Of a stretch of 64,000 nt of DNA, positions 1 through 64,000 are shown in pieces. The notes beneath the pieces were generated by a model that was not told the origin of the DNA, searched no databases, and saw only the letters and a list, made by a program, of their open reading frames with translations. The stretch's first letter is position 1. Each line of letters opens with the position of its first letter. Both the position numbers and the translations under genes were made by a program. The stretch is from Metallosphaera sedula DSM 5348 (GTDB lineage: Archaea > Thermoproteota > Thermoprotei_A > Sulfolobales > Sulfolobaceae): assembly GCF_000016605.1 (NCBI RefSeq), contig NC_009440.1, positions 1,116,001 through 1,180,000 of the forward strand, in the 5' to 3' direction.

Positions 1-2
1 TC

Positions 3-98
3 AAAGATGAGGACATATTGGAGGGCGAAAACGGAAGGTGCAAGGTGGACTTCTGCGTCCTGACCTCGAGAAATGTAAAGACCATTCTCCTGGAGTAG
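3..98 (+). CDS. C-terminal tail of an unidentified gene (partial)
   Basis: An open frame enters from the left edge and ends at TAG 96-98. It gives 31 residues with a cysteine pair (CKVDFC) and ends NVKTILLE. The composition looks protein-like, but the fragment is too short to assign a family. It could also be a chance frame in the gene-poor region that follows. Confidence 0.3.
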   Translation, partial: KDEDILEGENGRCKVDFCVLTSRNVKTILLE

Positions 99-1164
99 GG
101 GACGGGTAAGAGTTGTTTCACTGAGAATGCAAGTCTTCCTGGGTCCTCTTTCCTGTCATGATGGTACCCAAGATTGCTGATGTCACGGGAGAAATACCTA
201 GACCAGCAAATGATCAGATCTCCACGTCACACGTCATCCCTTCTTGGAGAACGGAGGGCTCAGTTTAAACGCGACTGGGCACGCGTGTCAATCTTCTGTT
301 TCCGTGGTCTCAAGGAAAAATCACAACACAACTCACCTCGCGATTACCTTCACTCCCCCCCCCATGAACGATGTTACAACCATGACCCTGCCAATACGTT
401 CTCCTGGATCTCGTGGAACTCCACCAGACTGTCAGGACATCCCTCTTCACTGTAGACCTGATTCAAACATGGTCTCGTGATCCTTCATCACTTAGTACCT
501 GACCTGAGGCAGTACCTATACACGTACCCTTTCTAGTTGGAGACTTGTAGGTTAAGCTGGGTTCCTTTTCCCTCAAGATCTCGTTCGCTCCTTCCCCGTA
601 GGGTTCATGTTCATCGCCCCAACCCTTGTGCAGAGATTGAGGAGTCTTAAGTCTGTTAATCTTGGTTTTTCAGTTAAACGTTCCCATCATCCTTTCTCCC
701 TGACGATGACCTTATCCTTGGTTTTCTAGTTTCCGAGACATGTTTGATCTAACCCACGTTAAATGTCTGGAACATTATCTTGACCAAGGCCTAGTACGGT
801 ACACCTGGCCTCTGGATCAGGACCTTGACCACGATTGATGGACTCTCCATAGCCTTCTCTATTTCGAGTGATGGGATTCCAGCTACCTCACAATCAAGTT
901 GAAATCCTTGAGGGTCCTTCACTCTTGGTGATGACGGGACTTACGTTATGTCTAGACATTGAGCTGAAACTTGTCCGCTTCCTTCTAGCTGACCCAAGGA
1001 GAAAGTTGGGTTGGCAATACCACGTAGAGAGGGTGTGTGCCAATACTTCACGCCTTTCCACAACTCATGAAAAGCAGACATAGACCCCAGATCACATGCT
1101 AGGTTTACTAGATGTACACACTCCTCGCATCTGGTTTTATATCCACCCCCTCCCAATTTATTTC
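99..1164. other. Gene-poor stretch upstream of csx1
   Basis: I see no convincing gene. The short open frames (up to about 93 codons) have unprotein-like composition and overlap on both strands. There is a run of C at about 355-363. No tRNA-like cloverleaf, CRISPR repeat or IS end was recognised. The frame of csx1 stays open back to 1096, but the extra 23 residues lack family character. Confidence 0.5.
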
Positions 1165-2376
1165 ATGTCCCTCGTGTTCGCAGTAGTCGGAGACCCGAAG
1201 AACTACGCTGAAGTCAACTATCAGTTGGACGAAACGATTGTCAGGTCAAAGACGAGCTTCTCCGTCTTTAGGGGGAAGGAAAAGATAATCATAGCTGGGG
1301 TCTCCCTGTGTAAAAACCTCACCTCATTCGAGGATTGTGAGAAAGAGGTCAAAGACTACGTCATTCCAGCGATCACTTCACCAGAGGGGGGAGACCCCAT
1401 CAATCACGATAATGTGATAGTGGCGCCTAACGTGATGGGGAAAATCAAGGGAAATCTAGGCCTATTCTTCTCCCACGTTTATTTGTCGGCATTGCGTAAA
1501 CTCCTCGAGAAGGAACCAGATGGCGTGGTCCTTGACTCCACCCACGGGATAAACTACATGTCCCTACTCACTAAGGACGCGTTAACTTTGGCCCTATCAG
1601 TTTACTGTGCAGTGAAGCGGAAGAAAACAACTTTCTCGATCTATAACTCGGATCCTTACGTGAAGGACCATGAACCATTCGTTATTAGGGAGGTCAACAG
1701 CTTCACGATAACCCCAGTCTCGGGATTGAAGTACGTTACTTCTCAAATTTTAAGCAAGACTCCTGACAAATACAAACCAGGTAGGATATGCGACAATTGC
1801 TCGTCACTCTTCTCGGAAAAGGACGTTCACAGGGTTGCTAAGGCCATGGATAGCGGTCTATTCTTGTACGTGACTCAGAAGCTGAAGGGAATAAACCTAA
1901 GGGATAATGACGAAGGTAAGGAGGCCAGGAAACTGGAAGTGGACAAGGTTCTCGACGTCTTGGAGAGGGCAATGACTGTGGTTCAGTGGAGTGAAGCCAA
2001 CAACGAGTACGTGTACATGAGTAGGGGTAACGTTGAGACAGCGGAGGCCCACGCGTTGTTTAAGATTGCCTCGCAGATCGATGTAGAAGACCTGGATCAA
2101 CTCGAGTCGGCCGTGGAGATGTATTGCGATGACGTGACCAGCACCATAGTTAAACAGGAGATATCTCACATAAGGCAGAGTGAAGGTGGCATTCCCCAGG
2201 ACAGGTTTGAAAAGTATAGTAATGTAATGGGTCTCCAAAATGTAGGACAAACGGATAAGCGAATTCTTTACGCCCATGGTGGGTTACCATACGATTTAAC
2301 CTTGCTGAGGAAAGAGGGAGGCAAGATTCTTATACGGTACGAATCCATCATCAAAATTGAGAGAATGCTTGGCTAG
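1165..2376 (+). CDS. csx1: Csx1 family CARF-HEPN ribonuclease
   Basis: This is a CRISPR ancillary effector. Csx1 proteins bind cyclic oligoadenylate made by Cas10 through an N-terminal CARF domain and then degrade RNA with a C-terminal HEPN domain. I chose ATG 1165 (MSLVFAVVGDPKNY) because the family starts with this beta strand; the frame is open upstream to 1096. Residues 124-130 read DSTHGIN, the Csx1 CARF signature. Near the C-terminus is RILYAH (R366-H371), a HEPN R-x4-H motif followed by GGL as in other Csx1 proteins. Length is 403 residues, normal for the family. It stands about 5 kb from the type III operon, with sulfur-transport genes between, so it is probably expressed on its own. 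Family assignment is strong; the activator ligand is inferred. Confidence 0.88.
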   Translation: MSLVFAVVGDPKNYAEVNYQLDETIVRSKTSFSVFRGKEKIIIAGVSLCKNLTSFEDCEKEVKDYVIPAITSPEGGDPINHDNVIVAPNVMGKIKGNLGLFFSHVYLSALRKLLEKEPDGVVLDSTHGINYMSLLTKDALTLALSVYCAVKRKKTTFSIYNSDPYVKDHEPFVIREVNSFTITPVSGLKYVTSQILSKTPDKYKPGRICDNCSSLFSEKDVHRVAKAMDSGLFLYVTQKLKGINLRDNDEGKEARKLEVDKVLDVLERAMTVVQWSEANNEYVYMSRGNVETAEAHALFKIASQIDVEDLDQLESAVEMYCDDVTSTIVKQEISHIRQSEGGIPQDRFEKYSNVMGLQNVGQTDKRILYAHGGLPYDLTLLRKEGGKILIRYESIIKIERMLG

Positions 2377-2743
2377 TCTTATGTCGTCTCATCCTTAGTA
2401 CGTAACGAATTTGTTTCTGCTCATTGCGGATGATTGACTGGATCTTCCTGTTCAATTTCTCGGGGTTGCGTCTTAGAAATTAACCCTTCCATGAAATTGT
2501 TCAGGCCTTATCCCACAACGATCCTTGCAAGTTAACGAAAGATGATCACAATTTAACCTATCCTCTCCCTAACCACAATCCGCTCAGTTAAAGGCTAGTC
2601 TCCCCAACCATATTCAAAAGTCTAGATAACCTCCCCGGTTAAATGATATAGATAAATTCCTCCAGTCACGTAAGTACTAATAAGTTTTACTTTCCTTAAA
2701 GTATGGAATATCAAGATATTAACTCGAAGGGTAGTATGTGTTT
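2377..2743. other. Intergenic region with a probable promoter
   Basis: No gene is seen. An AT-rich block, aagttttactttccttaaa (about 2682-2700), could be the TATA/BRE region of the small gene at 2744. The rest shows no repeats or hairpins that I can support. Confidence 0.35.
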
Positions 2744-2914
2744 ATGACAGAAAGTATGGAGCCTAAAAAGACTCCCACCATTGAAGAACTGTTGATAGCC
2801 GACCTAGAAGTGACCTTGCATACTCCTGGGTGGCCCAAGATAAAGCCAGGGAGAGAGATGACGCTATACGATGTTCTCATGCTTTCATCTCCTAAGAAGA
2901 GGGGAAATAACTAA
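2744..2914 (+). CDS. Small hypothetical protein, 56 residues
   Basis: The ATG frame runs MTESMEPKKTPTIEELLIAD, then a segment rich in Pro and Lys (HTPGWPKIKPG), and ends KKRGNN at TAA 2912-2914. Composition is protein-like: charged, no membrane segment, one aromatic cluster. An AT-rich promoter-like block lies 45-60 bases upstream. I do not recognise the family. It precedes the large gene at 3052 by 137 bases on the same strand and may be an independent transcript. No function is proposed. Confidence 0.5.
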   Translation: MTESMEPKKTPTIEELLIADLEVTLHTPGWPKIKPGREMTLYDVLMLSSPKKRGNN

Positions 2915-3051
2915 AATTTTTTGATGAATGAAATCAAGACTCGTTTTAGATAAAATTTCGTCTAGTTGCTTTGTCGTAATGATTAACTCGGTTTCAAAGA
3001 CCCGATTATCTCGCGTCATGAAACCTTATATTTTCCTGAGAATTTTATTCC

Positions 3052-4803
3052 ATGATTTTGATGCCACATTCACTAGAATATACTGTCTTCACCAATATTC
3101 AATTGAGGATTTCCTCCGATGCAGAGAATGCATCAACTAAAAGAGTTGAAAAGAATATTAAAATCAAAAAGATTGAAATAACGGTTAAGGAAGAGAAAGC
3201 GAAGGTTAGGGTATGGACAGATCAACAAGAGCTCGATTTATTTGCAGAAAAATTGACTATAGACGATATTAAGATTCCCACACAAATTACAATCTCCATG
3301 AAATCCGTCTCTGAGGTGTTGTCTGAGCGCCGTTTGACCTTTGAAGTGACCAAGAAATCTCTCGATGTAGCTATCATGGAGGTAAAATTGGATTCTTCAA
3401 AGAAATTGGGTCCCTTACCGTGCTATGTGAAATTTTACGGAAAAGTTTACCACAACGGTACGGGGATTATTGCACACGAGTTAAGAATCTACACCAGGAT
3501 AAAAATAAGTAGGGTCAGGTACTTCGTGACTAATAGGGATAACAAGAACATTAATGTTCGACTCGAGTATCAGATTGAAAATGACCTGGACTTCGTTGTT
3601 AAACACGTCTTTGTCCCACTTAAAAATTTCGTGATTGGGTTAATGATAAGGGACGAGAGCGGAACACAACTAAGTTTCATCAGTAGGAGAGAGATCATGA
3701 CAAGGCTCTCGCTTGACCGCTCACTAGATGAATTGAATTACTTTGTGATAGTTCCTCTTCAAGGTGGGCTGAAGCCAAGGCAAAGGAAAATCCTCAACTT
3801 TGAGGGAATTGAGGTCTTACCGCCTAGTAAACCCAAGGAGAAGAGTGGGTCAAAGGAGAAGAATGAGCCAGGGACGGAAAGCGTATTTGAGACAGAGTTC
3901 AATGGTGATGCTGCCTTGGGAATAATCATCGAATCTCCTTCATCTAACAAGGACATTGTTGTTAAGAGTATTACTAGTAAAGTTGTTAAGAAGATTACTA
4001 GTGGACAAGAGGATAATCAAAGTGGTCAAAAGGAAATACCACTCAACCCTTGCAATGATATGAAGTCTGAAGAGAGTTCAACCCCTACAACAGTTGCCTC
4101 AAGCAATTCACAGCCCGAGTTTTACTGCGAGCCCAGGAACTGTGATGATTATGAAGGTCAACATAATATAATCAGATCGTCCCACAGAATAGACCTAGAA
4201 TTCAGATCGAGGGGCGGTAATATATCTACATCATCGCCAGTGACGGCGATTATTTCAGTCACTTATAACATAGTTCCAGAGAAGAAGGCTCAGGATTACC
4301 TGTGGTTCCTTACCGCCTTCTACTGGTTAGCCACAACAACCATATTTGGGCTATTCGTCGAGGAGTTATCCATGGATTTATTTGGATTTAACTTCTTGAC
4401 CTTCGTTGTGGGATTATTAGCAGGTGGTGTTGCGGGAGCCTTTTTATTCTTCCCCTACTATATAAGCCATGTAGGAAATTTATTTGAGTCAGATAGTATA
4501 AGCTTCCTGAGGGAGGCCTTCAGGAGAGTTATACGATACAAGTTCAACCTAGCCCTTTTCATGGTGAGCATATTCATCCTGGTGATATCTATGAGCCTGA
4601 GGATATATCCCGCCTTGCTCGAGTCAACTCCCGCCATCACCGTAATCAGAGAAGTTTATTTGGACATAAATTTTGCCCTGGCAGTTATATTGGAGTTCTC
4701 GACAATAACCTCTGAGGAGCTAGAGTACAAGTCTCCGTTCGAGGTGCTAACAATATCCCTTCTAAGCTTGATACTGATCTCCATGTTCCTCCTGCTTATT
4801 TAA
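3052..4803 (+). CDS. Large hypothetical membrane protein, 583 residues
   Basis: I do not recognise this protein. Residues about 30-270 are beta-rich and charged, with alternating Val/Lys/Glu strands like a soluble domain. Residues about 260-370 form a low-complexity Ser/Lys/Glu linker. The C-terminal 160 residues carry about four hydrophobic segments, the first around LWFLTAFYWLATTTIFGLF and the last ending SLLSLILISMFLLLI at the C-terminus. A cysteine pair (CEPRNC) lies just before the membrane part. TATA-like ttatatttt at about 3025-3033 sits about 25 bases before ATG 3052 and ATG 3061, so a leaderless start at one of these is likely. Base composition is more AT-rich than the CRISPR operon. 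A sensor or stress role is possible but unsupported. Confidence 0.75.
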   Translation: MILMPHSLEYTVFTNIQLRISSDAENASTKRVEKNIKIKKIEITVKEEKAKVRVWTDQQELDLFAEKLTIDDIKIPTQITISMKSVSEVLSERRLTFEVTKKSLDVAIMEVKLDSSKKLGPLPCYVKFYGKVYHNGTGIIAHELRIYTRIKISRVRYFVTNRDNKNINVRLEYQIENDLDFVVKHVFVPLKNFVIGLMIRDESGTQLSFISRREIMTRLSLDRSLDELNYFVIVPLQGGLKPRQRKILNFEGIEVLPPSKPKEKSGSKEKNEPGTESVFETEFNGDAALGIIIESPSSNKDIVVKSITSKVVKKITSGQEDNQSGQKEIPLNPCNDMKSEESSTPTTVASSNSQPEFYCEPRNCDDYEGQHNIIRSSHRIDLEFRSRGGNISTSSPVTAIISVTYNIVPEKKAQDYLWFLTAFYWLATTTIFGLFVEELSMDLFGFNFLTFVVGLLAGGVAGAFLFFPYYISHVGNLFESDSISFLREAFRRVIRYKFNLALFMVSIFILVISMSLRIYPALLESTPAITVIREVYLDINFALAVILEFSTITSEELEYKSPFEVLTISLLSLILISMFLLLI

Positions 4804-4811
4804 TACATATT

Positions 4812-4895
4812 GGAGAGTGTGAGTATTTGAGTGTATAACGCCAATTCTATGAATTGTTCTGATTCCGAGAATAACGTTATTTTTCGAAGACTCTA
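4812..4895. repeat. Hairpin element, copy 1 (diverged)
   Basis: An imperfect inverted repeat: ATAACG at 4835-4840 pairs with CGTTAT at 4875-4880, with outer AGAGT/ACTCT arms. The internal text (caattctatgaattgttc) closely resembles the element at 39303-39385 (taattctacgaattgttc). Two similar hairpins 34 kb apart suggest a small mobile element or a structured RNA family; this copy is the more degraded. Confidence 0.5.
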
Positions 4896-4968
4896 CCACC
4901 GCACGTTTCACTAATCTTTGTGGGTTAAATCTTTGCATCCTAGAATTTGTTGTGTTCATTCTAAAACT

Positions 4969-5297
4969 TCAGGGAAGGGCATCTTCGATGAAGATTGTTT
5001 TCAAGTTCTCAACGAGGCCGTTCTCTGACACCTCCTTCTCCTCTGTCATCCCGTTCACTATCTCATAGATCTTCACCCTACCTGAGGAATATCCCATTAC
5101 CACTGGAATCCAAGGTGAGTGGTTATGAGGAGTCTCTTGCTGAATAGCACCATTTTCTCCTCAGCCTTGATTTGGCCATCAGAGTGAAGGTTAAGGTCAG
5201 GCTCCTCCAGAATCAACCAGTTCATGAATTTATTATTTGAAGTTTCACCTAAACCTGATACATAGACGAAAGTGTAGAGGTCACGTCGATCTCCCAT
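4969..5297 (-). pseudogene. Decayed AAA/OLD-type ATPase, C-terminal part
   Basis: Minus-strand remnant of an archaeal ATPase. The first part reads NWLILEEPDLNLHSDGQI, a Walker B plus Asn-Leu-His signature, then LLITTH, the conserved Thr-Thr-His before the usual Ser-Pro. Right after TTH the frame fails (LGFQW stop). The other frame continues as PWIPVVMGYSSGRVKIYE and ends EDALP at stop 4971-4969. This is a small deletion in the TTHSP region. The Walker A half upstream is not recognisable. Clearly a pseudogene; the original function is unknown. Confidence 0.65.
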
Positions 5298-5575
5298 GTA
5301 ATCTAAGATAATTTGTGATGTTTAGGCCTCTTACTCAACGTGTTAACGCCTACCTCAAACCTCGAGTCTCGGGACTTTCGCCTTCATGGAACAGTGAGAC
5401 TCGGCCCCACTGAATACCATATTTTTTGAATTGACTATCTCTAATCTCTATTCAATAGACCACGAATCCTCAGCACCATCTTTCATCTCTCAAAACCCAA
5501 TTTGGCCTTCTCGCTCTCAATTATTTCTTAAACCTCTAATAAACCGAGTTAATTACAAGTTACGTAAAAACTAAA
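5298..5575. other. Intergenic remnant region
   Basis: Between the ATPase remnant and the sulfur-transporter promoter I see no intact gene. Weak minus-strand coding character near 5298-5330 may be more of the decayed ATPase. Confidence 0.35.
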
Positions 5576-5623
5576 GTATATTTATTTAGTCTTTACTTGA
5601 GATATGTAATCTTGGTGCTTGAG
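5576..5623 (+). promoter_or_regulatory. Promoter and start region of the YeeE gene
   Basis: TATA-like gtatatttattt at 5576-5587 predicts transcription from about 5605-5610. That makes a TTG codon at 5597 too early and favours ATG 5624, which has tcttggtgcttgag just before it (GGTG as ribosome-binding sequence). Confidence 0.5.
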
Positions 5624-6847
5624 ATGATAACCTTTACAGCACCCATGTGGGTTGGAATCCTCATAGGCTTCATCATAGGCGCAGCAGCGGAGGCCTGGGG
5701 GATAGCAAACCCAGAGACGCTAATAAGACTAGCGAAGTGGGAGGATAGACTCTTCGTAATATGCATCGCCCTGGGCCTGGCGATCTCGACTCCCGTACTA
5801 TTTGGGCTCTATGCCCTCGGGGTGGGTTTCCACTTCAGCCCGAAGCCACTCTACCTAGTTGGAGTTGGCCTCGGCGGAGTCCTGTTTGGAGCAGGGCTGG
5901 CAATAGCCGGGTATTTCCCTGGTTCCATCTGGATGGCCCTAGGTGAAGGAAGAAGGGACGCAATCTATGCTTTACTGGGAGCACTCCTCGGAGCTGCCTC
6001 GTGGACGGCCCTGTACCAGACCAGCGTTGGCCAGTGGCTAGTGAGTACTCTGAACTTCGGTAGCCTCGTGATCGGTGGAAAGCACGTGTCTACCTTCGTG
6101 ATTCAGCCGTTCCAGGGACTGACCCCCGTGGACCTTTTCGGGATATCCCTAGTTTACGCGGTCGGCCTCTTCCTAGTCGCATATTACCTTCCGAGGTATA
6201 AGGGAGGACAGAGGAGTTGCATTAGGGAGAACCTTGAGAGGAGGAACACTCCCGTCGAGGTCCAGAAGCACCTCGACACAGCAATCTACTTGACCGATGG
6301 CGGTCTACCCTACTCCCAGACCTCTCTAGCCAAGAAGGTGAACGAGTACTACGCAACGGAGAGCAACGTAACCAGGTGGTTCATGGTCTCCATCGCCGGT
6401 ATCGTGGGGCTTACTGTGGTACTGGAGATGTTCCTTCACCAGATATTCGGCGAATCCACAACCTACTCCTGGATAGTTGGGCAACTCTTCATGCCATCTT
6501 TCAAGTATAGCCAGATAGTCTTCAAGGGGATTGGATGGGAGCCCTTCAGCGACATTGGGACCTTGATGGGAGCCTTCTTCAGCGCAGTCTTCATTACTAG
6601 GAGGTTCACATCCTTTAGGAACATCATACCGCCAAGCTGGGCCCACAGGTTCGGGACAAATGAGGCAGTGAGGTTCGTGGGTTCCTTCCTGGGAGGTTAC
6701 CTGATGCTGTTCGGAGCCAGGATGGCAGGCGGTTGCGCCAGCGGACACATCCTCAGCGGTGACATGCAGATGGCCCTGAGTGGTCTCGAGTTCACAGCAG
6801 CCGTTTTTGCAGCAATGATCATAACTGCGAAGGTGGTGTACAAATGA
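5624..6847 (+). CDS. YeeE/YedE family sulfur-compound transporter
   Basis: Integral membrane protein of about 407 residues with the duplicated DUF395 (sulfur transport) architecture. The first repeat includes [20 protein letters not shown] and the second [17 protein letters not shown] near the C-terminus. Members such as TsuA import thiosulfate using conserved cysteines. Here the second repeat keeps the Cys (GGCASGH), while the first has Phe where many members have Cys (AGYFPG). About ten hydrophobic segments are separated by a charged loop near residues 190-240. The frame is open back to a TTG at 5597; the promoter favours ATG 5624. Its end overlaps the next gene by four bases, so the two are co-transcribed. 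Import of inorganic sulfur compounds is inferred from family. Confidence 0.8.
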
Positions 6848-7107
6848 GCGAGAGACTGGAGAGAATGGATAAGGCCTTCAAGGTGTTCTTCATCGTCGCC
6901 TTCATACTGGAGCTAGTGGTTGCCGCCCTGGTCACGGGGAACACGGCGACGAAGCCGTTGACGGCTCAGCAAGTGGCTGCAGTCGGAATAATTCCGGTGA
7001 TAATGCTGGTGGTCGCGACTGTAGTGTATGAGCAGTTCCCCTACTCTGTCCTGGGCAAACCGAAGGAAGAGGCAAAGAAGGAGAGAAGGGAGGAAGCGAA
7101 GGCCTGA
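6844..7107 (+). CDS. Small two-helix membrane protein
   Basis: 87 residues with hydrophobic segments around [19 protein letters not shown] and [19 protein letters not shown], and a strongly charged C-terminus ([14 protein letters not shown]). Its ATG overlaps the transporter stop (ATGA), so it is translationally coupled to the YeeE-like protein and may be its accessory subunit. I do not recognise a family name. Confidence 0.7.
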
Positions 7108-7147
7108 AGTTTTTTGTTAAGGCCAACTAGACTACTTCATCTTCTGA

Positions 7148-7601
7148 ATTTGTCTTTACCTAGAGGAGGCGATAACAAAGGCGCTCCTCAATCTTAGGGA
7201 TGGGGAAATCTTCAACACGCGCTGGAGAGTGAGAGACGTGAAGGTAACCCAAGTAAAGGTAAAACCCCGTGGAGAAAAGCCGAAGGAAGATGTTCACCAA
7301 CGATCCTGCAGTGGTTTTCTTCGTTAACGTCATGGAAGTCACTGGACTACCTAGGGAAAAGCTCTGTATTACCTGGGAAAAATTAGGGGAGTGGTTATGG
7401 CCCGAACCTTCTTTACTCGACTACATACAGGTCACCTACGCCGGAAAGGTTGTTACGGGTATGACGGGCAAACTTAGATATTCCCTAACGGAGTGTGCTG
7501 ACCGTGACTCAGTGAAAAAGCTCCTGGAAAACGCGGTGTCACGGGGGATTGGAACCTCTAGGAGAAACGGGTTCGGGAGAGTTGAGGTGAGAGTTAGATG
7601 A
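7148..7601 (+). pseudogene. Truncated, frameshifted Cas6-like endoribonuclease
   Basis: Remnant of a Cas6 family RAMP. The frame from 7148 gives EEAITKALLNLRDGEIFNTR and later RVRDVKVTQVKVKPRG. After that the reading shifts near 7265-7285 into the frame ending at 7601. That frame holds YAGKVVTGMTGKLRYSL and the RAMP glycine loop SRGIGTSRRNGFGRVEV, as in pfam10040-type Cas6. The N-terminal ferredoxin fold is missing and there is no start codon with a binding site. It lies 56 bases upstream of the type III operon, so an ancestral operon may have begun with cas6. A short in-frame GTG ORF (7269-7601, 110 codons) could still be expressed, but would lack half the enzyme. Confidence 0.6.
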
Positions 7602-7616
7602 ATTACCGTAATTTTT

Positions 7617-7657
7617 CCCTTTTTATATGTAACCGAAAGGTTAATAAGGTGAAATAG
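7617..7657 (+). promoter_or_regulatory. Promoter of the type III operon
   Basis: TATA-like ctttttatatgtaacc at about 7618-7633 lies 25-30 bases before the expected start of transcription. GGTGAAA (7648-7654) sits just ahead of ATG 7658 as a ribosome-binding site. No other promoter-like gap occurs before the end of the RAMP operon at 15757. Confidence 0.5.
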
Positions 7658-8116
7658 ATGAGTAATCCTATGTCTTCTACTTCATCGGTCAAGGTAGACG
7701 ACAAGTTTCTTCTAGATAGGGCTGCTGAGGTCGCGTGTCTAGCCCTTGGAAGTACGGAGAAGACTCAGATTAACAGCCTGCTAACCTTCATGCAGAACTT
7801 CAAGAATGCGGAGAAGCTGGAGCTCCTTATCATGAGGCAGATCGGGAGAGGTTTAATAGGGGAGCAGGCTGGAAGGAAAATCATCCAGACAATCGAGGAC
7901 ATAAAGGCTGGCAAAGGGAATCAAGGAGACATTATAGACACGATCTTAGATTTCCTAGGTTACGTGAAGTGGGCCTACGAGAGCGTCGAAAACGAGAGGC
8001 AATGCTCTAACATCAAGGACTTCAACTCGCTCGTTAAGCATGTGGCCGGATCGGGTTCAGGAACTGGTCAACCACCTAGACCACAGGGTTATGGTTCAGG
8101 ACCTAGACCACGTTAA
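7658..8116 (+). CDS. csm2: Type III small subunit, Csm2/Cas11-like
   Basis: 152 residues, almost wholly helical in residues 10-125, as expected of a Cas11/Csm2 small subunit that lines the target RNA channel. The only strong motif is RQIGRGLIGEQAGRKIIQ around residue 67. The last 25 residues are a Gly/Pro/Arg/Gln-rich tail (GSGSGTGQPPRPQGYGSG), unusual for a small subunit and perhaps a flexible RNA-contacting arm. It is the first gene of the operon, 8 bases before the csm3-like gene. Assignment rests mainly on position, size and helicity; sequence signatures in this family are weak. Confidence 0.65.
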   Translation: MSNPMSSTSSVKVDDKFLLDRAAEVACLALGSTEKTQINSLLTFMQNFKNAEKLELLIMRQIGRGLIGEQAGRKIIQTIEDIKAGKGNQGDIIDTILDFLGYVKWAYESVENERQCSNIKDFNSLVKHVAGSGSGTGQPPRPQGYGSGPRPR

Positions 8117-8123
8117 ATCGGTG

Positions 8124-8888
8124 ATGTTTGTGAATGAAGAGCGACCCTGCTATGACCTTGATAGGATCAAGGTAGTCACTGAGGTCACGGGCTACCTCAC
8201 TAACCTTACCCCACTCAGGATAGGAAGCGGTAAGGGATCGGCAAGCTTCAGGGACACGACGGACAACCCAATCCTAACCAGGGGAGACATGCCGTACATT
8301 CCAGGGAGTAGCCTCAAGGGAGCTCTTAGGTCATGGCTTGAGGCCAACGTTGAGGGCCTCTACGGACGACTGGGGCAAAAGTACACGAAGGTTTACCCTA
8401 TTACAGCTAGGGACAACGAGGTCAAGAGTTGCGTCAAGTCAAGTGACACACAGGGTAATCAGGTAGAGGAGTACTGTATACCCTGTATCATCTTTGGGCA
8501 TAAGGACCTTTCCGCGAGGATGAACATCATGGACGCCACAGTGGAGGGAAGTTTCAAGGTTGAGTCCTACACAGGAGTCTCCATAAACAGGGTATTCGGA
8601 GGTCAGTCGCCTGGGCATCTCTTTACCTTCGATTACGTGTCCCCTGGTGCAAAGTTCAGATTTAGGTCGATCATCTACAACGTAAACGTTGAGAACGAGA
8701 CTGAGGAATGGAGGGAACAGGTGAGACGTGGTGTTGTCTTCCTCCTGAGGTCACTCGAGGAGGGGCTCTTCATTGGCGCCAGGAAAACCACGGGAGCAGG
8801 CCTTGTTAAGCTTCAGGATATCAGGGTTAGGACCATGGTTCCTGGTCAACCTTGGAGAGAAGTGAAGTGGGCAGAGGTGAAGCTGTAA
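8124..8888 (+). CDS. csm3: Csm3-like RAMP backbone subunit with candidate catalytic Asp
   Basis: About 254 residues from ATG 8124, which follows the previous stop by 7 bases and is preceded by GGTG; the frame is open upstream to 8040 inside the previous gene. Residues 59-70 read IPGSSLKGALRS, the hallmark of Csm3/Cmr4. The preceding loop has D47 (TTDNPI) where Csm3 carries its target-cleaving Asp. CIPCIIFG around residue 130 matches the Cys-x-x-Cys-x-x-FG of the family. The glycine-rich loop near the C-terminus is ARKTTGAGLVKL. It should bind crRNA in the backbone and may cut target RNA every six nucleotides (family knowledge). Its stop overlaps the next ATG (TAATG). Confidence 0.82.
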   Translation: MFVNEERPCYDLDRIKVVTEVTGYLTNLTPLRIGSGKGSASFRDTTDNPILTRGDMPYIPGSSLKGALRSWLEANVEGLYGRLGQKYTKVYPITARDNEVKSCVKSSDTQGNQVEEYCIPCIIFGHKDLSARMNIMDATVEGSFKVESYTGVSINRVFGGQSPGHLFTFDYVSPGAKFRFRSIIYNVNVENETEEWREQVRRGVVFLLRSLEEGLFIGARKTTGAGLVKLQDIRVRTMVPGQPWREVKWAEVKL

Positions 8889-9736
8889 TGGAGATGTACC
8901 TGATTAGAAAGGACGTGATAAAGAGGGTTGTCGTGTTTCAGGGGGTACTGAGGGCTGACTCCCCTGTCCTGGTGAGCACTGGAGAAAGGGGTCCAATCAA
9001 GGAAGTCATCAGGGACGCGGATGGTAACCCATACATTCCCGGGAGCTCTTGGAAGGGGGTCTTCAGGTCTGCAGGGGAGAGGATAGCGAGGGAGAGGGGC
9101 CTCACGGTATGTTCTGGGCTCACGAACGACAGTTGCCTACGGAAATACCAAAAGGAGAGAGATTTCATGAATGCCTTAAGGCAGGGACAACAACAACTTC
9201 CTACCGCGATGGAGATAGCCTGGAACTACACCTGTCTCAACTGTAAGGTGTTCGGGACGATGTCGATTCTGGGCCAGGTTAGGTTCATGGACTCGGTCTC
9301 TGCAGATTACAGGGTGAATAACCGCACCATGATAGCCATAAGCAGGAAGGACGGCTCCGTTGCCGGAAAGGCGCTTGTTACCCTAGAGTACCTAGATGTG
9401 GGATCGCATTTCCCCTTCACGTTGTACACCTATAATCTCCCGAACTACGCCCTAGGCTACCTGATCAGGATCATGGAGGACATTCACAAACACCTGGTTC
9501 AGGTTGGGGGGAACAAGAGCAGAGGTTTCGGTTTCCTCTCCTTTGAGAAGTTGTCCATGAACATCATGGTACCAGAGAACTCGACCGTAGAACATCTCCC
9601 AAAGCTGGACGATGACGACGTTGACGTGAAAATAAACGCGAAGGAGTTGAGGGATCTCCCGGGAGACAGGTTCTTCGAGTTGACGTCCCCGCTAAAGGAG
9701 GCATTCAAGAATGCAAGGATCTCGTACCCTCGCTAG
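8888..9736 (+). CDS. RAMP protein, Csm3-like paralogue
   Basis: 282 residues starting at ATG 8888, which overlaps the previous stop. IPGSSWKGVFRS (about residues 47-58) is the RAMP motif. YTCLNCKVFGT is the Cys-x-x-Cys metal or structural site. SRGFGFLSF near residue 215 is the glycine loop. The loop before IPGSS reads PIKEVIRDADGNPY and lacks the aspartate found at the cleavage position in the preceding paralogue, so it is probably a structural, non-cutting backbone unit. This fits the type III-D pattern of several diverged csm3 copies (family knowledge); its exact place in the complex is inferred. Confidence 0.78.
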   Translation: MEMYLIRKDVIKRVVVFQGVLRADSPVLVSTGERGPIKEVIRDADGNPYIPGSSWKGVFRSAGERIARERGLTVCSGLTNDSCLRKYQKERDFMNALRQGQQQLPTAMEIAWNYTCLNCKVFGTMSILGQVRFMDSVSADYRVNNRTMIAISRKDGSVAGKALVTLEYLDVGSHFPFTLYTYNLPNYALGYLIRIMEDIHKHLVQVGGNKSRGFGFLSFEKLSMNIMVPENSTVEHLPKLDDDDVDVKINAKELRDLPGDRFFELTSPLKEAFKNARISYPR

Positions 9737-10538
9737 GACTCCAAGGGATGAGGGCACTCCCACAAGGGTGGAGATTACCCTTGAGGTGGTGTCCGATTAC
9801 CTTCACGTGGGGCAAGGGAAGGCAACAATACCAACGGGCATTGAATCCACTAACCTGGATTTTAACAAGGTATTGGCCATGTTTAACAGGGGCGACCCAC
9901 TGGCCTATTCGCAGATTGACAATCTCTTTGCTGACTATAACGCATTCCCACGGGACAGTGGTAAAGTAATTATCCCAGGAAGCACTGTGAAGGGAGCTGT
10001 GAGGACTAGGCTTGAAATGTCAATACCGAATTCCTGTTACATAGTGGATAGGACTGGGAACGGAAAGTCACCTGGATATGTCAAGATATTCAACCCAGAC
10101 CAGAACAAAAGGAGCGACAATTACGCTAAGGGACATTCGGTGAATCCAGGCAAGGTATGCCCTGTGTGTGACCTGTTGGGAAGTCCTGGCTTAGGTAGCA
10201 GGGTTTCGTTCAGCGACCTGGTTTTAACATCCGGCCGTCTTGGCGTGGCAGAAATCGACAAAATGGAGTACGAAGTGGCGATGAAGGGCTCTAGATTCTC
10301 GGGCTTCTTCCTCGTGAACCTCAAGAAAAACGAGATTGGGGCAATACTTTACGGTCTAGGGATCAGGTGCGAGGCTGGTAAACCTTTCTCTAGGACAATC
10401 TTGTTGGGCAGGTTCAAGTTTGAGAACCCACAGTTTGGTAGGGTGAAGTTCACGGCAAACCTCAAGGACCAGGAGCAGTGCAATCAAATAAACGATTTCG
10501 TGAAGGAATACAGACCGAAGGACATTCGTGAGGTGTAA
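9711..10538 (+). CDS. RAMP protein, Csm3/Csm5-like
   Basis: 275 residues. IPGSTVKGAVRTRLE at about residue 88 is the RAMP motif, set unusually deep after an N-terminal insertion. VCPVCDLLGSPGLGSRVSFSD supplies the Cys-x-x-Cys-x-x-x-G element followed by the conserved Ser-Arg-Val strand. The position in the operon and the inserted N-terminus recall Csm5-type end caps, but an extra Csm3 is equally possible. It overlaps the previous gene by 26 bases; no nearer start with a binding site is evident. No catalytic Asp is visible before the IPGS motif. Confidence 0.72.
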   Translation: MQGSRTLARTPRDEGTPTRVEITLEVVSDYLHVGQGKATIPTGIESTNLDFNKVLAMFNRGDPLAYSQIDNLFADYNAFPRDSGKVIIPGSTVKGAVRTRLEMSIPNSCYIVDRTGNGKSPGYVKIFNPDQNKRSDNYAKGHSVNPGKVCPVCDLLGSPGLGSRVSFSDLVLTSGRLGVAEIDKMEYEVAMKGSRFSGFFLVNLKKNEIGAILYGLGIRCEAGKPFSRTILLGRFKFENPQFGRVKFTANLKDQEQCNQINDFVKEYRPKDIREV

Positions 10539-10541
10539 AAA

Positions 10542-10691
10542 ATGAAGATCTGTTTCTCTAGATCGCTCTCCATCCTTGAAGGTGAGGAGTGCAAACCAGG
10601 TCTAGCCATAATTAACCTGGAGGTTGAGGTAAGGGACAAGATTAAGGTCAAGACCGAGAAGGGCGAATTTACTTTAGGTGAAGAGAAATGA
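10542..10691 (+). CDS. 49-residue ORF inside the type III operon
   Basis: ATG 10542 opens three bases after the RAMP stop and is preceded by GAGGTG. It encodes MKICFSRSLSILEGEECKPG, then a Val/Lys/Glu beta-rich segment (INLEVEVRDKIKVKTEKG), and ends at TGA 10689-10691. That stop overlaps the cas10 ATG as ATGA. It exactly fills the only gap in an otherwise overlapping operon, which argues for a real, coupled gene. I recognise no family; a degenerate Csx19-type or structural peptide is a guess only. Confidence 0.55.
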   Translation: MKICFSRSLSILEGEECKPGLAIINLEVEVRDKIKVKTEKGEFTLGEEK

Positions 10692-13348
10692 GGGGAAAAC
10701 TTTACCTTCTGGAGGATGGTTCAGACGTTCACATCGTGAACGAGGCGAAGGCTAAGGCAATTGTGGATGAACTGATGGATATACTCGCATATCTGGCCAA
10801 GATCATTGACGACATGACCAAACCAGACGGATCTCCCCTTCCTCCACAGAGCAAGGTGAGGCTGTTCTCTGAGCTCGCCGTGGCCATCTTCAATTTCCCT
10901 ATAGTGATAGGATACGCCACAGTTGTGGAAAGGAAGTCCACCAAGGAGAGAGTTCTCATAAACAACTTCGACTACCTAGTGGCATACGCCGTTGAGAGAT
11001 ATATTAACGAGGGAATTAGGTCCGACCTTTACGAAAAGCTGAAGGAGGGTAAACTGGAGGATGTACTGGAAACTCTAGAGAAGGCACAGGCCATGAGGCT
11101 CGTAAGGCACCTAAGCAGTATGAGGCCTAAACTTGCGGAGATCTACGAGGTGCTGAGGGCTATTCCGTCCGATACTAGACCCGGACTAAACCTAACCTCG
11201 CTTCCCTCCCACATGCTCCTGACCTCTGTGATTGCCTGGAGTCTTCAATCGCAGGGCTACGATCTCCCTACCATAAGGCTAGCCTCAATATTTCACGACG
11301 TTGGTAAGATCGCTAGCTACAGGAATCACGTCAAGGGTGGGGAGGAATTCTTCGATCAACTCTTGGGCAAACTTGAGGTTTCCCGCGAGTTTAAGAGCGA
11401 ACTTATCAAGGTTGCAGGGAAGGCCAAGACCCATCACCAGGGAGAGGGGTTCCTCGACGTTGCCGATGACCTGTCCTCGGCTATGGACAGAATCAGCTCC
11501 GTGGTACAGAAGGCGGTTAAGGAGAATCCTGGGCTCAAGGATGTGGAAGAGTGTTTCAGGAGGAGTGGAAAGGAAAGCTTCGACTGCTTTGACTCCCTTC
11601 CTCAAGACAGGTACAAGGAGGCCACTCGGGCGATATTCGAAAAGTTGAGGGAAGAACTTGAAGGGTTAAAGTCGCCAGAGGGTGAACCTGTCTTAAACTT
11701 GGTATATATTGACTTTCAGGGGATACAGAGGTTTATCTCATCCTTTCCGAAGCTCAAACAGCTGTCCACTGCCAGCTTCCTCGTGGACTTCCTTGTGTCC
11801 ACTGTTCCCTTCATCGTAATAGACAACCTGATCTCTGGCTACAAGGACAATTACCTACCCCTTGAGGCTATGCTATCAGGTTACGGTGGCCACTCAATGC
11901 TTGCCGTGATCGCCAAAGTCGGAGATAAAACCCTGAGTAGGGAGGAGCTGTCAAAGAGGATCATGGAACTGAAGTTACTGAAGTCCCTAGACGTGAACCT
12001 TGGGGTATATGCTTCACCAATGGTAGTTAAAGGCGAGGGGAGAGAGAAGGTTAGGCTCTACACCCAGATCTGGAGGGACCTAGAGGCTCAGATGCTGGAT
12101 AGATCCCTAGTGACCCTAGGAGAGAACGTTCTTGGGGTGTATAATCACAAGCCGTGTCCCAACTGCGGTGTTAGGCCTGCGAATAGCTCAGGGCTCTGCA
12201 GTAGATGTGACACAATTGACAAGATCTCGGATAAGAGAGGGTTCTCAGCCAAGGTTGGTGTAGACTACTCATTGAACGGGATACAGGTTCGAATCTCCTT
12301 TAGACCCAAAGACCCCAACACACCCGACCCAATGGACTACCTAGCTGGTGATACTGGAAGAAAGAGAGGGAAGAGACCACATTACATTTCCGTGGTTAAG
12401 TTTGACGCCAACAACGCATCTGCTATCTACATGAGGGCAATTACCCTGGGCCTGTTCCTGGACATCAGTTATACCATGGACTTTGCCATTAAGCAGGGCT
12501 TTTACGAGACCCTTACCCAACTCCTTGGGGCAGGCTCAACCATGAGCTCTGAGAAGCAGGAAGGCGAACCTGCGGAGGCAACGGGTTCAAGGAATAACAA
12601 TAACGATCTTGAGGAGGCGTCCCACTTCCTGGCAGAAAGGATCCTAGTTGGGGTAATCTACCTTGGAGGTGATGAGGGGCTCCTCATAATCCCCGCGATT
12701 ATCTCGATCCCCTTCTCCCTCGTGTTCCTGGAAAGGGTAAGCGAGAGGTCAAAATTCAAGTTCAAGTGCGGAGTAGTCACGGTGAAACCTAATCATCCCA
12801 TACAGTTCGCGATTCAGGGGGCTGAGGAAGTCATGGAGAAGGCCAAGCTTAGCCTGGGCACAATAACTGAGAACACGATCGGCATAGTTCACGCCTCCTC
12901 TGGTCTCGTGACCGATGAGACCGTTGAGACTACCATGGGGAAGTATGCCGATGTCTTACAGGTGACCAATGATCTCAAGTTCTTGAGGGAAGTGCTGAGT
13001 GCGATCATGGGGATTCAGGACTCAGATCTCCTGCGGGAAGTTGTGAAGCTTTACCAAGACACAATGAACGAAGAGCCTAGATTTGAAGTAACCGAGAGGG
13101 TTAAGGATGCCATAAGGACATTTGAGGACGTGGTATCCGCGTATGCAGGGAAGAGGAATAGGCTTCACCTCATAGCTTACCTCCTGAAGAGGAGGGCCGA
13201 TTACCAGGAGTTAAAGAAGCAAAACGTCGTCGACGCGATAGAGATCATTCTAAGAAGGGTAGCCAACTCAGATGACGTCCTTAAGGCCAGTCTACCCGTC
13301 CTCGATGTCATGTTTCTTCTAAAAACCTTGAGGAGTGGTATGCAATGA
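10688..13348 (+). CDS. cas10: Cas10/Csm1 large subunit with HD domain and GGDE palm
   Basis: 886 residues, standard for Csm1. The HD nuclease region is at about 170-260, with HDVGK at 203-207 and THHQGEG downstream. The first palm begins VYIDFQGIQRFISSF near residue 340. A zinc ribbon CPNCG...CSRCD lies at about 489-510. The second palm has YLGGDEGLLIIP with G660-G661-D662-E663. Most Cas10 proteins have GGDD, which makes cyclic oligoadenylate; here the last residue is Glu, as in GGDEF cyclases. Activity may be kept, since Csx1 and a CARF-PIN effector are encoded nearby. A variable Asn/Glu-rich linker lies at about 615-645. It overlaps both neighbours by four bases. Identity is certain; the product of the palm is inferred. 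Confidence 0.93.
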   Translation: MRGKLYLLEDGSDVHIVNEAKAKAIVDELMDILAYLAKIIDDMTKPDGSPLPPQSKVRLFSELAVAIFNFPIVIGYATVVERKSTKERVLINNFDYLVAYAVERYINEGIRSDLYEKLKEGKLEDVLETLEKAQAMRLVRHLSSMRPKLAEIYEVLRAIPSDTRPGLNLTSLPSHMLLTSVIAWSLQSQGYDLPTIRLASIFHDVGKIASYRNHVKGGEEFFDQLLGKLEVSREFKSELIKVAGKAKTHHQGEGFLDVADDLSSAMDRISSVVQKAVKENPGLKDVEECFRRSGKESFDCFDSLPQDRYKEATRAIFEKLREELEGLKSPEGEPVLNLVYIDFQGIQRFISSFPKLKQLSTASFLVDFLVSTVPFIVIDNLISGYKDNYLPLEAMLSGYGGHSMLAVIAKVGDKTLSREELSKRIMELKLLKSLDVNLGVYASPMVVKGEGREKVRLYTQIWRDLEAQMLDRSLVTLGENVLGVYNHKPCPNCGVRPANSSGLCSRCDTIDKISDKRGFSAKVGVDYSLNGIQVRISFRPKDPNTPDPMDYLAGDTGRKRGKRPHYISVVKFDANNASAIYMRAITLGLFLDISYTMDFAIKQGFYETLTQLLGAGSTMSSEKQEGEPAEATGSRNNNNDLEEASHFLAERILVGVIYLGGDEGLLIIPAIISIPFSLVFLERVSERSKFKFKCGVVTVKPNHPIQFAIQGAEEVMEKAKLSLGTITENTIGIVHASSGLVTDETVETTMGKYADVLQVTNDLKFLREVLSAIMGIQDSDLLREVVKLYQDTMNEEPRFEVTERVKDAIRTFEDVVSAYAGKRNRLHLIAYLLKRRADYQELKKQNVVDAIEIILRRVANSDDVLKASLPVLDVMFLLKTLRSGMQ

Positions 13349-13980
13349 TCTTCCGTGTCTGGATCAAAAACCTAAGTTCGCTCACCATAGGCGGTTCAAC
13401 TGATCTAGGGGAAGTTGATATACCCATGAACAGGTTCCAGTTCCCCGGTTCCTCCTTGAAGGGTGCCATGAGATCTTCGCTTCACAGGGCTATTCTAGAG
13501 TGGGGTGAAGAGCTGGAAAAGATGGGGTACAAGCTCACGTCCTGTGGCGAGATTGACCCTGATTTCATTGAGAAGGCCCATCAAGAGAGGCCATGCGATG
13601 TATGTTCGCTTTTCGGTAGGCCATCTCTTGGCGTTGAGGGTAGAAGCAAGGTCACGGTGATCCGCGATGAAGAACAGGAAAAGAAGGTGTACAAGTTGAC
13701 TAGGGTAGGGATAGACAGGAAAACTAGGGTTAAAAGGAATGCAGCTCTCTTCTCGCAGGAGGTCTTCAAGCCTGGTGAGGTCTTCAGCTTCAGGGTAGAG
13801 GTCAGCGACGATCCAAGGGAACTTTCGTTGGTTTTACTTTCACTTCTCTACCTAAGATACTGGAGGCTTGGGAGGAGCGGAATGGTTGACGTAAAGGTGG
13901 AGAACCCGTGCAGGGGGCAGTGCGACGAACTTGGGAATAAGCTAGCCAATAGGTTGGAGGAGTGGGAGGTGGAAGAATGA
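13345..13980 (+). CDS. Csm3/Cmr4-like RAMP with candidate catalytic Asp
   Basis: 211 residues, one of the shorter RAMPs. The N-terminus holds GEVDIPMNRFQFPGSSLKG: D25 followed by the PGSSLKGAMR motif, the arrangement in which Csm3/Cmr4 present their target-cleaving aspartate. CDVCSLFGRPSLG is the Cys-x-x-Cys-x-x-FG element. The C-terminal loop is LGRSGMVDV. It overlaps cas10 (ATGA) and the next gene by four bases. Together with the gene at 8124 it is the best candidate for the RNA-cutting backbone; this is inference from motif position. Confidence 0.8.
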   Translation: MIFRVWIKNLSSLTIGGSTDLGEVDIPMNRFQFPGSSLKGAMRSSLHRAILEWGEELEKMGYKLTSCGEIDPDFIEKAHQERPCDVCSLFGRPSLGVEGRSKVTVIRDEEQEKKVYKLTRVGIDRKTRVKRNAALFSQEVFKPGEVFSFRVEVSDDPRELSLVLLSLLYLRYWRLGRSGMVDVKVENPCRGQCDELGNKLANRLEEWEVEE

Positions 13981-14927
13981 GGTTAAACCTGTTCCAGGTT
14001 AGGATCGGTTACGCGACCGTGAGCTCTAGAAGGATAGAGCACTATTACTTCTCGGAGAAGGACTTCATCCCGTCCACGACAGTGAGGGGAGCCTTCCTAA
14101 ACCAATTGGTGAGGGATAGGGGTCTTGAGGAGCTTGAACGATACTTTTTCTCTCCTGGCTACCCCATCTACGGGAGACCTTCTGGACCCATACATCCGCT
14201 GGCACCGGCACTCGGAAGGAAGAGGAATGAGTACGTTGAGCTGCCAGGGATCCTGCAGAGGTGGGGGAAGGAGGACTACGGAAAATTGTTGGCCGAGATT
14301 GTAGGTGGATCAGGGCAGGAGAGGATTAGGCCAAAGCCGAAGACGGGAGATATCGTGGTCCCGAAGTCGTCCGGTAAGGTTAACTTCTTCTCACGGATCT
14401 CACTGGACACATTCATCCAGGACAACGTCGCAATAGGGAAGGGCTCCGGATCCAGTAAGACAGGGATGCTCTTCTCCTACGAGGTCAAGGACTACGGAGA
14501 CGTTTGGGTGATTTCAAATCTCGACGTTGAGGTTACCGAAATTCACGTGGGAAGGGGTTGGACCAGGGGACTCGGCACAGGCAAGGTGGTGAAGAGGGGA
14601 GAGGTGGACCTCGACCTCCCTGGACCTGGTGATGTGGGATACTGCCTCACGCCATGCGTTCCCTCCCTTCTAGGAAGGGAGTTCTTCTCGGCTGAGGAGG
14701 TGAGGGGGACAACTGACATCTACATGAGTTGGTACACCTGGGGGAAGAGGGCAGGGCTTAGGCCGTCTTTCAAGGTGGTACGCGAAGGATCAATTGTGAG
14801 GGTGAAGGATGTGGATCAAGACAGGCTCATGGAACTCTGGCCAGCTGGCCTAAACATGATGGTGAAGGTACCTGATATGGCAAGCCTTCTCGAGAAGGTT
14901 GAGAGGGGACTTGGGGTGAGAACATGA
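13977..14927 (+). CDS. csx10: Csx10/Csm4-like RAMP
   Basis: 316 residues from ATG 13977, which overlaps the previous stop (ATGA); the frame is open slightly upstream. FIPSTTVRGAFLNQLV (about residues 27-42) is the RAMP motif in the form seen in Csm4/Csx10, which binds the 5' handle of crRNA next to Cas10. A central Gly/Lys-rich loop (GKGSGSSKTG) and HVGRGWTRGLGTGKVV near residue 200 are the glycine-rich loops. Type III-D loci typically carry Csx10 in this role (family knowledge). Choice between Csx10 and Csm4 cannot be settled by eye. Confidence 0.65.
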   Translation: MRLNLFQVRIGYATVSSRRIEHYYFSEKDFIPSTTVRGAFLNQLVRDRGLEELERYFFSPGYPIYGRPSGPIHPLAPALGRKRNEYVELPGILQRWGKEDYGKLLAEIVGGSGQERIRPKPKTGDIVVPKSSGKVNFFSRISLDTFIQDNVAIGKGSGSSKTGMLFSYEVKDYGDVWVISNLDVEVTEIHVGRGWTRGLGTGKVVKRGEVDLDLPGPGDVGYCLTPCVPSLLGREFFSAEEVRGTTDIYMSWYTWGKRAGLRPSFKVVREGSIVRVKDVDQDRLMELWPAGLNMMVKVPDMASLLEKVERGLGVRT

Positions 14928-15757
14928 TAGTCCACGATCTAGTCTTCAGATTGGAGGAGGTTAGGATAGGGACGACCTCGCTTGGGAACGAGCTAGAGGC
15001 CCTCAAATACGGGGATACCTACGTCATCCCCTTCTCGACATGGAAGGGGGCCTTTAGGTCAACGACCGAGGCCATAGTGGAACAGCCAGATTCTCAGAAC
15101 GTCATAAACTTGTTGATGGATAAAGTCAACGCTGCAATTGACAAGGCCGAGGAGTGGAACCCCGTGGTCGCGCGAAGGGTCTTCTGGGAGATTGCAAAGG
15201 AGGTGAAAGGGTTGAACTACCCCGAGATCGAGGGCCTTGACAGGGTCCTCAAGGACGTACTTAACCCTGAGGCTACCAGGGACGACACCAAGAGACTCGT
15301 CAAGGAAATCATCAGGTCCTACCTATCCCCCGTGGATAGGTTGTATGGGGGTCCAGGTCCTGACGCTGAGGTGAGGGAATTCGGGTTCGCGGGGGCACTC
15401 ATCTTCTCGGACTCGGTGATGAGGGGAGCGGAGAGAGGAATGGTAACCAAGACCTCAATAGACAGGAGAACTAGGAAGGTTGCAGAACACATGCTGTTCA
15501 CTGAGGAGGTTGTCTATCCTAAATCGGTTAGGGTTAGGGTGATACTTCACAGGGTTCCAGACTTCGCCTTGAAAGCCTGGGTAAATACCTTGAGGTTCCT
15601 AGCTGAGGTTGGGCTTGGGCTCGGGTCAGGGAAGTCGAGGAGGTCTTGGGCAACCCTGGACCCAGGAGACAGTAAAGTGGCTGAGGCATCGTTGAACCAA
15701 ATACTCGAGGGGCAAAAGTGGAAATCCCTGGGGGAGTGGCTTAAGGGTCGTCCCTAG
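14924..15757 (+). CDS. RAMP protein, diverged Csm3/Csm5-like, last gene of operon
   Basis: 277 residues. The RAMP motif is degenerate: VIPFSTWKGAFRST at about residues 37-50. A helical insert of about 80 residues follows, rich in Asp/Glu/Lys. Then come FAGALIFSDSVMRG and TKTSIDRRTRKV, the family's Ser-Asp and Ile-Asp-Arg elements, and GLGLGSGKSRRSW as the glycine loop. The insert and the final position suggest a terminal cap, Csm5-like. It overlaps its upstream neighbour by four bases, ending the operon. Confidence 0.72.
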   Translation: MIVHDLVFRLEEVRIGTTSLGNELEALKYGDTYVIPFSTWKGAFRSTTEAIVEQPDSQNVINLLMDKVNAAIDKAEEWNPVVARRVFWEIAKEVKGLNYPEIEGLDRVLKDVLNPEATRDDTKRLVKEIIRSYLSPVDRLYGGPGPDAEVREFGFAGALIFSDSVMRGAERGMVTKTSIDRRTRKVAEHMLFTEEVVYPKSVRVRVILHRVPDFALKAWVNTLRFLAEVGLGLGSGKSRRSWATLDPGDSKVAEASLNQILEGQKWKSLGEWLKGRP

Positions 15758-16422
15758 TCTTAAGCAGACTTTTATTTAAATTTCCTTTTAGAGGAGAGAG
15801 AAGACCCCTTACCCTAGCTAATTTGTGGTTTTTCGGTTTAGAGATCGGGGAGCGGACAATATCGCGCTAACAAGTAGATACTTTCATAACGCTCACGGGA
15901 GCAAACGAAGCGATCTCACCTTGACGCGTGACCCTGTCTCGGAAAAACGCCTACACACTGGCGTGGAGACCTCCTGAATCTGACATCTATGTTTTCAACA
16001 ACTTCTTCCCATCCTCCCTTTCTATTACCAGGTCGGCCATTATACCCATGACTCCTTATTACCCATGAGATAGGGAAAGGGTACATAGATTTCTAGTTCT
16101 CGCTTTATGGACGGGATGGCGTTGGCCACTGCCACCTTCACGTCAGCTACCTTGAAGGGGGATTCGTGGTTCAGGACCACTCCCCCCACCTGCCATACTC
16201 CAGCTTCTCTAAACAAATGATAATCTAGTTAATAATATTCCGTTAATTTTCTATAAGTTAAGGTTTATGCTTTAATCAAGATTTAAGATGCTAGATAATA
16301 CCTGATTCTCCCACGATCTGAAGGTGAAGAAAGCGTATAATACAAGTGGTAGATACAGGAACAACCCTGAGATTGTAAATACTAAAAACCTTTAATTGAT
16401 TTTATTTCTCACATTTCCCAAA
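15758..16422. other. Intergenic region with a small minus-strand coding remnant
   Basis: No intact gene. About 16063-16205 on the minus strand reads like protein (VGGVVLNHESPFKVADVKVA, later ELEIYVPFPYLMGNKESW and a stop), but lacks a start and continuation, so it is probably a remnant of an unknown gene. The segment 16215-16290 is very AT-rich. The CARF-PIN gene ends at 16423, so operon and effector are convergent. Confidence 0.4.
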
Positions 16423-17676
16423 CTATTTCTGGGTAGATGAGCCCACTGTGGGAGGTCCACCACGAAAGTGTTGCCCCTGAAGTGCCTCGAGGACCTTCGC
16501 GTAATTAAGGTCTGGTCTTAGGGTTTTTACAACTGTCCTATAATCAGTGTTCAAGGACGGGTTCGGGGACTTCTCTATGACGACCACGGTCTCCCCGTTC
16601 ACCCTGATCTCGGGGTTCCTCCCCTTGAACTGAAGCTTACCAAGGCACTCGAGATAGGTCCCCCAGTCTCCCTTATCCTCCCTCCTCCCCTCAAGTATCA
16701 CGGTATCTGCGTGGGCACTGGCCTTATTCCCCAACTCCCTGTCCCCGGTCACGAAAACGACCTTCTCGTCCACGTACATCTTCATGAATCTTAGTTCCTC
16801 AAGCAGTCTCTTGTCCCCATAATTCCCCTGAGTAGATCTAGGTGGTACCCTGTGAATTTGATAATAGCTCTCGAGGCCAAGGATAAACCTTGGAAGACGG
16901 GGATCCTTTGAACTATTCTCTATCTTCCCAAGGAGCTCGTCGTGAACCCGACTCGACGGAATTAACCTGAGTTCCCTTCCCCTCCTCGCCAGTTCACCCA
17001 ACCTGTTCCCAAGGTTAATGTAAACGTTGGTATCGGCAACTATCAGGCCCTCCTCCGCCTTCTTGCTCACAAGATCCTCGCTCGAGAACCTCACGAAACC
17101 TGATCTCCTTTTACAAACTTCGTCGTCCTCAACATCCTCGACCGAGGGTTCTATCTCAACTTTTCCGTGAAGTGAGAGTATGTTGTAGAGCGCAGTGAGT
17201 GACTCCCTCGTGAGTGAGGATCTGCTGTCAGCCTTTTTAACGGGAGGAGGGTCCAGTTTGACGGACCCGCCTGTCCTCAGGTCAAGTAACTTGAGATGAT
17301 TGAAGGGAACGTATCCAAAGATCCTGTAACCCTCGGACTCATACTTGATATAGGCATATCTTACCTCCTTTGCCTTCGCGTAGTTAGCTGAGGCGAGGGC
17401 CATGATCTTCCTACCAGGGGTCACGTCGAGGACGTCTATCTCCTCGGAGCTCATGTGGTTTCTCCAGGCCTCTAGGTCTTCGCCAACCTGGATCTCCTTG
17501 ATCTGCGGAGAAAGGGACAGGAGATTGAGGGCCTCTTGCAGGCCTTGGAACTCATGCTTGGTTGAGTCTTCCCTATAAATCCTGATCTCGTCGGGCTTAA
17601 CTCCTGCGAACACCTCAGTCATCACCGCGTTAATCGTGGTGACGGACTTGTCTGAGCCCAGGGTTCCGAGTATCAT
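16423..17676 (-). CDS. CARF-PIN fusion, probable CRISPR ancillary RNase
   Basis: 417 residues. The N-terminal ~130 residues look like a CARF-type Rossmann domain: MILGTLGSDKSVTTINAV at the start and DVTPGRK (84-90), matching the Asp-x-Thr-x-Gly-x-Lys ligand loop. A helical linker (about 150-205) joins a PIN nuclease domain. VADTNVYIN supplies D215, RVHDELLGKI supplies E247, and VFVTGDRELGNKA supplies D312. A further ADTVIL follows at D324, so the acidic tetrad is intact. CARF-PIN fusions are known as predicted type III effectors that would cut RNA on cyclic oligoadenylate binding. It is convergent with the type III operon, 665 bases away. The domain call is strong for PIN and moderate for CARF; substrate is unknown. 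Confidence 0.75.
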   Translation of the reverse strand: MILGTLGSDKSVTTINAVMTEVFAGVKPDEIRIYREDSTKHEFQGLQEALNLLSLSPQIKEIQVGEDLEAWRNHMSSEEIDVLDVTPGRKIMALASANYAKAKEVRYAYIKYESEGYRIFGYVPFNHLKLLDLRTGGSVKLDPPPVKKADSRSSLTRESLTALYNILSLHGKVEIEPSVEDVEDDEVCKRRSGFVRFSSEDLVSKKAEEGLIVADTNVYINLGNRLGELARRGRELRLIPSSRVHDELLGKIENSSKDPRLPRFILGLESYYQIHRVPPRSTQGNYGDKRLLEELRFMKMYVDEKVVFVTGDRELGNKASAHADTVILEGRREDKGDWGTYLECLGKLQFKGRNPEIRVNGETVVVIEKSPNPSLNTDYRTVVKTLRPDLNYAKVLEALQGQHFRGGPPTVGSSTQK

Positions 17677-18155
17677 GGGGAGAAGATGGTGGGATAGATT
17701 TTAAAGATGATCTGGTTTAGGGGCCTGGTTAGATCCAGGTGGACACAAGTTTAGCGCTGTTTATGACGTGACAGCTTGTGGCGTAAACCAGTTAGATCCC
17801 TTTCAATTCCCGACTTGTACCGCGTACCTACACTTAACTCGAGTCATGAACATTCAGCTAGGATAACGCTAGTTCACCAGTCGGCGCAAAATCTAGGATC
17901 CATTTCTAGGTACTGGACACTTGACCCAGAGATGCAGGAAGATCCTCTGTCCCTTGAAGAGCTCCACTCGGTCACCTGATAGCCCGTGGGTGAACCAAGG
18001 GAACTCGTGTTGATCACGCATACCAGGAATAGTTTGACGGGAAGCGGTGTGGGAGACCCAAGTGACTCAATTCTCTTCATTTGAGGAATAGTCGTCGATA
18101 ACGAAACGCTTCGCACACGGTAAGAGTGTCTAGTTTACTTCAACCTGGGACAAAT
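17677..18155. other. Intergenic region, site of lost cas1 sequence
   Basis: No gene. The rest of cas1 should lie here on the minus strand, but none of the catalytic-domain motifs is recognisable in any frame, so it has been deleted or replaced rather than merely frameshifted. Confidence 0.45.
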
Positions 18156-18437
18156 TTATCCGTGCTCAACCTGTTTCAGGATGAGGTAACCTGACACGTG
18201 ATGCGTTGAGGGTAGGTAACTTCCTAGGTATCGTCCCCGAGAGGAGAAGAAGTGAATCGGGATCTTTGCCTTGCTCAGAAATGAAAGGAACCTCTTGTTG
18301 AGGTTAACCTCCCCCAGGACGTAGATTGACTCAACCTCAGTGTAGGGCACGTATCTAGTGCCGTCATTCGTGATAAAGGCTATGGTGTTCGACTTCCTCT
18401 TGAGGGTTCTCGAGGAAGTGATAAAAATCCTCTTCAT
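18156..18437 (-). pseudogene. cas1: Cas1 N-terminal fragment
   Basis: 93 residues matching the N-terminal beta domain of Cas1: MKRIFITSSRTLKRKSNTIA, then YVPYTEVESIYVLGEVNLN, then IPIHFFSSRGRYLGSYLPS and the usual end of that domain, SGYLILKQVEHG, followed directly by TAA. Full Cas1 is about 300-330 residues; the helical domain with catalytic Glu/His/Asp is absent. Spacer integration is therefore impossible with this protein alone. It faces away from the cas6 gene at 18524, and no cas2 or cas4 was found in the window. Confidence 0.8.
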
Positions 18438-18523
18438 GTGATGAATGGTGCTGGATCAAATAAATATCCATGTGGCGGGCAATTCCAGATAAAGATTAAA
18501 GCCTAGCCTCGCTTTTCCGTGTG

Positions 18524-19256
18524 ATGAGGATCTGCATGTCGTTCCTCGTGAGGGGGACCGTCCCTGTTCACTACAACTACCTAATTCAATCTGCGATCTA
18601 CCATCGACTTCCCACGAGGTTGTCGAGGGCCCTACACAACAAAGGAGTAGTTGAGGGTCCCAGGAGGTTCAAGATGTTCACGTTCTCGAGACTCTACGGC
18701 GACTTCACGAGGAGTGATGAGGGCCTAGTTTACAGGGATAGGGCCTACCTCTGCTTCTCGTCTCCCCTGGAGAGGGTGGTGATGGAGGTGTACAGGTCCT
18801 TCCTGAGGGATCCAGTCCTGAGGCTAGGGGGGAGCGAGTTAAACCTCGAGGTAATGAACGTGGTTGAACCACCGGAGCTGGGGAGCAAAACCGTGGTCTA
18901 CACCTTGTCACCGATAGCCGTTTACAGGAAGAGTGAAGTTGGGACGAGATATTACTCACCGTACGAGAAGGAGTGGGAGCTCTTGATCAGCCTAAACTCC
19001 CTGAGGAAGTACCACGCCTTGAGGAGGAGGTATCTCAAGACTGGCCTCGTGGTGAGGCCGTTGAAAGCTGGGCTAAGTCGGGTTAAGTACAAGGACAACG
19101 TTGTGTTTGCCTGGAGGGGGGGAATTCGAGATGAGGGGACCAAAGTCCCTGCAGATGGTGGTTTATGAGGCTGGATTGGGGAGCAAGAACAGTCAGGGTT
19201 TCGGAATGATCGAGGTTAAGGGGAGGAAATTGAGGGAGTTGATCTCGGTGGAGTGA
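18524..19256 (+). pseudogene. cas6: cas6 with a single-base frameshift in a G run
   Basis: Cas6 cuts CRISPR repeat RNA. The first frame (start ATG 18524, with GTG 18521 just before) gives about 200 family-like residues, including FLVRGTVPVHYNYLIQSAIY and FSSPLERVVMEVY. It then runs through seven G at 19116-19122 into an early stop at 19168. Removing one G gives WRGEFEMRGPKSLQMVVYEA and GLGSKNSQGFGMIEVKG, the canonical Cas6 C-terminal glycine loop, ending at TGA 19254-19256. The repaired protein is about 243 residues, a normal length. The lesion may be real, a phase-variable tract, a ribosomal slip site, or a sequencing error. The truncated product lacks the RNA-binding loop. Confidence 0.85.
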
Positions 19257-19550
19257 CGTGTATTGCAGGGGTTGGGTGGAGAGGTGTGGAGTACGTGGGG
19301 GGTGTTCAAGGCTGAACCTGAAAACCTAGGGGCTCGTTGAGGTGCAAGTTTGGTTATTCTTCAGATAGCGGTAGGTCGAACTGAATAGCTCTGATCACAA
19401 ACTAGGTACTTCGTGAAGAGCCGGGACATCGAAGGATCTATCAAGGTGAAAACTATTTCCTCAGCATCTACGTTTGAAACCTTTATGTAAAAGAGTTGCC
19501 CCTCCACCTTGTCCATGAGACACATGAATTAAAACACTGGAACCTCCGTG
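19257..19550. other. Intergenic, no feature recognised
   Basis: Between cas6 and the structured element at 19551 I see no gene, repeat or strong hairpin. Confidence 0.4.
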
Positions 19551-19752
19551 AAATAGGTGACCCATGGGTGGGCCTGTTATCTTCAAGTTTTTACCTCGGG
19601 AGGATCTACGGACAAGGAAGCAAAGGACGCATAACAAAATGTGATAGTTTCAAAACGCTGGAGGGTCCGTATAAGCGGGGGCCTAATCAAGAGTTTTCCC
19701 GGGCCCGGCAGCTGTTGGCAGAGAGTTAGACCGGGGGCCCCATCACCTATTT
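19551..19752. other. Candidate structured RNA or hairpin element with 10-bp closing stem
   Basis: AAATAGGTGA at 19551-19560 pairs perfectly with TCACCTATTT at 19743-19752, enclosing about 180 bases. Near the 3' arm GGGCCCGG and CCGGGGGCCC form a further GC-rich hairpin. Inside, 19649-19678 resembles a degenerate CRISPR repeat (gtttcaaaacgctgg...). The block is GC-rich compared with its flanks. Function unknown. Confidence 0.4.
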
Positions 19753-20010
19753 AGACTTCCAAAAAATAAGCCTTGATGCCAGGCTCTCCAATGACTAGTT
19801 ATCCTATTAATCTCTCTAGGGTTTTAAACCTTGAGGATCACTACAGACTTATTGATAGACTTCGAGATATTATTGTTTTAACTTTGCTTTATTAATCTCT
19901 AAAGAATGCTAGAAACTAGTTCGCTAGGAAGTGAACATAACTGGGAAAACCGAGCACAGGGAAAACTAGTAAGCTTATTTTGGTAGGAAGAGGAGTTAAA
20001 TAGGGATCTA
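19753..20010. other. AT-rich spacer
   Basis: No gene. Positions about 19960-20000 (cttattttggtaggaagag) match the start of the hairpin unit at about 22839-22855 outside array 2, so this stretch belongs to the same repeated element. Confidence 0.4.
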
Positions 20011-20068
20011 GGCTCAGCTTCTAAAGCTACCCTTGATGGGTCGGCCCAGGTAATTCATCACCTGAGCC
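20011..20068. repeat. Hairpin element outside array 1
   Basis: GGCTCAG (20011-20017) pairs with CTGAGCC (20062-20068). Within are ttgatgggtcgg and attcatcacc, shared with the element at 22868-22932. The closing stem sequence differs from the other copies, but pairing is kept, which suggests selection on structure. Confidence 0.5.
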
Positions 20069-20093
20069 CATTCTCTAGTTTAACTAAAAGCAT

Positions 20094-20609
20094 GTTTCAA
20101 ACCCTCGAAGGATGTCTACAAACGACACGTCTACACCCCCCCCCCGGTCGTGAGTGTGGGAAGCGGGGATCCCATTTCAAACCCTCCAAGGATGTCTACA
20201 AACTGGGGTCCATTGTGATGAAGATTTCGGAGAAATTGAAGAGTTTCAAACCCTCGAAGGATCTCTACAAACTCCCCTGTTACGACTGAACCAATACTTG
20301 ATTGCACGTGTTTCAAACCCTCGAAGGATCTCTACAAACCTCTACACACTAAGAGTAGCTGAGACCATAAAAACCAAGTTTCAAACCCTCGAAGGATCTC
20401 TACAAACACATCATAGCCATGTCACCGAACGGAACTCTGAGGTACTTGTTTCAAACCCTCGAAGGATCTCTACAAGCATTCAACTAGTGGCGTCTCCTGA
20501 AGGGCAACTATTGTTTCAAACCCTCGAAGGATCTCTACAAGAAGGGCTATTCTGCGTACGCTTCCCACCTCTGGAGGCAGTTTCAAACCCTCATAGGATC
20601 TCTACAAAC
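20094..20609 (-). CRISPR. CRISPR array 1: 8 repeats, 7 spacers
   Basis: 30-base repeats start at 20094, 20174, 20243, 20310, 20378, 20448, 20513 and 20580. On the plus strand they read GTTTCAAACCCTCGAAGG then ATCTCTACAAAC. Spacers are 50, 39, 37, 38, 40, 35 and 37 bases. I infer minus-strand transcription because the reverse repeat ends TTTGAAAC, a typical 8-base 5' handle. The two leftmost repeats have GTC for CTC, and the second begins with A. The three rightmost (20448, 20513, 20580) also have changes, so the leader-proximal end is degenerate too. The first spacer is long and has an 11-C run. Confidence 0.95.
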
Positions 20610-20653
20610 CGCTCTTATTTGTTATTGATAGCCAGCCCTAAAAAACCTTACCC
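20610..20653 (-). promoter_or_regulatory. Truncated leader of array 1
   Basis: The 22 bases at 20632-20653 are the exact inverse of 21782-21803 beside array 2 (GGGTAAGG, six T, AGGGCTGG). This is the leader end next to the repeats. For array 1 only about 45 bases survive before the cas3 fragment begins, so the promoter part of the leader is missing. Confidence 0.65.
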
Positions 20654-21603
20654 TAGTATAGATGATAGAACTTGAGCGGGTCCATCCTCGTCCTTGAGAG
20701 CACGTCGTGAACCTGCTCAACAATACTAATGTAGGGAAGAGCATAGATCAACCTCGACTTCCCCATCTTGAGTGCAGTTAGAACGCCGGACAGCGTCTTC
20801 CCCGATCCGCTCGGGGCAATCAAGGTTACCGTCCGGCTAACCGGAGTAGACGAGACAAGGGAGTTGAGCTTCTCCCTGATCCCAGCCATCCTATCGTTAC
20901 TCTTGATCGAGGATATGAACTCGGTAATCAGTGAGGGTGAAGGGGGATTCTGGGGAAGAAAGGATGTGTCACTGGCGCTATGCTTGTCTGAGTCTATGAG
21001 ACATGAGAACAGTAGCAGGCCTCCCAGATATCTCTCCCAGGCCTTTGACTGATCTGCCTTGAGCTCCTCCTCGAGGTGAAGCAGATCGGAAGCGTACTCC
21101 TCGAGGGTGGAGTTCAGATCTTGCTCCAGGAATCCCTCGACATGCGAGTGATACCTAATATTTGACATATTCTCTAGGATCCTGTCCATCCTCTTGTATA
21201 GATCCTGAAATTGGGGTCCAAGGACACCTGGATCATCCAACTTGTTCATGGCCCATCTCTTGACAGTCTCAATCCCCTTGAGATGGCCGTGATGAGATCT
21301 CACCGCTAGTGAGACGAGGATAGGAAGTTCTAGGGAAGATAGTGCCCTCTTGGCGACGTAATATGCGATGAGGGAAGATATCTCAGCGTGACTGGATCGC
21401 GGATCCTTACCTCCACGAAGATGTTTCTGAAAGAAGGTCGTGTACTTACCAACGTCGTGGTATGCCCCAGCAATATAGGCTGGGTCGGAGAGCTCCGGAC
21501 GACTCCCTGAGATGAGCGAAGATGCAGTGGTTCCTACCTCATTAAGGTGGTCCGCGAGGCGCTTGTTGGGATGAGAACATAGATCGTCCGGTGAACATTC
21601 CAT
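20653..21603 (-). pseudogene. cas3: Truncated Cas3: HD nuclease plus start of helicase
   Basis: 316 residues. The HD domain has GAYHDVGKYTTFFQKHL near residue 49, SHAEIS, and RSHHGHLKG, all consistent with Cas3''. The helicase begins with TLIAPSGSGKT (P-loop about 263-270) and LIYALPYISIVEQ (motif Ia), then breaks off as KFYHLY stop. Motifs II-VI (DEAH box and on) are absent; a full Cas3 would be roughly 500-900 residues. The stop codon lies exactly where array-1 leader sequence starts, so a recombination joined them. The HD part may still fold, but DNA translocation is lost. It reads into array 1 and may drive its transcription. Confidence 0.82.
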
Positions 21604-21823
21604 GGGAAGAGTTAGGGTTAAGGTTAAAAAAGATTATTTTATAGCAGTAATAATTTTCCTATTGAAAAATCGGCAGTGAAAGGGAAGAAGAAAATATATA
21701 GAGATAACAATATTATTTTGTACGTGGGTTCACCTCGGCGGTGAAAGGGAAGTTGAGGGTGGTTGATCACTGCCGAATTTGGGGTAAGGTTTTTTAGGGC
21801 TGGTTACTAGTAGTAATAATAGC
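21604..21823 (+). promoter_or_regulatory. Leader and promoter of array 2; divergent cas3 promoter
   Basis: A 220-base AT-rich region between the cas3 start and array 2. It contains gaaaatatatagag (about 21691-21704) as a TATA box for plus-strand transcription, an imperfect direct repeat (cggcagtgaaagggaag / cggcggtgaaagggaag at about 21670 and 21735), and the conserved leader end at 21782-21803. The same block should hold the minus-strand promoter of cas3. Confidence 0.6.
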
Positions 21824-22736
21824 GTTTGTAGAGATCCTTTGAGGGTTTGAAACAAATAGTACTGACTTGATACGGCTAGGTGATAATAGCGTTTGTAGAG
21901 ATCCTTTGAGGGTTTGAAACGCAAAGGCCTTTCCCACACTCTCCAAGGGAGTATGAAGTTTATAGAGATCCTTTGAGGGTTTGAAACCTTACGTCTTGAA
22001 AGTACTCGATTATCAATTTAACAGGTTTGTAGAGATCCTTTGAGGGTTTGAAACGCGTCAATTCTCTAAAAAGAAAAGGCTAGCGTGAAGGGGACTTGTA
22101 GTGATCCTTTGAGGGTTTGAAACTAAGTGAACCATGGGTATTCCCCCTCCGGGGGAACTTCGACTTGTAGTGATCCTTTGAGGGTTTGAAACTCGGAAAG
22201 AACATATACATCCTCCCCGTGGTTCCCGGGTTTGTAGTGATCCTTTGAGGGTTTGAAACGTGTTTGTCCCCATCTTTTGATGGGGCAGCTGCTCCTCTTT
22301 GTAGAGATCCTTTGAGGGTTTGAAACTATACTTTGGAAAATCAGTATATCTCTTGTATCTTCTGTTTGTAGTGATCCTTTGAGGGTTTGAAACTCGATAG
22401 CGAACCTGATAACTTCGCTTCTATTCAGTCTGTTTGTAGTGATCCTTTGAGGGTTTGAAACATAGACGTATCGACCCGCCGTATAGCATCAAGAAGATAG
22501 TTTGTAGTGATCCTTTGAGGGTTTGAAACTACACGACGCGATCACACTCACATGCCCGCGTGTCGCCGTTGTTTGTAGTGATCCTTTGAGGGTTTGAAAC
22601 ATAACTCTATACGCTCTCACACGGCTGAGGTCGAGGAGCTTGTAGTGATCCTTTGAGGGTTTGAAACCCACCTTCACCCTCGCCTTACGGCCCTTTTCCT
22701 TCCTCAGTTTGTAGAGATCCTTTGAGGGTTTGAAAT
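21824..22736 (+). CRISPR. CRISPR array 2: 14 repeats, 13 spacers
   Basis: Repeats start at 21824, 21891, 21958, 22025, 22094, 22163, 22230, 22297, 22364, 22432, 22500, 22571, 22638 and 22707. They read GTTTGTAG[A/T]GATCC then TTTGAGGGTTTGAAAC. Spacers are 37-41 bases. Two repeat versions are mixed: GTAGAG in repeats 1, 2, 4, 8 and 14 (GTATAGAG-type in 3) and GTAGTG in the others. The last repeat ends AAAT and marks the leader-distal end; degenerate repeats follow. The handle would be TTTGAAAC. Compared with array 1 the central bases are TTTGAGG rather than TTCGAGG. Confidence 0.96.
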
Positions 22737-23545
22737 ACAACCCCCTATGTCAAGCACCGTGTCCATTTCAACCTTTAACCTCTTATTTTCCTGGAATAAA
22801 CGGAACTAGGTGACTGAGCAAGAGAAAGGAATGATAATGCTTATTTTGGTAGAGACGAATTTCGTGAGGGGGCCTTAGACTGAGTCTCCTCAATGATGGG
22901 TCGGGACAGGGTCAAGTCATCACCGGACCCCCGCTTTTCAATTTTGACTCTCGTTTGTGGAGATCCTCTAAAGGTCTGAAACTGGGGTTTGGTCGAATTA
23001 GTCCCATATGGTAGTTTCAGTTGTAAAGATGCCTTGAGGGTTCAAAACTCGGATCTTCTCCCTACATGACGTATTCCTGTGACCTTTTCAATCCACCTCA
23101 CCTCCAATTTGCTGGAATATAGGGAACTAGGGGGACTGAGCATGAGATAGGAATGGTGTCAAACTTATTACGTAAAGGAGGTGATAAAGGGTGGAGGGCC
23201 TAAGCTCATAACAAGTCCGATATGGCTCCATGTGTCAGCCGTTCATCATAGGCCCTCTCTCTAATTCTGTCTCTTTCATTATTGTTTATGGAGATCATTT
23301 GACGGTTTGAAACTCGGATCTTGTCTCCATGTGGCATAGGCCAATTACCATTTTAATCTTCAACCCCTCATTTTACTAAGGAAATGGAACTAGAGGGTTG
23401 AGCTGAAGAAAGGAGTAGCGTCAAACTCATTGCGTTAAGGAAAGATGAGAAACAGCCCCAGTTCGTAACAAGTTAGTCATGGATCCGTGCCTCGGTGTCC
23501 ATCACTCTCAGTCTGTCTCTAAAGATCTTGAGGCCTGAAACTAGG
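22737..23545 (+). repeat. Fossil CRISPR repeats and three diverged ~230-base hairpin units
   Basis: Degenerate repeats lie at 22953-22982, about 23019-23048, 23284-23313 and 23511-23541. Three related units precede or separate them. Each has ggaactag-ggg-ctgagc...aaaggaat at about 22801, 23120 and 23386, then a hairpin. Unit A closes with GGGGGCC 22868-22874 and GGACCCCC 22925-22932. Unit B closes with GAGGGCCTA 23194-23202 and TAGGCCCTC 23249-23257. Unit C is the most decayed. Text after the second and third fossil repeats is also shared (tcggatctt). Confidence 0.7.
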
Positions 23546-23758
23546 ACGAATTCCCGAACATTATGTAGGCTATTTGTATTAACTCTCTTCACTCTTCATA
23601 TGAAGTAACCTTTACCTGGCCTTCAGGTGGAGACTCAAGATTCCGACATATCCCCTCAACAATACCCCTAGTGTAGTCGGCATCTAAGCCTCTGACTTAA
23701 CCCAGGTAAGAACGGCCACTCTCTCAACTTTGAGACAGTCACAAAAAGGTTTATTTTG

Positions 23759-23791
23759 TTGCGGGTACCAGCAATTTGCGGGTACCAGCAA
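23759..23791 (+). promoter_or_regulatory. Tandem near-palindromic repeat at the ATPase start
   Basis: TTGCGGGTACCAGCAA occurs at 23759-23774 and 23776-23791, ending one base before the ATPase ATG. Each copy is a near palindrome around GGTACC. A TATA-like tttattttg lies just upstream. It is a candidate operator; the ATPase's own C-terminal winged helix could bind it (inference). Confidence 0.5.
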
Positions 23792-24916
23792 ATGTTCGTG
23801 TACGGAGTTCCCACCACCAACCCTTTCGGTAGGGAGAGGGAGATTAGGATCGTGAGCAACTTCCTGAGGAGTGGTCAACCCGTGGGGCTAATGGGAGTTA
23901 GAAGGGTTGGTAAAACGTCGCTCCTCCTGGCTTCCCTGCGTCAAGCTTCCTTGCCCTACATTTACCTCTCCGCCGAGGAGTTCACCTCCGGGAAGTCCTT
24001 CGATTTCCACTCCTTCATCTCGGGTTACGTGGTCTCCGTGACCTCAACCCTTTACTCGCTGGCAGGCTACAGGGTGTTAACGGAGAAGGGTAGATCATGG
24101 CTGAGGCAACTGAGGGACCTCGTGGGGGCAATCAAGGTGACTTTCAACATACCAGAGGTCTCAGCGACGCTCGACGTTACCCTGGAAAAGGTTGAGAGGA
24201 GGAAGAGGTTAGAGGAGGAACTCCCCAGGATTGTGGACTTGCCACAGATCATGGCTGAGAAGTTTGGAGTGCCCAGGGTTGTGATAGCGGTCGACGAGTT
24301 TCAGTACTTGAACTTGGCAAAGCAGTCAATGCCCAACATCTTCCACGTTTTAAGGAGTAGGTGGCAGTTCCACACCAGGGTTTCCTACGTTATATCCGGT
24401 TCGCTCATTGGAATGATGAACGAGTTGCTCAATTCCAGGGATCAGCCCTTCTACCAATTTTTCTACTTGATGAAGGTGGGACCTCTGCCCCCTGACGTTA
24501 GCAGGGATTTCCTGAGGAGGGGTTTCGAGCACTACGGAGTTCGAGTTGGGGAGGAGGAAATTGATAGGGTGGTGGACTACGTTGACGGTTTACCAGCGTG
24601 GTTGAACCTTGTGGGTCTCAAGGTCGTGAGTGAGGGGAAGAGCGTGAACCAGGTGCTCGACACGCTTACGCAGGACATCAACGTGGTCAATGCGATCGAG
24701 GGAGACTTGAGGAAGCTGTCCCCAGGGGCCAGGAGCGTTCTCAAGAGGTTGGCGATGCTAGGTGGTCAGGGAAGGCCCAGGGACCTAGGGGACGATAGGT
24801 GGGGGGTCGTGAGGGCCCTACAGCAACTCATACGCTACGGAATCGTTGAGAGAGAGGATGAGGGAAACTACAGAATAGTAGACCCTCTGCTTGTCCATTA
24901 CTTGAGAGGCAATTAG
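23792..24916 (+). CDS. Archaeal AAA ATPase with C-terminal winged helix
   Basis: 374 residues from ATG 23792 (MFVYGVPTTNPFGRERE); the frame runs 36 bases further up through the repeats. It begins with the FGRE box of archaeal ATPases (pfam01637 type). LMGVRRVGKTSLLLAS holds the Walker A near residue 33, and VVIAVDEFQYLNLA the Walker B near residue 167. YVISGSLIGMM is sensor-1-like. The last 80 residues (KLSPGARSVLKRLAML..., RALQQLIRYGIVERED) form a winged helix, ending IVDPLLVHYLRGN as in the family. Members are common, often linked to mobile or stress functions in Sulfolobales; precise role unknown. It stands alone after the CRISPR fossils. Confidence 0.8.
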   Translation: MFVYGVPTTNPFGREREIRIVSNFLRSGQPVGLMGVRRVGKTSLLLASLRQASLPYIYLSAEEFTSGKSFDFHSFISGYVVSVTSTLYSLAGYRVLTEKGRSWLRQLRDLVGAIKVTFNIPEVSATLDVTLEKVERRKRLEEELPRIVDLPQIMAEKFGVPRVVIAVDEFQYLNLAKQSMPNIFHVLRSRWQFHTRVSYVISGSLIGMMNELLNSRDQPFYQFFYLMKVGPLPPDVSRDFLRRGFEHYGVRVGEEEIDRVVDYVDGLPAWLNLVGLKVVSEGKSVNQVLDTLTQDINVVNAIEGDLRKLSPGARSVLKRLAMLGGQGRPRDLGDDRWGVVRALQQLIRYGIVEREDEGNYRIVDPLLVHYLRGN

Positions 24917-25038
24917 TCCCCAAGCGGATTGAGGATGGGCAAGACAGGAACTTCCACGAAGAGAGACCGCATCTACTGAGGATGGGTTTAACTCTCGTTT
25001 GAAACACTTCACACAAAACGTGATCACAAAAAACGCGA

Positions 25039-25353
25039 TCAACTCCTCCTTAACGAGTCACCGAAAATATACCCCAGCATACCCAACACGAAGGCTAACA
25101 CCGCTGTGAGCAAGAGTGGGGTTAGAGATGGTAAACCGGCAATACTTGCGAAGATGTAGGACTGTGCCAGACCTCCCGGGTTCGACAGTGCCACAATCAA
25201 TACCCCTAGCACTGAAGCTAATCCCTGATATAGGCTCCTCACTCCCCCACTCACGACCCCTAGAACTATCGCCACCACAGCTAGGAGATACCAGTAGCCT
25301 AGGAATGAGACCAAGATGCTCAACACGAACTGAACTATGGGAGCCCACTTCAC
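25039..25353 (-). CDS. Small hydrophobic membrane protein
   Basis: 104 residues, nearly all hydrophobic, in about four segments (e.g. IVQFVLSILVSFLGYWYLLA and LLLTAVLAFVLGMLGYIFG), ending in a short basic tail. It starts at GTG overlapping the penicillin-acylase stop (GTGA), so it is translationally coupled. No family recognised; it may anchor or accompany the upstream enzyme. Confidence 0.6.
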   Translation of the reverse strand: MKWAPIVQFVLSILVSFLGYWYLLAVVAIVLGVVSGGVRSLYQGLASVLGVLIVALSNPGGLAQSYIFASIAGLPSLTPLLLTAVLAFVLGMLGYIFGDSLRRS

Positions 25354-27974
25354 GGTTCAATTCCCTCCTGGTACAGATAAAGGAACTGCGGTGGGACGTT
25401 GCTGGGTATTAACGTGTAGTATACCCCGTCATTCCAAGGCTCGAAGGTGTTGGAATAGTAAGGACTAACCGGGTTCTCCGTGACTCCCCCTGGGTAGATT
25501 CCCTGACCGTCCAGGGGATCCGACATGTTCACGACCAATCTCCATGAAGGTCCAAAACTCGAAACCAGTCCGTAGGAGGCATCCACGGTGTTGCCATCTC
25601 CAGAGGCAGGCAACTCCACCGTGTTCAGTGCCTGTATACCGAAGAAACTTGATAGAACTCTCTTGTGAAGGTTGCCCCACTCCCACGCTGACGAGAAGTT
25701 ACCAAGGGTTGAGGTCAAGTTCTTCACGGTCTCAAGGTAGGCCTGAACCATGTCGTAAGACGCGTTCCCCCGGACCTTAGTTATGGGATTGGAGAACCAG
25801 GTTATGTTGGGGTAGTTCACTGTCCAATTCTCTAGATCCTCCACGAGAGGACCGTGATAGTAGTCGTCAGGCCCCAAGAAAAATGACACGCTTCCGAGTC
25901 CTTCGCTGGGAGTTATGTTGTAGTAGAGTAACCACGGCTTGAACACGTAGGAGATGTAGTTGATTAGCCAGAAGTAGTAGATCGTGGCTGCGGTGGAATT
26001 CGCGTACATGTCACCGTTCCACTGTGACAGGGCCTGATACTCGGGAGTGTCATTGTACCCGGCTTGAGCCAGGGCAGTAAGGAGAGGTTTAAGGAAGACG
26101 TTTGTGCTGAAGTCGTGGACGTTGAGCTGAAGTTCCTCCATCGCGGTAAGGTTGGCGGAGTGGAGTTGACTCAACACCGTGTAGATCTCATTGGCCCTCA
26201 TTCCTGACTCGTAGTCCCACCCCAAGTAGAAGGGGTAGCCGGGGGACACCGTTATCTGGTTTGCTGAGAAGACGAAACCTGTAGGTGGATCGTATAGACT
26301 AGGTTGATATTGAATGGGGACGAATCCTTCCCAGTCGTACTGACCTGTCCCAGGAAGAATACCCCTCGGATCCCCCTGGGAAATGATGGGGAAGAGTCCG
26401 TAGCTGAATATCCCAATGTTTCCCCTAGAGTCGGCTACCGCCCAGTTCTGCGTAGCCACCTTGAAGTATTGCTCCGCTATGGACTGGAACTCCAGGACGG
26501 AGGTAGCCCTATCCACCCTTAGGAAGAAGGTTAACTCGTATGTAGGTTGAAGTCCTACCCAGTCCATGGCAATCGTGACGGGAGAAGTCTGTATCACTAC
26601 CCCGTTCCTGGCCCTCAACACCTGAAGGTGGTATGGGGCTGACCCCTTCACGTAGATAGTTTCGTTCGTCACGGAGAAGTTGACCCATTCCCCGTTCCAG
26701 AAGTACTGTCCAGGATGTGAGGGACTTGTCTCCTCTGCGTAAAAATAGGTTTGCTGAATTTGACCGTTAGTTGCTCCCCACGCAATGTATGGGTTGTGGC
26801 CTAAAACTATTCCAGGGAATCCAGGGAACACAACACCTACCACGTTCTGTCCTGGGGACACGAGCTGGAATCCTATCCAGATCGAGGGAACGGTGGTTGA
26901 AAGGTGTGGATCGCTGGCTAGCAATCCGCTTCCGCCGGTAAGAGGAGAGTTGACCGCCCAGTCGTTGCTTCCCAAGTCCCTCAGGCTGAGAAGGAGTTGC
27001 GGTATATTAATGGCGCAATACCCAGTTCCAACGGTCAAGTTGAGGGGGAGAGTGGGTGGGTCTGGTGGACTTGCGTTAAGAGGGTAAAAGTAGCTCGGGG
27101 TGTACAGGGACAAATTGGCCACGTCTCCGCTCTCCGTGTAAATCCCTGGGTTCAGGCTATTTGGGACAATGGGATGTTGTATTCCCTCTGGATACGCTGG
27201 GTAGAAGGCCCTGACCACGTTTGGGGGCATCTTCTCTAGGGCAAAGGTGAAGTAGAGCGGGTCGAACTGGGAGGCTGTGTTCTCCCAAAGGAAGAGTTGC
27301 TGAAGAGCGAAGACGTCGGTGATGGTCCAGTTGGTTGGCCTATAACCGAGAAGCTTGAATAGGAGGGGAAGCCTAGCTGGACTTACGCTGGCTATGTAGT
27401 CGTTTATACCCTTCACGAACTCGCTCACGGCCATGTACGTGTAACTCGTGGGTGAGAGGTTGGCTACCTCCTGCTGGGCGATCTGATAGTCCCCCAGTTC
27501 CCGGAAGAATATGTCCGAGGACAGGGCACTCTTTCCAAGCACCGTGGATAGGTTCCCCGTGGCAGTTAGGAGCAGGAACTCCATCTGTGCTAGCCTATAT
27601 TCCGCCTCTAGGTATCCTTGCTCGTAATACACTGCCCAGGTTTCGTTGGAGGCTATGCCTATGAAGCCGTCAGGTTCCCTATATACTGTGACCAAGGCGT
27701 GATTGTTCCCCTGGGTTAGGGTGAAGGTTGTGACTCCGGTGGAATATGATGGCTCTGTGGCCCACACTCCGGTAGACGGATTCAACAGCGAAAATAGGGG
27801 AGGTAGGGGGCCCAAGGGTAGTGATCCGAGAAGTATCACCACCACGAGGACAACTCCGGAAAGAACCAATCTTGACTTTTTCGTGTAAAAATCACCGATG
27901 TTAATGTAAATTTCTGGGTTAAATTTCTTTGGAATTGGGAGTGAAGTTCTCAGCCAAGTTGTCAAGACCGGCAA
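25350..27974 (-). CDS. Penicillin-acylase family Ntn hydrolase (S45)
   Basis: About 874 residues. A hydrophobic N-terminal segment (LVLSGVVLVVVILLGSLPLG) marks export or membrane anchoring. The propeptide chain contains YYEQGYLEAEYRLAQMEFL, the conserved Gln/Arg/Met region. The autocleavage site is LRDLGSNDWAV at about residue 335, where Ser becomes the N-terminal nucleophile. GSGLLASDPHLS and GIVLGHNPYIAWGATN follow, as in S45 enzymes; Asn in the C-terminal half completes the oxyanion hole. Such enzymes hydrolyse amides such as acyl-homoserine lactones or cyclic amides; substrate here is unknown. The first possible start is TTG 27974; a TTG near the signal segment is an alternative, so the start is uncertain. 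Confidence 0.85.
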   Translation of the reverse strand: MPVLTTWLRTSLPIPKKFNPEIYINIGDFYTKKSRLVLSGVVLVVVILLGSLPLGPLPPLFSLLNPSTGVWATEPSYSTGVTTFTLTQGNNHALVTVYREPDGFIGIASNETWAVYYEQGYLEAEYRLAQMEFLLLTATGNLSTVLGKSALSSDIFFRELGDYQIAQQEVANLSPTSYTYMAVSEFVKGINDYIASVSPARLPLLFKLLGYRPTNWTITDVFALQQLFLWENTASQFDPLYFTFALEKMPPNVVRAFYPAYPEGIQHPIVPNSLNPGIYTESGDVANLSLYTPSYFYPLNASPPDPPTLPLNLTVGTGYCAINIPQLLLSLRDLGSNDWAVNSPLTGGSGLLASDPHLSTTVPSIWIGFQLVSPGQNVVGVVFPGFPGIVLGHNPYIAWGATNGQIQQTYFYAEETSPSHPGQYFWNGEWVNFSVTNETIYVKGSAPYHLQVLRARNGVVIQTSPVTIAMDWVGLQPTYELTFFLRVDRATSVLEFQSIAEQYFKVATQNWAVADSRGNIGIFSYGLFPIISQGDPRGILPGTGQYDWEGFVPIQYQPSLYDPPTGFVFSANQITVSPGYPFYLGWDYESGMRANEIYTVLSQLHSANLTAMEELQLNVHDFSTNVFLKPLLTALAQAGYNDTPEYQALSQWNGDMYANSTAATIYYFWLINYISYVFKPWLLYYNITPSEGLGSVSFFLGPDDYYHGPLVEDLENWTVNYPNITWFSNPITKVRGNASYDMVQAYLETVKNLTSTLGNFSSAWEWGNLHKRVLSSFFGIQALNTVELPASGDGNTVDASYGLVSSFGPSWRLVVNMSDPLDGQGIYPGGVTENPVSPYYSNTFEPWNDGVYYTLIPSNVPPQFLYLYQEGIEP

Positions 27975-28035
27975 TGTAACTGGTGCCTGAAGATGTCACA
28001 CCTCATAACCTCAGATCGGGGTTTCGCTCACGGTC

Positions 28036-29616
28036 TCATCTTCGCGTTAGCCTAGATGGGACGCTGTTCGGGTTCACCCTAACCCTGAGTACCGTTGGCA
28101 TCTTGGCTGACCAGCTGACTGCCTCCTCCGTTGCCCTCCTCAACTCTTCCCTGTCCCTAGCCTCCACAACCTTCACCCCAATCCCCTCGAGAACCTTCGT
28201 GTAGTCAATTGGAAAGACCTGCGTCGTGAAGGTGGTTCCATATCTCATGTTCTGGTTCATCCTTAGGAAATGCTGAACGCCGTCCTCCACGAGGACTGTC
28301 AGGAAGTTGATCCCGTTCTCTACCGCAGTGATCAACTCCTGAAAACACCCCTGAAATCCCATGTCACCTATTATGCTCACGACCTGCCTCTCTGGGACTG
28401 CAATCTTTGCCCCTATACCCGCTGGGATAGCTGAACCCATGGCGTTGAAGATCAGGGAGTTGAAGTAGGAGTTGGGCCTATACACCTGTACGTCAATAGC
28501 CATTACCTGATTTGTGCCCGCATCTGCGATCACCACCCTGTCCTCCCCTAACGCCTCGTTTAGAACCTTGGCGAGAAGGTCGTGAGTTATTCCCTCACCC
28601 TGCAGGTTGGTCTCCCTTCGCTCAACCCTGAAACTCCACCTGGGCAACTTGACCCTCTCCACCACCTCGGTTAAGAAGGCCTCGGCGCTAGCCCTCACCA
28701 CGACGTCTGCCCTGAAGGAGGTGTTGAAGACTGAGGGGTCCGGATCGACGTGAAGAGTCCTAGGAAGCTTCATGCTCCACCTCCTAGTCTCGAGGTCATT
28801 GAATGAGGTTCCAATGGCGATCAGGCAGTCCCCAGGGATCTCGGCTAGGTTGAAGGTTGTGCCCGCGTAGAGAGGGTGATTCTCAGGGATGCTTCCCTTA
28901 CCCCTAACCGTGGTCAGGACAGGAATTCCCAGCTTTTCCAGGTAGGGAACCAGATCGGATCTGGACGCTCCATATCCCAGGAGTAGGACGGGCTTGGAGC
29001 ACTCACTCAGAAAGTTCACGGCCTCCCTCACCTCGTCCTTACTAGGGTAGACCAGACTCCTTGGAACCTTCACTCTCTCCGCCTCAGCCTCGCCCTTCTC
29101 CTCGAGGACGTCAACAGGGATCTCAACGTAGACAGGCCCCATCCTGTCCTGAAGGGCTATCCTGAAGGACTTTTCCATGACTAGGGGTACCTCCTCGGGG
29201 GAATAGATCCTGAATGACGCCTTAGTTATCTGCTTAGCTACCTCGATCTGTGCGTCGTAGTATCCAGTGTCGTGAAGTTGTCTCCTATGCCTATACCTGA
29301 ACTCCTTGTTGAAGGAGATTAGGACAAGGGGTGAACCCTCGGAGAAGGCCTCTGCTAGCCCCGTCAAGGAGTTCGTGAATCCTGGACCATTCACCGAGAT
29401 GAAGATCCCCACGTTTCCCTTCAGTCTGGCGTAGTAGTCGGCCATTATGGCGCCCCCGTACTCCAGTCTCGGCATGTAGTAACGAACCTCTTGTCTCTCA
29501 ACCCTCTTCCTTATCTCCTCATAGAGGGAGAGGCCGTGAGTCCCAGGTATCCCGAAAACGTCCTCAACCTGGGAGGAGATCGCGTCCATCAGGAGTTCCG
29601 CAGTGGTTTTGGCCAT
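28036..29616 (-). CDS. Thiamine-diphosphate enzyme, acetolactate-synthase-like
   Basis: 526 residues with the usual order: PYR domain (GIPGTHGLSLYEEI; EYGGAIMADYYARLKG with the cofactor-activating Glu near residue 52; NGPGFTNSLTGLAEA), central domain (VLLLGYGASRSDL), and PP domain (NAMGSAIPAGIGAKIA; GDMGFQGCFQELITAVENG). The metal-binding motif is GDM...VEDG where most members have GDG...NN, so the Mg-ThDP site is somewhat atypical. The family includes acetolactate synthase, benzoylformate decarboxylase and oxalyl-CoA decarboxylase; no small subunit is nearby, so biosynthetic acetolactate synthase is unlikely. It has its own upstream gap of 256 bases. Substrate unassigned. Confidence 0.82.
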   Translation of the reverse strand: MAKTTAELLMDAISSQVEDVFGIPGTHGLSLYEEIRKRVERQEVRYYMPRLEYGGAIMADYYARLKGNVGIFISVNGPGFTNSLTGLAEAFSEGSPLVLISFNKEFRYRHRRQLHDTGYYDAQIEVAKQITKASFRIYSPEEVPLVMEKSFRIALQDRMGPVYVEIPVDVLEEKGEAEAERVKVPRSLVYPSKDEVREAVNFLSECSKPVLLLGYGASRSDLVPYLEKLGIPVLTTVRGKGSIPENHPLYAGTTFNLAEIPGDCLIAIGTSFNDLETRRWSMKLPRTLHVDPDPSVFNTSFRADVVVRASAEAFLTEVVERVKLPRWSFRVERRETNLQGEGITHDLLAKVLNEALGEDRVVIADAGTNQVMAIDVQVYRPNSYFNSLIFNAMGSAIPAGIGAKIAVPERQVVSIIGDMGFQGCFQELITAVENGINFLTVLVEDGVQHFLRMNQNMRYGTTFTTQVFPIDYTKVLEGIGVKVVEARDREELRRATEEAVSWSAKMPTVLRVRVNPNSVPSRLTRR

Positions 29617-29872
29617 AGAGTAATGATGGTGGAAAGTAAATTAGTTTTTATGGTGATGGGGGGAGTAGGTTCACACAAGGGGACAGTGACTGAAGACCAC
29701 GCTGTAGGCGTCGGATCTACACCGAGGGTTAAGTCTAGATAAGGAGATGTCTGCCTTACCAGTTAAGAGTCGAGACCAGTTAAGAGTAGAGTTAGCGTAT
29801 TTCCGATCCTGGCTTACCCTGGATTCATCCCGCACGTGTCAGGCTCAAGAACCTGGATCCACCTACCCAACC

Positions 29873-30307
29873 TCAAACCTTCCTTGAAATACACTCCACT
29901 ATCTTCTTCACGTTGACCTCAGCAATCCTTCCAACGCTACTCCCAAGGAGTCTCTCTAGGATCCCTAGGTTTAGGTTCGCGTCCCAGACAATCCTAGTTC
30001 CTTCCCTGTCATCCACAATCTCAACGTTTATCGCGAACTTTATGTTCACGCCAGCGGACCTCCCAGTCCCAGACACGAGGATCCGTTGCCCTTCCCTAGT
30101 CAACCTGGAGTTGGCGACCACGGTCAAGGAGGAGATGTGTGGGGTCAAGTCTGAGACGTCTAACTTAAAGACTGCCCTAAACTCATCCCCCTTAACCTCA
30201 TACTCCTGTATTCCGGGAAGGCACTCAGCAAACCGGGAGGGACTCGACAACAATTCCTCGACCCTCCCCCTCTCCGCTTTAATCCTTAGATCGCTCCTGA
30301 GCTCCAT
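29873..30307 (-). CDS. SRPBCC/CoxG-like protein
   Basis: 144 residues with the fold pattern of the START/SRPBCC family: LLSSPSRFAECLPGIQEYEV near the N-terminus, matching CoxG-type proteins (Pro-Gly before a long strand), then alternating strands and a long C-terminal helix (VGRIAEVNVKKIVECISRK). It overlaps the end of the FAD dehydrogenase by 22 bases and is the last gene of the glycerol-3-phosphate unit. The role may be hydrophobic ligand or membrane binding; inferred from fold only. Confidence 0.65.
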   Translation of the reverse strand: MELRSDLRIKAERGRVEELLSSPSRFAECLPGIQEYEVKGDEFRAVFKLDVSDLTPHISSLTVVANSRLTREGQRILVSGTGRSAGVNIKFAINVEIVDDREGTRIVWDANLNLGILERLLGSSVGRIAEVNVKKIVECISRKV

Positions 30308-31593
30308 CTCTTCCTCCCCGCGATCGTGGATAGGACAACGTAAAGAGACGTAATGTACCTCTCCTCGTCTAGTGATCCCCTCCTAGCGAGGACCTTGCCA
30401 ACCATTTCCCGCATGTCTGGGCTAACCCATGACGGGTCAAGGTCCAGTGGGCCTGGCAGTCGAATATCCCTTGTCTTACTCCTTTCCTTGACCCCAAGTT
30501 TTGACGCAACGAGGTCGCCTACCTTCTCGCCTAAGAGCCTCGCGGTCGTGAACTTCCCACCTATCACAGAGATCAAGCCTGGGACTTCTTCATGTTCTAG
30601 GATAAGGTAGTCCCTGCTCGCCTGCCTTCCCGAGTCAGCGTTGGCTATCAACGGCCTAACCGAGGCGTAAACCCTGGATACCTTCGCCTGAGCTAAACCG
30701 GGCACTAGTTTCACTCCTTCCCTCAACAGGAGGTTGACCTCCTCGTCGGCGATTGAGAAGTTGTCAGGATCATCCACGACAGTAGCCGTGGTTCCTAGAA
30801 TTGAGGCCTCACCGTAAGGTACCAGGATATCCCCGTCGGAGGGTGGCCTCAACCTGTTCAGGACCATGTTATTGAGTCTTCTGTCGAACACTGCCATGAT
30901 TCCAGCCGTGGGAAGGACTGGGACCTCGCCAATTCCCGCAAGTCCAGTAACCTTGAAGGACCAAGGACCTGAGGCGTTTACAATGATCTGCGACTCGATG
31001 ACGTGGGTCTCCCCAGTTAGCTTGTCCAGGATCTTAACCTTAAGTTCGCTTCCCCTCTGAATCTCGACCACTTCAGCCTGCGTGAGTATCGTGGCTCCGC
31101 TCAACGAGGCCGTAAACGCGACGCTGGCCAATAAATCGTAACCGTGGATTACCTTGTCTGGAACCCACACAGCGATCCTTGTGCTGGGATTGGCGTGGGG
31201 CTCAGCCTTTAGAAGCTCACCCCTGTCCATGACCCTATGTTTAATTCCCAGGGAGTCTAACGATCTAAGAAACCTCTCAGAGAACTCCACCTCCTCTTCC
31301 GTGATTCCCAGAAAGAGGCCTCCCGTGTCCCTCACGGCATGAGGCGCGATCCTTGAGATTACCTCGTTCTCCTCGGCGCACTCCTTCGCCGATCCCGGAT
31401 CCGTCACGGCATACCTAGCCCCGCTGTGGAGAAGTCCGTGGAACTTCCCAGATGTCCCTGAGCCTATATCCCCCCTTTCCACTAGGACCACCTTAACCCC
31501 CCTCAGTGCCAGGTCTAACGCGGTGAAAAGGCCGTTAGCCCCACCGCCTATAACCGTGACGGTAGCGGAATCCTTGGAACTAAACCTCTCCAT
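30286..31593 (-). CDS. glpA: FAD-dependent glycerol-3-phosphate dehydrogenase
   Basis: 435 residues. The N-terminal dinucleotide motif is VTVIGGGANGLFTALDLALRG, followed by GTSGKFHGLLHSGARYAV, a signature of GlpA/GlpD. GGLFLGI, then VNASGPWSFKVTGLAG, and GLISVIGGKFTTARLLGE at about residue 345 match the family. It oxidises glycerol-3-phosphate to dihydroxyacetone phosphate, passing electrons to the membrane pool. It lies 11 bases downstream of a glycerophosphodiesterase and an ABC importer, forming a catabolic pathway. Archaea use glycerol-1-phosphate in their lipids, so the substrate is likely to come from bacterial or eukaryotic lipid debris (inference). Confidence 0.88.
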   Translation of the reverse strand: MERFSSKDSATVTVIGGGANGLFTALDLALRGVKVVLVERGDIGSGTSGKFHGLLHSGARYAVTDPGSAKECAEENEVISRIAPHAVRDTGGLFLGITEEEVEFSERFLRSLDSLGIKHRVMDRGELLKAEPHANPSTRIAVWVPDKVIHGYDLLASVAFTASLSGATILTQAEVVEIQRGSELKVKILDKLTGETHVIESQIIVNASGPWSFKVTGLAGIGEVPVLPTAGIMAVFDRRLNNMVLNRLRPPSDGDILVPYGEASILGTTATVVDDPDNFSIADEEVNLLLREGVKLVPGLAQAKVSRVYASVRPLIANADSGRQASRDYLILEHEEVPGLISVIGGKFTTARLLGEKVGDLVASKLGVKERSKTRDIRLPGPLDLDPSWVSPDMREMVGKVLARRGSLDEERYITSLYVVLSTIAGRKRWSSGAI

Positions 31594-31604
31594 TTTCCCA
31601 TCCC

Positions 31605-32378
31605 CTAGCTTGAGAGCACGCGTATTGCCATGCGCGGATTGTCGGTGGTTATTGAGTCCACGCCAATCTCTCTAGCCTTCATTACCTCCTCCTCGGAGTT
31701 GACTGTCCAGGTTGCAACCCTATACCCTCTCCCATGGGCCATGTCCACGAGTTCCCTATCCAGAAGGCTAAACTCTGCCTGAATCCAGTTCACCCCAATC
31801 TCGTCCGCCAGTACTAGCGCATGTTTCACGTCATTACACGTTAGTAATCCCAGGGTCAATGAAGAGTCCATCTGCCTCAGTCTCGAGAGCGACTCGAGAT
31901 CAAAGGATATGACCTGGGTTAAGTCCTTGGTCCCAGTCTCCTCAAGAATCTCCAGTAGCCTCTCCTCAATCCCAGGGTAGAACCTGGATCCATGCTTTAC
32001 CTCAACGTAGTAGTTTACACCCTTTACCTGGGTTAGGACTTCCCTCAGGGAGGGCACCTTCACCCCTCTCCACCTCTCGGAGAATTTTTGCCCAGCGTCA
32101 AGTTGCCTCACCTCAGCCCACGTCCTCTGTGAGACGTAACCTGTTCCTGTCGTAGTCCTATCCAACTTGTCGTCGTGGATTACCACGAGCTCGCCGTCCT
32201 TCGTCATGTGGACGTCCATCTCCACGCCGAAGGCCCCAGCCTCCCTAGCCAGCAGGAAGGACGGAATCGTGTTCTCTGGTGCCTCCAGCGGGAAACCCCT
32301 ATGTCCATACACTAGTGGATAATATTTCATGGTGAATATCATCTCTATCCCCATTTTAAGTCTATTGTGAAAAATCAA
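31605..32378 (-). CDS. Glycerophosphodiester phosphodiesterase
   Basis: 257 residues, or 241 if it starts at the inner ATG at 32330 (MKYYPLVYGHRG). Catalytic motifs are all present: YGHRGFPLEAPENT, EMDVHMTKDGELVVIHDDKLDRTT, and YYVEVKHG. GDPDs hydrolyse deacylated phospholipids to glycerol-3-phosphate and an alcohol. No signal peptide, so it acts in the cytoplasm after import. The long start overlaps the permease stop as ATGA, which supports it; the short start matches the usual family N-terminus better. Function in this operon is coherent with import and G3P oxidation. Confidence 0.88.
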   Translation of the reverse strand: MIFHNRLKMGIEMIFTMKYYPLVYGHRGFPLEAPENTIPSFLLAREAGAFGVEMDVHMTKDGELVVIHDDKLDRTTTGTGYVSQRTWAEVRQLDAGQKFSERWRGVKVPSLREVLTQVKGVNYYVEVKHGSRFYPGIEERLLEILEETGTKDLTQVISFDLESLSRLRQMDSSLTLGLLTCNDVKHALVLADEIGVNWIQAEFSLLDRELVDMAHGRGYRVATWTVNSEEEVMKAREIGVDSITTDNPRMAIRVLSS

Positions 32379-34021
32379 ATGAACTTTAGGCCACCGCCAC
32401 GATCTCCCTTGAGTATCCTGCTCAAGGTTATGATTGTAACCACCATGACGGGTAGTGCAGCGACGAGCGCAGCTGAGGCTACCAGCGCCCAGTTAATTGC
32501 CCTGTAATAAATCTGGGCCAGGGCGAACACGGTTACGGTCTCTGCGCCCTCTGGCGGGAAGGACCAATTGTAGGGAGTCTGTGTGAGGATAAGTGGGTAG
32601 AAGAGCAGGTGCCAGTTCAGAATGAAGGAGAGGAGAAAGACCGAGAAAACTGAGGTCCTCGAGAGAGGCATAACTACCCTTAACAACTTCCGCCTGATCT
32701 GAAAGACCTCTGCTACGTCATCGTAGGCCCTTGGGAAGGATAGGTAGTTATTGTGGAAGAGCCAAACGGCGTAGGTTGCGGTGAATATGGGAGTTGAGAT
32801 GATGAGTGCCCACCACGTATTCATGAGGTTCGTGGACGAGAAGAAGATGAATAGGGGGATGATGTAGGACGCTGAGGGGAGGGAGTAAAGGTAGATCGAG
32901 ACTGGGAGGATCCATCTCCCCTTCCCGCGGGAAATTTCATATCCTGATGGAAAGGACACGAATATGGTCAGGAGGGAGGCGAGAACGGCCACGACGACGC
33001 TCGACATGATGTAGGGAATAGACTGATCCAGCGTGGAGATGAAATACTTCGTGGTTAAGCCCGCCGGGATAATCACGGGAGGAGACCTAAAATCTAGGGA
33101 GGAATGCCTAAACGCGACCAGTCCCATCCAATACACAGGAAACACTAGGAAGAATAGTGAAATTCCAAGTATCACGTACATGAGGGGCTTGAACACCCTG
33201 TCCGGTATCCTGAGCGAGAGGGAGATGAAACCTGACCTCTTGCTCCTTGAAATCAGAAGGATTAGGATTGCGGGGATACTGGCCATAACGCTCAGGAGCG
33301 CAGCAACGAGGGCTCCACCGGAGAAGTTGCCGAGGTCTATGATCTCGTAGTACACGAGGAGAGGGAGAGTTGTGGTCGCGAATCCTGGACCGCCCTCCGT
33401 CAACGCATATGGGATGTCAAAGTTTCCCAGTGCTGAGAGGAAAGCTAGGAGGAACGCCAACCAGAAGGCCTTTCCCACCATTGGGACAGCTATCTTCCCG
33501 TAATACTCGGAGAGAGACAAGTTGTCCAGGAGGGCGTTCTCCTTCACGTAACTTGGAATTGACCTCAACGCGGTAAGCGTTATGAGGAAGGTGAGCGGGA
33601 TGGTTGACCAAATGCTCACCATGGTCACGCCATAGATCGCGAGAGATGGGATATTCAGGGGATCAAAGTTTAGGTGAAAGAGGTAGGAGAACCAACCGTA
33701 GTTCGCGTAAAGGCTTATGGACCACACGAGGGCTGCTGACGTGAAGGGTAAGGTGTAGGGTAGCATGATCAGGAGGGACACGATCAGCTTGCCCCTAGGT
33801 AAGATGTCCACAGCCACGGCAAGGATGAGCCCAGCTAGGGCCGAGATTATCGCCGTTAACCCGGCATAAATCACGGTATTCCAGAAAACCTCCGAGATTG
33901 GTAGTGTACTCAAGGAGCTCAAGGACTGTGAAAGGTTAAGGCCAAAATAGACGAAGGTGTAGAGGAAGGGGACTATCCCCAAGGCAACTATGTATCCAAG
34001 GTAGGGGATCGAGTACTTCAT
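32375..34021 (-). CDS. Fused ABC importer permease (two permease domains)
   Basis: 548 residues from ATG 34021, one base after the ATPase stop; the frame is open slightly upstream. Two binding-protein-dependent permease domains are joined in one chain. The first EAA loop is ENALLDNLSLSEYYGKIAVP (about residues 165-185) and the second DDVAEVFQIRRKLLRVVMP (about 445-463). About twelve membrane segments. Normally UgpA/UgpE or MalF/MalG are separate; fusion removes the need for two genes. It partners the ATPase and binding protein immediately upstream. Substrate glycerophosphodiester or glycerol-3-phosphate is inferred from the enzymes downstream. Confidence 0.85.
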   Translation of the reverse strand: MKYSIPYLGYIVALGIVPFLYTFVYFGLNLSQSLSSLSTLPISEVFWNTVIYAGLTAIISALAGLILAVAVDILPRGKLIVSLLIMLPYTLPFTSAALVWSISLYANYGWFSYLFHLNFDPLNIPSLAIYGVTMVSIWSTIPLTFLITLTALRSIPSYVKENALLDNLSLSEYYGKIAVPMVGKAFWLAFLLAFLSALGNFDIPYALTEGGPGFATTTLPLLVYYEIIDLGNFSGGALVAALLSVMASIPAILILLISRSKRSGFISLSLRIPDRVFKPLMYVILGISLFFLVFPVYWMGLVAFRHSSLDFRSPPVIIPAGLTTKYFISTLDQSIPYIMSSVVVAVLASLLTIFVSFPSGYEISRGKGRWILPVSIYLYSLPSASYIIPLFIFFSSTNLMNTWWALIISTPIFTATYAVWLFHNNYLSFPRAYDDVAEVFQIRRKLLRVVMPLSRTSVFSVFLLSFILNWHLLFYPLILTQTPYNWSFPPEGAETVTVFALAQIYYRAINWALVASAALVAALPVMVVTIITLSRILKGDRGGGLKFI

Positions 34022-34022
34022 C

Positions 34023-34961
34023 CTAACTCCCCAGGACCTTATACCTAGTGATTGCGAACTCCACTTCCTCACCAATTCTAGGTCTCACCTTGGACAGTGC
34101 CCTCAACTTGTCCCCATTTACGGAGAGGTGAACCATGTAGGAGTTTCCTGCAAACTCAACGTTCCTAACCACGCCCTTATACGGACCTTTACCTAGGTCC
34201 ACGTGCTCTGGAAGGACACCAACCTTTCCGCTCTCCTTGACGAGGCCTCCGTCAACCACTGACATCCCAAAGAAGGTTGCTACATCCACGCAGTTGGGAT
34301 TGAGGTAAATGTCCTCTGGGTGGCCGACCTGGCGGAGCTCCCCGTTGAGCATAACCCCTATCCTGTCGGCGAGAGCCATGGCCTCCGTCTGATCGTGGGT
34401 CACGTAGATCGTGGTAATTGATTCCTCCCTCTGGATCTCCTTGATGAGATCCCTAGCTGCTACCCTCTTGGGGACGTCAATGTTGGAGAGGGGTTCGTCC
34501 ATGAGAAAGACCTTAGGCCTCTTCACCAGCGCCCTAGCTAGGGCAACCCTCTGCTGTTGTCCTCCCGAGAGCTCAGCCGGATACCTTTCAAGGAGGTGGT
34601 GAATGTCAAGTCTCTTGGAAATTTCATTTATTCTCTCATCTCTTTCTCCTTTATCTAGATTTTCGATAGGTTGGGACAGATTCTCATACACAGTCTTATG
34701 CGGATATAAAGCGAAATTTTGGAAAACCATGGCTACGTTCCTCCTCCCAGGAGGTAGGTGGTGAACCCTCTCGTTATCTATGAGGATTTCCCCCTCATCG
34801 ATTCTCTCAAGTCCAGCAATGGAACGTAAAATAGTTGTTTTTCCGGAACCTGATGTTCCGAGAAGGACAAAAAACTCTCCCTTTTCTACCTTCAGGTTAA
34901 CTCCCTTTACTGCCTGTACCTTACCGTACCTCTTTGAGACCTGCCTCAGCTCAACGCTCAC
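34023..34961 (-). CDS. ABC importer ATPase (UgpC/MalK type)
   Basis: 312 residues: Walker A LLGTSGSGKTT near residue 33, Q-loop FQNFALYPHKTV, signature LSGGQQQRVALARAL, Walker B KVFLMDEPLSNID, and switch His in VTHDQTEAMALADRIGV. A short C-terminal TOBE-like domain (residues about 240-312) follows, typical of the MalK/UgpC subgroup. In S. solfataricus related ATPases power sugar uptake. It sits between the binding protein and the fused permease and energises the importer. Confidence 0.9.
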   Translation of the reverse strand: MSVELRQVSKRYGKVQAVKGVNLKVEKGEFFVLLGTSGSGKTTILRSIAGLERIDEGEILIDNERVHHLPPGRRNVAMVFQNFALYPHKTVYENLSQPIENLDKGERDERINEISKRLDIHHLLERYPAELSGGQQQRVALARALVKRPKVFLMDEPLSNIDVPKRVAARDLIKEIQREESITTIYVTHDQTEAMALADRIGVMLNGELRQVGHPEDIYLNPNCVDVATFFGMSVVDGGLVKESGKVGVLPEHVDLGKGPYKGVVRNVEFAGNSYMVHLSVNGDKLRALSKVRPRIGEEVEFAITRYKVLGS

Positions 34962-34970
34962 TTAGATCCC

Positions 34971-36503
34971 CTAACCATAGTAGGACTTGAGATACTGCAT
35001 CCACTGCGAGGCTATGGTGTTCAGGACCTGCTGTGGGTTGTTCACCTGACCCTCTAGGTAGAGTAGGACCTCGTTATTGAAGGTGGGAAGGAGTTGCTCG
35101 TATGTCGGAGGAATGATGGGTCCGACGTCCCATCCCTCCTCGGCTATGGTGGGCATCACTGTTAACCACTGCCTCTCATATGAGGGGAGAGACGTGTTAG
35201 ACAACAGGATATTGTAGGCCTCCTTAGAGATTGGGAATATCTCGTACATGTAGAAGAGCTTCGCCTGAACCTGTGGCGAGACCAGGAACTGCAGGAATTC
35301 TAGGGCCAACTGCTGATGCTGAGAGTACTTGCTTATTCCCACAAAGTCAGAACCGGCAACGGCGTAACCACCTGGTAAGGGGGCGTATGCAAGTTGCTCC
35401 AACTGGCTCTGATTCAGGCCTCCGAGGGGTCCTGGCCACGATATCATACCTGGGGATTGAGGAAGGTAGTTGATGATGTTGTCGTAGGTTATCTGAACCT
35501 GAGATGGCGGAATCATGTAGGAGACTAGTTGCTTATACACCTCAAGGGCCTGAACACCGGCGGTGGAGTTAATGGAGGGTAATGGGAAGTTGTAGCCGGG
35601 AAGGATCTTACCCTGGAAGTATACCTGAAACTCAGGAAGGCCTGAGATGAGTCCGTCATTTAGGCTCGAGTTCCTCGCGTAGTAGTATCCAAAGATCACC
35701 AGGTAGGAGTTCCATATGTTGTGGGAGGTGTCGTCAGGTAACAGGATTCCGTACTTGGTCACGTGATGCGAGGTGAGGAACTGGTCCACGTCTATGACCA
35801 CGGTCCAGTTCTGCCAGGTTTGGGGTGAGAAGTTCATGTGATACTCGTTGTAGAACTCGTTCTGTAGGGTCTTGTTGTCAAAGATTGTGGTGTTGTAAAC
35901 CAGGGTGTCAACACAGGTCGCGTAAGCTATACCTGCGGTTATGTTCTGATGGGTTGTGTAGTTGTAGACTATCCCCGCATACGTCTCCTGGGGCATTATT
36001 AGGTCGGAGGTGTTAAAGTCCTGCGTAAGGTTTAAGGGAACTAGATAGGGGGCAATCAGGGCCGACGACGTTGGAGTGTATGACATTATATCAAATTGGG
36101 AGGAGTGGGCCTTGAGGTAAGTTAACTCTACGCTGATGTATTGGCTGAAGGGATATGTATACACGTTAACCTTGACGCCCGGATGCTGTTGCTCAAACAG
36201 CTTACCGGCCTCGGTAATGTAATCTCCGCATATACCTGACCAGGCAATAATGTTTAGCGTGGTTGCGTTACCCGTGTTTCCACCACTGGAAGTGCTGGAG
36301 GTTGAAGTCGTAGTCCCGTTGCTCGATGACCCGCCTGAACCGGAGTTCGTCGGGGTCTGAGGTGTGGAGCTCGGCCTGCTAAGCATCATGTATCCAGCAA
36401 TTGCTGCTATCACAATCACGACCACCGCAATCACGGCGATCATGGTTGTGGAAATCCCAAGTCTACTTTTGCGACCAAATTCACGACCGTTCTTGCTTAC
36501 CAT
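34971..36503 (-). CDS. Extracellular solute-binding protein with class III signal peptide
   Basis: 510 residues. The N-terminus KSRLGISTTMIAVIAVVVIV looks like a PibD-processed class III signal (cleavage after Gly), as known for Sulfolobales binding proteins that assemble in the envelope. A Ser/Thr/Gly-rich linker (about 45-80) follows, then a family-1 solute-binding fold (LNIIAWSGICGDYITEAGKL onward). Asn-x-Ser/Thr sites are plentiful, fitting glycosylation. It is the first gene of the importer operon. Ligand not evident from sequence; downstream enzymes suggest glycerophosphodiesters. Confidence 0.85.
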   Translation of the reverse strand: MVSKNGREFGRKSRLGISTTMIAVIAVVVIVIAAIAGYMMLSRPSSTPQTPTNSGSGGSSSNGTTTSTSSTSSGGNTGNATTLNIIAWSGICGDYITEAGKLFEQQHPGVKVNVYTYPFSQYISVELTYLKAHSSQFDIMSYTPTSSALIAPYLVPLNLTQDFNTSDLIMPQETYAGIVYNYTTHQNITAGIAYATCVDTLVYNTTIFDNKTLQNEFYNEYHMNFSPQTWQNWTVVIDVDQFLTSHHVTKYGILLPDDTSHNIWNSYLVIFGYYYARNSSLNDGLISGLPEFQVYFQGKILPGYNFPLPSINSTAGVQALEVYKQLVSYMIPPSQVQITYDNIINYLPQSPGMISWPGPLGGLNQSQLEQLAYAPLPGGYAVAGSDFVGISKYSQHQQLALEFLQFLVSPQVQAKLFYMYEIFPISKEAYNILLSNTSLPSYERQWLTVMPTIAEEGWDVGPIIPPTYEQLLPTFNNEVLLYLEGQVNNPQQVLNTIASQWMQYLKSYYG

Positions 36504-36756
36504 TTAACATCTGAGTACGGTGTCCAAGGTACAATATTTAAAAACTATGATTATATTATATATATTGATATATATCCTATATAGTTCACTAGATACTATG
36601 TATTCTATATAGTTAAGAGTGGTGGGGAGTGACTGGCCAAACAGAGTAGGGGACACATCACTTGACTACTAGAACTGAACAACCTGAAGTCCCCTCTAAT
36701 AGTCAATCTTCTCACGCGACGGATAGATTTAAAGGGTACTCGACCCCTGAGTCGTT
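36504..36756. promoter_or_regulatory. Divergent promoter region, very AT-rich
   Basis: 36531-36615 is a dense run of TATA-like words (atatatattgatatatatcc). It should include the promoter of the binding-protein operon on the minus strand. For the plus-strand permease, agatttaaaggg at 36725-36736 lies about 25 bases before GTG 36757, suggesting a leaderless transcript. Confidence 0.5.
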
Positions 36757-38175
36757 GTGGATAAGGACGAGTCAGGACTAGCAAAGGACGCCATAGGGCT
36801 CTGGGGACTTGTTTTCTACTCTATATCAGTGATTTTGCCCGGGGGAGCCTTTGCCATAACCGGGGCTGCAGCCATTATTTACGGTGGGTACTCGGCTCCG
36901 CTCGCCTTCATTCTCGGAGGGTTGGCCGTGTTCCTATCTGTGATCCCTGTCTACTTCTTTAGTCAGTACATCTCCAGCGCTGGGGGTTATTACAAGTACA
37001 TTGAAAGCTCGATCCCAAACAAGTACCTGTCGAAGAGTGTGGGGTTCTGGCAAGTGTTTTGGGTGGTTGGGGATATGATCGCGGCATCCTCGGTGATTCC
37101 GTGGTTGAGTTGGGCCTACTCTGCCCTGTTCCACGTGTCTCTCCCCCTTGACGTAGTGTTGCTACTTAGTCTAGTAATTCCTGTGTCCTGCCTGCTTGTT
37201 AGTTACTTCGGGATAAGCCTATCATCAAGGATTACCATTGTGGTTGGAACTCTTCAGATAGCCTTTTTCTCTGTGCTGGGGGTCGCCCTCCTCTTGAAAT
37301 CTAGGCATCCTTCACCTGTCTTAAGAGTTGAGGACTTTCACAGCCTATTTCTCTCCATGGTTGTGGGTGCTCTCCTGGCCTACAGCGGTTACGGATCAAT
37401 CATATCCCTTGGAGAGGAGGCTAAGTTATCCAGGAAAACCATAAAGAGGGCTGTGATGGTGTCAGTATCCATCATGGTCCTGTTCTTCAGCTTCGTCGTT
37501 TACAGTATTGTGGCCTCAGCGGGCCCAGATCTCCCGGTTGCCCAGGCCCAGTTGGCCCCTGGTATATACGTGACAGAGGAGCTGTTGGGCGAGAGGGTCT
37601 CGTCACTGGCCCTCGCCATTGTCCTGTTTTCCCAGGTGATCACATCTGTGCTTTTCGGGAGCAGCGGTGCTAGGACAGTGTACAGCCTCGCTCAAGACGG
37701 GTTTTTTCCTGATTTCCTCAAGGTCACTAGACGAAACGGAAGTCCCTTCAGGGCTACAGCCTTCATTATCGGCCTTGGAATGATCGGGTCACTTTCCACA
37801 ATAGTTCCCCTGATCCTAGACTACGGAGTCGGGAAGGGGCTGTTTTACAGCTTTACAATTTGGGCCACCGTCATAACGGTGCTCTTCCTGTTCATTCAGA
37901 TCGTCACGAATATGTCCTTACCCTTTTTCCTGAGAAGGAGAGGGATGAAAGTAAAGGTCCTCGATCACTTGTTGCCGTCCATCACTGGATCCTCAATCCT
38001 GGTTGTGGCCCTTTACTATTCCCTTCAGAACCTGGATCCTCCCCTCAACCTGATTTACTTCATACTTGTGGGATTGGTAATTACACCCTTGGTCATGGTA
38101 TACGCTCTTCATGATTCAATTGAGGTTGAAGAGAGTCCCGGAGGGGCAAGACCCAATCATGAGGGTCTCGGTTAG
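36757..38175 (+). CDS. APC-family amino acid permease
   Basis: 472 residues starting at GTG. It has twelve hydrophobic segments and the APC hallmarks GLVFYSISVILPGGAFAITG in helix 1, VVGALLAYSGYGSIISLGEE in helix 6, and GSSGARTVYSLAQDGFFP in the helix 8 region. These are substrate-binding elements of amino acid or amine transporters. The C-terminal tail is hydrophilic. It stands alone, divergent from the importer operon; substrate not predictable. Confidence 0.85.
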   Translation: MDKDESGLAKDAIGLWGLVFYSISVILPGGAFAITGAAAIIYGGYSAPLAFILGGLAVFLSVIPVYFFSQYISSAGGYYKYIESSIPNKYLSKSVGFWQVFWVVGDMIAASSVIPWLSWAYSALFHVSLPLDVVLLLSLVIPVSCLLVSYFGISLSSRITIVVGTLQIAFFSVLGVALLLKSRHPSPVLRVEDFHSLFLSMVVGALLAYSGYGSIISLGEEAKLSRKTIKRAVMVSVSIMVLFFSFVVYSIVASAGPDLPVAQAQLAPGIYVTEELLGERVSSLALAIVLFSQVITSVLFGSSGARTVYSLAQDGFFPDFLKVTRRNGSPFRATAFIIGLGMIGSLSTIVPLILDYGVGKGLFYSFTIWATVITVLFLFIQIVTNMSLPFFLRRRGMKVKVLDHLLPSITGSSILVVALYYSLQNLDPPLNLIYFILVGLVITPLVMVYALHDSIEVEESPGGARPNHEGLG

Positions 38176-38596
38176 GCCTTAAGGGGTGGCGCTACATCCG
38201 GGACTACCCGGGACCGTTATGTAATTGGTGAAAGCTTCTATGATACGCAGGAAATAGATAACTCCAGAATCACCTCCTAGACTCCTAATCGGTTCAACAG
38301 ACCTTACGTGATAGAAGAATTTCATTTTTACGTGTGGTATAATAAATACTTTCTGAGTAACGCAATTTTAAACTGGGGAGTGAATGAACATCTCTAAAAT
38401 TTTACCTGATTAATCTAGGGAATTTTTAAGTGAGTGATTCTCAGCTATATTGTCCTTGGCACGTTGAGAGAAGTCTAGATTGTTATGGGTTCCGTTGATG
38501 CATGACAAGTTCGCATTTGCATATATCGTCTACTATTCACTCGATCTCCTTACAATCTCTAAATCTAGAAAGAAGTTAGATCCTGCTAAAAGACAT
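38176..38596. other. Intergenic, no gene seen
   Basis: Low GC, with no open frame of note on either strand and no repeat recognised. Confidence 0.45.
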
Positions 38597-38670
38597 AGGT
38601 ATAAGCGGGTACGCGTATACTAGAAAGGTATAAAACAAAGGTATAAAACCTACGTATACGTATACCTCAT
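38597..38670 (+). promoter_or_regulatory. vapBC promoter and likely autoregulatory operator
   Basis: ggtataaaac occurs twice in tandem (38627-38648), and cgtatac/gtatacg palindromes occur at about 38613 and 38651-38664, ending just before ATG 38671. Repeated palindromes over the TATA box fit binding by the AbrB-like antitoxin, as is usual in toxin-antitoxin operons. Confidence 0.55.
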
Positions 38671-38895
38671 ATGGTTAAGGTCACGAAGAAGTACCAGGTC
38701 ACCATTCCGGAGGACGTGAGGAAGAAGATAGGGCTGAAGCCCTTCGAGGAGGTCGAGGTGGTGGCTCTTAATGATAATGAAATACTAGTCAGAAGGAAGC
38801 TGAGGACCGTTAAGGATCCGCTATCCATTCTATTCGGTTCCCAAACCGATGTGGAAGTGCCTCCCGAAAAGGTAGACGAATTTGCAGAAGAATAA
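38671..38895 (+). CDS. vapB: VapB-like antitoxin (AbrB/SpoVT fold)
   Basis: 74 residues. MVKVTKKYQVTIPEDVRKKI is the swapped-hairpin AbrB DNA-binding motif, followed by GLKPFEEVEVVALNDNEILV. The acidic C-terminus (VPPEKVDEFAEE) should bind and neutralise the toxin. It overlaps the toxin gene by 14 bases, and the palindromes upstream fit autorepression. Confidence 0.88.
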   Translation: MVKVTKKYQVTIPEDVRKKIGLKPFEEVEVVALNDNEILVRRKLRTVKDPLSILFGSQTDVEVPPEKVDEFAEE

Positions 38896-39286
38896 ATATT
38901 TCATAGATAGTAATATTTTCTTTTATGCAAAGATAGGCGATAGGAAATACGGTGAGTGCTCTAAGAAGGTGATCCGCAAAATCTACGAGGGAGAGGCTGA
39001 AGGCCATGTGGATGTCTTAGTGTTGTTGGAAGTTGCGAACGCTTTAAGCAAGTTCCACATGAAACGGGAGGAGATTACTAGGGAAATCACGGCCATAATC
39101 TCGTTGCCTATCAACATTGTGGACGTGTCGAAGGAGGACATAGTTGAAAGTTCCGAGATCGATCTGAAACCCTATGACGCCCTACATTATTACGTTTCTA
39201 GGAAAATAGACGCAAGAATTATCTCCGCGGACAGTGATTTTGATAAATTTGGAAGAGTCGATCCATGTGAAATTGACAAGATATAA
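38882..39286 (+). CDS. vapC: VapC-like PIN-domain toxin
   Basis: 134 residues from TTG 38882 (MQKNKYFIDSNIFFYAKIGD). The PIN acids are visible: D in FIDSNIF, E in LLEVANALSKF, D in KPYDALHYY, and D in ISADSDFDKFGRVD. VapC proteins are RNases that cut tRNA or rRNA. Coupled to the AbrB-type antitoxin. A decayed relative lies at about 41236-41765, where the same C-terminal text (DKF-R-D...IDKI) is still readable. Confidence 0.85.
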   Translation: MQKNKYFIDSNIFFYAKIGDRKYGECSKKVIRKIYEGEAEGHVDVLVLLEVANALSKFHMKREEITREITAIISLPINIVDVSKEDIVESSEIDLKPYDALHYYVSRKIDARIISADSDFDKFGRVDPCEIDKI

Positions 39287-39302
39287 CCAATTACAACTTA
39301 AT

Positions 39303-39385
39303 GTGTGGAGTATTTGATTACCTGACGCTAATTCTACGAATTGTTCCGACCAAGAGAATTACGTTAATCTTCGGATACTCCACAC
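39303..39385. repeat. Hairpin element, copy 2 (well preserved)
   Basis: GTGTGGAGTAT at 39303-39313 is the perfect inverse of ATACTCCACAC at 39375-39385. Inside, gattacctgacgctaattct pairs imperfectly with agagaattacgttaatc, so nearly the whole 83 bases folds as one hairpin with loop acgaattgttccgacca. Related to 4812-4895. It may be a MITE-like element, a terminator-like structure after vapC, or a structured RNA. Confidence 0.6.
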
Positions 39386-39600
39386 ACAAACCCGTGAGGT
39401 ACGCCCTAACCTTTCCATTGGGGTTAAGAGTCACGAACGTGCTGAAAAGGTCTCACCTGAAACTGAAACGTAGGCTAAAAGTGTAAAGTCCACGTCAATC
39501 TCCCATATACTCTATAATCTCCCATATACTCTATTATAGACTCTAAGGAAGACAACTTTAAGCAAAAAACTTATCCTCACTCACCCTGACAAGTAATGAA

Positions 39601-40197
39601 ATGCCGGTATACGAGGGAAACGGGAAGAGATTTACCATACCTGATGGAATGACACTTCAAGAGCTTCCTGTGGTAAGCATATCTACCAATGTAACTACCT
39701 ATTTCGGAATTAATCTCGAGAGTGCAGTTATAGTTAAACCAGAATCCACGATTACGTTCTACGTGGAAGTTCCGTTAGATTTAGGAGTATTCGTCACAGA
39801 TGGAAAGAGGTATAGGCAGATAGACCTTAAGGAGAGGTTCAGCAAGAAGTATTCGCTTTACGGCTCTGTGGAGAACGGGATCGTGTATAGGTATTGGGTT
39901 TCCCGCGTATCCGATTCCCCATTCTTCTCCGAGGATAGGGCTCTAACCAAGGTAGTGGTGAAGAATGAGGCCGATACCATAGGCGACTTGAAAATAGTCT
40001 TGTTTGACGTTAGATACTTCTCCCTATTCAAGGATGAGGATAAGGTGATCGGAGAGGAAATAAGGTTAGAACGCCTGAAGAAGGGTCTAGCCATTGTTAA
40101 GCCCACAAATAACCCCTCTATTCCAGGTGCTAAGGTTATGGATTACACTCCCCTTAACCCCTTCACGAGGGGGATTGAAATGGGTGAAGGTACATGA
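39601..40197 (+). CDS. DUF432-like protein paired with MscS
   Basis: 198 residues, soluble and beta-rich: MPVYEGNGKRFTIPDGMTLQ, TITFYVEVPLDLGVFVTDG, and FDVRYFSLFKDEDKVIGEEI. Composition and position match DUF432, an archaeal family found beside mechanosensitive channels. Its stop overlaps the start of the mscS gene by four bases, so the two are co-expressed. Role unknown; a channel accessory is the natural inference. Confidence 0.65.
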   Translation: MPVYEGNGKRFTIPDGMTLQELPVVSISTNVTTYFGINLESAVIVKPESTITFYVEVPLDLGVFVTDGKRYRQIDLKERFSKKYSLYGSVENGIVYRYWVSRVSDSPFFSEDRALTKVVVKNEADTIGDLKIVLFDVRYFSLFKDEDKVIGEEIRLERLKKGLAIVKPTNNPSIPGAKVMDYTPLNPFTRGIEMGEGT

Positions 40198-40964
40198 TCC
40201 AATTCATAAACTACCTAGAGGCTGTCCTAGTAGTTGCAATCTCGTTTGTGGTAGCTAGGATACTTGTAGTAGTTGTGAAGAGAAGACTACATGGAGAACT
40301 TCCGGTTCACGTCACCCAAAACTTAACGAAGGGGATCTACTACGCTCTGATCGCCGTGGGAATTGGAATAGCCATAGGAATTACAGGAATCAACGTTACT
40401 GGACTTCTAGTGACTGGTGGAGTCGTGGGCATTATCCTTGGTCTAGCCCTTCAGAGCACTCTTTCAAATTTCTTTGCAGGGTTACTAATTATTTTTGAGA
40501 AACCCTTCACAGTGGGACAAGTCGTGAATTACCAGGGAGTAATAGGCACAGTCGTGGACATTGGTCTCCTTTCCACAAAGCTATACTCTTGGGAAGGACA
40601 CTTCGTTAGGGTTCCGAACAGCGTGCTTTTCACGTCTCAGCTCGTGAACTACAGCAAGTCGATAGTGAGGCTGGTGAGGATTCAATTCACTGTATTTCAG
40701 GAAAGTGATCTAAACAGAATCATGGAGGCAGTGAAAAATAAGCTCAATGAGCAGTGGTATGTCCTAGTGAACCCAGAGGTAGTCGTTTTCCCCATTCAAT
40801 TTACGGAGAACGGAGTCCAGATTGAGGCTAGAGCGTGGACACCCCAAAGCACGTGGTTTGAGCTATACCGGAATATTGGACAGGTGATAGATCAAGCTCT
40901 TAAGGAGCTGGGGGTTAGATACGCCTACAAAAAGGTTATCTTGGATGAGGATGGGAAGAGGTAG
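40194..40964 (+). CDS. mscS: MscS-family mechanosensitive channel
   Basis: 256 residues. Membrane helices lie at about 4-22, 45-68 and 70-100; the pore helix reads GLALQSTLSNFFAGLLIIFE, the MscS signature, followed by KPFTVGQVVNYQGVIGTVVD of the beta domain. VRVPNSVLFTSQLVNYSKS completes it. Releases solutes on osmotic downshock. Compact, with only three transmembrane helices per subunit and a short C-terminal alpha/beta domain. Confidence 0.92.
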   Translation: MIQFINYLEAVLVVAISFVVARILVVVVKRRLHGELPVHVTQNLTKGIYYALIAVGIGIAIGITGINVTGLLVTGGVVGIILGLALQSTLSNFFAGLLIIFEKPFTVGQVVNYQGVIGTVVDIGLLSTKLYSWEGHFVRVPNSVLFTSQLVNYSKSIVRLVRIQFTVFQESDLNRIMEAVKNKLNEQWYVLVNPEVVVFPIQFTENGVQIEARAWTPQSTWFELYRNIGQVIDQALKELGVRYAYKKVILDEDGKR

Positions 40965-41235
40965 TTTACGTACTAGCTCCAGAGAATTCCTGATAGGGAC
41001 CGATATCGTAGGTTGATGGAGTCGTCTGTGGAGTTATAGCTTATCGTAGTAGTGGATTCATCCACAGAGTTCTGGGTCCCCGTTGACCCTTAAAAAGGCC
41101 GAATTCAGTTGATGTATTGCGTTTCCAGTACATTAGTTTGTGCGATTTGAAAACAAGTATTATCCACCATTCACGCGGGATCGTATACGCATTAGGGTAA
41201 GACTTAAAATTGATTACGTGAATACCTAAATATTT
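40965..41235. other. Intergenic with a hairpin
   Basis: No gene. ctgtgga (about 41025) and tccacag (about 41052) form a small hairpin that could end mscS transcription. Confidence 0.35.
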
Positions 41236-41765
41236 CAGAAGTAATCTTAGTAAGGGTAAAAATCTGAAGAGAAAGGCTGAAAAGCTAGGAGTGAATAAGG
41301 AAAATTATGGGAAAAGCCTTGAAAGAGCAGATCAAGAGAAGGGAGGAAGAGGATGTGAGAAAGGCACTAAGAGAAATTCTTCTAAACTTAGATGTCAGTG
41401 ATGACGAGTGGACTAAAGCAGTTAGGGACAGCAGAAATGAAAGATGAGTACTTTTTGTCGCTTCAACTCCATACCCGCTTTTCTCGGATATGACGTGAGA
41501 GATGAGCCTAAATTTCCGGATATTGGTATTGTAAGGAATCTTACCTTTCATGATGGCACCACCTTGTAGCTGAAACCAGATATAACTCCAGCGACGGCCT
41601 ATGAGTTCACGTGAGGTGACTTGTTTTGTGTATTCATCACTTAGACGAAGCGTGAGGCGTACAATCCATCAAGAGTGAATTCGGATGACTCATACTGTCC
41701 GTGTACGCCGATTTAAATAAATTTCGAAGAATTGATTTATAAATTGATAAGATATAACTGACTAA
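41236..41765 (+). pseudogene. Decayed vapBC pair
   Basis: One frame reads LKRKAEKLGVNKEN; after a frameshift near 41306 another gives MGKALKEQIKRREEEDVRKA and then VSDDEWTKAVRDSRNER with a stop. This is a VapB of the type ending in Glu/Asp-Trp...Arg-x-x-Arg. An overlapping frame would begin VapC but is broken. At 41701-41760 the text resembles the end of the intact vapC (DLNKFRRID...IDKI). Toxin and antitoxin are both dead. It is a different antitoxin class from the intact AbrB-type one. Confidence 0.6.
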
Positions 41766-41800
41766 CAACCTATTAATACTCGTTAAACATAAATCATTAT

Positions 41801-42574
41801 GTGAGTTCGTCCCAGTCCTCCAATCAGATACACTACACCAATAAAGAAGCTTGGGAGGAATATCTCAACAAACTGAAGGAACTTCTATCGATTGTCAGTG
41901 GAATTAGAACGCTCAGGGATAGACTGGATAGGGAACTCAAAAGACCTCTTTCCGAGCTTGCAGATAACGAGACTTATCTAAAGCTCTTGTTTGGTGGCGT
42001 TATGTTTGAGAAGGGGAATATAAACTATCTCGATAAATCCCTTGCCAAGATCGTTCTTAAACTATTTAGTGTTGGACTTTCAGCCGACGAGCTCGCTAGA
42101 ATAGGGAACGAGTTGGAGGGTGGAAGAGATCTCAAAAAGTTAAACGTTATACCGAAGTCATATGAAACCACTCCTTTCATGAAAAATTTAGAGGGCTTAT
42201 GGATTTCACTTTCTAACGTTCTTCAAATTAGGGACTTGAATGCGAGGGAATACGGAGTAGACAGCTTATCAACTGCCTTCACGGATCTAATCAATACAAT
42301 GGGTCCCTTACTACCCACTTACAATGAACTAAGCTTCTTCATCTACTCTTTGTCAGGAGCACCGAGATTTTACATTAACGAGGAGTACCCTGAGTTTTCC
42401 AAGTCTGATACGTTCCAACCCATTGATAACTTCAAGATTACGCTGGAGACAATACTAAGGGACCCCCTTGGAAGGGATCAATTCTCCATTGTGGGAGTAA
42501 AGAGTAGTCCAGGTAGATCTATAATTAATTCTTTGGACCTAATGTTTGACATCTTTGCTATTCTGAGAAAGTAG
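41801..42574 (+). CDS. Unknown protein, first gene of a nuclease-like unit
   Basis: 257 residues from GTG 41801. Helix-rich and soluble, with Leu/Glu/Lys heptad-like stretches at residues 15-60 (NKLKELLSIVSGIRTLRDRL) and no cysteine or metal motif. Ends FDIFAILRK at TAG 42572-42574. The same frame stays open past the TAG to 42913, so this may be the N-terminal part of a 370-residue protein interrupted by one stop codon. AT-rich compared with most genes here. Not recognised; followed by a probable nuclease, so a defence role is possible but unproven. Confidence 0.65.
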   Translation: MSSSQSSNQIHYTNKEAWEEYLNKLKELLSIVSGIRTLRDRLDRELKRPLSELADNETYLKLLFGGVMFEKGNINYLDKSLAKIVLKLFSVGLSADELARIGNELEGGRDLKKLNVIPKSYETTPFMKNLEGLWISLSNVLQIRDLNAREYGVDSLSTAFTDLINTMGPLLPTYNELSFFIYSLSGAPRFYINEEYPEFSKSDTFQPIDNFKITLETILRDPLGRDQFSIVGVKSSPGRSIINSLDLMFDIFAILRK

Positions 42575-42637
42575 GGTGTATATGGTGGAGATGATGAGCT
42601 ATCTAAATATGTCAAACTCTACTATAATACTTCAAAA

Positions 42638-42913
42638 ATGAGCGCAATGGGAGTTGATACGGACGCGGTAGAGGTTTTAGTACCATTTTGCGCTGATAAA
42701 GAATATTATCTATATATCAAGAATAATGGAAATATAGAAGTTTATATCAACAACATTTCCATAAAATTACCTTATGATCGATTCGTCGCAGCCTTGGCGC
42801 CTGCAATGTTTACTAAACTACTAAAAGTGAATATTAGCGAAGCAAGGTCAGATCGACTCTCGTTCAGCTATAACAACAACTTTACCGTTTATTGCTCGGA
42901 GGTCTTAAGATGA
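42638..42913 (+). CDS. Unknown 91-residue protein, in frame with the gene before it
   Basis: From ATG 42638: MSAMGVDTDAVEVLVPFCAD, then beta-like KEYYLYIKNNGNIEVYINNI and a C-terminal FSYNNNFTVYCSEVLR. Codons between the preceding TAG and this ATG also look coding (GDDELSKYVKLYYNTSK), without a second stop. So it is either the C-terminal domain of the 41801 gene after a nonsense mutation, or a separate small gene. It overlaps the next gene by ATGA at 42910-42913. Confidence 0.55.
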   Translation: MSAMGVDTDAVEVLVPFCADKEYYLYIKNNGNIEVYINNISIKLPYDRFVAALAPAMFTKLLKVNISEARSDRLSFSYNNNFTVYCSEVLR

Positions 42914-44583
42914 GTGAACGTAAAATGAAAGATGTTGTAAATCCAATTATAGTTGTAAATTTAAGTAGGGAGAGGGTCGAAGAAACTAATAGGACCGACA
43001 AGATTTATGAAAAGGATTCCCTTAGCAGAAGGGAAGAGAGTATACAGATACTGAGGACAATCCCCAAATTCTATTTCTTCGCGCATATCAACATTAATCC
43101 GAATTTTAATAGCTCGTTATCTTTTCCTAACCCAAGTAGACTGAAGGTCTCCCATCCCCGTATCAAGATAGCATCATGGAAACCCTTAGCTCTTCCTAAA
43201 CTCAATGACTCGATCTCCCTCCCCTCAACAACCCTATACCGCACAGTTCATACAATCTTTATCCGTGATCATTGGGAGCCTGCTACCGTTTATTTAAATG
43301 GAAAAGTTGCATTACCTCAACCATTCAAACCAAGCGTCTCTGTCCTAAGACCTCTGTTCTCGACATGGGGTTATCACAGCCAAATACAGCTAAATGGATC
43401 TCTTACACAGAATATTTCCCAACAACTGAAGGATATGCCCACGACTCAAAGACCAATGACCGTCTCTCATGACCCTGGCAACCCAGGTGGGGATAGCGAA
43501 GAGTTAGATCTCCTTGATAAGTTCACCAAACTTCTCACGGGAGTTGGAAGTGCCTTTAGCGACAGGTGGCAACACATCTGGATCTATGACTGCGATCCCC
43601 TCAAGGATACCCTCGCCATGATTGCAGTTGAGCTGATGAACGTCGCAGACAAGAGGACTATTCCCGTGTTTGTGAACGTATCTGCGAGCGAAATGGATCC
43701 GCTCCTCTCCTATTTTCTCCTAGGAAATGAGGGGGTATACGTACTGGAGGGAACAGTTCAGGATCAGGCTAGAGTGGGAAGAATCAAGGAAAGACTCAGG
43801 AGGTCCTTTGGTTCAGGACTGGTTTACGTGATTGCAAGTAAGGAGTTTCACGACGAGATACTTTCAATGGCAGAGACAGGAGGACCGAATCGGGAACCAA
43901 TGGAGAGTGCTAGGGAGGTCAAGTCGTTTGAATGCAACAAGATACTCAACCTCGTACGCTGGCTCACCCTGATCTCCTCAGGTTTCTCCGCACCACCAGA
44001 ACTGGCTGACCTGACCACTGGCCATCGTCTCCTATACTCCAAGGTACTTGACAAGGCGGACAGTCTCCTCCGCGAAATGGAGGCAAAGATACCGGGTTTA
44101 GCCCTCTTGGATAGACCCAATGCGGGCGAGGGTAGGGAGAGCATGGACCATAGGCTCCTCAAGAGGCTTGCGCTATACGATCTCGTGAGCAACAGGGGGA
44201 TAGATGTTAACAAGGTTTACGTTGAGGGAGTTGGGATTCACGGCAGGTTGTCGGAGTGCGGCGAACTTGTGCCCGACCTGTTCGTTGAGACTCTTGGGTT
44301 AGCAATAGATGTCAAGACCAGCTACGGAGCCCTGCCTGCGGACGAACTATCTGAGGCCGTTGAGAAGTACTCAAAATGTGGAAGAGTTGAGGTGGTATTC
44401 AGACCCCTACCGGCCCTACTCTTCCTGAAGGACATAGTTGCAAAGCTCAAGGCATATAGGGAGACCGGGGTGAAGGTAAGCGTAAAGATTCCAGCCATGA
44501 CTGAGGGACGACCTTCCCTCATAGACCTAGCTGACGCATTCAAACGTCTTAAGGCTATGGGCTTGGTTAAAGCCGACAGTTAG
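42910..44583 (+). CDS. Unknown protein with C-terminal PD-(D/E)xK nuclease-like domain
   Basis: 557 residues from ATG 42910, which overlaps the previous stop. The N-terminal 200 residues are unrecognised, with a Pro-rich patch (KASWKPLALPKLN-like). The middle (residues 210-330) has alternating hydrophobic strands and helices (HIWIYDCDPLKDTLAMIAVE, GVYVLEGTVQDQARV) resembling a Rossmann-like fold. The C-terminal domain shows E439 (VYVEGVG), P455-D456 (VPDLFVET) and D467-V-K469 (AIDVKTSYG), the spacing of PD-(D/E)xK nucleases, and then RVEVVFRPL. This suggests cleavage of nucleic acid. Substrate and trigger unknown. Confidence 0.7.
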   Translation: MSERKMKDVVNPIIVVNLSRERVEETNRTDKIYEKDSLSRREESIQILRTIPKFYFFAHININPNFNSSLSFPNPSRLKVSHPRIKIASWKPLALPKLNDSISLPSTTLYRTVHTIFIRDHWEPATVYLNGKVALPQPFKPSVSVLRPLFSTWGYHSQIQLNGSLTQNISQQLKDMPTTQRPMTVSHDPGNPGGDSEELDLLDKFTKLLTGVGSAFSDRWQHIWIYDCDPLKDTLAMIAVELMNVADKRTIPVFVNVSASEMDPLLSYFLLGNEGVYVLEGTVQDQARVGRIKERLRRSFGSGLVYVIASKEFHDEILSMAETGGPNREPMESAREVKSFECNKILNLVRWLTLISSGFSAPPELADLTTGHRLLYSKVLDKADSLLREMEAKIPGLALLDRPNAGEGRESMDHRLLKRLALYDLVSNRGIDVNKVYVEGVGIHGRLSECGELVPDLFVETLGLAIDVKTSYGALPADELSEAVEKYSKCGRVEVVFRPLPALLFLKDIVAKLKAYRETGVKVSVKIPAMTEGRPSLIDLADAFKRLKAMGLVKADS

Positions 44584-45121
44584 TAGGAGGAGCCTTGATT
44601 TGTATTGCGAACAGGTCCCATGGATCAGTAGAGAGAGTCGAGTCCTCTCAAGTTTGTGTGAAGTAATCATCGAGGTAATTGCCACTGTGAGTAAGGAAGT
44701 GGAACAGGTGCAAGATTGCCATTACGATCTCGTCACAGCGTAGTTTGCAACTCGGAGTGATGGCTATCTTCAGGAACCAAGCCTTTTGGAAGAGAGTCTT
44801 TTACAATCTCTTCACCGCCTCCCTGTAAACCGAATCCAGAAACTCGTAATCGTGAATTATGCTCATCTTCTCAAGCTGTTGCAGAATGTTACTCAGGGTG
44901 TAACTAGGCGGGAAAACACAAGACTTGGTATGATGGTTAGTCAGCTGGGAGCTCGGTTACTGCGAGTTTACAAGGGATGGGTTTCGAGTAAGGCTTGTAC
45001 TTGAATAACTCAAGGCATGTTCAATATCTACTGGATCGTGAATTCCTTGATAAGTCGAGGAGTTAATTGCAAATTAAATGAAAAAAGTTTATCTTAATGA
45101 TTCAAACTGTGAAGAGACTTA
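44584..45121 (-). pseudogene. Gene-free stretch with the tail of a decayed AAA ATPase
   Basis: Only 44801-44912 (minus) is readable: PPSYTLSNILQQLEKMSI, then YEFLDSVYREAVKRL and a stop at 44803-44801. This is the winged-helix end of archaeal ATPases (compare the one ending at 24916). The rest of the gene is not recognisable, and no other feature is seen in the stretch. Confidence 0.5.
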
Positions 45122-45592
45122 CTAACTGTCTCCCTCTCCAGAGGATCCTTGATCTGGGCTGTTATCGTAGGTGGAATTTGTGTTGGTGGAGTTGTCTGGG
45201 GAGTTGTCGTACGTGGAGTTGGTGGAGTTGTCGTGATGACTGTCGTCGTAAGTGGAGTTGGTGTATGTCCCATTCTGGTACGAGTCGTCATGGTGACCGT
45301 CATCAGAGTAGGTCGAGTTGGTTGAATCGTCGTGATGACTGTCGTCGTAAGTGGAGTTGGTGGAGTTGTCTGGGGAGTTGTCGTGGATTATCGCAGTTGA
45401 GTTATCCGGCGTATTATCATTGGTGGAGTTGGTTGAATTATCCGGGGAGTTATCGTGGGTTCCCTGTTGACCTTGAACGGCCGGATTTATCTGATGTATT
45501 ATATTACTAGTCACATTATTTACATTGGATCCTAGAACCACAGCACCTGAGGCCAGTACAAGGCCCAACAGGATTAGGAGTATTTTACTCAT
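45122..45592 (-). CDS. Secreted Asp/Asn/Ser/Thr repeat protein
   Basis: 156 residues. A cleavable or anchoring N-terminus (MSKILLILLGLVLASGAVVL) precedes a mature part made almost wholly of degenerate repeats of DNSTNSTYDDS and HHDDS type. Histidine-rich and Asn-x-Ser/Thr-rich, so probably heavily N-glycosylated and perhaps metal-binding on the surface. Nearby secreted proteins share similar tails. Promoter: ttataaataacg about 28 bases before the ATG, with a GTTTCA motif just upstream. No family known; low-complexity sequence limits the call. Confidence 0.7.
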   Translation of the reverse strand: MSKILLILLGLVLASGAVVLGSNVNNVTSNIIHQINPAVQGQQGTHDNSPDNSTNSTNDNTPDNSTAIIHDNSPDNSTNSTYDDSHHDDSTNSTYSDDGHHDDSYQNGTYTNSTYDDSHHDNSTNSTYDNSPDNSTNTNSTYDNSPDQGSSGEGDS

Positions 45593-45644
45593 GGCATCAC
45601 CGAGATTCCCTTGCCTAACGTTATTTATAAGGAATCCCGAGGTA

Positions 45645-45676
45645 GCGTTTCATTCCGTTCTAGTGGAACGTGAGTA
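45645..45676 (-). promoter_or_regulatory. GTTTCA/TTCCG motif upstream of 45592
   Basis: gcgtttcattccgttc followed by tagtggaacgtgag: GTTTCA, TTCCGTTC and the inverse GGAAC within 30 bases. It sits directly upstream of the TATA box (about 45619-45630). Same words recur before neighbouring genes. Confidence 0.55.
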
Positions 45677-45905
45677 GCCGTAAACACACCGTGATTAGTT
45701 TCGTGAAAAGGGGGATATGAATGTTTCAATAGATTATCTTCTCCAATCTAGATAGATGGGGGAGATGTATCGTGTCCCTATGGACAAATCCGCAACTTGA
45801 GAAACACGATAACCTGGTTCCTTGAGTCACACGCACTCCTTGAACTTACTTACGTGACGAGACAGGTTTTGAACCCTATACCTCACTATGTTAAAATCCC
45901 TTGAA
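45677..45905. other. Intergenic
   Basis: Holds two further weaker motif-like words (agtttcgtgaaa near 45697, atgtttcaat near 45721). No gene. Confidence 0.4.
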
Positions 45906-45936
45906 AAGTTTCGTTCCGTTCACGTTTCAATATTTC
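45906..45936 (+). promoter_or_regulatory. GTTTC-GTTCCG-GTTTCA motif upstream of 45984
   Basis: aagtttcgttccgttcacg then tttcaatatttc: two GTTTC words around TTCCGTTC. It precedes the micro-protein gene by about 50 bases, where a TATA-like ttaataag also occurs. Confidence 0.55.
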
Positions 45937-45983
45937 GGCTGAGTTCCTAATTAAGAAGAAACGAGAGTTAATAAGTGATAAAA

Positions 45984-46115
45984 ATGATGGCGCAAGAACT
46001 TGAAGAAAGGAGGGAACAAAAGGAGATAAGCGAGGGTAAACTAACCCTCTATTTGGCCTTAGTTGTGGTAGCATATGTCATTGTTGATATCTTAGGCTAT
46101 CTGCATATATTTTAA
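45984..46115 (+). CDS. 43-residue single-helix membrane protein
   Basis: MMAQELEERREQKEISEGKL, then one helix TLYLALVVVAYVIVDILGYL and a short HIF end. Start may be ATG 45984 or 45987. It shares KISE-KLTLY and VAYVIVD-L with the minus-strand gene at 47286-47405, so the two are paralogues on either side of the HTH regulator. Conservation of two diverged copies argues they are real genes. Function unknown; a subunit of the nearby membrane complex is a plausible inference. Confidence 0.65.
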   Translation: MMAQELEERREQKEISEGKLTLYLALVVVAYVIVDILGYLHIF

Positions 46116-46279
46116 AAGTTTTTTGTTTTTCTTTTTATCTTGTATGTGTAAAATATAAAGGCAAAAGTTGAGTACTTTTTCTGTCTCTCCCCCGCTTACC
46201 TAACAAGGTTAAGCCCTTAGTTAGCATGAATATAACCTTGGGTAGGTGAAAGTGAGTGCGCAGTGACTAGACCCGAAAG

Positions 46280-47134
46280 TCAGGTTGGCTTATCGGGAGG
46301 TGGTTGGGACACCTCATACCAGATTTTCCCACCTTCCCTCCTCTCCACAAGGTAACCTAGTTTCACGAGCTTCTTGATCCTTCTATAAACGGTGGACTTG
46401 GGTAGTCCCGTGTCTCGGACTGCGTCTGATAGGGTTCTTGCTCCCCTCTTGAAGGACTCCAATACCATTATATCACGATCGTTGAGCTCCTGAGTTGTGA
46501 GCTCCGCCTCCTCCTCTTTCTCATCCTCCTCGACAGTCTGACTCGCTTGTGCTTGGCTCATCTGTTGGTTCTGGTTCACCTGCTCAGTCACAGGTCTCCT
46601 CCTAGACCTGAAATATTCATATAGGAAGAAACCAACAACGGCATCAGTAACCAGAACAACGACTAAGATTATTAGATCCTCCTTACCGAATCCACTCGAG
46701 CTTTGAGAAGATGTGGAGTAAAGCACCTCTAGAGAGCTACCCTGCAAAGTTAGGTTGTATAGGTTTCCCCTGGTTTCCAATGATGTGGGTGGCGGGTATA
46801 TATAGGCAAAGGTATAGGTTCCGGGAACAATGACGTTGAAGGTAACGTTGTAGGGCTCTGTTCCCTGGATTACGCCCTTGGGGAAACTGGCAACGTAGAT
46901 CACCGTGACCCGAGATGTATTATAGAAGAATAGGTAACCTCCAGTAAGATTAAACTTCGAACCTATAACCCGAAGATCTGTGATGTTATCTCCTATAACG
47001 TGAAATGTGGACACGTTGTTAAGATGAGCCACAACGGTTCCGTTGTAATATATGACAACGGATTGCTGACCGTATGTCAGCAAGGACGCTAATGTTAGGA
47101 GCATCAGAAGGCCAAGATATCTCATCGAATACAT
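46280..47134 (-). CDS. Membrane-anchored winged-helix regulator
   Basis: 284 residues. Signal or first helix at 1-23 (GLLMLLTLASLLTYG), an extracytoplasmic beta-rich domain with six or more Asn-x-Ser/Thr sites (about 24-150), and a membrane helix (LIILVVVLVTDAVVGFFLYE). After a basic RSRRRP comes a Gln-rich linker and a C-terminal winged helix (DRDIMVLESFKRGARTLSDA, LPKSTVYRRIKKLVKLGYL). This topology suits a sensor reading an outside signal and binding DNA inside; ArnR of Sulfolobus, which regulates archaella, is a conceptual parallel with a different layout. The GTTTCA motifs around it are its candidate sites. Start ATG 47134 or 47125. Confidence 0.72.
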   Translation of the reverse strand: MYSMRYLGLLMLLTLASLLTYGQQSVVIYYNGTVVAHLNNVSTFHVIGDNITDLRVIGSKFNLTGGYLFFYNTSRVTVIYVASFPKGVIQGTEPYNVTFNVIVPGTYTFAYIYPPPTSLETRGNLYNLTLQGSSLEVLYSTSSQSSSGFGKEDLIILVVVLVTDAVVGFFLYEYFRSRRRPVTEQVNQNQQMSQAQASQTVEEDEKEEEAELTTQELNDRDIMVLESFKRGARTLSDAVRDTGLPKSTVYRRIKKLVKLGYLVERREGGKIWYEVSQPPPDKPT

Positions 47135-47285
47135 ATTTGACGAGATTTTTAAATTTCTTTTGTTAACTGTGGGAGTACTTTCAAGACTGAAATGGACACT
47201 TCATATCATGATACAGAGATATCCTGTGTTCGGACTTTTCAAAAAGGGAGAACGCAGTATGAATTTCAAAAAAATGTTTATGGGT

Positions 47286-47405
47286 TTACATTACATTGAA
47301 TCCGCTTTGCATTATGGCCAGTACATCAACTATTACATATGCTACGGCTGCTATTAACATGTATAGGGTTAGTTTAGCTTCACTTATCTTTTCCTTTATC
47401 TCCAT
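47286..47405 (-). CDS. 39-residue single-helix membrane protein, paralogue of 45984
   Basis: MEIKEKISEAKLTLYMLIAA then VAYVIVDVLAIMQSGFNVM. A strong ribosome site (gaggtgaa) precedes the ATG at 47405. It aligns with the 43-residue protein over KISE-KLTLY and AYVIVD-L, with one membrane helix. It lies just downstream of the Rieske-cytochrome gene's end, with a gap containing GTTTCA-type motifs that would be its promoter. Confidence 0.7.
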   Translation of the reverse strand: MEIKEKISEAKLTLYMLIAAVAYVIVDVLAIMQSGFNVM

Positions 47406-47455
47406 TTACTTCACCTCTAAAGTGATATGGGTGTGCCTCCCTTTTTAAGAATCCC

Positions 47456-47490
47456 GTGAAAAAGTGAAACAAAACATGAAACGGAACCAA
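47456..47490 (-). promoter_or_regulatory. GTGAAAC/TGAAACGGAAC motif upstream of 47405
   Basis: cgtgaaaaagtgaaac then aaaacatgaaacggaacc. TGAAACGGAAC is the inverse of GTTCCGTTTCA. TATA-like ctttttaagaatc (about 47436-47448) is immediately downstream on the minus strand. Confidence 0.55.
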
Positions 47491-47606
47491 GGAACCTATG
47501 AAAAGCTTAGGTGAAACTCAACAAAAATTGTAAGCTACCTAGATCTTATTTCTCCCTTGAGGCGCCTAGATCCACGAACTGACCAAGCCCCTCAAATAGC
47601 CTTCTT

Positions 47607-48791
47607 TCAATTATCATTTCCACCATCGTCGCCCCCATAACCGGTGGTTGATCCAGAGGTATTAGAGGATGAAGAAACGTTTCCAATGTAGACGTTGCCA
47701 GAGCTGTCAACTGTAACGGGGTACTGCGGAAGCGGATATGGAGCCGGACCAGCAATAACTCCTCCATTGCTTGGGGAGAACTCTGCCCCATGACAGGGAC
47801 ACGCTATGAGCTGTTGCCCTGGCAGATAACCAACCGTACAACCTGCATGTGTACACACTGCGCTATAGGCCTTTAATTGACCATTAGGTAACTTAACCAA
47901 GATCCCTGGGGAGCCGTTGGGAAGCCTGAACAGTTTGGCTGAGTTGGGACCCAACTGGTTTGCATTGGCTATGGGTCCGTATGACGCTTGAGTCTGAAGA
48001 CTTCCCTGGGATCCGCTTGAGGAGGGAGACGATGGGGCTGAATTCCTTCCAAGTATTGCCACTAGAGCTAGGGCAAGAGCCGTGACTCCCACGGTCTTCA
48101 GGAAGGTTCTTCTTCCCTCGTCCACAACCTTCTCCACTCTTTTCCTAGAAGGAGTCCAGTCATAATGGGCCCTTAGATATCCCTCGTCAAGGAGCCCATC
48201 CTTCATAGCCTCTAGAAGCGGTCTGTTGGACGGCATTAAAGACAGATACACATGAAAAATTGCCGAGGATGTAAGGAGAAGGGCAGACAGAACGTGAAGA
48301 ATTAGCAAGTCCTGGAAGTAAGGGAACAGTAAGCTAAGTTTCAATGGGTTCCACAAAGCAAGTCCCGTGAGCCCAAGGCCCATTATGGATAAGACCACCC
48401 CGACGTGATAGGCTCTCTTGAGAGGATGATACTTTCCCTTGGCCCTCTTAACCCTGAGATCTAGACTTAGCTTCATCTCCCCACTTCTACCGTCACTTAC
48501 CCAATGATACAGGAGGAGAAGCCCAATGGGTAATAGGGTCCAATCGTGAAAGTTGAGTAGACCAAGGTTGGTAGTTGCCAGCATGTAATATCCTGAGATC
48601 CCCGCAATTAGCAGCGCACCAAAGGAGGCCCAATGAAATATCCTCTGCCCCTCGGAGTACAGGGGCACTGTTCTCTTCCCGTTGGTAGGAGGACTTGCCT
48701 CAACCACTTTTCCTCTAGCTAAGTGATAAAGAAAAATTCCCGCCAACGAGATAAGGATTACGAATTCGGCAAGGAATTGTAGGAATTGCAT
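47607..48791 (-). CDS. Cytochrome b-type membrane domain fused to a Rieske domain
   Basis: 394 residues from ATG 48791, chosen because cttataaataacc lies about 28 bases upstream; the frame is open to 48914. Residues 1-230 have about five helices with paired His (RIFHWASFGALLIAG, LLLLYHWVS, KRAYHVGVVLS, LLILHVLSALLLTSSAIFHV), like the cytochrome b561/formate-dehydrogenase gamma family. Then DEGRRTFLKTVGVTALALAL is a Tat-like twin-arginine helix, and the Rieske domain has CTHAGC and CPCHGAEF ligating a 2Fe-2S cluster outside. The C-terminus is Ser/Gly/Asp/Asn-rich. In other organisms these are separate subunits. Role: surface electron transfer, donor and acceptor unknown. Confidence 0.82.
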   Translation of the reverse strand: MQFLQFLAEFVILISLAGIFLYHLARGKVVEASPPTNGKRTVPLYSEGQRIFHWASFGALLIAGISGYYMLATTNLGLLNFHDWTLLPIGLLLLYHWVSDGRSGEMKLSLDLRVKRAKGKYHPLKRAYHVGVVLSIMGLGLTGLALWNPLKLSLLFPYFQDLLILHVLSALLLTSSAIFHVYLSLMPSNRPLLEAMKDGLLDEGYLRAHYDWTPSRKRVEKVVDEGRRTFLKTVGVTALALALVAILGRNSAPSSPSSSGSQGSLQTQASYGPIANANQLGPNSAKLFRLPNGSPGILVKLPNGQLKAYSAVCTHAGCTVGYLPGQQLIACPCHGAEFSPSNGGVIAGPAPYPLPQYPVTVDSSGNVYIGNVSSSSNTSGSTTGYGGDDGGNDN

Positions 48792-48902
48792 GGGTTGCTC
48801 TAATCTTAGGTTATTTATAAGAAATTCCCAAACTTTTTTGTACCGCTGGCTAATCACTTGGATAAATACTTTTATAGGTTTAAATAAATGGAAAATAATC
48901 GG

Positions 48903-48947
48903 TGTTTCACTCATTTATTGGTTTCAGTGGAACGCGAAACACCACGC
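48903..48947 (-). promoter_or_regulatory. GTTTCA cluster upstream of 48791
   Basis: ggtgtttcactc, ggtttcagtggaac and gcgaaacacc within 45 bases, about 85 bases before the TATA box of the Rieske-cytochrome gene. The outer words form an inverted pair (gtgtttc / gaaacac). Confidence 0.6.
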
Positions 48948-49075
48948 TTTTGGGCAGTATGACCTGGCCCCCACAGTATAGGGAGGGAAAAAGCCTTAAT
49001 AATCTAGAATAGATAATTACTCTATATAGGCTCTTTAAAGAAATATTAAAGACCATCTAAAAAATGCTGATGTAA

Positions 49076-49909
49076 TCAATTATCTCCACCACTATCAGAA
49101 CCTGAAGAGTTCGAGGAATCACTAGAGCCTTGACCCGAGTCCTGTGAACCTGATTGGGAACTTGAGGATCCCTGGGAACTTGAGGAGCTCTGACCTGAGT
49201 CTTGGGAGGAGCTTTGATCTGATGTGCCTCCCTGATCCGAATGGCTCTGTGAAGTTGAATTGGTAACATTATTTTCATGTTCCTGTGAGGAGTTTACCGT
49301 GGAATTTACATTGGTCGAGTTGATCACGTCCTGACTGGTCACGTTACTGGTCGTGTTCTGGTCTTGGGAATCCACATGGTTCTGAATGTCCGTGGAGGTG
49401 TTGTTTTCATGCCCTGTGGAGCCTGTCACGTTTCCATAAACGTTTAGCGGACCCACGTACTGATAATAAAGTCCCAGCAGCTCAATCACCGTCTGGGGAG
49501 TCGGCGACTCATTCAGGACACCCGAGACAAACATGGTAACTTGAAAATTCCTATCCTCTGCTGTGAACTGAGCCTTAGTATTGTTTAGGGTCAGTGAAAT
49601 GGAGTTTCCGTCATCCAGATAAATCAAAACGTAGAGGGAGCTGAAACCGTGCGGGTTAATCCCAATATAATAGATTCCCGTTTTGGGGAACGATAAATTG
49701 AACTTGTACTCGTAACTGAAACCGCTCCCGTTGGTGACGGTGATTATCTTGGTGTTGTTATATACAGTTAGCCCACTGATACTGATGGGGGTTGAAGCGC
49801 TTGTCTGCTGGGGGTGAGTAGTGACATAAAGTTCGTAACCAAGAAAGATATTGGATATCAGAACCACAATGGTTATGCCTATGAGTAAGTTCTGCCTCAT
49901 CTCAATCAT
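49076..49909 (-). CDS. Membrane-anchored surface protein with Ser-rich tail
   Basis: 277 residues. N-terminal helix NLLIGITIVVLISNIFLGYE is a signal-anchor. Residues 35-140 are a beta-rich domain (SISGLTVYNNTKIITVTNGS, FPKTGIYYIGINPHGFSSLY). Then come Asn/Ser/Thr/Asp/Gln repeats from about 165, ending in Ser-Gly-Asp tracts. Many N-glycosylation sites. Like the 45122 and Rieske proteins it ends in Asp/Asn. No family recognised; probably extracellular, next to the pilus operon and divergent from it. Confidence 0.7.
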   Translation of the reverse strand: MIEMRQNLLIGITIVVLISNIFLGYELYVTTHPQQTSASTPISISGLTVYNNTKIITVTNGSGFSYEYKFNLSFPKTGIYYIGINPHGFSSLYVLIYLDDGNSISLTLNNTKAQFTAEDRNFQVTMFVSGVLNESPTPQTVIELLGLYYQYVGPLNVYGNVTGSTGHENNTSTDIQNHVDSQDQNTTSNVTSQDVINSTNVNSTVNSSQEHENNVTNSTSQSHSDQGGTSDQSSSQDSGQSSSSSQGSSSSQSGSQDSGQGSSDSSNSSGSDSGGDN

Positions 49910-49985
49910 GATAATTTAGTGAGTTTTCTTTATAAGATTATGATGCGGAATAATGCCCTAAATACACGGGAACTGGGACCTGCTT

Positions 49986-50072
49986 CCGTTTCACTGTTTC
50001 ACTGAAACAAATATATGTTGGAAATATAGTGTTTCACTTATTTTCATTGAGAAAAATTCTTTTGTGAAACAG
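49986..50072. promoter_or_regulatory. Divergent promoter with three GTTTCA-type sites
   Basis: cttccgtttcactg-tttcactgaaac at about 49983-50007, gtgtttcacttattttc at about 50029-50045, and ttgtgaaacaggtg at about 50062-50075, then gttccgg. TATA of the pilin operon is tactttttaagac near 50087. It serves both the pilin operon and the surface-protein gene. Confidence 0.6.
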
Positions 50073-50112
50073 GTGTGTTCCGGTTGTACTTTTTAAGACA
50101 CTTTTGACACCC

Positions 50113-50703
50113 ATGTTTCACAGAGAAAAAATGTTACACCTAAAAGGCAAAAAAATCAGTTCAAAGGGTAGAAAGGGACTCTCAAACATTGTGGGGTCCC
50201 TCCTCATGATAGTATTAACAATCGTGGCAGCCCTGCTTTTGGGGCACTTCGCCTTCGGTTTATTCTCGTCGAACAGCCACAATGCCCAGATCTCAGTGTC
50301 TGACGTGAGTTTGATAAATCCCGGAGGTACAGGACTTCAGGCTGGTGGAAGTGGCGTAAGTGTTGCTCTAACTATAACTGATACTGGTAACGACCCTGTG
50401 AACATAACTTCCATCACCATAGGTGGTGTGACGTTCCAGAATCCTACGTTAGGAGGAAAAACTACTTACGTTACAATACAGCCAGGACAGAGTGTATCCT
50501 TCACTGCAACAATAACTGGGGCAACAACTGGCTTAACGGGTACTCTGACCTCTAGCTCTGGAATTACCTACTCTTCAGGTACTAATGCTGTTAGCTCAAG
50601 CACGTTCAACGTGGGTAGCACTGTGGTGGTTCAGGTTAGTGCTATCGACATAGTGACTCACCAGGCTCTGGCGACCCAGATAAGCACCGTGGTCCAGGAC
50701 TAA
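50113..50703 (+). CDS. Type IV pilin-like protein 1
   Basis: About 196 residues from ATG 50113 (ATG 50131 is also possible). The class III signal is KGRKGLSNIVGSLLMIVLTI: PibD would cut after the Gly, leaving a hydrophobic helix that packs in the pilus core. The rest is Thr/Ser/Gly-rich and beta-like, as in archaeal adhesive pilins and archaellins. First and largest of four pilin-like genes; most likely the major pilin. The motif GTTTCAC recurs across its own start. Confidence 0.8.
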   Translation: MFHREKMLHLKGKKISSKGRKGLSNIVGSLLMIVLTIVAALLLGHFAFGLFSSNSHNAQISVSDVSLINPGGTGLQAGGSGVSVALTITDTGNDPVNITSITIGGVTFQNPTLGGKTTYVTIQPGQSVSFTATITGATTGLTGTLTSSSGITYSSGTNAVSSSTFNVGSTVVVQVSAIDIVTHQALATQISTVVQD

Positions 50704-50722
50704 ACCCGTGAAGGTGTAAAAC

Positions 50723-51211
50723 ATGGTGAAGGCAAGAAAGGGACTCTCCTCAGTGATGGGGTCCCTTTTTTTGATCGTTCTGGTCTTTGTTGCGTGGACC
50801 TTCTTATTCAGGTATGCGCTCTTTTACGTTCATGTGGCACAGGGTAACCCGGATATCTCCCTCTCCTCCACCGTGATACAGTTGAATGGAGGTGTGAACA
50901 ACGGAGGTGTATGCATGGTGGAGGTGAACGTGAAGAATGGAGATCTCCCCTTCACTTTAACGGGAATAGTGGTAAGTGTGAATGGAAATGTGGTGTTTAA
51001 CAAAAACGCCGGATCTGTTTACACATCGTTTAATCAGACACCTAATGCTGTGTCTCTTCCCTTGAGCTTGAGACCTAACCAGGATTACACGATATATTTC
51101 TTTATTGCTCAGCAACCTATCAACACCCAACACCCCGTGGTCTCCATAGAGGGATACTTCGGATCGAATTACATTGAGATTCAATCCTCTGCACAGGTGA
51201 TGTATGGATGA
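50723..51211 (+). CDS. Type IV pilin-like protein 2
   Basis: 162 residues. MVKARKGLSSVMGSLFLIVL is a class III signal with cleavage after Gly. The following helix has aromatic residues (FVAWTFLFRYALFYV), unlike pilin 1. A beta-rich C-terminal part contains one Cys. 19 bases after pilin 1 with its own ribosome site (gaaggtg), and its stop overlaps the next start. Minor pilin or tip subunit by inference. Confidence 0.78.
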   Translation: MVKARKGLSSVMGSLFLIVLVFVAWTFLFRYALFYVHVAQGNPDISLSSTVIQLNGGVNNGGVCMVEVNVKNGDLPFTLTGIVVSVNGNVVFNKNAGSVYTSFNQTPNAVSLPLSLRPNQDYTIYFFIAQQPINTQHPVVSIEGYFGSNYIEIQSSAQVMYG

Positions 51212-51636
51212 GGAAAGGTCTCTCCGAGGTAGTGGCTGCATTCTTGTCTCTCGTGGTCACCCTATCCCTGATGGGGATCTTCCTGGCGTACAATAGTCAG
51301 TATATTCTTCCCTCTAGTAACATTGTCCAGACTCCCTCAGTTCATCTCCTTTCCGTCCTATGGACCTATAATAACGGAGGAACAGGTTGCGTTTACGTAG
51401 AAAATTACGGATCAACACCTATAACCATAGCCTACGCCGTGGTAGGAAACAATCCAACTCCGTTGCCTGTGACAATATGCTATTACCCAAGCAACGGAAC
51501 TACTCCAGCTCCCTATAACTCAAACACCCTCTTACCCGGGTATATCTACATTCTTAAGGTCACGGGGTTAGGAGGAGGGAATACTCAGGTCACGTTTTTC
51601 GAAACTGACGGTTCTTTCTTCGAGGTGAGTTTATGA
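51208..51636 (+). CDS. Type IV pilin-like protein 3
   Basis: 142 residues. MRKGLSEVVAAFLSLVVTLS: an unusually short signal of three residues before the Gly, then the hydrophobic core helix. Two Cys in the mature part (GGTGCVYVEN and VTICYYPSN) could form a disulfide. Overlaps neighbours on both sides (ATGA). Probably a minor pilin. Confidence 0.77.
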   Translation: MRKGLSEVVAAFLSLVVTLSLMGIFLAYNSQYILPSSNIVQTPSVHLLSVLWTYNNGGTGCVYVENYGSTPITIAYAVVGNNPTPLPVTICYYPSNGTTPAPYNSNTLLPGYIYILKVTGLGGGNTQVTFFETDGSFFEVSL

Positions 51637-52127
51637 AACTGAATAAGGGTTTGGGAACCGTAATTGGAACGGTAATCTTTCTTTTAATTGCAATATCCGT
51701 GATAGGATCTCTCCTTCTCATAAGTTACAGATCTCAACTTTTCGCAACGGAGATATCTCAAGCGCAAACCATCACATCCCTGAAGAATGCAGAGCATCTC
51801 AAGGTCAAACTGCCGAATAATTTAGGTGGGAATAATGGTGGTGGGAATTCAGTGTACATATGTGTTCAGAACACGGGTACTGTTGCGTCTCAAGTTCGAT
51901 GGGTGATTGTGGCTCAGGCCCAGTTAATTAATAATCAAATAAGTATATCACCAGTATGTGTCATAAGCAAAAATGTAGTCATCCAGCCAGGTCAAACAGT
52001 TCAGATTCAACTTCCCACTAATACCCTAACCTATCTCTTAAACGGAGATGCCGTTGGAGTGGTAACCGCTTACGGAAACGTGTTCTGGAATGGAGGGAAT
52101 CTGTTAGAAAATCTCGGAGGTGGTTAA
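51633..52127 (+). CDS. Type IV pilin-like protein 4
   Basis: 164 residues. MKLNKGLGTVIGTVIFLLIA is the class III signal. A longer helix follows and then an Asn/Gly-rich loop (NNLGGNNGGGNSVY) before a beta domain with two Cys (ICVQN, PVCVISK). Ends NLGGG directly before the ATPase, overlapping by one base (TAATG). Minor pilin. Confidence 0.77.
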   Translation: MKLNKGLGTVIGTVIFLLIAISVIGSLLLISYRSQLFATEISQAQTITSLKNAEHLKVKLPNNLGGNNGGGNSVYICVQNTGTVASQVRWVIVAQAQLINNQISISPVCVISKNVVIQPGQTVQIQLPTNTLTYLLNGDAVGVVTAYGNVFWNGGNLLENLGGG

Positions 52128-53578
52128 TGATGGAGCCGAGAGACGTCAAGGTAATAAGACCCAAGTATCAGGGCGATATCATCCAGGAGTACGACGTCAA
52201 GGGGGTTTACCCCGATTACGATGTTGCCTTCCCCAAGGTTAAGATCATCAGGAACCAAACTGACGTGTATTACGACATTGAGGAGCCCAACATAAACCAG
52301 TCCCAACTTGAGCTCCTGAAGAAGGCGCACAAGGCACTCTACTACACCCTCAAGCCCTCTGAGGTGGACCGCCTGGTCACCTCCTACCTAGACTACGTTG
52401 GTAGGGACAAGGTTATAGGCTATTACGTGGTCAGGGACATCTTAAGATATGACGTCCTCACAACCCTCCTAGACGACGAGCAGATAGAAGATGTGTCCTA
52501 CTCTCCCACCGCCCCATCCTCACCCGTGTTCGTGTTCCACAGAGGGTACGGAACCTGGATCTCCACTAACGTGATCCTTGACTCCAGCGAGGCCAACTAT
52601 CTGGTTCAGAAGATCGCCTTCAAGAGCGGTAAATCCATCACCCTAGCTAGGCCAATCCTAGACGCCATGACCCCTGAGGGTTACCGTATTGCTCTGACCT
52701 ACGGAAGGGAGGTCTCTCCCACTGGCTCAACTATCTCCATAAGGAAGCCGATCAAGGAGGTCTGGACTCTCCCCTACATGGTAGTAAGGAGGAGGATAAT
52801 GCCACCCCTCGTAGCCTCAGCGCTCTGGTTCGTCCTTCAGAATCGCGGTGTCATACTCGTGGTCGGGAGATCTGGTTCGGGTAAAACGACCCTGATCAAC
52901 GCCTTGCTCACAGTTGCCCCACCCTCCTGGAAGATAGTCACGGTGGAGGAGATACCAGAGCTAAGGGTAATCTACCCCAACTGGGTGAGGCTTGTGTCCA
53001 GGAAGCCAACCCTAATGACCGAGTACAGTGAGTCTGCTGAGATTCCACTGGATCGACTCATCTCCCACACCTTCAGGGTTAGGCCCGACCTGGTCTCGGT
53101 GGGTGAGGTAAGGTCTAAGGAGGAGATAAGGGAGTTCATTCACTCAGTAGCTGCAGGTCACGGTGGAATCACTTCGCTACACGCTGAGGACTTTGCCTCC
53201 CTAAAGGCTAGGTTCAACTATGCTGGGGTAGACGACTCCTTCTTCGCGATTGTGTCCATGGTGGTATTCGTGAACTCCTACAACGTTAGTGGTAAACTAG
53301 TAAGGAGGGTCCAGGAGGTCGGTGAGGTAGTCCTGAGGGACGGTGAGGCACATTACGTTCCGCTTGCGACCTACTCTCCCGTGTCTGACTCTTACGTGGT
53401 GGACATACTCCACAGCAAGAGGTTAATGACCATGGCCTCACTCAAGGGTTACACTGAGGGAGATCTTAAGGCAAACTTAGAGAAGAAGGTTAAGTTTATG
53501 CTAGAGACCGCCGGTCTACCGCAACCTGAATACGAGAAAAGGATAAGGTCCTACTACGAGGAGGAGGGTATAGTATGA
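52127..53578 (+). CDS. Type IV pilus assembly ATPase
   Basis: 483 residues of the GspE/ArlI superfamily. The N-terminal domain contains DDEQIEDVSYSPTAPSSPVF, typical of archaeal secretion ATPases. VVGRSGSGKTTLINALL is Walker A (about 246-254). Asp box TVEEIPELRV, Walker B region RPDLVSVGEVRSKEE, and His box GHGGITSLHAED are all present. It hydrolyses ATP in the cytoplasm to extrude the pilin fibre. Resembles AapE or UpsE in role; which subfamily cannot be told by eye. Confidence 0.88.
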   Translation: MMEPRDVKVIRPKYQGDIIQEYDVKGVYPDYDVAFPKVKIIRNQTDVYYDIEEPNINQSQLELLKKAHKALYYTLKPSEVDRLVTSYLDYVGRDKVIGYYVVRDILRYDVLTTLLDDEQIEDVSYSPTAPSSPVFVFHRGYGTWISTNVILDSSEANYLVQKIAFKSGKSITLARPILDAMTPEGYRIALTYGREVSPTGSTISIRKPIKEVWTLPYMVVRRRIMPPLVASALWFVLQNRGVILVVGRSGSGKTTLINALLTVAPPSWKIVTVEEIPELRVIYPNWVRLVSRKPTLMTEYSESAEIPLDRLISHTFRVRPDLVSVGEVRSKEEIREFIHSVAAGHGGITSLHAEDFASLKARFNYAGVDDSFFAIVSMVVFVNSYNVSGKLVRRVQEVGEVVLRDGEAHYVPLATYSPVSDSYVVDILHSKRLMTMASLKGYTEGDLKANLEKKVKFMLETAGLPQPEYEKRIRSYYEEEGIV

Positions 53579-55437
53579 TTGCCAAGACCAAGGTAAAATC
53601 CACTAGTATTGTGAAGACCAAGGATCTTAACTTCGTTGTAATGTTAGCGATTGCCTCAGTAGCGACTGCCCTAGTTCCTCTCCTGTTCTTCCTCAAGGTC
53701 ACGATCCTGGGCTTCCCTGCCTGGCTCGTTCTACTCCCGTTACCGGTGTATGCCTGGCCTCCCGCAATTCACAGAACACTACACAGGGACGAGACAATCT
53801 TCTCCATGATGGAGAGGCTGGTGGCTGGAAGTAAGGTGTTGGAGTGGCCAGGGAGATGGTGTAATGAGATGGTTAACCTATATTACGTGGGCCTGCCGGT
53901 CTCCGCGATGCTCGGAATGGCGCTCATGATGATGTATCCACTTGCATCCCCAGCAGGAGGTGCCATAGTCCTAGTGACCTACTTCCTACCTTGGATGAGA
54001 TACATGGACATCAGGTCAACCCTCAAGAGGCAGGTTGAGCTAGAGCTCCCCGTTGTGTCTCTCCTGATGTGGGGTCTCTCAGAGATTGGATATGACGTCA
54101 TGAGGATAATTAACGCCCTTAGAAAGGAGACCAGCGAGTTAGTTGCCATACCCAGGGAGTTCGCAAAGATCCACCGCGACTTCACTACCTTTAACCTTTC
54201 CCCAGATGAGGCCGTTCTGAGGGAGACGGACAATCACCCCTCGAAGCTCTTCGAGAGGTTACTGGGCGGAGCAATCACGATCTCCTCAATAGGTGGAGAA
54301 CTCTCAGTCCACCTGTCCAGGACTACCCAGGAGATCCTCGCCTGGATGAAGGAGACTTGGGAGGCTTACGGAAGGGCCGTCTCGAACCTTGGGGAACTCT
54401 CAATGTTGTTCCTCCTCATGGTTCCACTTGTGGCCATATGGTTCGGAATAGTTCAAGGTAACGCGACTTACGGAGTTGATATGGTGACCTACTTCCTAGT
54501 ACCCCTGATCGGTGCCTCGCTCTACTTTTACGTGTCGCTTCAGGCCCCTCTTGATAAGGTCCCAGCCAGGGGAAACCTGAAGAAGGGGTTAGTCGGGCTC
54601 GCCGTAGGTGTCGGAATTGACGCATTCCTACTATTCAAGGGAATTCAGTACGAATGGTTGCTCTTGGCGCTACCAATTATGGGCTTCTCCCTTGGGTATG
54701 GTTACTCTGCCCAGAGGGCAATCCAAAGGAAGAACAGCATAGAGGCTCATATGGCCGTCTTCGTGAGGTCTATTGGGGAACATATTAGGACAACTGGGGA
54801 CAACCTTTTCACCGCAATCTCAAAGCTCATAGGGAATAAGGGATTCGGGAAGGAGATCAACATGATGTTGAAGAGATATCTTATCCTGTCCACCGTAGAG
54901 GAGGAACCTGTCCCCGAGTCCGAATCATGGATGGGTAAAACCATCTTTGAGATCATGGTTAAGGCTGACAGGGAAGGTGTTCTCAGATATGACATAATGA
55001 AGAGATTGGCCGAGTTCGCAGACTCATACTACGACGCCATTCTTGCCAAGAGGAGGGGACTTTACATGTTCCTTGGATCTGCCATAGCCTCCCCACTAAT
55101 CCTAGTCGCCATGATAGCCCTGACCTACTTTGTGTTGAACCAGATCTCGAGCCTAGCCCAGATACCGGCAATACAACAAACGCCTGGAGTCCAGTTCCCA
55201 CCTCAAGCCCAGGCCCTACTTCAGTTCTTCTCGGTGTTCCAGAACGTGGGACAGGTCATACAATCCATGATCCCTGGACTTGAGGTTGCCATCGTTGAGA
55301 CAGGGATCATATATGGAATCCTATTGGCCAAGGGTTACGACGGAACGGTTAGGAACACGTTCAGGATATTTGAGCTCATGGTGGTCTCCGTGATAGCTGT
55401 AATGATATTCCAGTTTATAGTCCTTAAGATCATCTAG
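53575..55437 (+). CDS. Pilus platform membrane protein (GspF/TadC duplicated)
   Basis: 620 residues with two GspF-like domains. Helices at about 20-60, 100-140, 275-350 and 500-620 flank soluble helical blocks. VELELPVVSLLMWGLSEIGY and AHMAVFVRSIGEHIRTTGDN match the start of T2SSF domains. This is the polytopic platform that couples the ATPase to pilus growth, as AapF/UpsF/ArlJ do. Four-base overlap with the ATPase. The last gene clearly in the operon. Confidence 0.87.
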   Translation: MIAKTKVKSTSIVKTKDLNFVVMLAIASVATALVPLLFFLKVTILGFPAWLVLLPLPVYAWPPAIHRTLHRDETIFSMMERLVAGSKVLEWPGRWCNEMVNLYYVGLPVSAMLGMALMMMYPLASPAGGAIVLVTYFLPWMRYMDIRSTLKRQVELELPVVSLLMWGLSEIGYDVMRIINALRKETSELVAIPREFAKIHRDFTTFNLSPDEAVLRETDNHPSKLFERLLGGAITISSIGGELSVHLSRTTQEILAWMKETWEAYGRAVSNLGELSMLFLLMVPLVAIWFGIVQGNATYGVDMVTYFLVPLIGASLYFYVSLQAPLDKVPARGNLKKGLVGLAVGVGIDAFLLFKGIQYEWLLLALPIMGFSLGYGYSAQRAIQRKNSIEAHMAVFVRSIGEHIRTTGDNLFTAISKLIGNKGFGKEINMMLKRYLILSTVEEEPVPESESWMGKTIFEIMVKADREGVLRYDIMKRLAEFADSYYDAILAKRRGLYMFLGSAIASPLILVAMIALTYFVLNQISSLAQIPAIQQTPGVQFPPQAQALLQFFSVFQNVGQVIQSMIPGLEVAIVETGIIYGILLAKGYDGTVRNTFRIFELMVVSVIAVMIFQFIVLKII

Positions 55438-55445
55438 GTGAGAAA

Positions 55446-55559
55446 ATGAAGGGTGTGAAGTTCAACAAGAGGAAGGATCTAGCCCTCAAGAAGACTATGG
55501 AGAATATCTTGAACAAAGCGAAGTCGAAATCTGAATCAAAGTGTATTTTTATTTTTTAG
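55446..55559 (+). CDS. Possible 37-residue basic peptide
   Basis: ATG 55446 lies nine bases after the platform gene with gtgagaaa ahead. MKGVKFNKRKDLALKKTMEN, then Lys/Ser-rich ILNKAKSKSESK, and CIFIF read from a T-rich terminator. Extremely basic, no helix pattern. The last residues coming from the terminator weaken the case. Confidence 0.35.
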   Translation: MKGVKFNKRKDLALKKTMENILNKAKSKSESKCIFIF

Positions 55560-55580
55560 AAAATTAAAAAAATTTTTCTT
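55543..55580 (+). terminator. T-rich terminator of the pilus operon
   Basis: gtatttttattttttag and a following A/T-rich stretch (tttttctttg) form the poly-T signal typical of crenarchaeal termination, between convergent pilus and oxidoreductase operons. Confidence 0.5.
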
Positions 55581-55584
55581 TGAT

Positions 55585-56598
55585 TTATTTCCTTGCTAAT
55601 TCCACAGATTTGATGGGCATCACTCCAGGTATCTCCCAGCTCTCATACATCTCATCTACCATTTTCTGGAAATGCTCGAAGTCCTCCTCCACGAAGTGGG
55701 AGAACCTTCCTTGCTTCTCCAGGTACTCCCTGACGGGTTTCCTCTTGATCCTCCCCTCCACAATACCCTTGGTTGGTTCGTTATAGATTATCTTACCGTC
55801 AATATACTCATAGAGAGGCCATATACCGGTCTCCACAGCAAGGGTCCCAAGCTCGTGTGAGTACATGGGGTCGTAGTCCCATCCCTTCGGACATGGATCT
55901 AGAGAGTGAATGAACGTTGGACCGCCTGCACTGAGCGCCTTCTTTATCTTGTTTAAGGTGTCCAGAGGATATGCGGGACTAGTGGTCGCGGCATATCTCA
56001 CGTTTCTGTGCCCAGCTATTATCATGGGGACTACGCTCTTCTTCCACCTTCTCTTCATGATTCTCCTGGCGGTACCTGGTCTACTGAAGGAAGTTTGTGC
56101 CCCGTAGGGAGTCATGCTCGTTTCCTGGATGTCGGTGTTGGCGGATGACTCATTATCATATAATATTATTAGGAGATTATAGTCATAGGTCATGGCGTTT
56201 GATACGCCTGAGAGACCCATGTCTGCGCAACCCAGATCTCCGCAGAACACTATTACGTTTATGGGTTCCTCCTTTATCTTTCCCTTTCTCATGAGAGCCC
56301 TCAGCGCCGCTGCTGTCCCCAGGGCAGCTCCACCCGATCCTCCGAGCTGAGTGTGAACCCACGGGACTACCCATGACGTCGTGTAGTATGTGGTGTTTGC
56401 GACATACATGCACCCCGTCGCTCCAACGACTATGGTTCTCTCTCCAGATATCTTGGCGAGATACCTCATGAGTAGGGCTGACTCGCAACCTTGGCAGGTC
56501 CTATGGCCGGAGGCGTAAAACTCCTCCAGAGGAGCCTGCTTTATTGTCTTGATTATTGACTTATACATCCTTTCCTCTTTTTCTAACTCTTCACTCAT
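55585..56598 (-). CDS. porB: Pyruvate:ferredoxin oxidoreductase beta subunit
   Basis: 337 residues. TCQGCESALLMRYLAKISGE carries the N-terminal Cys pair, then GATGCMYVANTTYYTTSW, and the ThDP-binding GDLGCADMGLSGVSNAM with YDNESSANTDIQETS (the Asp...Asn pair binding Mg). Typical of the 2-oxoacid:ferredoxin oxidoreductase beta chain. It decarboxylates pyruvate to acetyl-CoA, reducing ferredoxin. Ends the three-gene operon, 16 bases after the alpha gene. Confidence 0.88.
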   Translation of the reverse strand: MSEELEKEERMYKSIIKTIKQAPLEEFYASGHRTCQGCESALLMRYLAKISGERTIVVGATGCMYVANTTYYTTSWVVPWVHTQLGGSGGAALGTAAALRALMRKGKIKEEPINVIVFCGDLGCADMGLSGVSNAMTYDYNLLIILYDNESSANTDIQETSMTPYGAQTSFSRPGTARRIMKRRWKKSVVPMIIAGHRNVRYAATTSPAYPLDTLNKIKKALSAGGPTFIHSLDPCPKGWDYDPMYSHELGTLAVETGIWPLYEYIDGKIIYNEPTKGIVEGRIKRKPVREYLEKQGRFSHFVEEDFEHFQKMVDEMYESWEIPGVMPIKSVELARK

Positions 56599-56614
56599 GT
56601 TTCACACCTCATAA

Positions 56615-57853
56615 CTACCAGGGGTCACCCCTCACGTTCACCCAGTAAGTGTGTCTAGTGAGGGGAGTATCCCTTTGTTCCACTCCAATCTTGATTATCT
56701 TCTCAACGTCTTGGATCGTGATCTCCCTACCCCCTAGACCGCCTATGAAGCTGAGTACCTTGGGTCTCTCATCGAGATCATAGAGTGAGGATCTAACCTC
56801 GTGGTATACCACACCTCCCCTGAATGGCGAACCTAGGGAATAGTCCCTGTCAACTACGCAGACCACCTTCGCGTTAGCTAGATACTTCATTACGTCTTCT
56901 GCCGGGAATGGCCTGAACCACCTAATCCTGAGCATTCCAGCCTTAATCCCCTTCTCTCTCATGTTCTTTATGGCAACCTTCATGGGTTTCGAGACCGTTC
57001 CCATCCCCACTAGAACGACGTCCGCGTCCTCCACCATGTAGGGCTCGACGAATGGGTTCTCCGGCATGGTGATGTCCCTTGTGGTACCAGGATATCTTCC
57101 AAAGGTCTTCTTGAACGACTCGTAGGCCTCCTTGATCACGGTCCTAGCCCTCTCCATACCTTCGTCATGCTGTCTTCTAATTTCCGTAACCCAGTCCTCA
57201 TTTACCTGCGGGGCCACGCTAATGGGGTTATCTGGGTGAACCCTGAGCTTACCCCTGTCGTATGGCGGTAGGAAATTCTTGACTAGTTCCTTGTCCGGGA
57301 GCCTCACGATCTGCTCTGAGTGGGTCAAGAAACCGCCGTCCATGGAAACGCCCACTGGGATCAGAACCCTAGGATCCTCACCAATCCTATAGGCTAAGAG
57401 TGCCGTGTCAAAGGCCTCCTGTGCCGTATCAACCCAGACTAGGAGCCATCCCACGTCCCTCACCATCAATGCGTCGTTATGTTCCACACCGTAAGCTCCA
57501 GGATCGTCAAGCGCCCTGTTTCCTATCACTGCCACCACGGGTGCCCTATCAGTGGCAGTGACCACTATGGCCTCCATTCCATAGAGCCATCCCACTCCGC
57601 TGGTTCCCACCAATGTTCTAGCTCCCACCAGGGAGGCGTGCTTTACTATTTCGAACTGGCCGTGCTCTCCCTCAGCCACTATGAACTCTGCGTCAAGCTG
57701 TCCGTCGGCAATTAGCTTCGATATTGTGTCCATAACCTCCGTGTAGGGTCTGATGGGGTAGGCTGCGGTAACATCAACGTCAGCATACATTGCAGCGTAG
57801 GCAACGGCCTGCGTTCCGTTAAGGAGAATTTCCTTCTCTGCTACCTGAGTCAT
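56615..57853 (-). CDS. porA: Pyruvate:ferredoxin oxidoreductase alpha subunit
   Basis: 412 residues from ATG 57853, which overlaps the gamma-delta stop (ATGA); the frame is open to 57913. LLNGTQAVAYAAMYADVDVT then AYPIRPYTEVMD match the PYR domain (family form PITPST altered to PIRPYT). GEHGQFEIVKHASLVGARTLVGTSGVG and GAYGVEHNDALMVRDVGWL follow. C-terminal domain II has MLRIRWFRPFPAEDV. The RPYT variant separates POR from OGOR-like families only weakly; substrate could also be another 2-oxoacid. Confidence 0.87.
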   Translation of the reverse strand: MTQVAEKEILLNGTQAVAYAAMYADVDVTAAYPIRPYTEVMDTISKLIADGQLDAEFIVAEGEHGQFEIVKHASLVGARTLVGTSGVGWLYGMEAIVVTATDRAPVVAVIGNRALDDPGAYGVEHNDALMVRDVGWLLVWVDTAQEAFDTALLAYRIGEDPRVLIPVGVSMDGGFLTHSEQIVRLPDKELVKNFLPPYDRGKLRVHPDNPISVAPQVNEDWVTEIRRQHDEGMERARTVIKEAYESFKKTFGRYPGTTRDITMPENPFVEPYMVEDADVVLVGMGTVSKPMKVAIKNMREKGIKAGMLRIRWFRPFPAEDVMKYLANAKVVCVVDRDYSLGSPFRGGVVYHEVRSSLYDLDERPKVLSFIGGLGGREITIQDVEKIIKIGVEQRDTPLTRHTYWVNVRGDPW

Positions 57854-58938
57854 CTTCCCAACCCCGGTACAATTGGTCTTTCCCTTACCTCTTGCCTCGC
57901 GTTCTGGAGCCATTTCTTGTACTCAGCCTTGTTGGCCTTCCACATGGAGTAAGGCCTTGTGTAGTCCGGTAGTCTTTTCTCATCGACCATGACTATGCAG
58001 TTCTTCACTGGGCATACCTCTGCGCAAATCCCGCATCCCACGCAGTAGTCATAGGCTATGTCGTAATAACCCTCTGGCGTCTTGTCGAAACAGCCGTCAG
58101 GACAATAGACCCAGCATAGGTCGCACTTTATGCAGGCATCAAAATCCACCGTGGGTCTCTCCGTTTTCGTCGTTCCCCTCTTGAACTGCTCGTTTCTACC
58201 TCCGCGTGGAACAGCGGGGATTGCTGTCCCCTCCATCATCTCTTGCCAGGTTAGGAGTCTAGGAGGATTGTACTTGAATTCCACACCTTCTCCAGGATTC
58301 ATGGTCTTTGTGACTAGCCCCTCATACGCCTCCTCCACAGCCTTCAACCTCTCGTTTAACTTATCCTTCTTATGCGACTTAACATACTCCACCACGTGCT
58401 GGATATCCACTATGTCAGGCCTCACCCTGGCTATGGCTCCCCAAACCCTTTCCATTGTGGTGTCGTCGTTGAAGGCCCACAACCCTGAGAATGATCTGTC
58501 CCAGTTCAGTTTCCCTAGAGTCCAGTTAAATTCCTTTGAAGGAGTCAGCTTCACGACCTCTTCCATGGGCTTCCTTGAGGTAACTATCATGGCCCCACCC
58601 TCCCTGAGCTTAAGATTGATTGGTTGAACGCCCTGCCATGCCCAAGACTCAACTCCCTTGAGAAGGGTATCATCTAGAACAGCTATAACGTCCACGTACT
58701 CTGGTTCAACTCTAGTGGAATAACCTATGAGATCTTCCTCGCTCACGCTTCCCAGGGCCACGTAGTATTTTGCTGGTACTCCGTTCCTCTCAGGAGAGTC
58801 TCCATACCTTCCGAAGGAGACGGCAGACTTCCCCATGGATCTCGACATGTACACTAACCCCTCTGCAATATACTTGGCCAGCCTCTTCTGAAATATCCCC
58901 CTATACGTTATCTCCACATACTTTACATCTTCTCCCAT
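57850..58938 (-). CDS. Pyruvate:ferredoxin oxidoreductase gamma-delta fusion
   Basis: 362 residues from ATG 58938; a TATA-like ctataaat about 30 bases upstream supports this start over the open frame to 59028. The N-terminal gamma domain (VEITYRGIFQKRLAKYIAEG, SFGRYGDSPERNGVP) is joined to a C-terminal delta domain with two 4Fe-4S motifs, CIKCDLCWVYCPDGC and CVGCGICAEVCPVKNC. In most archaea these are separate genes. First gene of the operon. Electrons leave to ferredoxin through the clusters. Confidence 0.85.
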   Translation of the reverse strand: MGEDVKYVEITYRGIFQKRLAKYIAEGLVYMSRSMGKSAVSFGRYGDSPERNGVPAKYYVALGSVSEEDLIGYSTRVEPEYVDVIAVLDDTLLKGVESWAWQGVQPINLKLREGGAMIVTSRKPMEEVVKLTPSKEFNWTLGKLNWDRSFSGLWAFNDDTTMERVWGAIARVRPDIVDIQHVVEYVKSHKKDKLNERLKAVEEAYEGLVTKTMNPGEGVEFKYNPPRLLTWQEMMEGTAIPAVPRGGRNEQFKRGTTKTERPTVDFDACIKCDLCWVYCPDGCFDKTPEGYYDIAYDYCVGCGICAEVCPVKNCIVMVDEKRLPDYTRPYSMWKANKAEYKKWLQNARQEVRERPIVPGLGR

Positions 58939-59147
58939 TTTCTCATGTATATTATAGTAGTTGCTTACATTTATAGTTTTAAGTAATTTTTTCAAAATAT
59001 CCAGTTTACATCTCGATAAAAAATTCAACTATTGCCGTGAAGTCTTGCAAAACCTTCAAACATGAGCGTGATTTGGAACAGGTTTTTCAAGGACGAATAC
59101 GTTTACTTTGAATTCAACATGATGAAAGAAAAAGAGAACTTACGCCT

Positions 59148-59606
59148 TTAAAGTAGGATAGAAGGATCGATCTTGTACCTCCTTATGATCTTGGAGGTTT
59201 CGACGGAGTTAATCCCCTTAATATTGTAGAGTCTATGTGAGATGAAAGAATACGCCTCCTCCTCTTCCTTAAATATGGCGTGAACGTGAAGCTTAGGTCC
59301 ACTATCTACGCCATATACCCTAACTATGGGAGGGAACTGGGAAATTTCATTGACTACTCTCTCTATGTACTTCGGGATTGTGTCAATTTCTAGGATCAGC
59401 GAGACCTTATATCCAAGGTTTGTCCTATCTATTAAGGGGACGTAGCCTAGAATAACCTTGCTCTCCTCCAACTTCTTTATCCTATATCTAATGGTGCTTA
59501 CTGGCATATCAAGTTCCTTTGACAGCACGGTAAGAGTAAACTTTGCATTGTATCTCAGCCTCTCAAGAATCTTCATATCTACCTCGTCAAGTTTGTAGTC
59601 TTGCAT
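59148..59606 (-). CDS. Lrp/AsnC family regulator
   Basis: 152 residues. N-terminal HTH: KLDEVDMKILERLRYNAKFT, LTVLSKELDMPVSTIRYRIKKLEE. The RAM-like ligand domain follows (IPKYIERVVNEISQFPPIVRV, ending SVETSKIIRRYKIDPSIL). It lies just upstream of the oxidoreductase operon on the same strand, which it may regulate, perhaps in response to an amino acid (family knowledge; target inferred). Promoter: TATA-like ttaatataagca region just ahead of the start. Confidence 0.85.
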   Translation of the reverse strand: MQDYKLDEVDMKILERLRYNAKFTLTVLSKELDMPVSTIRYRIKKLEESKVILGYVPLIDRTNLGYKVSLILEIDTIPKYIERVVNEISQFPPIVRVYGVDSGPKLHVHAIFKEEEEAYSFISHRLYNIKGINSVETSKIIRRYKIDPSILL

Positions 59607-59798
59607 ATATAAGATTAATAACGTATCTTAAGCATATTAAGTTTTTCTAACTGTTTTACAATAAGATGGCAGATGACATTGAAAAATCTACAATACTACC
59701 GCCTGTGAGTTAGCAATTATGACAAACCACTCGAGGTTAGATAAGGATCAAAGACATTATTATCTCGATAAAATAAAAAAAGAAATTCATTTAACTTT

Positions 59799-60053
59799 TT
59801 ACTCTTCTCCGTAGCCTGGCGGTATCTTTCTATTTCCTATTGCACCGCTACCCAGCGCAAGGATTACTCCTATCCAGTTCAGCCCAATTCCCGCAGCTAC
59901 AATGGAGCCGGAGTGTGCACTAACTCCCAACGCATCTACCCCTAGTCCCACCAAAAGGAAAACCCATCCTAGGACGTAGATAACGGTGTCTGATACGTTG
60001 ACAAGACCCCTATGCACTCTCCATCCTTCTTGTTCATCCGACTTTCCACTCAT
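59799..60053 (-). CDS. Small two-helix membrane protein
   Basis: 84 residues. A short hydrophilic start is followed by helices VIYVLGWVFLLVGLGVDALG and GSIVAAGIGLNWIGVILALGSG and a Pro/Gly/Glu tail. It lies 111 bases downstream of the MFS transporter on the same strand and may be its partner. No family recognised. Confidence 0.65.
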   Translation of the reverse strand: MSGKSDEQEGWRVHRGLVNVSDTVIYVLGWVFLLVGLGVDALGVSAHSGSIVAAGIGLNWIGVILALGSGAIGNRKIPPGYGEE

Positions 60054-60164
60054 AGTTAATCATTATAATTATTGTTCTAGAGTTTAAAAATCTTTCTCTT
60101 TAAAATCTGAGATAGAATAGAATATGACATTCCTTTTTAAAAAAATTCTTGATATAAAATGATA

Positions 60165-61697
60165 TTATCTGCCGTACTTTTGCATTAGGGCTTGTAACTT
60201 TTCCCTTGGTATCTTAGACGCCACCTCTTCGGGTATGGGCTCATTCAACTTTATTCTAGTTTTTATGTAGTCTTCTACGGTTGGAGGCTTCTCAACAAAC
60301 CACACTAGGCCCGCAGCTATTAACGAGAAAATGGCACCTATCCAGAACACTACCTCCCAGGCTAGTGGAGTGATGTTTATTGAGGCCCCCGTCACGACGT
60401 CAGCCCACGTACCCCCGCTCACGAAAGTCAGTATCAATGCGGCTATTATACCTCCGAAGGCTCCTCCCACCACCTTTAGTGCGTACGGAATGCTCCAATT
60501 CTTGCCTATGTTATTCTCGCCGAAGTAATCAGCAATAAGTAACCAATCGAAGACGAAGCATGCACCCGAAACAGCGCCAGTAGCCACTGCGAGTATTGCC
60601 CACGGTATTGCTAAGTGAGCCAGCCCAGCATAAAGGACTCCTAGACCTCCTAGTCCCATGAACGTATAGAATATGGTCACGGCTTTCCTCCTTCCAATCA
60701 GGCTAGAGATGAAACCTTGCATGGGTCTTCCTAGACCGTCGGTTAAAGCGAATCCAGCTGCACCTACAGCGAATGCGATACCTCCACCGAAGCCCATGGC
60801 AGCTCCGAACGGAGCGTAGAATGATACGTTGAAGAGGGATGCAGCAAGGGCAAGGGTGAAGGAAATCATCTGTGCCTTACCCATGGGAGTTGCCAACATT
60901 TCCCTAGGAGTCCACTGTGCCACAGCAGGAGGGTTAACTTTCAACTCCCTTGACTTCAACTTACCTTGCCTGGCTGCAATAGGATCCACGTCCTTAGGCC
61001 ACCAATGCTTAGGAGGATCGGCCACTAGGAGCCCAGCTATCATCAGCCCTATCCCTATAGTGAGACCAGTTATGTACAATATCTCCTGGAAGTCACTCGA
61101 GTTGAATGCATAAATGTAAAGCAGAATGTACGGAACAGCACCGTACGCCCACGCGCCGTTAACAAGTCCGAGTCTCCAACCTCTCTTTTCGGGGAACCAC
61201 TTGTTAACTATCCCTCCACCTACCGCATATCCAAGACCCGCCCCTATACCTCCTATTGCGGCGTAACCCAAGTACGCTATCCAAGGTTCGAAGGAGTTGG
61301 AGAAGAGATAATACGCCACCATGAGTAGGGCTCCACCAAACAGCAAAGCCCTCCTGGGGCTAATCAGTCCTTTTTCCCTTAATCTTTGGAATATGGTTGC
61401 ACATATGGTTGCCTGAAACAGGACGTAGACCGTGTAGTTGAAGAAGCCTTCGGCCAGTGACCATCCATAGTGAGAAATAACTGTGGTAGACGCAGCGCCC
61501 CAACCGTACTCTAGCACGCTTCCGAAGAAAAATGACATCCATGCCCCCAGTAACAACAACCTTCTACCTATGGGATAGCCTAGTATTCTCTTAGTTATTG
61601 CCTTGACGTCCTCTCCTACCCTATATTTTCTTCCCACATCATCGACAACGATGGTGTATTCGCCATATGGAGACTTATACTTTATTCCGCTTTCCAT
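60165..61697 (-). CDS. Major facilitator superfamily transporter (OxlT-like)
   Basis: 510 residues, twelve helices. AAIGGIGAGLGYAVGGGIVN and WFPEKRGWRLGLVNGAWAYG correspond to MFS loop regions of the oxalate/formate-antiporter group (conserved WFP-x-x-RG). A central hydrophilic loop lies at residues 230-265; the C-terminal tail (VEKPPTVEDYIKTRIK) is cytoplasmic. Monocarboxylate exchange is suggested by similarity, and the nearby pyruvate oxidoreductase makes a pyruvate or lactate substrate conceivable. Confidence 0.82.
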   Translation of the reverse strand: MESGIKYKSPYGEYTIVVDDVGRKYRVGEDVKAITKRILGYPIGRRLLLLGAWMSFFFGSVLEYGWGAASTTVISHYGWSLAEGFFNYTVYVLFQATICATIFQRLREKGLISPRRALLFGGALLMVAYYLFSNSFEPWIAYLGYAAIGGIGAGLGYAVGGGIVNKWFPEKRGWRLGLVNGAWAYGAVPYILLYIYAFNSSDFQEILYITGLTIGIGLMIAGLLVADPPKHWWPKDVDPIAARQGKLKSRELKVNPPAVAQWTPREMLATPMGKAQMISFTLALAASLFNVSFYAPFGAAMGFGGGIAFAVGAAGFALTDGLGRPMQGFISSLIGRRKAVTIFYTFMGLGGLGVLYAGLAHLAIPWAILAVATGAVSGACFVFDWLLIADYFGENNIGKNWSIPYALKVVGGAFGGIIAALILTFVSGGTWADVVTGASINITPLAWEVVFWIGAIFSLIAAGLVWFVEKPPTVEDYIKTRIKLNEPIPEEVASKIPREKLQALMQKYGR

Positions 61698-62525
61698 TTA
61701 CCTTTCACACCCCATATATATCAGGCATCATTCTCCATTAAGTAAGTAAAAACTATTATTGATTTATAGTTGCCTAAAATACGCTAATAACCTATAAATG
61801 GAAAATAGAGAGAGTTGCAATACTCGCAGTAATGGACATAGTCTATAATTATAATGTTAAATCCCTCTACCTAGAGATAATAAAAACAACAACACTTGAC
61901 AAAAAGAGCCCCTAGGCCTAATGTTCCTGTTGACGATAAAGGTAGTATAATATTGTAAATATTTTAAAGGACTATAAACAGTAGTTTAGTCTTCAGAATT
62001 TATTGGTGCAGATACTGAAATAATTTTGCTCTTGAGAAGTGGAGTATAGCTTCCATAGTTGCCATGAAATTATGAATTCCTGAGTTAGGCCGGATTCCCA
62101 CAAGACAAGCCCGTGAGAGTACTTCATCAGCTCGAGGCTTCTGTTCATCTTGGTCTCCTCCTTGAGCCTCGCGAACCTGTCCAGGGTCAACTCGAGACTA
62201 CGTATGCGTGGGTAAAAAGAAATACAAGTTGCGGCCATCACTTATTCACTCTCCTCCTCTGGAAGGTACTGTTAAAGTCCTTGAAAGGTTGACTCTCCCC
62301 CATCTCTTGAGGACATGACATAGATGCCTTGCTCAAGAACGGGAAAGCCATGAGGACTTGTATGGAAAACACCTTCGCGTTCATCTTCACATAACTCCAC
62401 GTCTCGTCAACAACCCTCACACCTTCGTCCGCAACCTTTCTCGCGCTGCTCCACAGATCGAGAAGCTTCACATGCTTCATCCCGCATCTTGATTTACATG
62501 AAGATGAAGATGAAGATCGTCCCAA
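61698..62525 (-). other. Degraded coding-like region
   Basis: Two minus-strand frames, 62238-62525 (MKHVKLLDLWSSARKVADEG... from an inner ATG) and 61993-62241 (RFARLKEETKMNRSLELMKY...), have helical, protein-like text and abut through a four-base overlap (ATGA). They may be two halves of one decayed helical protein, with a family link to PaREP-type or HEPN-like small proteins possible but unproven. A run of Ser codons marks the first frame's start. 61698-61992 shows no gene. Confidence 0.35.
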
Positions 62526-62766
62526 GTAATATAACGTATGAATTTATTAATAGGGGTTTGACCAGTAGCCTTTGTTTATTAGTATAATTCAATAAAAATT
62601 GACGTATCACTGCTTAATTCTTGAAATATATTTAATCTATGACCGTTTATTTATAAAAATAACTCATAGATAATCATGAAAAGCTTTACTATTACCAAAA
62701 TATTTGTTTAAATTAAACACCAGATATAAAGCATAAAATATCAACCTTTGAGCCGTTTCTCGTTAA
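62526..62766. other. AT-rich intergenic
   Basis: Very low GC, no gene or repeat recognised. Confidence 0.4.
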
Positions 62767-63060
62767 GGGTGAGGAAGATATCGCTCGACTTCGAAAAGAT
62801 CAAGGACGAGGTTGAACTCATGAGTGAGGGTGCGGGAACAAGCGTTGGACAAGGTAGATACATAAGGGCTATATGGGGAAAGTGGTAAGACAAAGGGAGT
62901 TACTCAAGATTTTGGTTCAGTTTAACGCGATGTTCGTGAAGGACCTCAAGGCAAGGTAAAGAGCTCCGAGGTTAAGTCGGTGATAAAGGTGATCAGATTG
63001 ATACGCGAGGATGACGGGAAGGTGACAAAGTTCTATGGGGGAGATACCATTAACGTCTAG
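62767..63060 (+). pseudogene. Frameshifted remnant of an unknown gene
   Basis: Successive frames read RKISLDFEKIKDEVELMSEG, GQGRYIRAIWGKW (stop), VVRQRELLKILVQFNAMFVK (stop), then SSEVKSVIKVIRLIREDDGK and YGGDTINV. Each is plausible protein text, but the pieces are in different frames. Family unknown. Confidence 0.45.
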
Positions 63061-63102
63061 TCCAAAAAAGGAGATTGGCTTAAGATATTACTACGGAAAT
63101 TC

Positions 63103-64000
63103 TTACCTTCTTCTAGCTATCAGGACAACGTTCAGAATTAGAGAGATTACCACAAGAACTATGAGGACCGTGAGGAGTGAGTAAAGTGAGGAGATCTTGC
63201 TGTTTACGCTGTTCTCATAGGAGGCCTGGGAGCCATTCAAGGATGATATCTGGGAGCTGAGGGAGCCTATTTGACTAACCTGTGAGTTTAGTGAGCTTAC
63301 TTGACTGTTGAGTTGACCCACCTGAGAGGTTAGAGAGCCTATTTGACTAACCTGTGAGTTTAGTGAGTTTAGGGTATTGTTAAGTTCAGACATCTGCTTG
63401 CTAAGAAGTGTCGCTTGGGGATTCGATGACGGTGTGGAAGGCAACACGATTATTGTCCCTACCATACCCATGCCGTCATGTAGCAAACAAACATAGGTAT
63501 AAACTCCTGGAGTAACGAAGGTCAGGTTGTAGCTTACTCCCGCTATCATGGGGCCGGAGTTATAGTAACCTGTTCCATTGAATATATGGCTCTTTGTAGG
63601 TATGAGGCTTGTGGGCGTTCCAAACTCAGGAATTGGCATCCCCTGTGGAACAAATGTAACCGTATGTACTTCGTCCGGATCAACGTCTGTCCACACCACA
63701 GTATCTCCTGCGTGTATCGTTAGGGTATTCGGAAGGAATCCCATTACGCTAGAGACTGGGAAAATTATATCTCCGGCAGCAACGGCGTTACCAGAGTTGC
63801 TGACGTTAATATACCATCCGGCAGAGGGTATTCCAAAGCTCGTTGGTATAAATGGGCTAAGTGGCGGAAGGGTGAGAGTTGTGACAGAGCTTCCAGTCCC
63901 GTTTGAGGCTTCAACCACTGGGTTAAGATTATATAATGATTTTCCTCCAGCCTCGGCTGCTCCTTGGAAGATACCAACATTGTAGGTCTCTCCTGGAAGT
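63103..64000 (-). CDS. Cupredoxin with coiled-coil stalk and membrane anchor (partial)
   Basis: Open to the window edge; the N-terminus lies outside (frame continues as ETYNVGIFQGAAEAGGKSLY). A plastocyanin-like domain has the copper ligands His in DPDEVHTVTF and YVCLLHDGMGMVG (Cys-x2-His-x4-Met). A Ser/Asn/Gln-rich stalk of QVSQIGSL and SLNSQVSS heptad-like repeats (about 100 residues) leads to a C-terminal helix (LTVLIVLVVISLILNVVLI) and ARRR. This is a surface blue-copper protein held above the membrane. In Sulfolobales such sulfocyanin-like proteins carry respiratory electrons; the partner is unknown. Confidence 0.82.
   Translation of the reverse strand, partial: LPGETYNVGIFQGAAEAGGKSLYNLNPVVEASNGTGSSVTTLTLPPLSPFIPTSFGIPSAGWYINVSNSGNAVAAGDIIFPVSSVMGFLPNTLTIHAGDTVVWTDVDPDEVHTVTFVPQGMPIPEFGTPTSLIPTKSHIFNGTGYYNSGPMIAGVSYNLTFVTPGVYTYVCLLHDGMGMVGTIIVLPSTPSSNPQATLLSKQMSELNNTLNSLNSQVSQIGSLTSQVGQLNSQVSSLNSQVSQIGSLSSQISSLNGSQASYENSVNSKISSLYSLLTVLIVLVVISLILNVVLIARRR

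Follow-up and report, generated by a model that had tools for sequence, protein, structure and literature searches.

GTTYCR half-sites in the promoters of a surface gene cluster of Metallosphaera sedula and a candidate membrane-anchored winged-helix regulator

To our knowledge, few cis-elements are known in archaea and very few transcription factors that act from the membrane. ArnR and ArnR1 of Sulfolobus acidocaldarius are membrane-bound regulators of the archaellum and type IV pili; ArnR has an N-terminal helix-turn-helix (HTH), a HAMP-like or sensor part and two C-terminal transmembrane (TM) helices, with the box TCGAC-N5-GTCGA (PMC6396743). ToxR and TcpP are transmembrane transcription regulators with small companion proteins (PMC10269533). 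An A(N)TTTC element has been described in UV-inducible Sulfolobus promoters (PMC5817253). No description of the motif or regulator considered here was found in the literature searched, and no expression data for these genes were found in the open text searched.

The window (the whole stretch of DNA analysed, 64,000 nucleotides) contains a cluster of surface genes for which a preliminary description had proposed a single regulon with its own membrane regulator. The genes are as follows, where G006, G007 and G010 are related Sulfolobaceae genomes.

45122..45592, minus strand: ORF for a secreted Asn/Ser/Thr/Asp-rich repeat protein of 156 aa, a putative regulon member
45984..46115, plus strand: micro-protein 1, 43 aa, one hydrophobic segment, conserved in G007
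46280..47134, minus strand: candidate regulator with N-terminal signal/TM helix, ectodomain, TM helix, linker and C-terminal winged helix-turn-helix (wHTH)
47286..47405, minus strand: micro-protein 2, 39 aa, one hydrophobic segment, conserved in G006, G007 and G010
47607..48791, minus strand: cytochrome b561-like and Rieske fusion; 394 aa when read from the conserved start, within an ORF that is open up to 48914
49076..49909, minus strand: surface protein with N-terminal anchor helix, beta domain and long low-complexity Ser/Asn tail
50131..50703, plus strand: first pilin of a type IV pilus operon (Pfam Pilin_N, 9.8e-8); the ORF opens at 50104
50723..55437, plus strand: rest of the pilus operon, with three further pilin-like genes, a secretion ATPase and a TadC/UpsF-like protein
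52127-53578, plus strand: secretion ATPase of the pilus operon
53575-55437, plus strand: TadC/UpsF-like membrane protein of the pilus operon

The two micro-proteins are paralogues. The secreted repeat protein has a relative in G007 only, and half-sites lie upstream in both genomes. The fusion protein matched Pfam Rieske (5.8e-12) and Ni_hydr_CYTB (8.6e-11) and, within the Sulfolobaceae searched, was confined to four Metallosphaera genomes. The surface protein gene adjoins the regulator in most Sulfolobaceae genomes.

The candidate regulator was predicted by AlphaFold2 (mean pLDDT 82) to consist of a beta ectodomain (residues 25-141), a TM segment (151-178) and a wHTH (203-275), with predicted helices 3-19 and 151-178 flanking the ectodomain. 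The wHTH corresponds to Pfam HTH_IclR (PF09339, 1.6e-9; score 37.9 bits, cut-off 22); no C-terminal IclR effector domain was matched in Pfam, and the polypeptide ends after the wHTH. Both the Pfam match and the structural prediction agree with the membrane-anchored winged-helix architecture first read from the sequence. A single polypeptide combines a DNA-binding domain with one or more TM helices, as in one-component transmembrane regulators, and the predicted architecture suits such a regulator. Relatives were found in each of the 31 Sulfolobaceae genomes, and most of these have a close one; a scan of the single regulator sequence against named organisms gave no match. The Sulfolobus acidocaldarius orthologue, a neighbour of Saci_2235, is probably Saci_2236. 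Structural matches of the ectodomain (M1 aminopeptidase N-domain and Ost1-like, best Z approximately 9-10) were read as a common beta arrangement and not as function. Kinship with the haloarchaeal DUF7343 wHTH was discarded, having one member at E 0.024 only.

The locus resembles the ArnR system in that a membrane-anchored HTH one-component regulator, type IV pilus-type surface targets and arrayed sites near the core promoter are proposed here from sequence. It differs in its reversed topology, the ectodomain being N-terminal and the wHTH C-terminal, and in its site, GTTYCR; the ArnR box was not matched in positions 45001-50300 of the window or in 55 family promoters. With ToxR and TcpP the locus shares a protein that has both a DNA-binding domain and a TM segment, and the adjacent small N-anchored extracytoplasmic proteins recall ToxS and TcpH by analogy only. 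In ToxR-type proteins the DNA-binding domain is N-terminal, and both topology and target set differ from those proposed here.

GTTTCA, TTCCG and GGAAC words were present at all five stretches named in the preliminary description. The fixed-orientation composite GTTCCGTTTCA that it had put forward was rejected as the motif unit: one exact copy and one copy with a single mismatch occur in the 64 kb, a count equalled by 25 of 100 shuffles, so that it is not over-represented relative to shuffled sequence. The motif is instead built from a 6-bp half-site, GTTYCR, in either orientation. The 179 sites in the 55 family promoters comprised GTTTCA (97), GTTCCA (38), GTTCCG (25) and GTTTCG (19). In these promoters half-sites form direct repeats with a period of mostly 8 or 10-12 bp, or inverted repeats with a spacer of 0-1 or 6-9 bp, spacers of 2-5 bp being absent. 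The sites in the window are listed below.

45647..45669: element of the secreted repeat protein, GTTTCA-N11-TGGAAC, with a minus-strand TATA box 16 bp downstream
45908..45929: element of micro-protein 1, GTTTCGTTCCGTTCACGTTTCA, comprising GTTTCG, GTTCCG and GTTTCA, with a TATA-like box 17 bp downstream
47465..47487: element of micro-protein 2, TGAAAC-N6-TGAAAC as a direct repeat with which a CGGAAC overlaps, with a minus-strand TATA box 15 bp off
48904..48940: element of the cytochrome-Rieske gene, GTTTCA followed further on by GTTTCA-N1-TGGAAC-N1-CGAAAC
49988..50008: triple element GTTTCACTGTTTCACTGAAAC, between the surface protein and the pilin operon
50031..50082: further half-sites, GTTTCA at 50031, TGAAAC at 50065 and GTTCCG at 50077

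An extra TGAAAC occurs at 47512, near the micro-protein 2 element.

In 27 of the scored family promoters the gap from half-site to TATA box was 4-8 bp, with a second group approximately 15-21 bp upstream. The claim that the sites lie beside the TATA box was borne out for the pilin operon, where the GTTCCG at 50077 ends 7 bp ahead of the box, and for both micro-genes and the secreted repeat protein, all of which fit these distance groups. It did not hold for the surface protein and the cytochrome: for both, the best-scoring TATA is near the start codon and the sites are 50-85 bp above it, although a conserved AATAAAT box directly adjoins the cytochrome element. The discrete half-site spacings and the TATA distance are what would be expected of a dimeric DNA-binding protein that cooperates with the basal machinery, although spacing is less regular in Metallosphaera promoters than in other genera.

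An unbiased ranking of 6-mers placed GTTTCA/TGAAAC first in the 55 family regulon promoters, first in 31 held-out promoters and within the top two in six window promoters. Equal frequency in other intergenic DNA had been named as a refuting outcome. The element was instead enriched: the non-coding DNA of the cluster (1514 bp) contains 20 half-sites, and 51,430 bp of non-coding DNA sampled elsewhere in the same genome contain 90 (Poisson p approximately 1e-11); for GTTTCA alone the counts were 12 and 44 (p approximately 1e-8). The background was a 400-kb sample plus short stretches of this genome; two CRISPR-like arrays near 20.2-22.7 kb have to be excluded from such counts because their repeats contain GTTTCA. 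Paired sites showed no genome-wide excess over reversed controls, either as direct pairs (32 against 31) or as inverted pairs (27 against 22), and 47 of 59 inspected occurrences fell in ORFs. Of the ten distinct non-coding places with paired sites, four are promoters in this 4.5-kb cluster, and the other six displayed no evident regulon logic on inspection. The absence of an excess of pairs therefore indicates that the regulon is small and local in this genome. The palindrome GTTYCA-N-TGRAAC was rejected as a genome-wide marker (32 matches against 41 in the reversed control, one mismatch allowed).

Comparison of genomes links the element with the regulator. A triple pattern yielded 27 matches in the 31 Sulfolobaceae genomes against 5 for the reversed control, and for 22 of the 27 a regulator orthologue is no more than 5 kb away. 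Paired half-sites were found in 42 of 42 partner-gene promoters, counted across related and hence not independent genomes, against 7 of 593 control promoters (1.2%); they lie upstream of the surface gene (17/17), the second secreted gene (14/14), the pilin (7/7) and the cytochrome (4/4), the last including G006, G007 and G010. The element is retained where the cytochrome gene is displaced by 12 kb (G010), the surface gene by 11 kb (G014), and in pilin operons 29 kb to more than 1 Mb from the regulator (G004, G019, G028 and G029). None of these displaced genes and operons, nor the second secreted gene, was used in defining the motif. In further support, the promoter of a paralogous regulator locus in this genome (G000:543672) has no site. 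On this evidence the GTTTCA/GTTCCA word, in pairs and triplets, is an old and genuine switch element conserved across the Sulfolobaceae, and the linkage of element and regulator in the 31 genomes gives good sequence support to the proposal of one regulon under a membrane regulator of its own. The membrane-spanning wHTH protein is the most likely candidate for operator of the switch.

An alternative, which we consider unlikely, accepts the element as real and assigns it to another transcription factor, such as one of the small wHTH paralogues with a membrane anchor or a soluble protein encoded elsewhere, the large regulator being a mere neighbour. Consistent with this, the promoter of the large regulator often lacks the paired element, which is absent from it in Metallosphaera. 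In G004, G019, G028 and G029, from three other genera, the pilin operon with its element adjoins a different, small membrane-anchored wHTH whose recognition helix, TGLPKST[T/V]YRR, is similar to that of the large regulator; there the paralogue could be the pilin operator. Against this, no such paralogue adjoins the pilin operon in this window, and in most genera the element is concentrated around the large regulator. The identity of the binder is given at the family level only, because the small paralogue with the alike recognition helix adjoins the pilin element.

It is highly improbable that these sites represent a variant of A(N)TTTC, the motif linked to the response to DNA damage in Sulfolobus (ups pili, tfb3). 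The two are alike as short T-rich words directly upstream of BRE, at a pilus operon and other genes (PMC5817253). However, A(N)TTTC is contained in only 23 of the 179 half-sites, the 63 GTTCCR half-sites are incompatible with it, and the UV motif is a different word, single and non-palindromic, whereas the GTTYCR element is arrayed and two-sided. The pilin and TadC-like proteins here matched the UpsA (1.1e-11, 45 bits) and UpsF (5.2e-40, 138 bits) models far under the equivalog cut-offs of 130 and 400 bits, which indicates a related but separate pilus. The last two pilin-like genes were assigned by an N-terminal hydrophobic segment and synteny.

Least probable of all is that the words were shared by duplication of promoters with their genes, or by chance or base composition, and have no regulatory meaning: half-sites are short, single ones occur in approximately 28% of control promoters and the micro-proteins are paralogues, but the element is common to unrelated genes, the DNA separating the half-sites differs while their spacing and distance to TATA are constant, and its conservation in family promoters relative to controls makes this very unlikely.

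We regard it as probable that the GTTYCR arrays are binding sites of a membrane-anchored wHTH family, operated here by the product of 46280-47134, in a small surface regulon. Half-site repeats abutting BRE/TATA, or one helical turn upstream, would be bound by membrane-anchored winged-helix one-component regulators whose ectodomain is placed for sensing the cell surface. The cytoplasmic wHTH, probably acting as dimers or higher oligomers on the arrayed half-sites, would control, and more likely activate, divergent or nearby surface proteins and the type IV pilus operon, together with, in Metallosphaera, the cytochrome b-Rieske fusion and the two single-TM micro-proteins. The motif itself, its conservation and promoter position, its clustering near the regulator and its retention at displaced genes are observed; we infer that the wHTH binds it, whether it activates or represses, its oligomeric state and the signal it answers. 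Sites abutting BRE would also suit a repressor. More tentatively, a family-wide surface-sensing switch can be envisaged in which the beta ectodomain might read the envelope, co-regulated N-anchored companions might serve as ToxS/TcpH-like partners, and pili and extracytoplasmic electron transfer through the cytochrome b-Rieske protein might be coupled by one arrayed operator code common to several paralogous membrane regulators.

The outcome is a defined operator, a candidate for the protein that binds it and a short list of targets conserved throughout the Sulfolobaceae. Species with genetic tools are among those with the target set, which opens a concrete test of the coupling of surface conditions to surface proteins and pili in hot-acid archaea. 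In a metal-oxidising genus the test would extend to a respiratory protein.

The second secreted family gave no match in a known-structure search and only weak Ig-like and PEGA matches in Pfam. Its unlinked copy in this genome (G000:486517) was rejected as a regulon member, having lone half-sites only upstream. A triple-pattern match outside the 5-kb limit (G013:277288) lies 68 bp upstream of a second copy of this gene, and in related genomes the unlinked copy, also outside the motif-defining set, is preceded by YGRAAC-N6-YGRAAC and a TATA box.

All of the motif sites listed in the preliminary description were present in the window; the composite word offered there, GTTCCGTTTCA, showed nothing special in its occurrence, and the recurrent unit is the half-site GTTYCR in either orientation. 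The 1.5 kb of non-coding DNA in the surface-gene cluster carries half-sites at 7.5 times the density measured in a 51.4-kb sample of non-coding DNA from elsewhere in this genome (p ~1e-11), and GTTTCA at 9 times the frequency per base (p ~1e-8). Ranking of 6-mers with no prior choice of word placed GTTTCA in the top two when six window promoters were compared with 299 same-genome controls, and first in the family promoter set. Two CRISPR-like arrays (window 20243-20580 and 21848-22662) contain GTTTCA in their repeats, every ~67 bp, and naive motif counts are inflated as a result.

The window spans positions 1,116,001-1,180,000 of a single-contig genome of 2,191,517 bp, where the scan proposed in the preliminary description yielded no genome-wide excess of pairs: 32 direct pairs (gap 2-6) against 31 for the reversed control and 27 inverted pairs (spacer 0-9) against 22. 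With ORFs and start sites called mechanically, 47 of the 59 paired occurrences inspected lay inside ORFs. The 12 non-coding occurrences represent 10 distinct places, and four of these places are accounted for by the micro-protein 1, micro-protein 2 and cytochrome-Rieske promoters and the surface/pilin intergenic region. The motif is therefore not a general promoter feature. The candidate regulon in the window comprises:

Secreted repeat protein
Two paralogous single-TM micro-proteins, conserved in other Metallosphaera genomes
Cytochrome b561-Rieske fusion, within the family only in Metallosphaera
Surface protein
Pilus operon, related to Ups yet distinct

The pilus ATPase/TadC pair near the cluster, described as the FlaIJ-like Msed1197/Msed1198 in PMC6593293, is consistent with M. 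sedula DSM 5348 as the source. A 563-aa protein beside the cluster (window 42892-44583) gave no match in Pfam or NCBIfam.

Relatives of the candidate regulator occur in all 31 Sulfolobaceae genomes of the comparison set (close relatives in most), and in most genomes outside Metallosphaera two genes join that of the regulator in a compact module: a surface gene, transcribed divergently, and further downstream a second secreted gene. These two are distant homologues of one another. Module promoter sequences include GTTTCAccatGTTTCAttctgaaaTGGAACtaatgTTTAAATG, GTTTCAcaGTTTCATGGAACcaaggTTTATATGG and GTTCCGctGTTCCGGAACtaatacTTATATG (genomes G030, G016 and G015, respectively). In genome G022, presumably S. 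acidocaldarius, the module adjoins the acyl-CoA cluster Saci_2232-2235, and the adjacency makes Saci_2236-2238 the probable genes of the module.

A triple pattern derived from the surface-gene promoters matched 27 times in the 31 genomes, compared with five matches for the reversed pattern; 22 of the matches are no more than 5 kb from the regulator, and another is 11 kb off, beside the surface gene of G014, which is displaced. Paired half-sites were found in 42 of 42 promoters of the partner genes across the family compared with 7 of 593 control promoters, some of which are operon-internal. As the genomes are related to one another, p-values exaggerate the independence of the cases, but the triple-pattern matches span seven genera. 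Among promoters unused in defining the pattern, those of the second secreted gene have paired half-sites in 14 of 14 cases, the pilin operons of G004, G019, G028 and G029 carry the element with the regulator 29 kb to >1 Mb away, and the cytochrome-Rieske gene of G010, displaced by 12 kb, has GTTTCA-N7-TGAAAC; the G014 surface gene, which keeps its element, was also counted as outside the definition. In related genomes the second secreted gene also occurs as an additional, unlinked copy whose promoter has YGRAAC-N6-YGRAAC, followed by CTTAAAAG in five. At this copy (loci L136-L155, e.g. G000:C1:486517-486996 in the genome of the window) the paired element is strongly kept in one genus (g6), and most Metallosphaera genomes have only lone half-sites upstream. 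The regulator and micro-gene of G010 (L037:9545-12067) are partly duplicated in tandem, a run of N separating the copies.

Direct half-site repeats prefer periods of 8 and 10-12, and inverted spacers are 0-1 or 6-9, with none at 2-5. With TATA boxes scored using an ad hoc matrix, the last half-site lies 4-8 bp from the TATA box in 27 promoters and ~15-21 bp away, about one helical turn further, in a second group. It is possible that the occupant of the element blocks TFB; activation is the likelier sign, since archaea have elements that activate from a position immediately upstream of the BRE, among them the ups element (PMC5817253 and examples cited there). Identity with the A(N)TTTC UV element was rejected on motif comparison (PMC5817253).

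The membrane-anchored winged-helix architecture given in the preliminary description for the candidate regulator, here at 46280-47134 (-), was borne out by a predicted TM helix and wHTH in an AlphaFold2 model (18-row alignment, mean pLDDT 82), with the following predicted parts:

N-terminus: short helix
Residues 25-141: beta ectodomain
Residues 151-178: TM helix
Between TM helix and wHTH: low-confidence linker
Residues 203-275: wHTH

From the structural neighbours of the modelled ectodomain (M1 aminopeptidase N-domain, Ost1-like; Z ~9-10) no more can be read than that its fold is all-beta. Like the element, the recognition segment, LPKST/LPRTT then xYRR, is nearly invariant. By predicted architecture the protein fits the class of transmembrane transcription regulators (PMC10269533). 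Judged from sequence and model, its mode of action would resemble that of ArnR/ArnR1, which regulate pilus-type structures from the membrane; since both topology and operator differ, it was not assigned to ArnR.

In four genomes of three other genera, pilin operons adjoin genes for small wHTH proteins that have a hydrophobic segment and a similar recognition helix but lack such an ectodomain:

L121:7075-7587, small pilin-adjoining wHTH protein
L122:7364-7813, small pilin-adjoining wHTH protein
L123:11979-12428, small pilin-adjoining wHTH protein
L120:12438-12923, small pilin-adjoining wHTH protein

These proteins may read the same GTTYCR code. The GTTYCR element is absent from the promoter of a paralogous membrane-anchored wHTH gene in the genome of the window (L101:8247-9379, equivalent to G000:C1:543247-544379). 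Next to this paralogue is encoded a small secreted protein that belongs to the same superfamily, and the pair occupies the same setting in genome G008, which suggests that a membrane wHTH with a small anchored secreted protein is a recurrent pairing.
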